DNA from: an uncultured Pelagibacteraceae bacterium
GTDB taxonomy: Bacteria; Pseudomonadota; Alphaproteobacteria; Pelagibacterales; Pelagibacteraceae
DNA length: 42,312 nucleotides
Assembly (NCBI GenBank): GCA_902515185.1
Contig: CABXTN010000009.1
Coordinates: 1-42,312, forward strand
Direction of reading: 5' to 3'
This document shows, piece by piece, positions 1 through 42,312 of this stretch (the first letter of the stretch is position 1; each line of letters opens with the position of its first letter). Under the pieces are notes generated by a model, which was not told the origin of the DNA, did not search any database, and saw nothing but the letters and a program-made list of their open reading frames with translations. The position numbers were made by a program, and so were the translations under genes.

Positions 1-718
1 AGTAGATGACTGGATAAATTCAAAAAAATATGATGCTCTAATACATTTAGCTGCAATTGTCCCTACCAAAAAAGTAAACAAGGATTATAAAAAAGCTAAG
101 TTAGTTAACGTGAAAGGAACAAAAAATTTGGTTAAAGCAGTTCTAAAATCCAAAAATCCTCCAAAATGGTTTTTTTATGCATCAACATCACACATTTATT
201 CTGTTAAATTTAATAACAAGAAAATTTCTGAAAATTCAAGAATTTATCCCTATACAAAGTATGGGAAAACAAAAAGAGATGCAGAAAAAATAATTGAAAA
301 AAATTTTCAAAACGAAAAAGTAAAATTTTGCATTGGAAGAATATTTAGTTTCACTGATAAGAGTCAGAAACCTCCATACGTAATACCAAATCTCATAAAA
401 AAAATCAAAAAAGCTAAAAAAAATAAAGAATTAAATCTTACGAATCTTAATCATTACAGGGATTTTTTATCTACAAATGATATTTCGTATGCAATTGGGA
501 AATTGTACAAAAAAAATAAAAGTGGAATATACAATATTGGTAGTGGTAACAAAATATGTTTAAAAACCATTGCTTTGTTGATTGCAAAAAAATATAAAAA
601 AAGAATTAATTTTTCTGATAATATTAAACCAACTTTTTTAATAAGTAATATCAATAAAATTAAAAAAATTGGCTGGCGCCCAAAAAAATTTAACAGAAAC
701 TTAAAATATTTTTATTAA
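1..718 (+). CDS. NAD-dependent epimerase/dehydratase (5' end outside window)
   Basis: This is a sugar-nucleotide epimerase or dehydratase of the extended SDR family, acting in the cytoplasm on an NDP-sugar. The reading frame is open from base 2, so the gene begins upstream of the window; the GTG at 110 is internal. The codons before it read HLAAIVP and NVKGT, the usual segment after the Rossmann beta-4 strand. Counting from that GTG, ASTS at 24-27 and YGKTK at 51-55 supply the catalytic Ser/Thr and the Tyr-x3-Lys pair. RDFLSTND (about 118-125) and YNIGSG (about 141-146) are typical C-terminal substrate-domain motifs. The glycine-rich NAD loop would lie outside the window. The substrate cannot be told. 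A glycosyltransferase gene starts 1 nt after the stop codon, so the two are probably cotranscribed. Confidence 0.85.
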   Translation, partial: VDDWINSKKYDALIHLAAIVPTKKVNKDYKKAKLVNVKGTKNLVKAVLKSKNPPKWFFYASTSHIYSVKFNNKKISENSRIYPYTKYGKTKRDAEKIIEKNFQNEKVKFCIGRIFSFTDKSQKPPYVIPNLIKKIKKAKKNKELNLTNLNHYRDFLSTNDISYAIGKLYKKNKSGIYNIGSGNKICLKTIALLIAKKYKKRINFSDNIKPTFLISNINKIKKIGWRPKKFNRNLKYFY

Positions 719-719
719 T

Positions 720-1430
720 ATGAGTAAGATTGTTGTTGTTATACCCACCTATAGAGAAAAAGAAAATATCTTCAAATTAACAAAAAAAATATTAAACTTT
801 TATCCAAAATCAATTATTTATGTAATTGATGATACTCCTGATTATAATTTAAAAAATGATTTTAAGGATAAGCGAATAAAATATATTCAAAGAAAGAATA
901 TGAAAGGTCGAGGTTCAGCTGTACTATTTGGATTTAAAAAAACTTTAATAAACAAATCTCATCAAATTTTTATTGAAATGGATGCAGATTTTTCACATAA
1001 TCCAAAAGAACTAAAAAAAAATTTAAAATATTTTCAAAAAAATAAATTAGATTTACTAATTTCAAGTAGATATCTGAATAAAAGTAAAATAAAAAATTGG
1101 AGTACATTTAGATCTATATTTTCTAAACTTTCAAACTTTTTAGCTGGATTTATGCTTAATGTTGGTGTTTCTGATTACACAAATGGTTTTAGAATCTATT
1201 CAAGAAGATCAGTTAGATTGATTACTTCAAAATGTGGAAATATTGGTGACGGATTTATTGTGCTGTCTGAAATACTTCTAACAATTAATCTTCAAAATTA
1301 TAAAATAGACGAGCTACCAACTATTTTTATTAATAGGAAAAGAGGTGAGAGCTCAGTTAATTTTAAGCTTATAATTCAATCACTTTTAGGTTTACTAAAA
1401 TTATATTTTATAAAAATTATAAAAAGATAA
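720..1430 (+). CDS. Family 2 glycosyltransferase, polyprenol-phosphate mannose synthase (DPM1)-like
   Basis: This GT-A fold glycosyltransferase of 236 residues resembles dolichol/polyprenol-phosphate mannose synthases, which move a sugar from an NDP-sugar to a lipid phosphate at the inner face of the membrane. The N-terminal VIPTYREKENI (8-18), the acidic IDDTPD (36-41), GRGSAVLFGF (about 63-72) and the metal-binding DAD (88-90) followed by FSHNP are all seen, as is the DYTNGFRIYSRR segment. It lacks the C-terminal membrane helices that some family members carry; the hydrophobic C terminus could associate with the membrane. Its start lies 1 nt after the epimerase stop. It converges with a minus-strand gene, with only 3 nt between the stop codons. 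Lipid-linked sugar donor synthesis for surface polysaccharide is the likely role; the sugar is unknown. Confidence 0.85.
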   Translation: MSKIVVVIPTYREKENIFKLTKKILNFYPKSIIYVIDDTPDYNLKNDFKDKRIKYIQRKNMKGRGSAVLFGFKKTLINKSHQIFIEMDADFSHNPKELKKNLKYFQKNKLDLLISSRYLNKSKIKNWSTFRSIFSKLSNFLAGFMLNVGVSDYTNGFRIYSRRSVRLITSKCGNIGDGFIVLSEILLTINLQNYKIDELPTIFINRKRGESSVNFKLIIQSLLGLLKLYFIKIIKR

Positions 1431-1433
1431 GGT

Positions 1434-2396
1434 TCATTTTTTTGAGAATAGACTAACTAAATAATGAATTCTTTTTGCTATTAAAAAGTCTGAGCCATTA
1501 TTTTCAGAGTTAGTAATGTTATTTTTGAAGATTAATAAGTTTTGCAATGTTGGTTTCAATCTAAAATCGTAATCAATTTTCCTGGGTTTAAAAATTATTT
1601 TTTTATTTTTAGTTATATAGAATTGATCAAATAGATTATTAATATCAGTTTTTAGCTTATAAATCCCAACATTTGTATAAAAAATTATTTCATGAAGAGG
1701 TTTTGTTTCGCTTTTCTTATTTATAATTTTAAAATTTATATTAATATTAATATATTCACTTTTAAATAAAGAAATTGTTTTTAAAAAAAAACTATTTTTA
1801 TTGTTTTTGAAAAAAGTTTTTTTTAAGTTTATTTTTCCAAAATAATTCTCAACATAATAAAATATATGGCATATATAATTATAAAAATTTCCCCCACCTC
1901 TAGTATGCGTATCTTTCCATTTTGATCTTTTTTTATTGGGTTTCTTTATTTTCCAATTAATTTTGATTTTTTTAATTTTAATCTTATTAATAATTTTTTT
2001 TTTAAAGATTTTGAAAGCGTCGATATTTGTAAATTCATAATTTACAAAATGTGAAATTTTCTTATTTTTTAATAAATCACAAATATGTGTAATATCCTTA
2101 TAATTCGCAGTTACGGGCTTATCGCAAAAAATATGTTTATTCTTTTTGATTGCAAGTTCAATAATTTCTTTATGAGTTTCGGGTGGTGAAGATATAATTA
2201 TTGCTTTTATTTTTTTATCACTTACTAGGTCCCTCCAATTTCTATAAATTTTCAGATTTTTTGGTATATCATTTTTAAGTGATTTTTTTTTAAATGAAAT
2301 TCCAATAACTTTAAAAAAATTATTTTTTTTTAATCCCCTATAAATAACTTTTAATCCAAAATTTCTTCCTATTATTCCAACGTTAATTTTATTCAT
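1434..2396 (-). CDS. Gfo/Idh/MocA family oxidoreductase
   Basis: This is an NAD(P)-dependent oxidoreductase of the Gfo/Idh/MocA family, 320 residues, which typically oxidises or reduces sugar hydroxyl or keto groups, here presumably on a sugar nucleotide. The nucleotide-binding start GIIGRNFG (7-14) is a slightly degenerate GxGxxG loop. SSPPETH (69-75) and CDKP (91-94, the usual EKP site with Asp for Glu) follow as in the family; the Lys of CDKP would be the expected catalytic residue. The C-terminal half is extremely rich in Lys, Asn and Ile and is hard to align by eye. It is the last gene of the minus-strand polysaccharide set, 3 nt from its upstream neighbour. The family is fairly certain; the substrate is not. 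Confidence 0.8.
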   Translation of the reverse strand: MNKINVGIIGRNFGLKVIYRGLKKNNFFKVIGISFKKKSLKNDIPKNLKIYRNWRDLVSDKKIKAIIISSPPETHKEIIELAIKKNKHIFCDKPVTANYKDITHICDLLKNKKISHFVNYEFTNIDAFKIFKKKIINKIKIKKIKINWKIKKPNKKRSKWKDTHTRGGGNFYNYICHIFYYVENYFGKINLKKTFFKNNKNSFFLKTISLFKSEYINININFKIINKKSETKPLHEIIFYTNVGIYKLKTDINNLFDQFYITKNKKIIFKPRKIDYDFRLKPTLQNLLIFKNNITNSENNGSDFLIAKRIHYLVSLFSKK

Positions 2397-2399
2397 AAA

Positions 2400-3113
2400 T
2401 TATTTTCTGTGAAAGATTGATGTTGCAATTATGTATATTAACCACTTTAAATATGGTGGTAAAAAAGATAATAACTTAAATCTACTTTGCCCCACTTTTC
2501 TTTCAATCCAAGTTGATGGTATCTCAATCATTTTATAATTCATTCGATGAGCTTTTGCAGTAATTTCTAAGCTTAGGGTAAAACCTTTTTTAGACTCAAA
2601 TTTACTAATTTTTTTTAGAACCTCTCTTGAAAACAGTCTAAAAGAATTAGTAGAGTCTTTAATTGGGAATGTAGTGAAGTGTTGAAAAAAAAAGGATGCT
2701 AACCTTGTTAGGATTTCTTTAAATAATGGATTTCCCTCCATTTTTCCACCCTCAATAAATCTACTTGGACAAACAATTTCGTACCCCTCTTCAAATTTTT
2801 TATAACAAGTATCTATAAGTTTAAAGTTTTCATGGTCATCAGCCATATAAATTAAAACTGCATCACCATTAGAATTTTTAAAACCAGATATTAATGCTTG
2901 ATTAAACCCATTTGAATAATTTTTTGAAAAATTAATTTTTGAGTTATCTGGAAAATTTTTATTGACTATTTCTAATGTTGGATCTTCATCATAATCATAG
3001 CATATATAAATTTGATAATTGCATTTTACGTTATCTAAAATTTGCTTGATGGTTTTAATAATTATTTCGTCTTCATTATATACTGGGATCAACACATCTA
3101 TCTTTTTTAGCAT
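2400..3113 (-). CDS. Family 2 glycosyltransferase
   Basis: This is a GT-A fold family 2 glycosyltransferase of 237 residues, transferring a sugar from an activated donor, probably to a lipid carrier or a growing glycan. LIPVYNEDE (8-16) is the N-terminal nucleotide-binding strand. ADDHEN (91-96) occupies the DxD position, with a DDH rather than the usual DxD or DGD. KDSTNSFRLFSREVL in the second half matches the acceptor-side segment of DPM1-like enzymes. It ends in a short hydrophobic stretch (about 215-233) that could be one membrane helix. Its neighbours are the C-methyltransferase upstream (15 nt gap) and the Gfo/Idh/MocA oxidoreductase downstream (3 nt gap), which suggests that a modified sugar is made and transferred here. 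Confidence 0.85.
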   Translation of the reverse strand: MLKKIDVLIPVYNEDEIIIKTIKQILDNVKCNYQIYICYDYDEDPTLEIVNKNFPDNSKINFSKNYSNGFNQALISGFKNSNGDAVLIYMADDHENFKLIDTCYKKFEEGYEIVCPSRFIEGGKMEGNPLFKEILTRLASFFFQHFTTFPIKDSTNSFRLFSREVLKKISKFESKKGFTLSLEITAKAHRMNYKMIEIPSTWIERKVGQSRFKLLSFLPPYLKWLIYIIATSIFHRK

Positions 3114-3128
3114 TTTATAAATTGCAAT

Positions 3129-4337
3129 TTATAATATTTTCAAGTTTGGCAATGGTACAATAAATTTACCTTTATAACCATTTTTAATAAGAATTTTGAT
3201 TAATCGATTTTTTAAATGCCAGGCAAGAATTAATATATAATCTGGCTGCTGGCTGATTAAAATTTTCTCATCTTTAATTGGGATATTAGTACCAGGTACA
3301 AGCTTATTAATTTTAAATGAACCCGACACTTCACCTACAATTTTAATATCTGATTTTGTGAAATTACATGAGTTTAGCAAAACACAACCTCTTGGAGATG
3401 CGCTAATTGCTGAAACTGTTTTATTTTGAAGAGACAAATTACTTATAAATTTCTTTAATTTTAAAATATGGTTTTTTCTGAAATAATTTAATCTTTTTAT
3501 TTTTAAAAATACATTTTTATCATTTTCCTTTTTTAATATTCTTTTTAATCGAATTGACTCACTTTTTATATTTTTATCTACATACACTCTTACAATTTCT
3601 TTTTGTTTCTTTAAAAATTCCACATCGAATATGGAAAGATTAAAAACTTTTAAAATATTTTTTATTGAATTAAGAGAATAATAATATTTATGGTCCTGGT
3701 GAAAAGAGTCAAAACCATTTTCGTTCAAAACATTGTATAAATACTGAACCTCTACTATTAATATTCCTTTTTCATCCAATATATTGTTCACTCCTTTAAT
3801 AATGTTATTTAAATTATTCGTATGTGCAAAAAAATTAGTTGAAACTACAAAATTAAATTTTTTTCTATTGTTTAGTTTTTTTGCTAATTTTAAATTAAAT
3901 TCTTTTTTAATTGTATTTATCCCCTTATTTCGAGATATTTTTGAGACATTTGTAGGCTCTACATTTGTAGTTTTATATCCTTTTTTTTTTGCAATAGACA
4001 TTAAAGATCCATCATTACCCCCTATATCAATAATACTTGGATCTTTAATTTTAAATTTTTTTGTAATCTTGGATATAAGATCTTTGTAATCCTCAAGTTT
4101 TTCACTTGAGTCACCGCTTAAGTAAGAATAATTTCTTGGATAAACCACAGCATCTTTTGCTGAATATTTTAATTGAATTAAAAGACACTTAGAACATTGT
4201 GAAACTACTGTTGGATATTTTTTGGTTTTTTTTTTTTTAAAATCATTTATTACAGGCACCTTACCAAAATCAATATTTTTTTTTAATTTACCGCCGCATA
4301 TACAATTTATTTTTTTTAGAATTTTTGTTTTACTCAT
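3129..4337 (-). CDS. Zinc-finger SAM-dependent C-methyltransferase (sugar or small-molecule type)
   Basis: This 402-residue protein has the three-part layout of NDP-sugar C-methyltransferases (NovU/TylC3/TcaB9 type). An N-terminal zinc knuckle has C12-x-C14 and C48-x2-C51. A Rossmann SAM domain carries the motif I loop DIGGNDGSL (104-112). A C-terminal domain contains ASPRGCVLLN (about 313-322), matching the GA(P)xKG..LLN region of the family. The catalytic segment usually written HEH appears as SFHQDH (211-216), so one residue is inserted or substituted. Known homologues methylate carbon 3 of dTDP-4-keto-6-deoxy sugars. A 13-base poly-A tract in the coding strand encodes Lys34-37 and may be prone to slippage. 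The setting among glycosyltransferases supports a branched-sugar role; the exact substrate is inferred only. Confidence 0.82.
   Translation of the reverse strand: MSKTKILKKINCICGGKLKKNIDFGKVPVINDFKKKKTKKYPTVVSQCSKCLLIQLKYSAKDAVVYPRNYSYLSGDSSEKLEDYKDLISKITKKFKIKDPSIIDIGGNDGSLMSIAKKKGYKTTNVEPTNVSKISRNKGINTIKKEFNLKLAKKLNNRKKFNFVVSTNFFAHTNNLNNIIKGVNNILDEKGILIVEVQYLYNVLNENGFDSFHQDHKYYYSLNSIKNILKVFNLSIFDVEFLKKQKEIVRVYVDKNIKSESIRLKRILKKENDKNVFLKIKRLNYFRKNHILKLKKFISNLSLQNKTVSAISASPRGCVLLNSCNFTKSDIKIVGEVSGSFKINKLVPGTNIPIKDEKILISQQPDYILILAWHLKNRLIKILIKNGYKGKFIVPLPNLKIL
4226..4238. repeat. 13-base homopolymer (T on plus strand) inside the methyltransferase gene
   Basis: A run of 13 T on the plus strand reads as 13 A in the coding strand of the minus-strand methyltransferase. 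It covers codons 34-37 (four Lys) plus the first base of the next Thr codon. It is the longest homopolymer I noticed in the window and lies near the 5' end of the gene, where a slip of one base would truncate the protein. It may be only a product of AT bias. Confidence 0.6.
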
Positions 4338-4372
4338 TATATTTTATATATAAACTTATAGCTCAATAAGAT

Positions 4373-5638
4373 CTAACTTTTTTTTGACTCAATTAAATTC
4401 ATTGCGCACAATAATAGCATTGAATGTATAGGTAAAAAATATCTGTCCGATGCGGTCATAGCTTGCCAATATTGTATTTGAATATTAAAAGGCGAACCTT
4501 CAGACATAATCATTATAGTGATCATAATTAACGTGTAACTAATTATTGACATATAGCAAAGCAACATATTTTTCTCTAAAAGTGCATTTTCAATAATTAA
4601 TTTACTGCCATCATTATATTTTATATATTTAGAAAAAATAAAAACAAAAATTATTAACGAAATTATCATTTGTTTGTTAATCATAATTTTACCTATTAGA
4701 TATAAAATAAATTTAAAATTAATTATATTTTCAAAAAATCTTTGACCACCACTCATCATTTTCTGTGCAGATGATATCTCAATACCACCCCCGGCTGCCC
4801 CAGTATTTTTGGCATACAAAAGCCAAATTAAAATTGGCATATAACTAAAAATAAAAATTAATAATAATTTTTTACTTAAAATTTTATTTTCTTTAAAATA
4901 AATAATTAAAAAAGAGAAGAATATACAAAATATTAATGCAAGACCTTCCATTTTAAATAGAGTTAAAAAACAAAAATGAAATAAAATTAATATTAAATCT
5001 GTATAAAAATTTTTATATTTTGGATTTTTACTTGTGATTTCAGATAAAAGCTTAATTAAAGATATTGAATATAGACTTAATAGAACGTCAACTTCACCAT
5101 TAATTATTCTTTTTTCATAAACAAATAAAATTAAAACTATAAAAATAAACAAGCTGGATTTTTTATTCAAATTTTGTGTTAAAAGTATAATTGGTGGAAT
5201 AGTAAGAATAAGATGTGAAAATTTAGGCAAAACTTCATTCCAAGTGCCTATTAATTTTGCCATTGTTGCAGATAGAACAGGCAGAAATATAGGATAATCT
5301 GGATGGCTGTAATATGGGCTATATGAAAAAAAATTGTTAAGGCTATCCTCAAAAAAAATAATTTTTGCATTGAACAACCATATAGATCTACCGTCCCAAT
5401 CCGATACAGGACTTGAAAGACTAATTAAACATAGAGCTAAAAGTATTAAAATTAATAGTTTATTTTTATTATAATTTTTAAGTAAAATTAACACAAAATT
5501 AATAATTATAAAAAAACCAAAAAAAACAAAAAAAGTTTTTTCTTTAATTAAAAAAAAGGTTAAATAATTTATAAATACAAGTGAAAAAAAAATATTAACT
5601 AAAAATTTATTTGAAAATTTATTTGCAATTAAAAACAT
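4373..5638 (-). CDS. GT-C-like polytopic membrane glycosyltransferase (putative)
   Basis: This 421-residue membrane protein has about ten hydrophobic segments. After the first helices it shows SDWDGRSIW (79-87) and HPDYPIFLP (112-120). An acidic residue in the first large outer loop and an HPDYP-type motif are what I expect in GT-C superfamily transferases related to ArnT/PMT, which take sugars from polyprenyl-phosphate donors on the outer side of the inner membrane. Donor lipids could come from the DPM1-like enzymes nearby. Its start overlaps by 20 nt the 3' end of a gene for a small single-pass protein. The family call rests on topology and two motifs, so it could instead be another polytopic envelope protein. 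Confidence 0.65.
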   Translation of the reverse strand: MFLIANKFSNKFLVNIFFSLVFINYLTFFLIKEKTFFVFFGFFIIINFVLILLKNYNKNKLLILILLALCLISLSSPVSDWDGRSIWLFNAKIIFFEDSLNNFFSYSPYYSHPDYPIFLPVLSATMAKLIGTWNEVLPKFSHLILTIPPIILLTQNLNKKSSLFIFIVLILFVYEKRIINGEVDVLLSLYSISLIKLLSEITSKNPKYKNFYTDLILILFHFCFLTLFKMEGLALIFCIFFSFLIIYFKENKILSKKLLLIFIFSYMPILIWLLYAKNTGAAGGGIEISSAQKMMSGGQRFFENIINFKFILYLIGKIMINKQMIISLIIFVFIFSKYIKYNDGSKLIIENALLEKNMLLCYMSIISYTLIMITIMIMSEGSPFNIQIQYWQAMTASDRYFLPIHSMLLLCAMNLIESKKS

Positions 5639-6032
5639 AAATATTTTCTTCCTGGTCTATTTTTTTACATTTTGAATATAAAGACTTATTAGATGTAAAG
5701 ATAATTTTACTTTTTTCATTTAATTTAGATGGATAAGAAGCCTCTACAACTCTCTGAAACATTTTTGTATGTATTTTTGCTTGATTATATTTAGATTTGT
5801 ATAATTCATTCGATAAATTGAATTCTGAAATTCTATTTTTATTTATAAGTGAAATTATTGTATAAATTTTTTTATTTTTAATACCTTGTTCAAGGCCAGT
5901 TGATTCTTTGGTAAAATTAAAGAGGTTATTTATAGAAAAGGTGCTTCTATGAGCAATCAAAATTAACTCAAGTATAATTATTACAACAAACAAATAATAC
6001 AAAAGTTTATATGGAACATTTTTATTTTTCAT
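5619..6032 (-). CDS. Small single-pass membrane protein of unknown function upstream of a GT-C-like gene
   Basis: I do not recognise a family. The 137-residue protein has a basic N terminus, one hydrophobic helix at about 9-28, and then about 108 mostly polar residues that would lie in the periplasm. Two cysteines near the C terminus (CKKID and FNCK) could form a disulfide there. There is no signal-peptidase site that I trust, so a membrane anchor is more likely. The gene overlaps the GT-C-like gene by 20 nt, which implies translational coupling and hints at an accessory or partner protein. It lies 12 nt downstream of a GT2 gene. The gene is probably real because of the tight packing and a normal start. 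Confidence 0.6.
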   Translation of the reverse strand: MKNKNVPYKLLYYLFVVIIILELILIAHRSTFSINNLFNFTKESTGLEQGIKNKKIYTIISLINKNRISEFNLSNELYKSKYNQAKIHTKMFQRVVEASYPSKLNEKSKIIFTSNKSLYSKCKKIDQEENIYVFNCK

Positions 6033-6044
6033 TAATTTAAATAT

Positions 6045-6962
6045 TTAATTTATTTTATTTTGAAATGTTTTTTTTATATCTTTAATTAAATATCCTAATA
6101 ACCCCATAAAAAATAGTAAAACACCCAATAGTAATAATGCAACCCCAAGAATGAGTGATTGAATATATCCATCCCCATTTCCTGTGGTATAAAAATATAT
6201 AAATCTAAAAATAGCTAAGTTACCAACTATAAATGGCAATGCTGCTAAAGTTGAAAAAAAATGAAGAGGTTTGTAAAGTAAAAATGCTTTACAGATAATT
6301 AGCATTTGTTTAACTACAAATTCTGTAACAGACTTAAATAACCTTGAATTTCTTGTTGGGGGATTTGTTTCTATAGAAACTTCATTAATCAATAAATTTT
6401 TTTCTTTAGCTTGGATTAATGTTTCTAAGGTGTATGTATAATAAGAATTGATCTGTAAATTATTAATTGCATTTTTACTATAAGCTCGAAATCCACTCGA
6501 TGCATCAGAAATTTTTTGTCCCGAAATTATTCTTACCACTCTGGATCCTAATTTTTGTAAAAATATTTTTGACTTAGAGAAATGGCCAATTCTATCAAAG
6601 TCCCTAACACCAACTACAATATCAGAATTAGAATGATTTAAATTATCTATAAGCTTTGGAATAAATTCTGACTTATATTGATTATCCGCATCAGTATGAA
6701 TTAGAATGTCAGCTTGTTCATTTTTTGCATAAATTCTACCTTGATCAAATGCATATCCAAGACCCATATTTCTTTTAAAAGAAATAATTTTATCTACATT
6801 ATTTTCTTCAGCAACTTTTATTGTATTATCTGTAGATCCATCATTTATTATAACAATTTTATAATTGTATTTATTAGGGTCTACTGACTTTCTGATTTCT
6901 GAAATAACCTTCTTTAGTTGATGCTCTTCATTGAAACAAGGTATTTGAATTATTATTTTCAT
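6045..6962 (-). CDS. Family 2 glycosyltransferase with C-terminal membrane helices (DPM1/GtrB-like)
   Basis: This 305-residue protein is a polyprenyl-phosphate glycosyltransferase of the DPM1/GtrB type, moving a sugar from an NDP donor to undecaprenyl phosphate. IPCFNEEHQL (7-16), INDGSTDNT (39-47), RNMGLGYAFDQG (64-75) and DAD (91-93) in HTDADNQY are clear GT2 motifs, as is SDASSGFRAYS in the second half. Two long hydrophobic segments near the C terminus (about 240-262 and 270-293) are the usual membrane anchor of this subtype. Its start overlaps the end of the AsnB-type gene by 4 nt (ATGA). A lipid-phosphate sugar made here could be the donor for the GT-C-like protein encoded two genes downstream; that link is inferred. 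Confidence 0.9.
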   Translation of the reverse strand: MKIIIQIPCFNEEHQLKKVISEIRKSVDPNKYNYKIVIINDGSTDNTIKVAEENNVDKIISFKRNMGLGYAFDQGRIYAKNEQADILIHTDADNQYKSEFIPKLIDNLNHSNSDIVVGVRDFDRIGHFSKSKIFLQKLGSRVVRIISGQKISDASSGFRAYSKNAINNLQINSYYTYTLETLIQAKEKNLLINEVSIETNPPTRNSRLFKSVTEFVVKQMLIICKAFLLYKPLHFFSTLAALPFIVGNLAIFRFIYFYTTGNGDGYIQSLILGVALLLLGVLLFFMGLLGYLIKDIKKTFQNKIN

Positions 6963-8875
6963 AAATTTTTCTCCAAATGATTATTCTCTAACCATTGACT
7001 TAAACAAATCAAATTGAAAATTTTAAAACTTTCATCAAATTCCTTATTTTGATGGCTCTTCCAAATTTTATTGATTTTGTCTTTATTGAAGATTTTAAGC
7101 ATATTTTTTGTATAGAGTAATTTTAATGCCATTTGTTTAACTTTTTCATTTTCAATCAACCATATTCCTATTGGCGAATTAAAACCACTTTTTTTTTTCT
7201 TAAAAAAACTCTCAGGCAATTTTTCTTTTACAGTTTCTTTTAATATTTTTTTTTTATTAAATAAATTCAATTTAAAATTTACTGGAAATGAAGAAGCATA
7301 TTCAACAATTTTACTATCTAAAAATGGCACCCTTGCTTCTTGTGAGTTGTACATTGTTGACCTATCTATCTTATATAAAACATTATTGGGTAACCAAGTT
7401 TTAATATCAATGAACATAAATCTATCTAGATATTTTAAGTTTGAAACAAGGTCATTTTCTTTTTTGAAATAATCAAAAAAATCATAGTTCATATTATTAA
7501 CTAAATTTTTATTTATAAGATCTTTTTTTTCTTCAAGAGTAAAAATTTCACGCCATAATACATGTGCAAATAAATCGTTATGTTGTAAAGAATTTAAAAA
7601 TTTATTTAAGCGATATTTCAATCCAATTTTTTCATTTGATGAATTTTTTAAAAATTTTAATAGAAATTTAAAATAGACGAAATATTTAAAAATTTTCTTA
7701 GGTAAATATCTTTTTAAAAAATCTGCTTGATAGGTTGTATATCCTCCAAATATTTCATCTGCACCATCCCCAGATAAAACCATTTTAGAACTTTTAGATG
7801 AATATTTAGATAAATAATAAGTTGCTATAAAAGATGTATCTGACATAGGTTGATCCATAGCCTCAATAATCTTAGGGAAATCCTCAACTAAATTATCTGA
7901 CACAGGAACAGAATATTTTTTTAAATCTATGTCCAAATGTTTCGCTACAAACTTAGCATCTTCATATTCATCAAAACTTTTTTCTTTAAATGATAAATTG
8001 TGTGCTGTCATTTTGTGATTATCTATATTCTTTAATTGTAATGAAATTATACTTGAGTCAATACCACCTGATAAAAAAGTTCCATTGGTTACATCAGAAA
8101 CCATTCTATTTTTGGTAGCATTTTTAATTAATTGATCTAAATTTTTGGTAGAAATATTATAATTATCTTTTGATTTATTTTTGAAATAATTCTCTAAAAA
8201 CCAATACTTTTGTGTTTTAAAAGTTTGATAATTTTTCTGATTAATTAATAAATAGTTAGCTGGCTCTAAAGAATAAACATTTTTAAAAAAAGTTTTATCA
8301 GCAATTAAATAATTTAAAGATAGATAGGTATTTAAACTTGAATAATCAATTTTTAAATCTTTTTTTATATCATCTACTTTGAGAAATGATTTTATTTCAG
8401 ATGAAAAAATCAAACCATATTTTTTTGAGTATGTGTAAAAAAGTGGTTTTTCTCCAAATTTATCTCGTGCTATAAACAAATGCTTTTCTTTGTTATCCCA
8501 AATTGCAAATGCAAACATTCCTTCAAATTTTTTTAAACAATCTACACCCCAATGATTATATGATTTCAAAACTACCTCAGTATCACCATTTGTGTTAAAT
8601 TTATAACCAATGTTTTTAAGTTCGTTTTTAATTTGTTTAAAATTATAAATTTCACCATTGAAAATTAAAATATTTTCACTTTTTTCATCCAACATTGGTT
8701 GTTTGGAATTTTCTAAATCCAATATAGATAATCTTTTATGACCAAAGCTTACAAAGCTATTGCCAAAATAACCCTCATCGTCAGGACCTCTGTGATGGAG
8801 AGTTTCATTCATAATTTTGACTACGTCATTGTCTGGTTGGTTTGTAAAATTACAAATACCTACTATTCCACACAT
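6959..8875 (-). CDS. asnB: Asparagine synthase (glutamine-hydrolysing) family amidotransferase
   Basis: The 638-residue protein is a class II glutamine amidotransferase fused to an ATP-pyrophosphatase domain. Cys2 after Met1 is the glutaminase nucleophile. HHRGPDDEG (27-35), FNGEIYN (72-78) and GDTE (97-100) bind glutamine. SGGIDSS (269-275) is the PP-loop that adenylates the substrate, and SGDGADEIFGGY lies further on. The family makes asparagine from aspartate, but copies of this length inside polysaccharide clusters often amidate a sugar acid or other carboxylate instead. Here it begins a chain of glycosyltransferase genes, so sugar-acid amidation is a fair alternative. The gap to the upstream hydratase-like gene is 31 nt. 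Confidence 0.88.
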   Translation of the reverse strand: MCGIVGICNFTNQPDNDVVKIMNETLHHRGPDDEGYFGNSFVSFGHKRLSILDLENSKQPMLDEKSENILIFNGEIYNFKQIKNELKNIGYKFNTNGDTEVVLKSYNHWGVDCLKKFEGMFAFAIWDNKEKHLFIARDKFGEKPLFYTYSKKYGLIFSSEIKSFLKVDDIKKDLKIDYSSLNTYLSLNYLIADKTFFKNVYSLEPANYLLINQKNYQTFKTQKYWFLENYFKNKSKDNYNISTKNLDQLIKNATKNRMVSDVTNGTFLSGGIDSSIISLQLKNIDNHKMTAHNLSFKEKSFDEYEDAKFVAKHLDIDLKKYSVPVSDNLVEDFPKIIEAMDQPMSDTSFIATYYLSKYSSKSSKMVLSGDGADEIFGGYTTYQADFLKRYLPKKIFKYFVYFKFLLKFLKNSSNEKIGLKYRLNKFLNSLQHNDLFAHVLWREIFTLEEKKDLINKNLVNNMNYDFFDYFKKENDLVSNLKYLDRFMFIDIKTWLPNNVLYKIDRSTMYNSQEARVPFLDSKIVEYASSFPVNFKLNLFNKKKILKETVKEKLPESFFKKKKSGFNSPIGIWLIENEKVKQMALKLLYTKNMLKIFNKDKINKIWKSHQNKEFDESFKIFNLICLSQWLENNHLEKNL

Positions 8876-8906
8876 AAATTAAATCCTATAAGTGAAAAAA
8901 TTTGCA

Positions 8907-9686
8907 TTAACGAATTGAAGTTTTAACTGTACCTAGTTTATCTATTTTGCCAGTATATATACCCCGATTAAGAATGGGAACCACTCCAACTGTTGAGCCA
9001 GTAAATACAAAAAAATTTTTTTTTATATTAATTTTATCCTTCCTTATTTTATTTAAAACAAATTTTAAAGAATTTAAAGGATTTACAAACACTGTGTTTG
9101 TATTACCATAAAAGATCTGATTGTTTTTTTTATTTTTTATATAAGTTTTTAAATTACCAATATTAATTTTTTTAAACTTTATTTTTTTGCCAATAATAAA
9201 TTTAATATTGGCTCCAAAATCACTACATAAATCACCAAATGACTTTATACCTTTTTTCTTTTGTCTATAGCCCACAACCTCTATACATGGAGCCATATGT
9301 GTTATAAATCTCGAAACGTTATTTCCAGTAATTTTTTTTTTAAAATTAAAAAAATTTTTTTTAATTAAATAACAAACCTCAAGCTCAATTCCTAAAGTTG
9401 ATTTGTTTATTTTTACAGATTTTCCATTTTTTAAAAAATTTCTTTTATAAACAGAAGCATAAAACGGCTCTTTTTCCTTAAGCTTCTTCATTACAATTAA
9501 ACTTGTACCACCTGCTTTAAAACCAATTATAGGTTCTTTAATTTTACTTTCACATAATTTTCTAAGTTTATCAGCCTCGATTAGTTTTTTTGTATATCTT
9601 ATGGGTATAGGGGAAATAATTTTATTTTTTAAAAAAGCCCTAACTAAATTGTTGCTTATTTTTTCTATGATTTTTTTATTCATCAA
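8907..9686 (-). CDS. 2-keto-4-pentenoate hydratase/fumarylacetoacetate hydrolase-fold protein
   Basis: This 259-residue protein has the hydratase-decarboxylase fold of MhpD-like enzymes, which hydrate 2-hydroxypenta-2,4-dienoate or related enols with a divalent metal. GFKAGGTS (55-62) matches the conserved G(x)K.G.TS turn. GIELEV (99-104) gives the Glu-x-Glu metal ligands (E101, E103), and APCIEVVGYR (132-141) gives the third acidic ligand, E135. The length is the family's usual 250-265. No partner genes of aromatic meta-cleavage are in view, so the natural substrate is probably another keto acid. The gene overlaps the M23 peptidase gene by 4 nt. It is strongly Lys-rich, like the polysaccharide genes that follow it. 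Confidence 0.8.
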   Translation of the reverse strand: MMNKKIIEKISNNLVRAFLKNKIISPIPIRYTKKLIEADKLRKLCESKIKEPIIGFKAGGTSLIVMKKLKEKEPFYASVYKRNFLKNGKSVKINKSTLGIELEVCYLIKKNFFNFKKKITGNNVSRFITHMAPCIEVVGYRQKKKGIKSFGDLCSDFGANIKFIIGKKIKFKKINIGNLKTYIKNKKNNQIFYGNTNTVFVNPLNSLKFVLNKIRKDKINIKKNFFVFTGSTVGVVPILNRGIYTGKIDKLGTVKTSIR

Positions 9687-10489
9687 TTAATTTTTAAAAC
9701 ACTTGCAGGATCTAATCTAACATCAAACCAATTAAGCCTTATATCTAAATGTGGACCAGTCGATCTTCCACTAGAGCCAATGGTACCAATTATATCACCT
9801 TGTTTGACTATGTCATCTTTTTCAACAAATATTTCATCCATGTGCATATACAATGTGGATATTCCGTGTCCATGGTCAAATATTAATGTAGCTCCTGTAA
9901 AATATAAATCCTTCTCCGCTAGGGTTACCGTTCCACTAGCCATAGCTTTTATAGGAGTCCCAAGATCTCCAGCAAAATCAATTCCATAGTGTGGCCAACG
10001 TGGTTTACCATTTAAAATCCTTTGACTTCCATAAACACCAGTTATTATTGCATTATCTAGTGGTAAAATGAATTTTTCTTTAAAAAAGGCTAAACTACTA
10101 TTAATAGATCTTGCTTTACCTATTAATTTATTTTCATTTTTAATTCTTTCGTAAACTTCTTCAGGAGGAGTAACTTTTTTTTTGGGCAATCCATCTATTC
10201 TTTGAATTTTATATTCTCTTTTTAAAACCTTTTTTATTATTTTTTGATTTTGACCATTAAAATATTTAATTATTGTTACATCATTTTTTCTATCTCTGCC
10301 CAAACCAAATGCAAAGTAGCCTTCATTTGAAACATTTACTTCTTTATTATCTATAACAATATTTGAGCCAGGTTCTGTTTTACCCAAAATAAAATGACCT
10401 TGAATAAACTTTCCTTTAAATTCAATGGCTGAAGCTTTTGTAAAAAAAAATAAAATAACTATTAGGATCTTAATTATCTTGCTGTCCAT
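9683..10489 (-). CDS. M23 family metallopeptidase (LytM-like), exported
   Basis: This 268-residue murein endopeptidase-like protein has a signal peptide (1-21, hydrophobic core ILIVILFFF, Ala-x-Ala end). A beta-rich domain (about 22-100) precedes the C-terminal M23 domain (about 140-268). HYGID (167-171) provides the His-x3-Asp zinc ligands and YMH (214-216) the conserved His before the last strand. The final motif, usually HxH, is HLD (247-249), so Asp replaces one His. Related alphaproteobacterial peptidases, as I recall, also carry GPHLD, so activity is possible. It would act on peptidoglycan crosslinks in the periplasm or regulate another hydrolase. It overlaps its SDR neighbour by 16 nt and the hydratase gene by 4 nt. 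Confidence 0.88.
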   Translation of the reverse strand: MDSKIIKILIVILFFFTKASAIEFKGKFIQGHFILGKTEPGSNIVIDNKEVNVSNEGYFAFGLGRDRKNDVTIIKYFNGQNQKIIKKVLKREYKIQRIDGLPKKKVTPPEEVYERIKNENKLIGKARSINSSLAFFKEKFILPLDNAIITGVYGSQRILNGKPRWPHYGIDFAGDLGTPIKAMASGTVTLAEKDLYFTGATLIFDHGHGISTLYMHMDEIFVEKDDIVKQGDIIGTIGSSGRSTGPHLDIRLNWFDVRLDPASVLKIN

Positions 10490-11241
10490 CCACCATCAAC
10501 CAATAAAGATGTACCATTAATCATTGAAGCAGCGTCCGAGGCCAAAAATACTGCAGCACTTGCAACATCAGAAAGTTCTGCGAATCTTCCTAGCGGTATA
10601 TTACCTAGTACTTCCTTTTTAAACTTTTTACTTTTTAGAAACACTTTTGTCATTGGTGTAATTACAAAAGTAGGACAAACTGTATTTACCCTTATATTGT
10701 ATTTTGCTAAATCTATAGACATACCTTTAGTAAGGCCTTCTAATCCAAATTTTGTCATATTATATACACTTCTTATTGGACCCCCAACATGTCCCATTTG
10801 TGAAGACATATTTATAATTGAGCCTCCAACTTTTTTTCTACTTTTAAGTTTAATCATTTTTAAAGTACATAGTTGAGCAAGATTAAATGCAGCTATTGTA
10901 TTTACTTTTACTAGATACTCCATATTTTTTGTTTTAACTTTGGTAAAATGTTCTGGAATGTTGTTTCCTGCGTTATTAACTAATATATCTATTCTTGGTT
11001 GTTTATTAATGATATTTTTAAGATCCTTATAATTTGTTATATCACATACAAAAGATTTACATTTAACTTTAAATTTTTTGATTTTTTTTGAAACTTCATT
11101 AAGATCTTTTTGAGTTCTACTTATAATAATTAAATTGCACCCAGCTTCAGCAAAAGCTATGGCACATGCTCTTCCCAGTCCTTTGCCAGCTCCAGATACA
11201 AGGGCAATTTTATTTTTTAAATTATATTTTTTTAAGTACAT
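10474..11241 (-). CDS. Short-chain dehydrogenase/reductase (SDR)
   Basis: This classical SDR of 255 residues oxidises an alcohol or reduces a ketone with NAD(P). GAGKGLG (17-23) is the cofactor loop and NNAG (89-92) the structural motif. Ser147, Tyr160 and Lys164 form the catalytic set (SVYNMTK). The C-terminal DAASMINGTSLLVDGGW is the usual end of 3-oxoacyl-ACP reductase or gluconate 5-dehydrogenase-like members. Ser-Arg at 41-42, at the end of beta-2, hints at NADP(H) rather than NAD(H). The gene lies 1 nt from terC and overlaps the M23 gene by 16 nt. The substrate is unknown; the neighbouring GMC oxidoreductase suggests oxidation of an alcohol or sugar-like compound. Confidence 0.88.
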   Translation of the reverse strand: MYLKKYNLKNKIALVSGAGKGLGRACAIAFAEAGCNLIIISRTQKDLNEVSKKIKKFKVKCKSFVCDITNYKDLKNIINKQPRIDILVNNAGNNIPEHFTKVKTKNMEYLVKVNTIAAFNLAQLCTLKMIKLKSRKKVGGSIINMSSQMGHVGGPIRSVYNMTKFGLEGLTKGMSIDLAKYNIRVNTVCPTFVITPMTKVFLKSKKFKKEVLGNIPLGRFAELSDVASAAVFLASDAASMINGTSLLVDGGWTAR

Positions 11242-11242
11242 T

Positions 11243-11821
11243 CTATATCAATATCTTTAAATCAGTATAAATCAAATCAATAGCAACAGCTAGTATTGCA
11301 AAAAGACCTAACCAGCTAATCCATTTATATTTTTTAATTAAATTAGAAATTAGTGTTGCCGCCGTTGCCATTAAGATTATTGACAAAACAAGTCCAAATA
11401 CTAATAAAAAATAATGGTCTTTGGCTGCGCCTGCTACACCAAGAACATTATCAAGACTCATTGTAAAATCCGCAATTAATATAGTCCAAATCGCCTTTAA
11501 AAAAGATGATTTATCTACATCAATTTTTTCATTTTCATTTATTTTATTTTTGATTACATCAGTATAAAGTTTATAAATAATATAAAGTAAGGCGAGACCT
11601 CCAATAAGCCTTAATCCTTTTATTTGTAATAAGTAAGCTGTTGCAAGAGTTAACAATATTCTAAGTACTACAGCTAAACTTATTCCCCAAAAAATAATTT
11701 TTTTTCTTTTATCTGATGGAAACTGGGAAGCAACCATACCGATAATAATTGCGTTATCTCCAGCTAAAACTAAATCAATAAAAATTATTTGAATAAAGAT
11801 TGTTATTTCTTCTGGTGACAT
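11243..11821 (-). CDS. TerC/YjbE-family integral membrane protein
   Basis: This 192-residue membrane protein belongs to the TerC family. Members are linked to metal efflux (manganese, calcium) and to metal loading of exported proteins. DLVLAGDNA (16-24) and DFTMSLDNV (118-126) are the paired acidic motifs within helices that mark the family; the conserved Asp residues would bind the metal. About six or seven helices are visible. The start codon shares one base with the stop codon of the GMC oxidoreductase (TGATG), so the two are translationally coupled. The short form without CBS domains is the YjbE type. The role in this operon is not clear; metal supply to periplasmic enzymes is one guess. 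Confidence 0.88.
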   Translation of the reverse strand: MSPEEITIFIQIIFIDLVLAGDNAIIIGMVASQFPSDKRKKIIFWGISLAVVLRILLTLATAYLLQIKGLRLIGGLALLYIIYKLYTDVIKNKINENEKIDVDKSSFLKAIWTILIADFTMSLDNVLGVAGAAKDHYFLLVFGLVLSIILMATAATLISNLIKKYKWISWLGLFAILAVAIDLIYTDLKILI

Positions 11822-13416
11822 CAGTTCTTCAATATCATATCAGAACCCTTTTCAGCAATCATAATAGCGGGTGCATTTGTATTACCAGAAGTAATATTTG
11901 GCATAATTGATGCATCAATAACTCTTAAATTTTTAATACCATGAACTTTAAGCTGATCAGAAACTACGGATTCACTATCATTTCCCATTTTACAAGTTCC
12001 GACAGGGTGAAAAATAGTTTGAGTAAAATTACTTCCTATTTTCACAAGCTCCTCGTCATTTTGAACATGAATACCAGGTCTGAACTCTTCGGGTTCAAAT
12101 TTTTTAAATTCCTTTGTTTCTAAAACAATTTTCCTTATTAATTTAAGCCCATCTGCTGCAACTTTTCTATCTTCATCAGTTGAAAGGTAGTTCATTTTAA
12201 TTTTTGGTTTATCTCTACTATCTGAACTAATAATATTTATTTCACCACGGCTTGTAGGCCGTATGTTTGCGACAGTAGGCGTGAACGCCTCAAAGTCGTG
12301 TAATTTGGAGCCACCCAACTTATCTGTACTTATAGGTTGCACATGGAATTGAAGATTAGGAGTAGTTTTTGTTGGATCGCTTTTTGCAAATCCACATAAT
12401 TGGCTTGCGCCCATAGTCATTGGTCCTTTACGTAAAAAAACATACTCTAAACCAATTAAAAATTTTCCAAATACACTATTAATTTTTTTATTTAACGTTT
12501 TAACATTTTTAACTTTGTATACAGGTCTAAACATTAAATGGTCTTGTAGATTTTTCCCCACTCCTTTAAGCTCAAATATTGTTTTAATACCTAAATTATC
12601 TAGTTTTTTTTTATCGCCTATGCCAGAAGTTTGAAGTATTTGTGGACTTCCTATTGAACCAGCACTTAAAATAATTTCTCTATTAACCTTAACAGTAAAG
12701 CTATTATTTCCTTTCCAATAATTTACACTTACAGCTTTATTATTTTCGAAATTAATTTTTTGTACATGACTATTAGTTTCTATTTTTAATTTTTTATCTT
12801 TTTTAATTGGATTAAGGTATCCAACCGCAGTACTACATCTTAACCCATTTTTTTCAGTAACTTGAAAATAACCACATCCAAAATTATCTCCTTTGTTAAA
12901 ATCATTTGTTTTTGGAATTCCAATTTCTTCTGCAGCATTCATAAAGCTATCTAAAATATCTAATTTAATCCTTTGGTCTGATACTGACAGGGGACCATTA
13001 ATTCCATGAAACTTACTTTCACCTCTTTCTTGATTTTCTGATTTAATAAAATAGGGCAACACATCACTCCAGCTCCATCCTTTATTTCCTAATTGTCTCC
13101 AAAGATTATAATCTTCTTCTTGACCACGTATATATAGAAGACCATTAATTGACGAGCTTCCACCCAAAGTTTTACCCCTTGGATAGGGTATTGATCGATT
13201 CTCCATAGTTTTATCGGGCTCAGTGTTATAACACCAATCAGTTTTAGGATTATGCATTGTTTTATAATATCCAACAGGAATATGAATCCATGGATAACTA
13301 TCATTTCCTCCTGCTTCTAAAAGAAGTATTTTATATTTATTTTTGCTAACCAATCTATTAGCAAGCACACATCCTGCGGACCCAGCTCCAATGATTATAT
13401 AATCAAATTCTTCCAT
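11821..13416 (-). CDS. GMC family FAD-dependent oxidoreductase (choline dehydrogenase-like)
   Basis: This 531-residue flavoprotein belongs to the glucose-methanol-choline family and oxidises a primary alcohol with FAD. GAGSAG (10-15) binds the ADP part. GKTLGGSSSINGLLYIRG (81-98) is GMC signature 1 and GSIGSPQILQTSGIG is signature 2. HPVGTCKMG near the C terminus supplies the catalytic His (about 470), and GNTNAP supplies the partner Asn (about 514). It resembles BetA and long-chain or polyethylene-glycol alcohol dehydrogenases; there is no betB beside it, so choline is not assured. It is the first gene of the minus-strand run and faces a plus-strand operon across 90 bp, so its promoter should lie at 13417-13506. 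Confidence 0.92.
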   Translation of the reverse strand: MEEFDYIIIGAGSAGCVLANRLVSKNKYKILLLEAGGNDSYPWIHIPVGYYKTMHNPKTDWCYNTEPDKTMENRSIPYPRGKTLGGSSSINGLLYIRGQEEDYNLWRQLGNKGWSWSDVLPYFIKSENQERGESKFHGINGPLSVSDQRIKLDILDSFMNAAEEIGIPKTNDFNKGDNFGCGYFQVTEKNGLRCSTAVGYLNPIKKDKKLKIETNSHVQKINFENNKAVSVNYWKGNNSFTVKVNREIILSAGSIGSPQILQTSGIGDKKKLDNLGIKTIFELKGVGKNLQDHLMFRPVYKVKNVKTLNKKINSVFGKFLIGLEYVFLRKGPMTMGASQLCGFAKSDPTKTTPNLQFHVQPISTDKLGGSKLHDFEAFTPTVANIRPTSRGEINIISSDSRDKPKIKMNYLSTDEDRKVAADGLKLIRKIVLETKEFKKFEPEEFRPGIHVQNDEELVKIGSNFTQTIFHPVGTCKMGNDSESVVSDQLKVHGIKNLRVIDASIMPNITSGNTNAPAIMIAEKGSDMILKN

Positions 13417-13471
13417 TTTAATTATGATTTAATATAAATACCTTATTTTTAAACATATTCTTATTTTTTTA

Positions 13472-13500
13472 TTAAAAAATTTGAAATAGTAACTTATAAT
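13472..13500 (+). promoter_or_regulatory. Putative sigma-70 promoter giving a leaderless transcript
   Basis: A perfect TATAAT lies at 13495-13500, with TTAAAA (4 of 6 to TTGACA) at 13472-13477 and a 17-nt spacer. The predicted transcription start falls at or next to the ATG at 13507. There is no Shine-Dalgarno sequence before that ATG. In DNA this AT-rich, matches to the -10 box are common by chance. Confidence 0.35.
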
Positions 13501-13506
13501 ATAAAC

Positions 13507-13764
13507 ATGAGTAACAATCTAAAAAAAATAATAATTTTTTTGTTTATAGGGATATTTACAACATTAATTATAATTAAATACTCAATGTCTATGATTAAAA
13601 ATGAAATTATAGATATTTTGAAATCTCCTAAATTTGACTCTTTTATTGTGGCTATTTTTGACCAGAAATTACAACAATTGGCTGATAAAGATTTATCTGA
13701 AGAAAAGAAAATTTTTTATAGAAATAACTTTAAAAAAATAATTCAAAAATTTGAAGCTGACTAA
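13507..13764 (+). CDS. Small single-pass membrane protein of unknown function
   Basis: I do not recognise a family. The 85-residue protein has a basic N terminus, one hydrophobic helix at about 8-26, and then an amphipathic, charged tail of about 60 residues (DQKLQQLADKDLSEEKK and so on) that looks helical and may form a coiled coil. Its 3' end overlaps by 14 nt the start of a GT-C-like gene, so the two are probably translated together. It is the first gene after a divergent promoter region. The arrangement copies that at 5619-6032, another single-pass protein overlapping a GT-C-like gene, though the soluble parts do not look alike. It could be an accessory subunit or scaffold for the membrane enzyme. 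Confidence 0.6.
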   Translation: MSNNLKKIIIFLFIGIFTTLIIIKYSMSMIKNEIIDILKSPKFDSFIVAIFDQKLQQLADKDLSEEKKIFYRNNFKKIIQKFEAD

Positions 13765-15349
13765 TTTTATAAATAATCTTCTTAAAAAAGATAGTTCTTT
13801 ATTTGCGTCAATCTTATTGTTCGCAATTTATTCAATTTGCGTATCAAATTTTCAAGCTATGCATGTTTACGATGGATACCATTGGGGATTAATGGGGTCT
13901 GCTGTTAGTGATTTCCTTAACAATAAATTAGCTTACAAAGAGTCCTTTGTACACTATGGAATTTTGACAACAATATTACATTCTTTTTTTTATAAGTTTT
14001 CAAACAGTGTATTTTCAATTTTTTTATTCACATCAATTCTTTATGTCGCCTCAATTTCAATATTAACACTATTGGTCAAAAAATTCACAAATAATAATTA
14101 TTGTTTTTTATTTTTATATTTAATGTTTTTTTTCCAGCCATTTACAATTTTTCCATGGCATACTTATATTATTTTCTTCTTTTTATCTTTGGGACTATAT
14201 ATTTATTTGAAAAAAAATTATTTATCGTACTTTTTTTTTGGACTAATTCTCCAATTGACTTATTTAGCAAGTGATAGTTTTAAATTCTGCTCTTACCTAA
14301 TAATTATCACAACAATTTTTTTTATTTATTTTGAAAATAAAAAAAAGCTATTATTTGCAAAGTATACAATATTTTTAATTTTTGGTTATTTTTTACCACT
14401 AGTCATATTTTTAATTAGTTTGCTATATAATGAAAGCTTTGATGCCTGGTCCAAGCAAAATATTGCTAATATAATATTAACAAATTCTGGAAAAACACTA
14501 TTAATATTTATTTATGAATTTTTAATAAATTTATTTCAAAATTTTTATAATAAACCAAATTATATAATCTATTTACTTTTAAATTTATCTTGCGTTCTAT
14601 ACATTTTTTTATTTACATTTAAAAAATATCAAAACAAGGATATCTTATTTATTTCTATAATAACAATTTTTTTAAATTATTTACTTATATCAAAATTTTT
14701 ATCTTATCGAATTTTTAGCAGTGTAATTATAGGAATTATCACTTTATCTTTTGTACTCTATAAAAGTAAAAAAAATTATTTTAAACAATTTGTTATACTG
14801 TTTATAATAATATTATCTCCATTCTCAAATCCTTTTGAAAAAGGAGAAGCAAATAAAAATTATTTATACAAATCTGTTGCAGAAAACAGTTATAGTAATT
14901 CATCTTCAAAACACTTTAAACATATGAGGTTTGATAATGAAGTTTGGAAACATTTTGAAGAAACTTATTTAATTATCAATTTAATCAAAGATAATTGTAA
15001 GAATATTTACAAATTTTATAATCTAACAAGTGATCATTATTATTATATGATACTAAATGATTATTTTAAGGCAGGTCATATTGTACCTGGATATGGAGAA
15101 TTTAGATTACAAAAAAGTTATAATGCATTTTTTAAAGTAATAGATGGTAGGTTTTACACGAATCTAAGTAACGATATAAAAGCAGAAAATACTATTTTTT
15201 TAAGAGGAAATTTTGACGAGAATAAACTCTCAATCATGAATAAAAAAATAAACATAAAAAATTACTCTTTTAAAAATCTGCCATACACATATGTAAATCA
15301 CTCAAAACGAGTATATATACCCAATAAATGTGCCGAAAAAATATTTTAA
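13751..15349 (+). CDS. Polytopic membrane protein, GT-C glycosyltransferase-like
   Basis: This 532-residue protein has about ten to twelve membrane segments and then a soluble C-terminal part (about 375-532). After helix 1 it shows YDGYHWGLMG (40-49) and YKESFVHYGIL (62-72). The Asp and His in the first outer loop, followed by a Y.E.F..YG motif, are features I associate with GT-C-like transferases using lipid-linked sugars. The only usable start after the upstream in-frame stop is the TTG at 13751, which lies inside the preceding gene and suggests coupling. The C-terminal part, rich in Tyr and Asn, may bind the acceptor. The function is inferred; another polytopic polymerase or ligase is possible. 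Confidence 0.6.
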   Translation: MKLTNFINNLLKKDSSLFASILLFAIYSICVSNFQAMHVYDGYHWGLMGSAVSDFLNNKLAYKESFVHYGILTTILHSFFYKFSNSVFSIFLFTSILYVASISILTLLVKKFTNNNYCFLFLYLMFFFQPFTIFPWHTYIIFFFLSLGLYIYLKKNYLSYFFFGLILQLTYLASDSFKFCSYLIIITTIFFIYFENKKKLLFAKYTIFLIFGYFLPLVIFLISLLYNESFDAWSKQNIANIILTNSGKTLLIFIYEFLINLFQNFYNKPNYIIYLLLNLSCVLYIFLFTFKKYQNKDILFISIITIFLNYLLISKFLSYRIFSSVIIGIITLSFVLYKSKKNYFKQFVILFIIILSPFSNPFEKGEANKNYLYKSVAENSYSNSSSKHFKHMRFDNEVWKHFEETYLIINLIKDNCKNIYKFYNLTSDHYYYMILNDYFKAGHIVPGYGEFRLQKSYNAFFKVIDGRFYTNLSNDIKAENTIFLRGNFDENKLSIMNKKINIKNYSFKNLPYTYVNHSKRVYIPNKCAEKIF

Positions 15350-15425
15350 ATCGTAATTTGATACTTGAATGTATTACATTTTTTTGAGAGGATAAATTTT
15401 TTAAATTAACTATAAGGGGAAAATA
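15350..15425 (+). promoter_or_regulatory. Leader of the TRAP transporter operon with operator-like inverted repeat and strong RBS
   Basis: This 76-nt gap before dctP ends in AAGGGGA (15414-15420), five bases before the ATG. That is a strong ribosome-binding site in a genome where most genes show none. AATGT-ATT-ACATT (15368-15380) is a perfect 5-bp inverted repeat that could bind a dimeric regulator. No convincing -35/-10 pair stands out. TTGATA at 15358-15363 is a possible -35 but lacks a good partner. Confidence 0.4.
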
Positions 15426-16517
15426 ATGAAAAAAATCGTTTCATTAATGTTTGCAGCATTTTTAGTACTTGGTTTTATATCAAATGCTAACGCTAAAACA
15501 TTAAAATGTCAGACTGTCCTTAACACTAAAGCTGATGAAGTTAAGATGTTAAAAGACTTTACTGATACCGTAACAACACTTACTAGCGGATCTTTAAAAT
15601 TTGAAATTTTACCAGCAGGAGCTGTTGTTGGTGTTAAAGAAACTTTAGATGCTGTTGATAAAGGACTTATCGACTGTGGTTTTGCTTGGACACACTATTG
15701 GTCAGGTGATCACCCAGCAGCTATGCTATTTGGTTCACCAGTAGCTGGCGGTGGAGTTGGTATTGATAACTTAGCATTTCTATCATGGTTTCAATATGGT
15801 GGTGGTAAAGAGTTATATGATCAACTTTGGAAAGAGATGGGAAGAGACATAAAAGGATTTATGTTACAACCAGTTGGACCTGAAGCTTTAGGTTGGTTTC
15901 CAAAACCAATTAAAGATATGGCTGACTTTAGAAAATATAAATTCAGAACTCCTCCAGGAATTCCTGGACAAACTTATAAAGACATTGGTATAGCATCTGT
16001 TGCTATGGGTGGTGGAGATATTCTACCAGCTTTAGAAGCGGGTACAATTGATGCTGCTGAATGGTGTTGTCCAAAACCAGACATGGTATTTGGTTTCCAA
16101 AAAGTATTGAAACATTACTACTTACAGGGTTTACACCAAGTAGTGGTAAATGCTGATTTTTACATTACTGGAAAAACATATAAAGCAATGAGTGATCATG
16201 AGAAGAAGTCTCTTGAAGTTGCAGCTAATGCATCATTAGCTAAATCTTTAAGTTATAGAATTTATGAAAACGGAAAAGCTTTACAACAATTAACTACTAA
16301 GCACGGTGTAATTCTAGAAGATACTCCATCTGACTATTTTGTTGAGTATATGGCTGCTGCAAAAGCAACTTTAAATAAAAATGCAGAGAAAAATGCATTT
16401 TTCAAAAAAGTATACGACTCTATGAAAGAGTTTGCTGATGTAGCTGTTCCTTTCTGGAGTGGTGCTCAAATGTCTAATGCTAAGCTAGGAATGGCTCACG
16501 CAGCAACATTAAAGTAA
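15426..16517 (+). CDS. dctP: TRAP transporter substrate-binding protein (DctP/TakP-like)
   Basis: This 363-residue periplasmic binding protein captures an organic acid or similar solute and delivers it to the DctQM permease. A signal peptide ends at about ANA-K (23/24). FRTPPGIPGQTYKDIG (173-188) carries Arg174, the family's carboxylate-binding arginine. EAGTIDAAEW (204-213) resembles TakP, the 2-oxo-acid binder of the mannitol/chloroaromatic TRAP subgroup. Other carboxylates are equally possible. Codon use and composition are less extreme than in its neighbours, as expected for a highly expressed protein. A strong terminator follows, before dctQ, so it should be made in excess over the membrane parts. 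Cys28, Cys84, Cys214 and Cys215 are noteworthy for an exported protein. Confidence 0.93.
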   Translation: MKKIVSLMFAAFLVLGFISNANAKTLKCQTVLNTKADEVKMLKDFTDTVTTLTSGSLKFEILPAGAVVGVKETLDAVDKGLIDCGFAWTHYWSGDHPAAMLFGSPVAGGGVGIDNLAFLSWFQYGGGKELYDQLWKEMGRDIKGFMLQPVGPEALGWFPKPIKDMADFRKYKFRTPPGIPGQTYKDIGIASVAMGGGDILPALEAGTIDAAEWCCPKPDMVFGFQKVLKHYYLQGLHQVVVNADFYITGKTYKAMSDHEKKSLEVAANASLAKSLSYRIYENGKALQQLTTKHGVILEDTPSDYFVEYMAAAKATLNKNAEKNAFFKKVYDSMKEFADVAVPFWSGAQMSNAKLGMAHAATLK

Positions 16518-16538
16518 TCAGTAATTAATCTTAATATT

Positions 16539-16574
16539 TTAGAGCGGACTTTTATAGTCCGCTCTAATTTTTTT
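16539..16574 (+). terminator. Intrinsic terminator between dctP and dctQ
   Basis: A 12-bp perfect stem has arms TTAGAGCGGACT (16539-16550) and AGTCCGCTCTAA (16556-16567), with a 5-base loop TTTAT. Seven T (16568-16574) follow directly. This is a textbook Rho-independent terminator and one of the most GC-rich spots nearby. It ends 12 nt before dctQ, so it must be partly read through, giving abundant dctP mRNA and less dctQM. Confidence 0.92.
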
Positions 16575-16586
16575 AACTAAAATTTT

Positions 16587-17201
16587 ATGACTGACGAACC
16601 ATCAAAATTAGATATTTCAGATGAAATGATTGCCGAAAGGCTAGGTGGTTCAGGTAAGATGCCGGATGATATGCCGTCATGGATGGCAAAATCTATCGTT
16701 AATATAGATAAATTTAGCAAATGGGTTGGAAATATAGTTTGCTGGATTTTAATGCCATTAATTTTTGCGATGACTTATGAAGTTCTAGCAAGAAAATTAT
16801 TTTTAGCTCCAACAATTTGGGCCTATGACATAAGCAGGTTTTTGTATGGGGCATTGTTTATGTTAGGAGCTGGATATGCGCTCTCAAAAGGAGTTCATAT
16901 TAGAGCCGATTTTTTATATAGAAATTTTAAAACTAAAACTCAGGGAATAATAGATTTTTGGTTATATCTTTTATTTTATTTTCCTGGTCTTATCGTTTTT
17001 CTTTATATGACAATTGGATATGTGGGTGAGTCTATCCAAAGAGGTGAAAGAGGAATGGATACTACATGGATGCCATATATGTGGCCTATAAAAACTTGTT
17101 TATTAATTGGAATAATATTTTTACTCATTCAAGGAATTTCAGAATTATTTAAAAGCTATTGGGCTGCTAAAAAAGGTGAATGGCCAGGAGAGTCTAAATG
17201 A
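16587..17201 (+). CDS. dctQ: TRAP transporter small permease DctQ
   Basis: The 204-residue protein is the small membrane subunit of the TRAP transporter, with four helices (first at about 50-72), helping DctM receive solute from the binding protein. The pattern of an AxR-near-helix-1 segment (YEVLARKLF), the YGALFMLGAGYALSKGVHIRADFLY helix and the final WP-rich tail fit the family. An acidic, Gly/Pro/Met-containing N-terminal extension of about 45 residues precedes helix 1 and is longer than usual. Met14 and Met28 are alternative starts, but no ribosome-binding site favours any of them. It overlaps dctM by 4 nt (ATGA). Most transcripts should stop at the terminator just upstream. Confidence 0.9.
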   Translation: MTDEPSKLDISDEMIAERLGGSGKMPDDMPSWMAKSIVNIDKFSKWVGNIVCWILMPLIFAMTYEVLARKLFLAPTIWAYDISRFLYGALFMLGAGYALSKGVHIRADFLYRNFKTKTQGIIDFWLYLLFYFPGLIVFLYMTIGYVGESIQRGERGMDTTWMPYMWPIKTCLLIGIIFLLIQGISELFKSYWAAKKGEWPGESK

Positions 17202-18532
17202 TTGCTGAATTTATGGATCCAGCAATACTAGGTTTTATTCTTGTAGGTGTAATGCTTTTTGCAATATTTGTTGGATTTCCGATTTCATTTACTTTAATTT
17301 TTTTAGGTTTTGTTTTTGGATATTTGGGTTTTGGAAAATTAGTTTTCTATTTAATGACCCTTCAATTTTCCATGGTTATGACAGAGCAAACACTCGCAGC
17401 AGTCCCGTTGTTTGTTTTTATGGGTATAATGATGGAACAAGCTGGTTTAATGGAAAGATTATTTTCAGCATTCCAATTAATGTTAGCTAAAGTAAAAGGC
17501 TCATTATATTATGCAGTTTTATTTGTTTCAGTAATTTTTGCTGCCGCTACCGGAATTGTTGGAGCCTCAGTTACTATACTTGGCATTATGGCCGCTAAAT
17601 CAATGAATAGATCTGGATATGATGTTAGACTTGCAGCAGGAACTATAACTGCAGGTGGTACATTGGGAATTCTAATTCCTCCAAGCATTATGTTGGTTGT
17701 TATGGGCCCAATTATGGAGATTCCAGTTATAGATTTATTTGCTGCAGCAATTATGCCAGGTATTTTATTAGCTTCATTATACGCAGCTTACACGACAATC
17801 AGATGCATGATTAATCCAAAACTAGGGCCCGTATTACCTGAAGATATGAGGGCAGCAAGCATGAAGGAAGTATGGATTGAATTTTTTTTAGGATTGGTTC
17901 CACCCGCTGCCCTAGTTTTTGCAGCACTTGGAAGTATATTATTTGGTTTTGCTACACCTACAGAAGCTGCTGGTTGTGGCGCGATGGGTGCTTTACTTTT
18001 ATCTTTAGCTTATAAAAAATTAACTTTGCCAAAATTACAAGACGCTTTAGTTAAAACACTTGAGATTACTGCCCTTATAATGGTTTTAGTTGCAGCATCC
18101 AATTTCTTTGGAGCTGTATTTGCAAGATTAGGAACACCTACATTGCTAACAGAATTTTTATTAAGTTTAGAAATGAATAAATATCTTATTCTTGGAATGA
18201 TTATGGTTATGATATTTCTTCTAGGTTGGCCTCTTGAGTGGGTACCAATTGTAATGATAATTATACCTATTATATTACCACTGGTTGAGGCCTTAGGTTT
18301 TAATCTTACTTGGTTTGCAATATTAGTAGCTGTTAACCTCCAAACCGCCTGGCTATCTCCACCCGTTGCTCTTTCAGCATATTTTTTAAAAGGGGTGGTG
18401 CCCGAATGGGATTTGAAGGACATTTATATTGGCATGATGCAATTTATGGTTCTACAAGTAATAGGACTTGTATTAATTATTGTATTTCCAAAAATTGCTT
18501 TATGGCTGCCATCTCTCTTGTATGGACAGTAG
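17198..18532 (+). CDS. dctM: TRAP transporter large permease DctM
   Basis: This 444-residue protein is the large, solute-translocating subunit of the TRAP transporter, probably driven by the sodium gradient. About twelve to fourteen hydrophobic segments are visible. The family segments GATGIVGASVTILGIMAA, GTLGILIPPSIMLVVMG and FATPTEAAGCGAMGA are present, as are the paired helix-hairpin Pro residues. Length and layout are normal. It overlaps dctQ by 4 nt and is followed after 18 nt by an NCS1-type permease. With DctP it forms a tripartite importer in the inner membrane. Confidence 0.95.
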   Translation: MIAEFMDPAILGFILVGVMLFAIFVGFPISFTLIFLGFVFGYLGFGKLVFYLMTLQFSMVMTEQTLAAVPLFVFMGIMMEQAGLMERLFSAFQLMLAKVKGSLYYAVLFVSVIFAAATGIVGASVTILGIMAAKSMNRSGYDVRLAAGTITAGGTLGILIPPSIMLVVMGPIMEIPVIDLFAAAIMPGILLASLYAAYTTIRCMINPKLGPVLPEDMRAASMKEVWIEFFLGLVPPAALVFAALGSILFGFATPTEAAGCGAMGALLLSLAYKKLTLPKLQDALVKTLEITALIMVLVAASNFFGAVFARLGTPTLLTEFLLSLEMNKYLILGMIMVMIFLLGWPLEWVPIVMIIIPIILPLVEALGFNLTWFAILVAVNLQTAWLSPPVALSAYFLKGVVPEWDLKDIYIGMMQFMVLQVIGLVLIIVFPKIALWLPSLLYGQ

Positions 18533-18550
18533 TTTTTTTTTGTTTAATAT

Positions 18551-20020
18551 ATGAATGTGAGTCTAGATAAACCAAAATTTCAGCTTTCAAATTGGGAAAT
18601 AGTTTCAGTAAATCCAACTGATAAAAAATGGTCTTGGAAAGATTATTTTTGTTTTTGGGCTGTAACAACCCAAAGTTTAATAGCCTTTTCATTGATAGCC
18701 TCATTATATATTTTATATGATTTAAATATTTTTGTAGTTTTTAGCGGAAGCTTACTGGCAGCCATATTAGTTTATTTATTTTCGAATTTGATTGGTAAGC
18801 CCTCAACTATACACGGTATTCCTTTTGTAGTTTTTCTAAGAACATCTATTGGTATAAATGGAGCAAGATATTTTGGCATGATTAGAGGTTTCGTTGGAAT
18901 ATTTTTTTTTGGAGTTCAAACTTACTTTATATCTAAGTCTCTAGGATACTTAATTCGTATTTCATTATTTTCAGTTGATAGCAATTTATTACAGCTTGAT
19001 TATTTCCTTTTTTTCTTTATGGGTTTAAATTTAATTGATTGGGTAAGTTTAGTATTTACTTTAATCTTCCAATTCATTCTTTTTTCAAAGGGACATAAAT
19101 TTATAAAAATATTTATGAATTTTTCAGGTCTTTTTGTTTATTTTGGAATATTATTTTTTTTAATAATATTATTTTCTGAGTTTAATCAACAACTAGTCGA
19201 AAGGGCTTATGAAATTGTAAGATTAGAAAATATATTTATTAAAAAAAATATAGTACCGTTAATAACTATCACAGGTACAATTTTTGCTTATTACTCTATA
19301 GTAATTTTAAATTTCGGTGATTTTTCAAGATATGCAAAAAATGAAAAAGAATTACGTAAAGGAAATTTAAGTCTTCTTTTAAATTTAGTCATTTTTTCTA
19401 TTTTAGCAATTTTAATTTCTTTGGGTTCAGATATTCTTATTAACAAAGATCTAATAGAAACAGAAAGGTTTTTAACAAATCCTACAGACATTATTGGTAA
19501 AATTAATAATACCTACTTAACAGTGACTTGTCTTATTTTTATATTTATTGCATCTCTTTCATCAAATTTAATAGCTAATTATATACCTTCTCAAAATGCG
19601 TTAATAAATTTTTTTCCTAAACAACTGAATCTTAAAAGCTCTGGTCTAATTATAATAATACTTGGCTTAATTATTGGATCTCTCTGGCTTTCTTTGATTA
19701 GCCAACTTGGTATATTGTCTTTTGTGGACACCTTTGGTGCCTTTTTTGGTCCTTTATTTGGATTAATAATTTGTGACTACTACTTAATAAAAAGAAAAAA
19801 AATTATAAATAAAGATATCTTTTCATCAAAGAAAGATAGCTCTTATTTTTATTCTAATGGATGGCATATTAAAGCTATATATGCTGTATTTATTGGCTTT
19901 ATTTTTTCAGCAGGAACAATTTGGAATTCCAATTTAAACTTTTTACAATCATTTTCTTGGATTTTAGGAGCGATTGTTACTTACATAACTTACTATCTAT
20001 TAGTTCCTAAAAAATCATGA
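18551..20020 (+). CDS. NCS1-family permease (cytosine/purine/uracil/hydantoin type)
   Basis: This 489-residue protein with about twelve helices looks like a nucleobase:cation symporter-1 permease, which imports bases, allantoin, hydantoins or thiamine-like compounds. The N-terminal WSWKDYFCFWAV (33-44), the substrate-loop segment GKPSTIHGIPFVVFLRTSIGINGARYFGMIRG (about 81-112) and FFFGVQTYF are hallmark regions. PSQNALINFFPK, later, also fits the family. Its stop overlaps the following SDR start by 4 nt (ATGA). It follows dctM by 18 nt, so one transcript may carry two unrelated importers plus an oxidoreductase. The substrate cannot be read from the sequence. Confidence 0.85.
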   Translation: MNVSLDKPKFQLSNWEIVSVNPTDKKWSWKDYFCFWAVTTQSLIAFSLIASLYILYDLNIFVVFSGSLLAAILVYLFSNLIGKPSTIHGIPFVVFLRTSIGINGARYFGMIRGFVGIFFFGVQTYFISKSLGYLIRISLFSVDSNLLQLDYFLFFFMGLNLIDWVSLVFTLIFQFILFSKGHKFIKIFMNFSGLFVYFGILFFLIILFSEFNQQLVERAYEIVRLENIFIKKNIVPLITITGTIFAYYSIVILNFGDFSRYAKNEKELRKGNLSLLLNLVIFSILAILISLGSDILINKDLIETERFLTNPTDIIGKINNTYLTVTCLIFIFIASLSSNLIANYIPSQNALINFFPKQLNLKSSGLIIIILGLIIGSLWLSLISQLGILSFVDTFGAFFGPLFGLIICDYYLIKRKKIINKDIFSSKKDSSYFYSNGWHIKAIYAVFIGFIFSAGTIWNSNLNFLQSFSWILGAIVTYITYYLLVPKKS

Positions 20021-20763
20021 ATAAATTTGACCTTAAAAACAAAACAGCAATTATAACTGGTGGTGCTCAGGGCTTTGGTTTGGATATAGCAAAAAAATTT
20101 TTGGATTATGGTGCCAAAGTAAGATTGTGGGATATTGACGAAAAAGAATTAAAAAAAGTAAAAAATAAAATTAATAACTTAAATTTAGAAATAGATGTTG
20201 TTGATGTTGCAAACTATAAAGTTGTAATTGATACTGTTGATACTATCTCTAAAAGTTCAAAAATAGATATCTTGATAAATAATGCTGGTATTACAGGCCC
20301 TACTGCTGAACTTTGGAATTATAATGTTGATGATTGGAAAAAAATTATTGATATTAACTTACATGGCACTTTTTATTGTTGTAAAGCAGTTGCACCTCTA
20401 ATGATTAAGAATAATTATGGTCGAATTGTTAATATAGCTTCCGTTTCAGGTAAAGATGGTAATGCAAATGCGAGCGCATATAGCTCAGCAAAAGCAGGCG
20501 TCATAGGTTTAACTAAATCACTTGGCAAAGAATTAGCCCAATATAATATTGCAGTAAATGCGGTAACACCAGCAGGTGCTAAAACTAGAATTTTAGATCA
20601 AATGTCCAAAGAGCATGTGCAGAGAATGCTTTCAAAGGTTCCAAGAGGAAGATTCCTAGAAGTTCAAGAGCTCTCTTCATTGGTGAGTTGGCTTTCCTCA
20701 GAAGAGAACTCTTTTTCAACAGCTTCTGTTTTTGATATAAGCGGTGGCAGATCTACTTATTAG
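20017..20763 (+). CDS. Short-chain dehydrogenase/reductase (SDR)
   Basis: This classical SDR of 248 residues has the cofactor loop GGAQGFG (15-21), NNAG (88-91), and catalytic Ser142, Tyr155 and Lys159 (SAYSSAK). Asp39 at the end of beta-2 (LWDID) suggests NAD(H) and therefore an oxidative, catabolic direction. The protein ends with FDISGGRSTY in place of the common VDGG end. It is coupled by a 4-nt overlap to the NCS1-type permease and lies at the end of the TRAP operon, so it probably oxidises a compound brought in by one of the two transporters. Its last 11 nt overlap a small minus-strand gene. The substrate is unknown; a polyol, sugar or hydroxy acid would fit. Confidence 0.88.
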   Translation: MNKFDLKNKTAIITGGAQGFGLDIAKKFLDYGAKVRLWDIDEKELKKVKNKINNLNLEIDVVDVANYKVVIDTVDTISKSSKIDILINNAGITGPTAELWNYNVDDWKKIIDINLHGTFYCCKAVAPLMIKNNYGRIVNIASVSGKDGNANASAYSSAKAGVIGLTKSLGKELAQYNIAVNAVTPAGAKTRILDQMSKEHVQRMLSKVPRGRFLEVQELSSLVSWLSSEENSFSTASVFDISGGRSTY

Positions 20764-20881
20764 GTTTTTTTTCAGGATATATAGTCTTTTGAGAATTAAT
20801 TAACCTCTCCTTAGCAATAACTGGAGCCAAGATTATTATTGACCAGTATAATAAAAGTGTAATTGCTGTGAATGTTTTCAT
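20753..20881 (-). CDS. 42-residue predicted membrane protein
   Basis: A short reading frame starts at an ATG overlapping the stop of the lipoprotein gene upstream (ATGA) and ends inside the 3' end of the plus-strand SDR. The protein has a hydrophobic N-terminal helix (about 4-23, TAITLLLYWSIIILAPVIA) followed by a polar, basic tail of about 19 residues ending KKPNK. It may be a tiny membrane protein or an exported peptide with cleavage after VIA. The coupling and the normal start support a real gene, but I recognise no family. Confidence 0.45.
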   Translation of the reverse strand: MKTFTAITLLLYWSIIILAPVIAKERLINSQKTIYPEKKPNK

Positions 20882-21084
20882 GAATTATCTCCATTTTTTT
20901 CACAGTTTTCCCTATTAATTTTGTTATCAAAACCATTAAGACTAGCCTTGTCAATAAACCATATTAAAGATTTTTCATAAGTATTGTCAGCAGCAAGTTT
21001 TGTACATCTTTTTCCAAGTTTAACAGTATGAGTGCTACAATTTGTCAGAAAAATTAAAAGCATTGTAAGTGTAATTATTTTCAT
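20878..21084 (-). CDS. Small predicted lipoprotein
   Basis: The 68-residue protein has a short signal peptide and a lipobox LTNC (13-16), so Cys16 would carry the lipid. Ser at the +2 position favours the outer membrane. The mature part of about 53 residues contains two more Cys (Cys27 and Cys60 by count), which may pair. I know no family for it. The start is 111 bp from the divergent DUF3047 gene, and its stop overlaps the start of the 42-residue membrane protein, so the two may work together at the envelope. Confidence 0.65.
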   Translation of the reverse strand: MKIITLTMLLIFLTNCSTHTVKLGKRCTKLAADNTYEKSLIWFIDKASLNGFDNKINRENCEKNGDNS

Positions 21085-21195
21085 AAATTATATTTATAGA
21101 AACATTTTGATTTTTGATTGTCATAAAAATGTCTAAACTATGAAAATGAATTTTTTTTATTGTATCATTTTGATCTTAATGTATATGACTGAGAT

Positions 21196-21837
21196 ATGAA
21201 ATTTTTAATAAAACTTACTTTAATCTCCTTTTTTTTAACTACATCAACAATAGCTGAGATAATTAAAATTTTTGAATTCACAAATGAGGAATTTAAAGAA
21301 CTTAAGGTAAGAAAGGTAAAAGGGGAAACAAAATGGTCCTTTGGGAGCAACGAAAATGGTAATTTTATAAAGGCTGAAGCTGAAGGCACTGGTTCTGGCC
21401 TAGGGAAGGAAATCTTAATTGATCTAAATAAAACGCCATTTATTAACATAACCTGGAAAGTTGAAACAAATTTGAAAGGAATAGTTGAACAGTCAAAGAA
21501 GGGTCATGATTTCGCAGCCAGAGTATTTGTGGTAAAAAAAACTGGATCCACTGCCTTATCAAATAGAGCAGTGAATTATGTTTTTTCTAGCAATAACAAG
21601 GTAGATGAAAATTGGCGAAGTCCATATACGAAAAAATCTATAGACTACGTACTAGCCACTACTTTAATTAATAATAACGAATGGGTCTCCGTAAAAGCAA
21701 ATGTTAAAGAAGATTTTAAAAAACTTCATGATTTAGACGTAAATAAACTAAATGGTATAGCTATAATGACTGATACAGACAATTCTAAGCAAAAAGCAGT
21801 TGCTTATTATCAAAATATTTATTTTTCATCTGAATAA
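21196..21837 (+). CDS. DUF3047 domain protein, exported
   Basis: This 213-residue protein has a signal peptide (1-20, ending STIA) and then one domain that matches my picture of DUF3047. That picture includes ITWKVE (about 81-86), GHDFAARVFVV (about 99-109), RAVNYVFSS and a later NNEWVSVKANVKEDF segment. The fold is thought to be a beta-sandwich; no function is established. It would sit in the periplasm. It stands alone: the gene upstream is divergent and the gene downstream is convergent, with a single base between their stop codons. No conserved catalytic residues are obvious, so binding seems as likely as catalysis. Confidence 0.75.
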   Translation: MKFLIKLTLISFFLTTSTIAEIIKIFEFTNEEFKELKVRKVKGETKWSFGSNENGNFIKAEAEGTGSGLGKEILIDLNKTPFINITWKVETNLKGIVEQSKKGHDFAARVFVVKKTGSTALSNRAVNYVFSSNNKVDENWRSPYTKKSIDYVLATTLINNNEWVSVKANVKEDFKKLHDLDVNKLNGIAIMTDTDNSKQKAVAYYQNIYFSSE

Positions 21838-21838
21838 A

Positions 21839-21994
21839 CTAAAGTTTAGTATATTTTTTTAAAAAGACAGTTAATAAAGAAAGCAAAATTGCTACCAAAA
21901 CATCCTCTAATGGACTGGCTTGAGGTATACCAAAATTCCAAATAATAACCCCAATAAGCCAAATAATATATATTTTCATATAATTAATATTCAT
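21839..21994 (-). CDS. Small membrane protein, 46-51 residues, function unknown
   Basis: The frame extends upstream to 22039, but the ATG at 21994 or the one at 21979 is a better start, since the longer form would run into the ybgC start region and adds only Ile-rich residues. Two hydrophobic segments flank WNFGIPQASPLEDVLVA, a compact, non-random centre with conserved-looking Trp, Gly, Pro and Asp. The protein is probably two short helices with a loop. Its stop is 1 nt from the convergent DUF3047 stop. I recognise no named family. Confidence 0.5.
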   Translation of the reverse strand: MNINYMKIYIIWLIGVIIWNFGIPQASPLEDVLVAILLSLLTVFLKKYTKL

Positions 21995-22031
21995 TTGTAT
22001 AAAATATTTTAGTATTTTGGTATCAATAATT

Positions 22032-22424
22032 ATGATCAATGGAGAGTTTAAAATTAAAATTTATTATGAGGATACAGACTCGGGTGGAGTTGTCTATTAC
22101 GCAAACTATCTAAAGTTTTTAGAGAGAGCAAGGACTGAGATGATTTCTTCAATAGGGCTTTCAAATAAAAAATTATTAGATGATTATGAAACGTTAATAA
22201 TAGTAAAATCATGCAAAATTGAATATAAAAAACCAATAAAGCTTGAAGATGAAATTATAGTAAAATCAAAAGTAAAATCTGTAAGTAGATCTTCTTTTAT
22301 AATGGAGCAAATAATAGAAAAAGATGGAATTTTAGCATCTGAAGCTGAGATAGTTTTAGTCACAGTCAATAAATTGGGAAAACCAGTAAAAATTCCAAAT
22401 ATTTTAGAAAAAAAACTTAATTAA
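22032..22424 (+). CDS. ybgC: YbgC/4-hydroxybenzoyl-CoA thioesterase family acyl-CoA thioesterase
   Basis: This 130-residue hotdog-fold thioesterase hydrolyses short or medium acyl-CoAs, or acyl-ACPs linked to phospholipid turnover. YYEDTDSGGVVYYANYLKFLERAR (about 11-34) is the family signature, with Asp16 as the catalytic residue. The TTG at 22017 would add five residues, but the ATG at 22032 gives the usual N terminus. In many proteobacteria ybgC heads the tol-pal operon; no tol gene is near it here, so it has been separated from them. Its stop shares the bases TTAA with the convergent uracil-DNA glycosylase stop (4-nt overlap). Confidence 0.9.
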   Translation: MINGEFKIKIYYEDTDSGGVVYYANYLKFLERARTEMISSIGLSNKKLLDDYETLIIVKSCKIEYKKPIKLEDEIIVKSKVKSVSRSSFIMEQIIEKDGILASEAEIVLVTVNKLGKPVKIPNILEKKLN

Positions 22425-23086
22425 ATTAACTGTAAAACTTTTTTAAATAAGTTAGTCATTTTCTTTTCATTTATTCTTCCAGTATTTACATTTCTTGGGC
22501 TTGGATGATAACAACCAAGAAGTAAGATTTTTTCTGTTATCTTATAAATTTTACCATGTTCAAATTTAACATTTTGATTAAAGTTATGATTTGTCCTATA
22601 AAAATAAATACAAGTATCAAAGGCAATTTTACCTAAAGCTACAATAATTTTTAAATTTTTAAGATTATTTATTTCTTTATTAAAGAAATTAAAACAATTG
22701 TGTAATTCATCTCGTGTAGGTTTGTCTTCGGGTGGAACACATTTTAAAGCCGTTGTTATATAAGCATTTTTTAATTTAAGCCCATCATTAATATCAGTTG
22801 AAGTTGGTTGATTAGAAATATTTGCTTTATAAAGACACTTATACAAAAAATCTGATGATTTATCTCCAGTGAATACTCGGCCAGTTCTTGTTCCACCGTG
22901 TGCAGCTGGAGCCAATCCTACAAATAATATTTTACCACCTATATCACCAAAACCAGTTATTGGTTTTGCCCAGTATTCTTGATCTATGTATTGCTTCCTC
23001 TTATTTTTTGCTAATTTTTTTCTAAACTTTACTAATCTTGAACATTTATTACATTTAATTATTGATCGATTTAATTGCGTGAGCAT
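22421..23086 (-). CDS. Type-5 uracil-DNA glycosylase (UDGb-like)
   Basis: This 221-residue base-excision enzyme removes uracil, and often hypoxanthine, from DNA. GLAPAAHGGTRTGR (57-70) is motif A of family 5 UDG, where Ala replaces the usual polar catalytic residue. CYHPSPRNVNTGR (192-204) is motif B. Cys12, Cys15, Cys116 and Cys131 are positioned to hold the family's [4Fe-4S] cluster. The length fits. It follows the 57-residue membrane protein directly: that gene's stop ends at 23087 and this ATG begins at 23086. The whole set (DUF1289, small membrane protein, UDG) reads as one minus-strand operon. Confidence 0.92.
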   Translation of the reverse strand: MLTQLNRSIIKCNKCSRLVKFRKKLAKNKRKQYIDQEYWAKPITGFGDIGGKILFVGLAPAAHGGTRTGRVFTGDKSSDFLYKCLYKANISNQPTSTDINDGLKLKNAYITTALKCVPPEDKPTRDELHNCFNFFNKEINNLKNLKIIVALGKIAFDTCIYFYRTNHNFNQNVKFEHGKIYKITEKILLLGCYHPSPRNVNTGRINEKKMTNLFKKVLQLI

Positions 23087-23260
23087 TTACTCATTTTTGT
23101 CTTTTTCAACATAAAAAAGTGCAATTAAAAAAATTGCGGTCCAAGCAAGGCCTAATAAAGCTTTTTGAGGACTTGTTTCCGCACTCCAAAGATTAAGAAA
23201 TAATGCCCCAATAGCAAGTCCAATAATATAAATAATGATAACTAAACTACTTTTGCTCAT
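23087..23260 (-). CDS. 57-residue membrane protein with two helices
   Basis: This short frame starts with MSKSSLVIIIYIIG and ends with the charged VEKDKNE. It has two hydrophobic helices (about 6-23 and 34-51) joined by a short polar loop (NLWSAETSPQK), as in a membrane hairpin. It overlaps the upstream DUF1289 gene by 14 nt and ends exactly one base before the UDG start, so all three are coupled. I recognise no named family. The clear hairpin pattern and tight fit between two solid genes make it very likely real. Confidence 0.65.
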   Translation of the reverse strand: MSKSSLVIIIYIIGLAIGALFLNLWSAETSPQKALLGLAWTAIFLIALFYVEKDKNE

Positions 23261-23504
23261 CTAATTTTTTTTTCTTAATTAAAGAAATACCATTTTTTAT
23301 TTTAAATTCATAAGATTCTTTAAATTTTTTTAGGGTTGAAGCGTTCATTCTTTCTTGAATTACAATTAAATTGCTTGTTTTCCATTCATTGGTTGTATTT
23401 TTTTCTTTCCATAATATTTTTTCTTGGCTAGTTCTTGCACAACCCTCACAAAAACCAGTATCTTTATCCATTTTACAAACACTTATACAAGGCGAAATAA
23501 TCAT
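23247..23504 (-). CDS. DUF1289 domain protein (four-cysteine, putative metal-binding)
   Basis: This 85-residue protein has SPCISVCKMD (4-13) and GFCEGCART (17-25) at its N terminus, the DUF1289 pattern with Cys6, Cys10, Cys19 and Cys22. These could bind zinc or an Fe-S cluster. The Trp at about 32 and the later EW segment also fit. The Lys-rich C-terminal half is longer than in the smallest members and looks helical. The function of the family is not established. It leads the operon with the 57-residue membrane protein and the Fe-S type UDG. Confidence 0.85.
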   Translation of the reverse strand: MIISPCISVCKMDKDTGFCEGCARTSQEKILWKEKNTTNEWKTSNLIVIQERMNASTLKKFKESYEFKIKNGISLIKKKKLDEQK

Positions 23505-23545
23505 TTTATTTTATTTTTTCAATACTTTTAACCTATTATTCAGAT

Positions 23546-23573
23546 TGGACAAATCATATCAATATTATATAAA
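23546..23573 (+). promoter_or_regulatory. Putative promoter of tRNA-Leu and tig
   Basis: TGGACA (23546-23551, 5 of 6 to TTGACA) and TATAAA (23568-23573, 5 of 6 to TATAAT) are spaced by 16 nt. Transcription would start near 23580, about 8 nt before the mature tRNA. This is the best promoter match in the region and may also serve trigger factor, since there is no room for another promoter between the tRNA and tig. Confidence 0.45.
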
Positions 23574-23587
23574 GCAGCAGGAATTGT

Positions 23588-23672
23588 GGGCGAGTGGCGG
23601 AATTGGTATACGCGCTAGTCTTAGGAACTAGTGCCGCAAGGCTTAAGAGTTCGAGTCTCTTCTCGCCCACCA
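23588..23672 (+). tRNA. tRNA-Leu (anticodon UAG)
   Basis: The 85-nt sequence folds as a class II tRNA. The acceptor stem is GGGCGAG/CTCGCCC; the D arm contains GGAATTGGTATA. The anticodon stem CTAGT/ACTAG holds the loop CTTAGGA with anticodon TAG. A 13-nt variable arm (TGCCGCAAGGCTT) and the T arm AAGAG-TTCGAGT-CTCTT follow. The discriminator is A73 and CCA is encoded at 23670-23672. It reads CUN codons. Only 6 nt separate the CCA from the tig start. Confidence 0.97.
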
Positions 23673-23678
23673 TAAATT

Positions 23679-25094
23679 ATGAAAGTAACAGTACAAAATA
23701 AAAAAGGATTAAATAAAGACTTAAAAGTTTTAGTTGATAAAAAAACTTTAGAGAAATATTTAAATGAAAAATATGACGAGGTTTCTAAAACTGTCCAATT
23801 AAAAGGTTTTAGACCAGGGAAAGTTCCAAAAGAAATACTAAAAAGGCAATTTGGAAAAGCTCTTTATGGGGAAGTTTTAGACAAAGTTTTAAAAGAAACA
23901 AGTACAAAAGCGCTTACAGATAATAAAATTAAACCAGCAGGACAACCCAAAATAGATTTAAAATCTTTTGGTGAAGATAAAGATTTAGAATATATAATTT
24001 CTGTAACAGAACTTCCAAAAATAAATTTAAAACAAATCGAAAGTATTAAAGCTGAAGAGTATGAGGTGACAATAGAGAATAAGGAGATTGATAAAAGAAT
24101 TAGTGAAATAGCAAAAAATCAAAAAAATTTTGTCGAAGTTGACCCTGCAAAAGTTGCTAACGATGGCGATTTGGTTACATTTGACTATAAGGCGACAATT
24201 GATGGAGAAAACTTTAAAGGAAATGAAGGTAAAAATACTCAACTAGAATTAGGTAAAGATCTTTTCATTAAAGGTTTTGATAAACAGTTAATCAAAGTTA
24301 AGAAAGATGAGACAGTAGAAGTAGAAGTTAGTTTGCCAGAAAATTTTCCTGAAAAAGATCTTATTGGAAAGAAAGCTAAATTTGCATGTAAAATATTATC
24401 AGTAAAAAAATCTAAACCAATTGAGGTAAATGATGAATTTGCAAAAAATCTTGGAGCTAAAGACTTAAAAGATCTTAGATCTTTAATAGAAAAACAAATT
24501 AATGATGAATATAAAAACTCACTAGACATGATAACTAAAAAACAAATACTTGATCAGATAGAAAAATATAAGATAGATGAAATACCAGAAAATTTAATCG
24601 AGCAAGAGGTTCAAATCCTGTCTCAGGGATTAAAAGAGGAGGACATAAAAAAAAAGAAAAAGGAATTTGAGACTAAAGCAAAACAAAGAATTAAAGTAGG
24701 ACTTATTTTAAATGAATATGGTGAACAAAATAAAATTAAAGTTGAAGAAAATGAGATGCAAGCAGAAATACAAAAACAATTAAGGATGATGCCTGGTCAA
24801 GAAAAATTTTTAATGGAATATTACCAAAAAAATCCTTCAGCTGTAACTAGTTTAAGAGGCAATATTTATGAAGAAAAAATAATTAGTTCTATTATGTCTA
24901 AATCAAAAACCACAAAGAAAAAAATTGGAAAAATGGAAGCAGAAAAATTAATAAAAGAACAAAATGAAAAAGATTTAGAAAAAGTTAAAGAAGCAAGCGC
25001 AGTTAAGAAAGATAGTAAAACAAAAAAAGCAGATATTTCAAAGGAATCCCCATCAGATAAAAAAAAAACAGTAAAAAAAGTTAGCAAAAAGTAA
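23679..25094 (+). CDS. tig: Trigger factor, ribosome-associated chaperone and peptidyl-prolyl isomerase
   Basis: This 471-residue chaperone binds the ribosome exit tunnel and shelters nascent chains. GFRPGKVP (43-50) is the ribosome-docking loop with the expected GFRxGxxP pattern. The FKBP-type isomerase domain spans about 160-245 ([19 protein letters not shown] and the later IKGFDKQLI). A long helical C-terminal arm domain follows. The last 65 or so residues form a Lys/Glu/Ser-rich, low-complexity tail ending KKVSKK, longer and more basic than usual. The start MKVTVQ matches the family, so the 6-nt gap after the tRNA is real and leaves no room for a ribosome-binding site. clpP, clpX and lon follow, the classic alphaproteobacterial order. 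Confidence 0.96.
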
Positions 25095-25126
25095 GCACAA
25101 GTTGTATAAAGGTGGCGAATCACGCT

Positions 25127-25738
25127 ATGACATCTAAAATTTCAGAACATATGAATACCCTTATTCCAATGGTTGTTGAACAATCTAGCAGAGGGGAAAG
25201 AGCATACGATATTTTCTCAAGATTATTAAAAGAGAGAATTGTTTTTTTAACAGGTCCTATAAATGATCAAGTTGCTTCACTTGCAACAGCACAACTTCTA
25301 TTCCTGGAATCTGAAAATCCAAAAAAAGAAATTTATTTTTACATTAACAGTCCCGGGGGATTAGTTACAGCAGGCCTAGGCATTTATGACACTATGCAAT
25401 ATATTAAACCTGATGTATCTACTTTATGCATTGGTCAAGCAGCATCGATGGGTTCATTTCTTTTAGCTGCTGGAACTAAAGGAAAAAGATTTTCACTTCC
25501 AAACTCTAGAATTATGGTTCACCAACCATCTGCGGGCTTTCAAGGACAAGTAACTGACATTGAGATTCACGCCAATGAGGTTTTGTCACTAAAAAAAAGA
25601 TTAAATGAAATATATTCAAAGCATACAGGAAAATCAGTTGAGGAAATCAAGCAAGCATTAGAAAGAGATAATTTCATGACCCCTGAGAATGCAAAAGACT
25701 TTGGCCTAATAGATAAAGTTGTTGAAAAGAGAAGTTAA
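25127..25738 (+). CDS. clpP: ATP-dependent Clp protease proteolytic subunit ClpP
   Basis: This serine peptidase forms the double heptameric barrel that degrades proteins fed by Clp[15 protein letters not shown] holds Ser107, MVHQPSAG holds His132, and ERDNFMT holds Asp181 (numbered from the ATG at 25127). A GTG at 25112 would add five residues, but AAGGTGG at 25109-25115 looks like the ribosome-binding site for the ATG at 25127, so I chose the latter (203 residues). The ATG at 25151 is a third option. The N terminus keeps the [19 protein letters not shown] segment that forms the axial pore. The gene lies 32 nt after tig and 89 nt before clpX. Confidence 0.96.
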
Positions 25739-25827
25739 ATAACTAGATATAGTTTATCCACAACCTATACTTGATTAGTAAGAGCATATTGTATTAAAGT
25801 ATTAAAATTGATTCGAAAATAAATTTT

Positions 25828-27096
25828 ATGAGCACTAATAAAAATATTCTGTATTGTTCTTTTTGTGGCAAAAGCCAACATGAAGTTCGAAAATTAATTG
25901 CTGGCCCAACAGTTTTTATATGTGATGAATGTGTTGAGTTATGTATGGATATTATTAAGGAAGAAAGCAAAGATACCCTTGTTAAACATCAAGACGGTTT
26001 ACCCTCACCTAAAGAAATTTGTACAGTCCTAGATGACTACGTTATTGGACAAAATCATGCAAAAGAAGTTTTGTCTGTTGCAGTACACAACCATTATAAA
26101 AGATTAAATTATGAAAATAAAACATCAAAGACAGTAGAATTATCTAAATCAAATATTTTGTTAGTAGGACCAACCGGTTGCGGAAAAACATTGTTAGCCC
26201 AAACACTTGCTAGAATCCTGGATGTTCCTTTTACTATGGCTGATGCAACAACATTAACTGAAGCTGGATATGTTGGAGAAGATGTTGAGAATATAATTTT
26301 AAAATTATTACAAGCAGCTGACTACAATGTAGAGAAAGCGCAAAGAGGAATTGTTTATATTGATGAAGTCGATAAAATAAGTAGAAAATCTGAAAACCCA
26401 TCTATAACAAGAGATGTTTCAGGTGAAGGTGTTCAACAAGCACTATTAAAAATCATGGAAGGAACTGTCGCAAGCGTCCCACCACAAGGGGGAAGAAAGC
26501 ATCCACAGCAAGAATTTTTACAAGTAGATACCACAAATATTTTATTCATTTGTGGAGGAGCATTTGCAGGATTAGATAAAATAATATCTCAGCGTGATAA
26601 AGGTACATCAATAGGATTTGGTGCTGAGGTCAAAAGTTCAGATGATAAAAAAACTGGAGAATGGATGAAATCCTTAGAACCTGAAGATTTACTAAAGTAT
26701 GGTTTGATTCCTGAATTTATCGGTAGATTGCCAATTATTGCTACTCTAGAGGATTTAGATGAAAAATCTTTAATAAAAATTTTGCAAGAACCAAAAAATT
26801 CTTTAATAAAACAATACCAAGAGCTTTTCAAACTTGAAGGCGCGAAACTTAATTTTAAAGAAAGTGCAGTAAAAGAAATTGCGCTTAAAGCAATTTCTAA
26901 AAAAACTGGAGCAAGAGGATTAAGATCAATTCTTGAGAATATTTTATTAAAAACAATGTTTGATTTACCCAGTTTAGAAAACGTAGAAGAAGTAATTGTT
27001 GATTCAGGTGCGGCTAAAGGTTCCTCTCAACCAATTATAGTTCATTCAAAAAACGCTCAGTCGAAAAGCAAAACCAACAAAACATCAGCGGCATAA
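25828..27096 (+). CDS. clpX: ATP-dependent Clp protease ATP-binding subunit ClpX
   Basis: This 422-residue AAA+ unfoldase recognises tagged or damaged proteins and threads them into ClpP. The zinc-binding domain has Cys10, Cys13, Cys32 and Cys35. Walker A GPTGCGKT (114-121), pore loop GYVG (147-150) and Walker [10 protein letters not shown] (176-184) are intact, as are sensor and arginine-finger segments ([20 protein letters not shown]). The length matches the family. It sits 89 nt after clpP and 77 nt before lon; either gap could hold a promoter, but none is convincing. A short Ser/Lys/Thr-rich tail closes the protein. Confidence 0.97.
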
Positions 27097-27173
27097 ATAC
27101 CAGTATTATTAATACAAGTTAATAATTATCAATTTCCTATTGCAATATCCTCAATTATATCCATATTTAGTCT

Positions 27174-29561
27174 ATGAATACTAAAGTAAATTTACCTCTA
27201 CTACCACTAAGAGATATAGTAGTATTTCCGAGCATGGTTATTCCTTTATTTGTTGGAAGGGATAAATCTATAACAGCTTTAAATGAAGTAATGAAACAAG
27301 ACAAAAAAATTGTTTTAGTTACACAAAAAAATTCTGAGGTTGACGACCCAAAAAAGACTGATGTATTTACTTATGGGTGTGTGAGTAACATTCTACAACT
27401 TCTCAAACTTCCAGATGGCACTGTTAAAGTTTTAGTTGAAGGTTTCAGAAGAGCTAAGATAGTTGATTTTAAAGACGATAATAAATTTATAACATGTAAT
27501 TTTGAATATTTAGAAGATCAACAAGATAAAAATGAGGATTTAATGCCTTTGGCCACAACTGCATTAAGAAGATTAGAAAAATTAAACACTATTAATAAAA
27601 AAATATCCAGCGAGACTATAAGTACAATTAAGGAGCTTAAAGATCCATCATCGATTGCAGATAATATAGCTTCTCACTTAAGTACAACAATATCTGAAAA
27701 ACAACAGATATTTGAAACAGCAGATGTAAAGAAAAGATTAAATTCAATTATAAAAATAATGGAAAATGAAACAAGTATAATTGGAGTTGAAAAAAGAATT
27801 AGAGGAAGAGTCAAAACACAAATGGAAAAAACCCAAAGAGAGTATTATTTAAATGAACAATTAAAGGCTATTCAAAAAGAATTAGGAGAAATTGAAGATG
27901 GCAAAGATGAAACTTCAAATTTGAATAAAGCCATTTTAAAGGCAAAAATGCCTAAAGAGGTTCAAAAAAAATGTTTAGCAGAGCTAAAAAAATTACGTAA
28001 CATGAGTCCAATGTCTGCAGAGGCAACTGTAGTAAGAAATTATTTAGATTGGATGGTAGATATCCCGTGGTTTAAAAAAGACAAGGTTGATATAGATTTA
28101 AATAAAGCTCTTAAAATTTTAGACGAAGATCATTTTGGTCTTGAGAAGATAAAAGAAAGAATAATAGAATTTTTAGCTGTGCAAAAGAGAATGGATAAAA
28201 TAAAAGGTCCTATTTTGTGTTTAGTAGGCCCACCAGGAGTAGGAAAAACTTCTCTTGGTAAATCAATAGCCAAAGCAACTAATAGACAATTTGTAAGAAT
28301 GTCATTGGGTGGAGTGAGAGATGAGGCAGAAGTGAGAGGACACAGAAGAACTTATATAGGTTCTTTACCAGGAAAAATTATTCAAATGATGAAAAAGGCC
28401 GGTTCAAAAAATCCACTTATTTTATTAGATGAGATTGATAAAATCGGAAATGACTATAGAGGTGATCCTTCATCTGCTTTACTCGAAGCATTGGACCCAG
28501 AGCAAAATACAACTTTTAACGATCACTATCTAGAAGTAGATTATGATTTATCAGATGTAATGTTTGTTACTACCGCAAATACTTTGAATATCCTTCCTCC
28601 ATTATTAGATAGGATGGAGGTAATAAGAATCCCAGGATATACAGAGGACGAAAAAATTAATATTGCTAATAAATTTTTATTACCTAAAGCAGTAAAAGAA
28701 AACGGAGTTAAAGAAGGAGAAATGGATTTAGAAGTTAATACTTTTAAAGAAATAATTAGGAATTACACAAGAGAGTCAGGAGTAAGAAATTTAGAAAGAG
28801 AAATTTCTAAAATTACAAGAAAAGTTGTTAAAAAAGTTGTTAATTTAGAAGAAAAAAAAGTTAGAGTAGAACCAAAAAATTTAAATGATTTTTTAGGTGT
28901 TAAAAAATTTAAATTTGGAGAATTAGAAAACGAGGACAAAGTTGGAATTGTAACTGGTCTTGCATGGACAGAATTCGGTGGTGAAATACTAAAAATAGAG
29001 ACTGTTAACATGCCAGGTAAAGGTAGAATGCAAATTACAGGAAAACTTGGAGATGTAATGCAAGAGTCTGTAAAAGCAGCTAAATCATACGTAAGATCTA
29101 AAAGTTTGGAATTTGGAATAATACCACCAATTTTTGAAAAAAAAGATTTTCATATTCACGTTCCGGAAGGAGCAACACCAAAAGATGGTCCCTCAGCTGG
29201 AATAGGAATGGTTACATCTATTGTATCTTCTATAACAAAAATACCAGTAAGAAGAGATATAGCTATGACTGGCGAAGTTACTATAACTGGTCAAGTATTA
29301 CCAATAGGTGGTTTAAAAGAAAAATTGCTAGCAGCACACCGGGCTGGAATAAAAGAAGTTTTGATACCAAAAGATAACGAAAAAGACTTAACCGACATAC
29401 CAGAAAAAGTTAAAAAAGATATTAAGTTAACGCCAGTAGAGGTAGTCGATGATGTTTTAAAAATTGCACTTACCAAAGAGTTGAAAAGAGTTGAATGGGT
29501 TGAGGTTGAAAAAATTTCTGAGAGTAAAAAAGACGATAAATCTCAAGCTAGCATTCAATAA
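27174..29561 (+). CDS. lon: ATP-dependent protease Lon (LonA)
   Basis: This 795-residue hexameric cytoplasmic protease degrades misfolded and short-lived regulatory proteins. The N-terminal substrate domain begins [23 protein letters not shown] (7-29). A coiled-coil linker with [18 protein letters not shown] (222-239) comes next. Walker A GPPGVGKT (352-359) and Walker [10 protein letters not shown] (415-423) form the AAA+ site. The C-terminal Ser-Lys peptidase has Ser674 in DGPSAG and Lys717 in GGLKEK. All family elements are intact, and the length is typical. In many alphaproteobacteria hupB follows lon; here only 49 nt separate lon from tRNA-Val. Confidence 0.97.
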
Positions 29562-29568
29562 TTAATAA

Positions 29569-29597
29569 TTTACTTTGTTTAATCCTTGATGTATTAG
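29569..29597 (+). promoter_or_regulatory. Putative promoter of tRNA-Val and tRNA-Asp
   Basis: TTTACT (29569-29574, 4 of 6 to TTGACA) and TATTAG (29592-29597, 4 of 6 to TATAAT) are spaced by exactly 17 nt. The start would fall near 29604, seven bases before the tRNA. This is suggestive only, because AT-rich DNA gives many such matches. Confidence 0.33.
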
Positions 29598-29610
29598 TAC
29601 CAAATATTTT

Positions 29611-29686
29611 GGGCGGTTAGCTCAGTTGGTAGAGCATCTCGTTTACACCGAGGGGGTCAAAGGTTCGAGTCCTTTACTGCCCACCA
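29611..29686 (+). tRNA. tRNA-Val (anticodon UAC)
   Basis: The 76-nt tRNA has acceptor stem GGGCGGT/ACTGCCC with one G-U pair, and D loop AGCTCAGTTGGTAGAGC. The anticodon loop TTTACAC holds TAC. The T arm contains GGTTCGAGTCC, the discriminator is A73, and CCA is encoded (29684-29686). It lies 49 nt after lon and 4 nt before tRNA-Asp, so the two tRNAs are surely cut from one precursor. Confidence 0.97.
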
Positions 29687-29690
29687 AAAT

Positions 29691-29767
29691 GGGGGTGTAG
29701 CTCAGTTGGTTAGAGCGATCGCCTGTCACGCGATAGGTCGCGGGTTCGAGTCCCGTCACTCCCGCCA
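29691..29767 (+). tRNA. tRNA-Asp (anticodon GUC)
   Basis: The 77-nt tRNA has acceptor stem GGGGGTG/CACTCCC with one G-U pair. The anticodon arm is ATCGC-CTGTCAC-GCGAT, with anticodon GTC. The T arm contains GGGTTCGAGTCCC. The discriminator G73 is an Asp identity base, and CCA is encoded at 29765-29767. It is the second of the tRNA pair upstream of the nuo operon. Confidence 0.97.
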
Positions 29768-29774
29768 TTAAATT

Positions 29775-29793
29775 GATAACGATTCTCATTTTA
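29775..29793. promoter_or_regulatory. Fur-box-like element in the tRNA-Asp to nuoA gap
   Basis: The 209-bp gap 29768-29976, the largest in the window, should hold the nuo promoter. GATAACGATTCTCATTTTA (29775-29793) matches the Fur consensus at 14 of 19 positions. It overlaps a wider inverted repeat, AACGAT (29778-29783) with ATCGTT (29797-29802). It is far from nuoA (about 180 bp). No clear promoter, terminator or ribosome-binding site is visible in the rest of the gap, which is almost pure A and T. Confidence 0.25.
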
Positions 29794-29976
29794 CATATCG
29801 TTCAACAAATAAGCCATGAAAAACGTGACTAAATTTCACTATTATTATGCATAAAAATACCTATATAAATTGTACGATAGGGAACTAAAATATTTTTAAA
29901 ATTTATACTTGAATAATAAAATAATGATTAAATTTTTAAAATTTTCCTATTCGTATATTTTTAACTGTAAAACTTT

Positions 29977-30345
29977 ATGCTATTAGAATTTTTAAAAGAT
30001 TATTTACCTATTATACTTTTTTTAGTTATCGCACTAATTTTGAGTACAGGTTTTATATTATTAAATTTCTTACTATCACCGAAAAAACCTGACCCAGAAA
30101 AATTGTCAGCTTATGAGTGTGGCTTTGAACCTTTTAATGATTCCAGAATGGAGTTTGATGTAAGATTTTATTTAGTTGCAATACTTTTTATTATATTTGA
30201 TCTTGAAATTGCTTTCTTATTTCCTTGGGCTATCTCGTTGGGAAAAATTGGAATTTTTGGTTTTACTTCAATGATGATTTTTCTATTTATATTAACAATA
30301 GGTTTTATTTATGAATGGAAAAAAGGAGCTTTAGATTGGGAATAA
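29977..30345 (+). CDS. nuoA: NADH-quinone oxidoreductase subunit A
   Basis: NuoA is a 122-residue membrane subunit of respiratory complex I with three helices, near the quinone tunnel. [16 protein letters not shown] (about 43-58) is the signature loop, with the mobile Cys. [24 protein letters not shown] (about 61-84) is the conserved second helix with its acidic residues. It starts the nuo operon after a 209-bp gap and is followed by nuoB after one base. The gene order is the usual alphaproteobacterial A to M. Confidence 0.96.
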
Positions 30346-30346
30346 T

Positions 30347-30868
30347 ATGAATACCATTGATCTTGAAAAAAAAATCCCAGATGAATTTAGAGAATTAGCA
30401 AAAGATTTTGCTGACAAAGGTTTCATAACTACCTCATTTGATAATTTGGTAAATTGGGCAAGAACAGGATCTTTGCATTGGATGACTTTTGGATTAGCTT
30501 GTTGTGCAGTTGAGATGATGCAAACATCGATGCCAAGATATGATTTAGAAAGATTTGGCGCTGCTCCAAGAGCGTCACCTAGACAATCTGATGTTATGAT
30601 TGTAGCTGGTACTCTAACAAACAAAATGGCACCAGCTCTAAGAAAAGTTTATGATCAAATGCCTGAACCAAGATATGTAATATCTATGGGAAGTTGCGCG
30701 AATGGTGGTGGTTACTATCATTACTCATATTCTGTTGTAAGAGGATGTGATAGAGTTGTACCAGTCGATATATATGTTCCTGGCTGCCCACCTTCCGCTG
30801 AAGCCTTATTGTATGGAATAATGCAACTACAAAAGAAAATTCGTAATCACGGATCATTAGAAAGATAG
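30347..30868 (+). CDS. nuoB: NADH-quinone oxidoreductase subunit B
   Basis: NuoB is a 173-residue peripheral-arm subunit that carries cluster N2, the last [4Fe-4S] centre before quinone. The tandem Cys52-Cys53 (ACCAVEMM), Cys117 (GSCANGGG) and Cys147 (PGCPPS) are its ligands. [20 protein letters not shown] (about 64-83) lines the quinone site. The length is normal. It lies 1 nt after nuoA and 2 nt before nuoC. Confidence 0.97.
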
Positions 30869-30870
30869 TT

Positions 30871-31461
30871 ATGGATAATTTAATTAACTTAGAAAAGAAG
30901 ATCAATTCAGAATTAACCACTAAAATAAATTCATCTAAAATTAAACATAATCAAATTTACTTAACTATAGATAGTAACGATATAACCGATGTTATACTTT
31001 TTTTAAAAACTAATGATCATGCTAAGTTTAAGCAACTTATTGACATTACTGCAGTCGATTATCCAGAGAAAGATCATAGATTTAAAATGGTTTATCTACT
31101 ATTAAGTCACGAATTTAATACAAGGGTATTAATAGAATTTTACATAAGTGAAAGTGAAAAAATACCATCTATAACTAAAATTTATCCATCAGCAAACTGG
31201 ATGGAGAGAGAAGTCTTTGATATGTATGGTGTGAATTTTCAAAACCACCCAGACTTAAGAAGAATTTTGACTGATTATGGTTTTGAAGGTCATCCATTAA
31301 GAAAAGATTTTCCAATAACAGGTCACAACGAAGTGAGATATAGTGAAGAAGCAAAAAAAGTAGTTTATGAACCAGTTAAGCTAGAACAAAACTATAGAAA
31401 TTTTGATTACGAGAGCCCATGGGAGGGTACGAAATACATAAAAAATCAAACAAAAAAATAG
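30871..31461 (+). CDS. nuoC: NADH-quinone oxidoreductase subunit C
   Basis: NuoC (30 kDa-type subunit, 196 residues) is a cofactor-free part of the peripheral arm that clamps NuoD. NWMEREVFDMYGVNFQNHPDLRRIL (109-133) and FEGHPLRKDFP (138-148) are the conserved complex I signatures. It is not fused to nuoD, unlike in Escherichia coli. The nuoD ATG follows its stop directly, with no gap. The first 60 residues are divergent, as is usual. Confidence 0.96.
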   Translation: MDNLINLEKKINSELTTKINSSKIKHNQIYLTIDSNDITDVILFLKTNDHAKFKQLIDITAVDYPEKDHRFKMVYLLLSHEFNTRVLIEFYISESEKIPSITKIYPSANWMEREVFDMYGVNFQNHPDLRRILTDYGFEGHPLRKDFPITGHNEVRYSEEAKKVVYEPVKLEQNYRNFDYESPWEGTKYIKNQTKK

Positions 31462-32637
31462 ATGTCTAAACAAACAAAAACTCTAAATTTAAACTTTGGA
31501 CCACAACATCCTGCAGCACATGGTGTTTTAAGATTAATTCTTGAATTAGATGGAGAGGTTGTTGAAAAAGCTGATCCACATATAGGGTTACTTCATAGGG
31601 GAACAGAAAAATTAATTGAAAACAAAACTTACACACAAGCAGTACCATATTTTGATAGATTAGATTATGTAGCACCAATGAATCAAGAACATGCTTTCGC
31701 ATTAGCGATTGAAAAAATCTTAAAAATTGAAGTGCCAATTAGAGCTCAATTTATAAGAGTGATGTTTTGTGAAATCGGAAGAATATTAAGTCATATTCTT
31801 AACATAACTACGCAAGCCCTCGATGTTGGTGCGCTGACCCCTTCCTTATGGGGATTTGAGGAAAGAGAAACTCTAATGACTTTTTATGAACGTGTTTCTG
31901 GTTCAAGATTGCATGCTAATTATTTTAGAGCAGGAGGTGTTCATCAAGATATGCCCAGAGGTTTAGACGCTGATATTTTTGAATTTATTAAAAAATTTCC
32001 AAATATAATTAATGATTTAGAAAACCTGCTAACTGAAAATAGAATATTTAAACAAAGAAATGTCGATATTGGAGTTGTGTCGAAACAAGATGCTTTAGAT
32101 TATTCATTTTCAGGTGTTATGTTGCGTGGATCAAATGTTCCATGGGATCTAAGAAAATCACAACCTTATGATTGCTATGATCAAATGGAATTTAAAATTC
32201 CGATAGGTAAAAATGGTGACTGCTATGATCGTTATTTATGTAGAGTCGAAGAAATGAGAGAAAGCGTAAAGATTATTGATCAATGTTTACAAAAAATGCC
32301 TAAAGGACCTATCAAGTCTATGGATGGTAAAATTTCTCCTCCACCAAAAAAAGAATTAAAAGAGTCTATGGAAGCTTTAATTCATCATTTTAAATTATTC
32401 ACTGAAGGATATAGAGTTGATAAAGATGAAATTTATACAGCCGTTGAAGCCCCTAAGGGAGAATTTGGTGTTTATTTAATTTCAGATGGTTCAAGTCGGC
32501 CTTATAAATGCAAGATAAGGGCACCAGGATTTTCTCACTTGCAAGCTATGGATTATTTAATAAAGGGCCATATGTTGGCAGATGTACCTGCAGTCTTAGG
32601 ATCTTTAGATATTGTATTTGGAGAGATTGATAGATGA
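31462..32637 (+). CDS. nuoD: NADH-quinone oxidoreductase subunit D
   Basis: NuoD (49 kDa-type subunit, 391 residues) forms the quinone pocket with NuoB and is related to the large subunit of [NiFe] hydrogenases. [14 protein letters not shown] (11-24) is the quinone-site loop with its His. [12 protein letters not shown] and the C-terminal VFGEIDR are typical of the family, and the former nickel-ligand cysteines are absent, as expected. The conserved [11 protein letters not shown] segment lies near the C terminus. It overlaps nuoE by 4 nt. Confidence 0.97.
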
Positions 32638-33242
32638 GTGTAAAAAAAATTTCAAAAGATCAACCTGATACATTTGAATTTAATGCGCAAAATATTGAAT
32701 TAGCAAATAAAATGATTTCCAACTATCCTAAAGGAAAACAACAAAGTGCTGTAATGGCTTTGCTTTATTTAGCGCAAAGACAAAATAATAATTGGATACC
32801 ATTAACAGCAATGAAATATATCGCTAAGTTTTTAGAAATGCCTTATATAAAAGTTTATGAAGTAGCTTCATTTTATTCGATGTATAACCTGTCTCCTGTT
32901 GGTAAATTTTTTTATCAAGTTTGCACAACAACACCATGTATGCTTAGGGGCGCTTATAAATTAGTTGATGTTTGTAAAAACAAAATTTCAAAAAATGAAA
33001 ATGAAATATCAAAAGATGGTAATTGTTCTTGGATGGAAGTCGAATGTTTAGGTGCTTGCATCAGTGCACCAATGGTACAGATTAATGATCATTATTATGA
33101 AGATTTAGATGAGAAAAAACTTGAAAAAATTATTGGTCAAACAACAGAAGGTAAAATCCCCGAACCCGGATCTTACACAGGTAGAACAAATTCAGAGCCT
33201 GAGAATAACAGAAAAACTTTATTAGGTATTAAAAATGCTTGA
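32634..33242 (+). CDS. nuoE: NADH-quinone oxidoreductase subunit E
   Basis: NuoE (24 kDa-type subunit, 202 residues) is a thioredoxin-fold protein with the [2Fe-2S] cluster N1a. Cys97 and Cys102 (VCTTTPC) and Cys138 and Cys142 (ECLGAC) are the ligands. An N-terminal helical domain precedes them, and a tail of about 45 residues after the cluster domain ([18 protein letters not shown]) is of the alphaproteobacterial/mitochondrial type. It overlaps nuoD by 4 nt and nuoF by 8 nt. Confidence 0.96.
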
Positions 33243-34566
33243 AGATAAAAATAGAATATTTCAAAATTTATACAATGATTTAGGTGCAGATGTAGTCTCA
33301 TCTAAAAAAAGAGGAGATTGGGTTGATACTAAACAAATCATTTCAAAGGGTAGAGATTGGATTATTAATGAAATAAAATCTTCAGAATTAAGAGGTAGAG
33401 GTGGTGCAGGATTTCCTACAGGTTTAAAATGGTCATTTGCTCCAAAGGAAGTTGGATCAAGGCCTCATTATTTAGTTATAAATGCTGATGAGTCAGAGCC
33501 AGGCACATGTAAAGATAGAGATATATTAAGATTTGAGCCACATAAATTAATAGAGGGATGTTTAATAGCTGCTTATTCAGTAAACGCTCATGTTTGCTAC
33601 ATCTATATAAGAGGTGAATATTTTAATGAAGGACAGAAATTACAAAATGCAATTAATGACGCTTATTCTAAAAATTTAATTGGAAAAAATGCATCTGGCT
33701 CTGGATGGGATTTTGATATTTTTATTCATTATGGCGCTGGTGCATATATATGTGGTGAAGAAACAGCTCTATTAGAGAGTTTAGAGGGCAAAAAAGGACA
33801 ACCAAGATTAAAACCTCCTTTTCCTGCTTTAATTGGTCTTTATGGATGCCCAACAATAATAAATAATGTTGAAACAATTGCTGTAGTACCAACTATTTTA
33901 AGAAGAGGAGCAAAGTGGTTTGCAAGTATTGGAAAACCAAAAAATACAGGAACAAAAATATTTTGTATATCTGGCAATGTTAATAAACCTTGTAACGTAG
34001 AAGAAGAAATGGGAATACCACTAAAAGAACTAATAGAAAACCATGCTGGTGGAGTTATTGGAGGTTGGGATAATCTTAAAGCTGTTATACCTGGTGGGTC
34101 ATCAATGCCAATGTTACCAAAAGATGTATGTGAAAGTATAAATATGGACTTTGACTCCTTAGTAGAACAAAAAAGTGGCTTAGGAACTGCTGGTATCGTA
34201 GTGATAAATAAAGATCAAGACATAATTAAATGCATGGCTAGAATTGCAAGATTTTATAAACATGAAAGTTGTGGTCAATGCACTCCATGTAGAGAAGGAT
34301 CTGGCTGGATGTGGAGAATGCTTGAGAGAATGACAAAAGGTGAAGCTTCAAGAGAAGAGGTAGATATGTTAATGGATGTTACAAAACAAATTGAAGGACA
34401 CACAATTTGTGCTTTCGGAGAGGGTTCGTCTTGGCCTGTCCAGGGTTTATTAAGACACTTTAAAAAGGAAATCATAAAAAGAAATAATTTTAATCCATTA
34501 GTTAATAAAAATAATAAAATTCCGTATCTCGTAGATCAACATTTATTAGAGAAAGACAATGTTTAA
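33235..34566 (+). CDS. nuoF: NADH-quinone oxidoreductase subunit F
   Basis: NuoF (51 kDa-type subunit, 443 residues) binds NADH and FMN and carries [4Fe-4S] cluster N3. [11 protein letters not shown] (53-63) and [19 protein letters not shown] (167-185) bind NADH and FMN. Cys346, Cys349 and Cys352 (SCGQCTPC) with Cys392 (TICAFGEG) hold the cluster. This is where electrons enter complex I. It overlaps both neighbours by 8 nt, so nuoE, nuoF and nuoG are translationally linked. Confidence 0.97.
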
Positions 34567-36586
34567 ATTAAAAGTTAACGACAAAGATATTGAAGTGGAA
34601 GAAGGCCTAACAGTTTTGCAGGCTTGTGAGCAAGCTGGCGTCGAAATTCCAAGATTTTGTTATCATGAGAAATTGTCTATAGCTGGAAATTGTAGAATGT
34701 GCTTGGTTGAAATGGAAAAATCTCCAAAACCAATTGCATCATGCGCAATGCCAGCGGCGGAAGGAATGAATATTAAAACTAATACACCACTTGTAGAAAA
34801 AGCAAGAAAAGGTGTAATGGAATTTTTGTTAGCAAATCATCCATTAGATTGTCCAGTATGTGATCAAGGTGGAGAATGTGATTTGCAAGATCAATCAATG
34901 TATTATGGAATAGATAAATCTAGATTTAAAGAAAATAAAAGGTTTGTGCCTGAAAAATATATGGGCCCATTAATAAAAACTCAAATGACAAGATGTATTC
35001 ATTGCACTAGATGTATAAGATTTGCAACAGAAGTAGCAGGAGTTCCCGAGTTAGGTGCTATAGGAAGAGGAGAGAATATGCAAATTACAACTTATCTTGA
35101 AAAAGCTATGGAGTCTGAACTTTCAGCTAACGTTATAGATTTATGTCCAGTTGGAGCTCTTACTTCAAAACCTTATGTTTTTGAAGCAAGACCGTGGGAA
35201 TTAAAAAAAACAGAAACTATAGATGTAATGGACGCTGTTGGTTCTAATATTAGAGTTGACTCCCTAGGATGGGAGGTAAAACGTATTTTACCAAGAATAA
35301 ATGAAGATATTAATGAGGAATGGATATCTGATAAAACACGATATGCTTGCGATGGTTTAAAAAGCCAAAGATTAGACTCTCCACTTAAAAAAGCTGGAAA
35401 TGAATTTGAAAAAATATCTTGGAAAGAAGCTTATCAAATAGTTGCAGAAAAAATTAAAGTTACAAAATCTGAAAAAATTGTAGGTTTTACCGGTGATTTA
35501 ACCAATATGGAAACCATGTATGCTGCCAAAGAATTTTTTGAAAAAACAATTAAATCAAAAAATCTTGAGTCAAGAATTGACAATTATTATGTAAATTTAA
35601 ATAATAGGTCTAATTATTTATTTAACTCACAAATTAATGGAATCGAAGATGCAGATCTAATATTGTTAATTGGCGCAAACCCAAGAATGGAAGCAACAAT
35701 ACTTAATGCAAGAATTAGAAAAAATTATATCACAAATAATACCAAAATATTTTCAATTGGGGAAATTGGTGATCAAACTTATTCTTATGAAAAACTTGGT
35801 GAAGGAACATCTATTGTTAAAGATATTTGTGAATATAAATCTGACGTAGGTAAAAAAATAATTGAGTCTAAAAAGCCCATAGTAATTTTAGGACATTCTG
35901 TTCTTAAATCACAATCAGGTAAATATATCTTTGAAAACATCAAAAAATTTTTATTTGATAATAATAAAATTAACGAAAATTGGAATTCACTAAACATATT
36001 GCCTATCAACGCTTCCACTGTCGGTGGTTTTGACCTTGATATAATAAATACAGATGAAAACATTACCTTAAAAGCGCTTAATGATAGAAATTTTGAAATA
36101 GTTTTTTTAATTGGACAAGATGATTTAAAATTTAAAAAAGAAAATGAGTTTGTAATTTATATTGGAAGCCATGGTGATAGTGGGGCTGAAATTTCAGATA
36201 TAATTTTACCAGGCGCTGCTTATACAGAGCAAGATGCACATTTTACTAATTTAGAGGGAAAAATTCAAAAAGCTTACCAGGCATCATTTCCACCAGGAGA
36301 GGCAAAAGAAGATTATCAAATAATTAATGAATTATCTGAATTGTTAAAAAGAAAAAAAATTTTTAAAAATAAAGATGAATTAACCGATAAACTTTTTAAC
36401 TATCTGGATTTAAAGCAAAAAAAAATAATATCAAATGATTATATTTCTGCAGAATATATAGATGAAAATATCAAAATTAACAAATTAGATTATTATTATT
36501 CTAATGTAATTGCTAGAGCTTCAAAAACTATGTCAGAATGTAGAAATACCAAAATGAATATTAATAAAACTGGAACAGATGGCTAG
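34559..36586 (+). CDS. nuoG: NADH-quinone oxidoreductase subunit G
   Basis: NuoG (75 kDa-type subunit, 675 residues) carries three iron-sulfur clusters of the electron path. Cys34, Cys45, Cys48 and Cys62 bind [2Fe-2S] N1b. His94, Cys98, Cys101 and Cys107 bind N5. Cys146, Cys149, Cys152 and Cys196 bind N4. The extra N7 cluster motif of some bacteria is not seen. The C-terminal molybdopterin oxidoreductase-like half has no cofactor, as in the family, and is much more Lys/Asn/Ile-rich and divergent than the N-terminal half. The nuoH ATG follows its stop directly. Confidence 0.97.
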
Positions 36587-37588
36587 ATGCAAGATTATTT
36601 TTATATTTTAGTATCTGAAGTTTATAAAATACTTTTTTTGTTAGTACCTGTTCTTGTAACTGTAGCTATGATTGTATGGCTTGATAGACGGGTTTGGGCT
36701 TTTGTTCAAAAAAGACGAGGCCCTAATGTAGTTGGACCTTTTGGATTATTACAATCATTAGCTGATGCTTTAAAATATATTTTTAAGGAAATCATTATAC
36801 CAGCGAGTTCAAATAAGATTATTTTTATTCTTGCCCCTATAGTTACTATGACATTGGCTTTAATTGCATGGGCAGTAATTCCATTTAGTGAGGAATTTGT
36901 ATTAGCAAATATCAATGTTGGTATACTTTATATTTTTGCCGTCTCATCGCTTGGTGTTTATGGAATTATTATGGGTGGCTGGGCCTCTAACTCTAAATAT
37001 CCATTTTTAGGAGCTATAAGATCTGCTGCCCAAATGGTTTCTTATGAAGTATCGATTGGCGTTATAATTATTAACGTACTTCTTTGTGTTGGATCTTTAA
37101 ACTTGACTGATATCGTTTTAGCCCAAGAAAAAATCTGGTTTGTTATTCCATTATTTCCAATGTTCGTAATATTTTTTATATCTGCATTAGCTGAAACTAA
37201 TAGACCTCCATTTGATTTGCCTGAAGCAGAAGCTGAGCTTGTTGCTGGTTATCAAACAGAATATTCTGGTATGATGTACGCAATGTTTTGGCTAGGCGAG
37301 TATGCAAATATTCTTTTGATGTGTGCACTTGGTTCTATACTATTTTTAGGTGGATGGTTGTCACCAATTGACATTTATCCTTTCGATCTAATACCAAGCC
37401 CTTTGTGGTTTATAGTGAAAATTTTGCTTCTATTTATATTATTTGCACTAGTTAAAGCGATCGTACCAAGATATAGATATGATCAATTAATGAAATTGGG
37501 ATGGAAAATATTTCTACCTTTATCTTTAATTTGGGTGGTATTAACATCGGGTTATTTGCTTTATTTTGACTTGCTACCAACTACATAA
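36587..37588 (+). CDS. nuoH: NADH-quinone oxidoreductase subunit H
   Basis: NuoH (ND1-type, 333 residues) is the membrane subunit that joins the quinone site to the proton-pumping arm. [21 protein letters not shown] (33-53) and the [19 protein letters not shown] segment (about 207-225, with the conserved Glu cluster) are diagnostic. About eight helices are visible. It follows nuoG directly and is 2 nt before nuoI. Confidence 0.97.
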
Positions 37589-37590
37589 TT

Positions 37591-38076
37591 ATGAAAATAG
37601 GAAGAATATTTAAAACTGTATTAATGGTCGATTTCGCCACTGGTTTATTAATGGCTATAAAAGAAATCTTTAAAGAAAAAAAAACAATTAATTATCCTTT
37701 TGAAAAAGGAAAGATTAGTCCAAGATTTCGTGGAGAACACGCATTAAGAAGATATCCAAATGGTGAAGAAAGATGTATAGCATGTAAATTATGCGAAGCA
37801 GTTTGTCCAGCGCAAGCTATTACCATAGAGTCGGAGGAAAGATCTGACGGTAGTAGAAAAACGACAAAATATGATATTGATATGCTTAAATGTATATATT
37901 GTGGATTGTGTGAAGAGTCATGTCCTGTTGATGCAATTGTACAAGGACCTAATTTTGAATTTGCTACAGAAACAAGAGAAGAGTTATATTACAACAAAGA
38001 TAAATTATTAGAAAATGGTGATAGATGGGAGAGCGTGTTAGCAGCAAATATTAAGGCTGATAATCCTTATAGATAA
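37591..38076 (+). CDS. nuoI: NADH-quinone oxidoreductase subunit I
   Basis: NuoI (TYKY-type, 161 residues) is an 8Fe ferredoxin-like subunit with clusters N6a and N6b. Cys62, Cys65, Cys68 and Cys72 ([12 protein letters not shown]) and Cys101, Cys104, Cys107 and Cys111 ([12 protein letters not shown]) form the two sets. An N-terminal amphipathic helix (1-30) would lie on the membrane. [18 protein letters not shown] is conserved in the family. Its stop shares a base with the nuoJ start. Confidence 0.97.
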
Positions 38077-38705
38077 TGATAGCTCATGCAATTTTTTTTT
38101 ATATATTTTCTTTTATAGCTATTATATCGGCAATAATGGTGACAACTTCGAAAAACACCGTTCATTCAGTTTTTTTTTTAATATTAGATTTTATTAGCAT
38201 TTCATGTCTATTTATTATGATAGGTGCAGAATTTTTAGGCATGATAATGCTTATTGTTTATGTTGGTGCTGTTGCCGTGCTCTTTTTATTTGTGGTAATG
38301 ATGCTAAACGTAGCAAGTCAGAAAAATACTTTTTTTAAATCAACGCATGGTTCAAGACATATACCAATAGGATTATTCGTCAGTTTAATTATATTTTTTG
38401 AACTAATAATCGTAGTTGGTGGATGGAAATATAAACCAGATTTAATAAACAGCATAAATTTAGAGATTTCAAATATTTCTAATACTCATTCGATAGGATA
38501 TGTTTTGTATACTGATTACATTCATTTATTTCAAATATCTGGAATGATTTTGTTAGTAGCCATGATTGGTGCTATTATTTTGACTTATAGAAAAAGAGAG
38601 GGTTTAAAAAGACAAAGCTACTTTAGTCAAATATCCAGAGAAAAAAATGATGGTGTAGACTTAGTTGATGTTGAAAAAAATAAAGGAGTTAAAGTTGATG
38701 TTTGA
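38076..38705 (+). CDS. nuoJ: NADH-quinone oxidoreductase subunit J
   Basis: NuoJ (ND6-type, 209 residues) is a membrane subunit with five helices. [29 protein letters not shown] (about 50-78) contains the pi-bulge helix important for coupling. The C-terminal 40 residues are polar and would face the cytoplasm. The last codons overlap the nuoK start by 8 nt. Confidence 0.95.
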
Positions 38706-39009
38706 AGTTGGTTTAAGTCATTATTTAACTCTCGGCGCTGTTATTTTTACAATAGGTGTAGTTGGTATTTTTCTAAACAGGAAAAATATAATAGTAATAT
38801 TAATGAGTATTGAGCTAATATTATTAGCAGTAAATATAAATTTAGTGTCATTTTCAATTTTTATAAATGATTTGAGTGGACAGATTTTCACATTATTTAT
38901 TTTAACAGTAGCTGCAGCCGAAGCTGCCATAGGTTTAGCAATTATTGTTGTTTATTACAGGAATGCCGGAACTATACGTGTGGAAGAAATTGATAAACTG
39001 AAAGGTTGA
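38698..39009 (+). CDS. nuoK: NADH-quinone oxidoreductase subunit K
   Basis: NuoK (ND4L-type, 103 residues) has three helices. The glutamates in [15 protein letters not shown] (about 36-50) and in [11 protein letters not shown] (about 68-78) are the family's proton-path residues. The ATG at 38698 gives the expected N terminus ([13 protein letters not shown]). An upstream ATG at 38665 would add eleven residues from inside nuoJ and is unlikely. It is one nt before nuoL. Confidence 0.95.
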
Positions 39010-39010
39010 A

Positions 39011-40924
39011 ATGGAATACTTTATTTTATTTTCTCCATTACTAGGAGCATTAATTGCTGGATTTTTCGGAAATAAAATTGGCGATAAAGCATCAGAAATT
39101 ATAACAAGTTTATTTACAACTGTTTCAGCCTTATTATCAATTATAGTTTTTTATAATGTATTATCAGAAGGATATGAAAATAACTTAATTTTATTTAAAT
39201 GGATTTATTCGGGAACTCTAGAAGTAAATTGGTCTATAAAAATTGATGCACTCTCCTCAATAATGTTGGTTGTTGTTACCTTTGTATCATCTTTAGTTCA
39301 TATTTATTCAATTGGATATATGTCCCATGACCCAAACAAACCCAGATTCATGTGTTATTTGTCTTTATTTACTTTTTCTATGCTTGCTTTAGTTACTGCT
39401 GATAATTTTATACAGTTATTTTTTGGTTGGGAAGGTGTTGGTTTATGCTCATATTTGTTAATTGGTTTTTGGTTTAAAAAAGAAACAGCTAACAATGCAG
39501 CTATTAAAGCTTTTTTGGTAAATAGGGTGGGTGATTTTGGTTTAGCATTAGGAATTTTTTTAATTTTTTATTATTTTGGAACAGTTAATTTCGACGCAGT
39601 ATTTCAACAGATCCAACAAATAGATACTACATCTATTATTTTTTTAGGATTTAATTTTAATGCAGTAGATTTAATTTGTTTACTTCTTTTTATTGGAGCA
39701 ATGGGCAAATCTGCACAAATTTTTCTTCATACTTGGTTACCAGACGCAATGGAAGGTCCAACACCCGTTTCAGCATTAATACATGCGGCAACGATGGTTA
39801 CAGCTGGAATTTTTTTAGTAGTTAGATGTTCACCTATTTATGAATATTCAGAATTAGTTTTATCTATCATTACAATCATAGGAATGACTACAGCAATTTT
39901 TGCAGCCAGTGTAGCTTTAGTACAAGATGATATAAAAAAAATTATAGCTTATTCTACATGCAGTCAGCTTGGTTATATGTTTTTTGCCGCTGGTGTAGGT
40001 GCTTATAATGTTGCTATGTTTCATTTATTTACTCATGCATTTTTTAAAGCTTTATTATTTTTAGGATCAGGTTCTGTCATACATTCCTTTAAGAACGAAC
40101 AAAATATTAATAATATGGGAGGTGTGTGGAAAAATCTTCCAGTAACTTATGCTTTTATGATAATAGGCACACTTGCACTTACAGGATTTCCATTTCTATC
40201 AGGATTTTATTCAAAGGATGCTATAATTGAATTCGCTTATTTGAGAGGTAATACAGTAGGTTATTATGCTGCAGGCATTGGTATATTTACTGCTTTATTA
40301 ACATCTATTTATTCTTGGAGATTGATATTTAAAACTTTTCATGGAGCATATCAAAATAAAGACTTAAAAATTGAGGAGATGCATGAGTCACCAATATCAA
40401 TGTTAGTTCCATTATTCATTTTATCTATAGGCGCAATTGGGGCGGGATTTTTATTTAAAGAGATTTTTATAGGATATGAAAGCTCAAACATTTTTTGGGG
40501 TAATTCGATAATGTTTTTAGAGCCTTTAAGTACCGATCATCCACCGAGCTGGTTTATAATTCTTACACCAATTTTGGTAGTTATATCCATACCGTTTTCT
40601 TATTTAATTTTTATTAAAAATAAAGATTTTTTAAAGAATTTAGTATTAATAAACCAACCACTTTATAAATTTTTAAAAAATAAATGGTACTTTGATGAAA
40701 TGTACAATTTATTATTTGTAAGATCTTTTAAATATATAGGTAAATTTTTTTGGAAACAAATTGATGGATCTATAATCGATAAATTTGGTCCAGATGGTAT
40801 TTCAAATTTTATCAAGTATCTTTCAAACAAAGCTATTAAATTTCAAAATGGCTTTGTGTATCAATATGCCTTTGTAATGCTTATTGGTTTTTCAATTTTA
40901 TTAACACTTTTGATAGTAAAATAA
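39011..40924 (+). CDS. nuoL: NADH-quinone oxidoreductase subunit L
   Basis: NuoL (ND5-type, 637 residues) is the distal antiporter-like proton pump with its long lateral helix. FFGWEGVGLCSYLLIGFW (about 137-154), HTWLPDAMEGPTPVSALIHAATMVTAG and the lysine- and histidine-lined helices are diagnostic. About sixteen helices and a C-terminal amphipathic segment are visible. Its stop shares one base with the nuoM ATG (TAATG). Confidence 0.97.
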   Translation: MEYFILFSPLLGALIAGFFGNKIGDKASEIITSLFTTVSALLSIIVFYNVLSEGYENNLILFKWIYSGTLEVNWSIKIDALSSIMLVVVTFVSSLVHIYSIGYMSHDPNKPRFMCYLSLFTFSMLALVTADNFIQLFFGWEGVGLCSYLLIGFWFKKETANNAAIKAFLVNRVGDFGLALGIFLIFYYFGTVNFDAVFQQIQQIDTTSIIFLGFNFNAVDLICLLLFIGAMGKSAQIFLHTWLPDAMEGPTPVSALIHAATMVTAGIFLVVRCSPIYEYSELVLSIITIIGMTTAIFAASVALVQDDIKKIIAYSTCSQLGYMFFAAGVGAYNVAMFHLFTHAFFKALLFLGSGSVIHSFKNEQNINNMGGVWKNLPVTYAFMIIGTLALTGFPFLSGFYSKDAIIEFAYLRGNTVGYYAAGIGIFTALLTSIYSWRLIFKTFHGAYQNKDLKIEEMHESPISMLVPLFILSIGAIGAGFLFKEIFIGYESSNIFWGNSIMFLEPLSTDHPPSWFIILTPILVVISIPFSYLIFIKNKDFLKNLVLINQPLYKFLKNKWYFDEMYNLLFVRSFKYIGKFFWKQIDGSIIDKFGPDGISNFIKYLSNKAIKFQNGFVYQYAFVMLIGFSILLTLLIVK

Positions 40925-42312
40925 TGGAAATTCCAATTCTTTCATCTTTAATACTGTTGCCTACAATTGGTGCTACGTTTATATTTTTTTCAAGATCGAA
41001 TATAGAAAAATATAATAGTAGCAAGCATGTTGCATTATTCATTTCTACAGCAAACTTAGTTTTATCTCTTTATCTATGGTTCATTTTTGATAAGTCTGTT
41101 TCTGATTTTCAATTTGTTGAAAACAGAGAATGGATTGCTGGTTTAGTCAACTATAAAGTTGGCGTAGATGGAATATCAATTTTATTTATAATTTTAACTA
41201 CTTTTATAACTCCACTGTGTGTTATATCAGTTAACACAACTATAAAAACACGTTTAAAAGATTTTTTAATTTCTATTTTACTTTTAGAAACTTTAATGAT
41301 TGGTGTTTTTTGTTCACTAGATTTAGTTGTTTTTTATTTATTTTTTGAAGGTGGTCTGATCCCAATGTTTTTAATAATAGGAATCTGGGGTGGTGAGAGG
41401 AGAGTCTATTCTGCTTTTAAGTTTTTTTTATTTACTCTATTAGGATCTGTGCTTATGTTAGTGGCAATAATATCTATCTATTGGCTAACTGGAACAACAG
41501 ATGTCGAAAAGCTTTATGAAATAGGGGTAGACTCAAAATATCAAAATTTACTATGGCTTGCTTTTTTTAGTTCCTTTGCTGTTAAGACTCCGATGTGGCC
41601 TGTACATACTTGGTTACCAGATGCTCATGTGGAAGCACCTACAGCTGGTTCAGTTTTACTTGCTGCTATCCTTTTAAAAATGGCTGGTTATGGTTTTATT
41701 AGATTTTCAATTGGATTATTTCCAATTGCTTCAGATTATTTCGTACCATTGGTATATTCTTTAAGTTTAATAGCAATAATTTACACATCCTTAGTAGCAC
41801 TTATGCAAGAAGATATGAAAAAATTAATTGCTTACTCATCGATTGCTCATATGGGATTTGTAACATTAGGAATATTTACTTTAACACAACAAGGTTTGGA
41901 AGGAAGTATTTTTCAAATGGTAAGCCACGGACTTGTTTCAGCTGCATTATTTCTTTGTGTGGGTGTAGTTTATGAAAGAATGCATTCAAGATTAATCATT
42001 GATTATGGAGGGGTAGTTACTGTTATGCCTAAATATGCAATTGTTTTTATGATATTTGCCCTAGGATCTTTAAGCCTACCGGGCACAAGTGGCTTTATAG
42101 GAGAATTTTTGATTTTGATGGGTGCTTTTAAAAAAAATTTCTTAGTAGCAACTGTAGCTAGTGTCGGTGTAATTTTAGGTGCAGCATACATTTTATGGTT
42201 ATATAAAAGAGTAATATTTGGCAAAATTACTAATCAAGAAGTAAAAAAGATGCTTGACTTAAGTAAGTCTGAAATGTTTATTCTTTGGAGTCTAGCAATA
42301 CCAATTCTTTTT
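40924..42312 (+). CDS. nuoM: NADH-quinone oxidoreductase subunit M (3' end outside window)
   Basis: NuoM (ND4-type) is the second antiporter-like proton pump. The frame starts at the ATG overlapping the nuoL stop and stays open for 463 codons to the window edge; the family is about 490-510 residues, so little is missing. FEGGLIPMFLIIGIWGGERRVYSAFKFFLFT contains the conserved Glu in helix 5. TWLPDAHVEAPTAGSVLLAAILLKMAGYG and IAYSSIAHMGF are typical. nuoN would be expected next. Confidence 0.95.
   Translation, partial: MEIPILSSLILLPTIGATFIFFSRSNIEKYNSSKHVALFISTANLVLSLYLWFIFDKSVSDFQFVENREWIAGLVNYKVGVDGISILFIILTTFITPLCVISVNTTIKTRLKDFLISILLLETLMIGVFCSLDLVVFYLFFEGGLIPMFLIIGIWGGERRVYSAFKFFLFTLLGSVLMLVAIISIYWLTGTTDVEKLYEIGVDSKYQNLLWLAFFSSFAVKTPMWPVHTWLPDAHVEAPTAGSVLLAAILLKMAGYGFIRFSIGLFPIASDYFVPLVYSLSLIAIIYTSLVALMQEDMKKLIAYSSIAHMGFVTLGIFTLTQQGLEGSIFQMVSHGLVSAALFLCVGVVYERMHSRLIIDYGGVVTVMPKYAIVFMIFALGSLSLPGTSGFIGEFLILMGAFKKNFLVATVASVGVILGAAYILWLYKRVIFGKITNQEVKKMLDLSKSEMFILWSLAIPILF

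What the first reader, a model, noticed from the sequence alone, without database searches (positions are those of the whole stretch)
4373..15349. Two separate pairs of a small single-pass membrane protein and a GT-C-like membrane protein
At 5619-6032/4373-5638 (minus strand, 20-nt overlap) and at 13507-13764/13751-15349 (plus strand, 14-nt overlap), an unrecognised small protein with one N-terminal helix is encoded directly upstream of, and overlapping, a polytopic protein with GT-C-like outer-loop motifs (SDWDG with HPDYP; YDGYHWG with Y.E.F..YG). The small proteins do not look alike in their soluble parts (periplasmic-looking with two Cys; helical charged tail). The same genetic design arising twice suggests that these transferases may need a small dedicated membrane partner. 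This is the window's best candidate for an undescribed system.
Basis: partly seen in the sequence, partly recalled or inferred. Interest (0 to 1): 0.6.

Follow-up and report, generated by a model that had tools for sequence, protein, structure and literature searches.

The report
Small partners of SAR11 sugar transferases
In ocean bacteria of the SAR11 type, several membrane enzymes that probably add sugars to surface molecules are each encoded beside a tiny one-helix membrane protein that is conserved with the enzyme, which suggests that the enzyme works with this small partner.

Summary
Confirmed and extended. Both overlapping pairs are there. Both large proteins are predicted to fold as GT-C glycosyltransferases (pLDDT 83-84; best matches ArnT Z 20.8, Pmt4 Z 19.7). 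In Pelagibacterales every readable relative of large A has a small-A homologue (10 of 10, window included) and every relative of large B a small-B homologue (17 of 17); six large-B homologues outside this group have none. Small B is under purifying selection (dN/dS 0.09-0.24). Pair B is absent as a unit from the same site in two relatives. Small A and small B are unrelated. Small B probably belongs to a wider family: all 25 hits of a related profile (22 of them not used to build it) lie with a GT-C-like gene: 15 beside it on the same strand, 8 convergent, 2 with one or two genes between. GT-C genes need not have a partner: 0 of 30 core PMT_2 loci and 4 of 21 other PMT_2 loci have one. Best reading: dedicated single-pass accessory subunits of periplasmic GT-C enzymes that use polyprenyl-phosphate sugars, working like PIG-X/Pbn1 with PIG-M/Gpi14. 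Association and conservation are shown; physical binding, topology, donor and acceptor are inferred.

The parts
5619..6032 (-). small A, 137 aa: one N-terminal helix, then about 105 soluble residues with two Cys invariant across relatives (C122, C136) and invariant F32, R94, Y100, P101
   Evidence: homologues beside 9 of 9 assessable large-A relatives (in L009 only the end of the gene is visible)
4373..5638 (-). large A, 421 aa: predicted GT-C-fold membrane glycosyltransferase without a C-terminal periplasmic domain; invariant D82, R84, K92, Y115, P116, E135
   Evidence: ArnT Z 20.8, 311 aligned, 3.9 A
6045..6962 (-). family-2 glycosyltransferase just upstream of small A, resembling polyprenyl-phosphate sugar synthases; possible maker of the lipid-linked donor
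   Evidence: PF00535 5.3e-23; AglJ and PpgS models 1.2e-22 and 4.4e-19, both far below their cut-offs; a family-2 gene adjoins pair A in 6 of 9 loci with both sides read
13507..13764 (+). small B, 85 aa: one N-terminal helix, then a charged, probably helical tail without Cys
   Evidence: homologues beside 16 of 16 other Pelagibacterales large-B loci
13751..15349 (+). large B, 532 aa: predicted GT-C-fold membrane glycosyltransferase with a C-terminal soluble domain; D41, H44, F66, Y69, G70 invariant in 21 homologues
   Evidence: Pmt4 Z 19.7; ArnT Z 17.4 with 443 aligned; one homologue, L050, passes Pfam PMT_2

Best explanation
Each pair encodes a GT-C glycosyltransferase and its dedicated single-pass accessory subunit. 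The enzyme takes a sugar from a polyprenyl phosphate on the periplasmic side of the inner membrane and adds it to a surface glycan or lipid. The small protein comes from the overlapping or abutting gene, so the two chains appear together in the membrane. Its helix packs against the GT-C bundle, and its soluble part sits on the enzyme's periplasmic face, where it steadies the enzyme or helps hold the acceptor, as PIG-X/Pbn1 does for PIG-M/Gpi14. Small A, with its invariant Cys pair, may supply in trans the periplasmic domain that large A lacks. Small B belongs to a wider SAR11 family of such subunits that serve several GT-C types. Shown: the genes, the predicted GT-C fold, conservation, purifying selection on small B, co-occurrence in three gene orders, joint presence or absence at one site. 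Inferred: physical binding, topology, donor, acceptor and mode of action.
For: Large A to small A: 10 of 10 assessable loci, one more cut off. Large B to small B in Pelagibacterales: 17 of 17. Small to large: profile searches in 197 genomes each gave no strong small-A or small-B hit away from its enzyme (the three and six strong hits are profile members, so this only excludes orphans). All 25 small-C hits in 187 genomes lie with a GT-C-like gene: 6 upstream of it, 9 downstream on the same strand, 8 convergent, 2 with one or two genes between; 3 of the 25 (L142, L144, L145) had helped to build the profile, 22 had not. Small B and small C profiles match (hhalign E 1e-4 for the single comparison, probability 57, 84 columns). 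The weak small-B hit L026 (E 0.0015) proved to overlap a 488-aa polytopic gene by 4 nt. dN/dS of small B 0.09-0.24. Pair B lies between the same two genes in the window and L045, but these are 131 and 148 bp apart, with no pair, in G697 and G695. Neighbours of pair A differ among loci while the pair stays. Fold. Precedent: Gpi14-Pbn1, PMC12653191 (passages read).
Against: No physical interaction was tested. Many GT-C genes have no partner: 0 of 30 core PMT_2 loci; among 21 other PMT_2 loci only 4 have a small-C homologue; four family-C genes (L119, two in L120, L121) lack one. 0 of 6 homologues of large B outside Pelagibacterales have one. So the chemistry does not need it, and the partner may do something else. 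In eight loci the two genes are convergent and cannot share a transcript. Charge around the small-B helix does not settle its topology. The mirror-tree correlations (0.83, 0.91) have no species-tree control. No structure was predicted for the large proteins of the wider family.
Confidence: 0.66

Rival explanations
1. The small protein works in the same pathway but is not bound to the GT-C enzyme: for example it helps move the lipid-linked sugar or scaffolds other glycan enzymes, and the genes stay together because they are gained and lost together.
For: Pairs often lie among glycan genes and pair B comes and goes as a cassette, which would link any two pathway genes. Many GT-C genes do without a partner. 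In L187 and L182 one and two genes lie between small and large.
Against: Other neighbours change while small and large stay adjacent, and the small-B/C family adjoins GT-C-like genes in three orders, the convergent one included. One helix is little for a flippase of its own (inference).
Confidence: 0.22
2. The small protein is a chaperone that inserts or stabilises these GT-C proteins in the membrane, with no part in catalysis.
For: It fits dedicated pairing with enzymes of diverging sequence. Between L057 and L059 small B is 82% identical while large B is 54%, as if the small protein kept a general role.
Against: Two unrelated small families, each beside its own enzyme family, are less expected of a general chaperone; not tested.
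Confidence: 0.1
3. The small frames are translation-coupling leaders or chance frames without a protein function.
For: They are short and many overlap the next gene.
Against: Protein-level conservation (small A 22-46% identical to the window with six invariant residues besides M1; small B 23-68%), dN/dS 0.09-0.24 for small B, and relatives of small B downstream of or convergent with the large gene.
Confidence: 0.02

Closest known systems
GPI mannosyltransferase I: PIG-M/Gpi14 with PIG-X/Pbn1
   Same: A GT-C enzyme bound to a dedicated single-pass protein whose helix packs on the enzyme and whose soluble part docks on the luminal side (PMC12653191, passages read). Large B matches the GPI mannosyltransferase I chain 9wno_A at Z 14.0.
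   Different: Eukaryotic; Pbn1 has a large luminal domain and a C-terminal helix. The small proteins here are 85-138 aa with an N-terminal helix, and their profiles gave no Pbn1 hit among solved structures.
ArnT and the PMT_2 (PF13231) glycosyltransferases
   Same: Same predicted fold as both large proteins (Z 20.8 and 17.4); one large-B homologue passes the PMT_2 cut-off (39.6 against 26.1).
   Different: Neither window protein matches a Pfam or NCBIfam model. No single-pass partner of ArnT is known to me (recalled).
Multi-component transmembrane glycosylation systems (GT2 sugar-lipid synthase, GtrA-type flippase, GT-C enzyme)
   Same: A membrane-linked GT2 plus a GT-C enzyme; in the window a GT2 lies directly upstream of pair A. 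Described in PMC8035078 (passages read).
   Different: The small protein there is a flippase with 3-4 helices (GtrA type) or the three-helix GacJ. Here it has one helix.
FtsW/RodA with single-pass partners (FtsI, FtsL, FtsB)
   Same: A polytopic bacterial glycosyltransferase governed by single-pass proteins (recalled; the FtsWIQLB structure 8p1u appears at Z 6.5).
   Different: Peptidoglycan synthesis; weak structural match only; sequences not compared.

Membership tests
GT-C glycosyltransferase superfamily (large A) | GT-C transmembrane fold | tested here: met
   AlphaFold pLDDT 83.3, pTM 0.88; VIA ArnT Z 20.8 over 311 residues; rows 1-30 are GT-C proteins (Z 9.2 or more), then FtsW at 6.5 and unrelated rows at 5.4 or less. 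Foldseek alone was weak: best E 0.037, AglB.
GT-C glycosyltransferase superfamily (large B) | GT-C transmembrane fold | tested here: met
   pLDDT 83.9, pTM 0.85; nine Foldseek matches with E at most 0.001, all from oligosaccharyltransferases or translocon structures that hold one; VIA Pmt4 Z 19.7, ArnT Z 17.4.
GT-C glycosyltransferase superfamily | acidic residue in the first outer loop | tested here: met
   D82 invariant in 11 large-A rows, D41 invariant in 21 large-B rows; each follows a helix in the models. It was not mapped residue by residue onto the catalytic Asp of a known enzyme.
GT-C glycosyltransferase superfamily | polyprenyl-phosphate sugar donor and transferase activity | not testable with these tools
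   Needs biochemistry; a GT2 neighbour in 6 of 9 pair-A loci is circumstantial.
Pfam PMT_2 (PF13231) | score over the curated cut-off | tested here: not met
   No match for P0001 or P0004; among 10 large-B homologues scanned only L050 passes.
GtrA-type flippase | 3-4 transmembrane helices | tested here: not met
   Window small A and small B have one predicted helix and no Pfam match.
PIG-X/Pbn1 | sequence homology of the small protein | tested here: inconclusive
   Profiles of small A and of small B/C against PDB sequences gave no Pbn1 hit; best E 0.14 and 0.039, to unrelated proteins.
PIG-X/Pbn1 | physical complex with the GT-C enzyme | not testable with these tools
   Only single-chain prediction was offered.

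The most novel reading that the evidence does not exclude
SAR11 bacteria carry at least two unrelated families of single-pass GT-C subunits, and one of them (small B/C, with a long-form relative) is a general module that has followed GT-C enzymes of several subfamilies through at least three gene orders. This would be a bacterial counterpart of PIG-X/Pbn1 and would mean that in these streamlined cells many periplasmic sugar transferases are two-subunit enzymes.
Probability: 0.5. Interest if true: 0.75.

Novelty: new variant of a known kind. Interest (0 to 1): 0.6.

Why it matters
GT-C enzymes build surface glycans and are, as far as I recall, mostly treated in bacteria as single-chain enzymes. 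A dedicated small subunit, kept even in the small genomes of SAR11, would name two protein families without any annotation, could explain failures to express such enzymes alone, and would let one test directly whether the PIG-M/PIG-X kind of partnership is more general. Surface sugars of SAR11 are also likely phage targets (inference). The GT-C gene of pair B diverges much faster than its surroundings: 52% identity to L045, against 73-96% for eight neighbouring genes.

Tried and rejected
Profiles of the two large families against solved-structure sequences found nothing useful, so structure prediction was needed. Pfam, NCBIfam and PHROGs gave nothing convincing for the four window proteins. 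Scans of viral contigs found no relative of large A or B. Large A was not found in the 298 other genomes of a phylum sample.

I tested whether small A is a detached piece of the C-terminal domain of large B or large C: no profile similarity. I tested whether small A and small B are related: no. I looked for an exact insertion boundary of pair B in the two relatives without it: the intergenic DNA is too diverged, no alignment score exceeded the best of 200 shuffles. A promoter scan around pair B found about as many sites as shuffles (23 against a mean of 21.4).

Of the weak hits of the small profiles, L027-L035 and L039-L044 look like chance. I first took the small genes that follow a glutaredoxin-like gene (10 of the 25 small-C hits; label by look) as counter-examples; wider flanks showed a GT-C-like gene convergent with 8 of them and near the other 2. 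Folding a pair as one chain by reading a stop codon as a residue was considered and not done, because a two-residue link between what may be opposite membrane sides would bias the result.

Rows left out or not independent. Large-A locus L074 is cut at a contig end and not counted; L009 shows only the end of its small gene and was left out of the mirror test. Mirror and dN/dS work used 9 of 10 A pairs and 13 of 17 B pairs (L016, L055, L056, L063 have cut or broken large genes). dN/dS was printed only for pairs with more than 60% small-protein identity: eight B pairs among eight loci, six of them among the same four loci, and no A pair. The fold alignment of large B left out L064, L016 and loci that repeat others. 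L018 repeats the L017 locus. L125 (family C) is cut at a contig start and not counted. Strong hits, and 3 of the 25, are members of the search profile. In one search only the 30 best matches were given loci; these are the 30 core PMT_2 loci, and 21 further loci with other PMT_2 matches were fetched. In four of the 30 core loci unrelated ORFs of 61-71 aa end upstream of the gene; none matches a small profile.
Full report
WHAT WAS CLAIMED AND WHAT IS THERE. The four ORFs, both overlaps and the motifs are as described. The window is one whole contig, C9, of a genome held as 45 contigs. Its nearest named relatives are uncultured Pelagibacteraceae, so it is most likely a SAR11 bacterium (inference). 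The pairs are called A (minus strand) and B (plus strand).

ARE THE LARGE PROTEINS GT-C ENZYMES? Sequence libraries do not recognise the window proteins. Structure prediction from alignments of 11 and 21 sequences gave good models (pLDDT 83.3 and 83.9). Large A matches ArnT at Z 20.8 (311 residues, 3.9 A), with AglB, AftA and Pmt4 next; rows 1-30 are GT-C proteins, FtsW follows at Z 6.5 and unrelated proteins at 5.4 or less. Foldseek alone was weak for large A (best E 0.037). Large B has nine Foldseek matches with E at most 0.001, all from oligosaccharyltransferases or translocon structures that hold one, and matches Pmt4 at Z 19.7 and ArnT at Z 17.4 over 443 residues. One large-B homologue, L050, passes the PMT_2 cut-off. 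The acidic loop residues D82 (large A) and D41 (large B) are invariant. I take the GT-C fold as well supported and the enzymatic activity as inferred.

IS THE SMALL GENE A REAL, CONSERVED COMPANION? Large A was found in 9 of 297 genomes of the order with the single sequence and in 11 of 397 with a profile, own genome included. Ten of these eleven loci can be judged, and all ten have a small-A homologue just upstream; in L009 only its last part is visible, and the eleventh, L074, is cut. Large B was found in 8 of 297 genomes and at 21 loci in a motif-based scan of 84,980 species genomes. With repeats removed there are 17 Pelagibacterales loci including the window, and all 17 have small B. The other six loci (a Burkholderiaceae MAG, two Polynucleobacter, a Deltaproteobacterium, a Bradyrhizobium and an unplaced bacterium) have no such gene before the large one, and the small profiles find nothing in those loci. 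Profile searches in 197 genomes found three strong small-A hits and six strong small-B hits, all beside their enzyme; these are members of the profiles, so the searches show only that no strong orphan exists in the sample.

SELECTION AND CO-INHERITANCE. In eight pairs of close loci small B has dN/dS 0.09-0.24, lower than that of the enzyme in five and slightly higher in three; six of the eight pairs share four loci. For small A no close pair exists, but F32, R94, Y100, P101, C122 and C136 stay invariant at 22-46% identity to the window protein. Protein distances of small and large correlate (r 0.83 for A, n 9; 0.91 for B, n 13; 0 of 5000 permutations as high), without a species-tree control. 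At the place of pair B, L045 has the pair between the same neighbours, whereas in G697 and G695 the two neighbours (a GMC-type oxidoreductase and a TRAP dctP-like gene, labels by look) are 131 and 148 bp apart with no gene of the pair between. Small and large are thus present or absent together at this site (two with, two without). In L045 eight neighbouring genes are 73-96% identical to those of the window, but large B only 52% and small B 68%: the enzyme changes quickly, the partner less so.

A WIDER FAMILY. Neighbourhoods of pair A in other genomes showed further small + GT-C-like pairs, and a PMT_2 search showed more. A profile of five such 'small C' proteins matches the small-B profile (hhalign E 1e-4 for the single comparison, probability 57, 84 columns) and hits 25 places in 23 of 187 genomes, own genome included. 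Three of the 25 (L142, L144, L145) had helped to build the profile. All 25 lie with a GT-C-like gene: six directly upstream of it (in L143 its start is uncertain), nine directly downstream on the same strand, eight convergent (in seven the two genes overlap by 4 nt, in L186 they are 1 nt apart), and two (L187, and L182 from the window's own genome) with one and two genes between. All these large partners match a large-C profile, of which some members just pass PMT_2 (L136, L140) and others do not (L137, L141; L182, L183, L186); no structure was predicted for them. A weak hit of the small-B profile (E 0.0015) turned out to be a 163-aa protein with the same kind of tail behind a long N-terminal part, overlapping a 488-aa polytopic gene by 4 nt; a 156-aa look-alike lies 7 nt from another, 486 aa. 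Those two large proteins have no Pfam match, so their GT-C nature is a guess from their look.

THE LIMITS. A GT-C gene need not have a partner. In 30 of 30 loci of the core PMT_2 protein of the order that were read there is no homologue of any small family. Of 21 loci with other PMT_2 matches, four have a small-C homologue (L123, L136, L137, L138) and 17 have none. Of the eight family-C genes among these that could be judged, four have one and four do not (L119, two in L120, L121). So the association holds from small to large among the hits examined, and not from large to small outside families A and B.

MECHANISM. Pairing in three gene orders argues for a functional partnership of the two proteins rather than an accident of operon order; convergent pairs cannot be explained by co-transcription. 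The nearest known arrangement is GPI mannosyltransferase I, where the single helix of Pbn1 packs against the GT-C enzyme and its luminal part docks on it (PMC12653191, passages read). In the bacterial multi-component glycosylation systems of PMC8035078 (passages read) the small protein is a flippase with 3-4 helices, which does not fit one helix. Large A ends soon after its last helix, and its match to ArnT stops at ArnT residue 366, while that of large B runs to residue 575, so large A lacks the C-terminal periplasmic domain; small A, with its invariant Cys pair, could supply such a domain in trans (inference; no sequence similarity to the C-terminal domains of large B or large C). A family-2 glycosyltransferase adjoins pair A in six of nine loci with both sides read (window, L076, L078, L079, L081, L083), and in L080 the neighbour is a VTT-domain protein; both fit a lipid-linked sugar pathway. 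Whether the small tails are periplasmic is not proven: charge around the helix is clear for some small-A proteins and ambiguous for small B.

NOVELTY. No held paper contains SAR11, GT-C and glycosyltransferase together, or Pelagibacterales, small protein, glycosyltransferase and transmembrane together. Searches for accessory subunits of bacterial GT-C enzymes showed no such case in their listings (listings only, 15 of 22 and 12 of 294 papers shown). The library lacks most subscription papers, so this is not proof of absence. I class it as a new variant of a known kind: GT-C enzyme plus single-pass accessory protein, with at least two new small families.

Noticed in passing
L182 2148-5433 (window's own genome, contig C12): The same genome carries a further small-C gene about 1.4 kb from a 528-aa GT-C-like gene, with two methyltransferase-like genes between them (labels by look).
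   Followed up: partly
L196 6058-9974: Two 156-163-aa membrane proteins, one with a small-B-like tail behind a long N-terminal part, each beside a roughly 487-aa polytopic protein without Pfam match: possibly a further pair type.
   Followed up: partly
L017/L063 and L055: Large B is split into two frames while small B is intact, so the enzyme gene looks broken in these genomes.
   Followed up: no
window 13485-13506: A stretch with TATAAT just before the ATG of small B is nearly identical in L045; if it is a -10 box the mRNA would be almost leaderless. The promoter scan was not above chance.
   Followed up: no
L124 1251-2933: An ArnT-like gene has a 91-aa two-helix protein upstream that resembles lipid A biosynthesis N-terminal domain proteins (recalled, not tested): another kind of small neighbour.
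   Followed up: no
window 8907-9686: 259-aa ORF with no Pfam match over its cut-off beside an M23 peptidase; function not examined.
   Followed up: no
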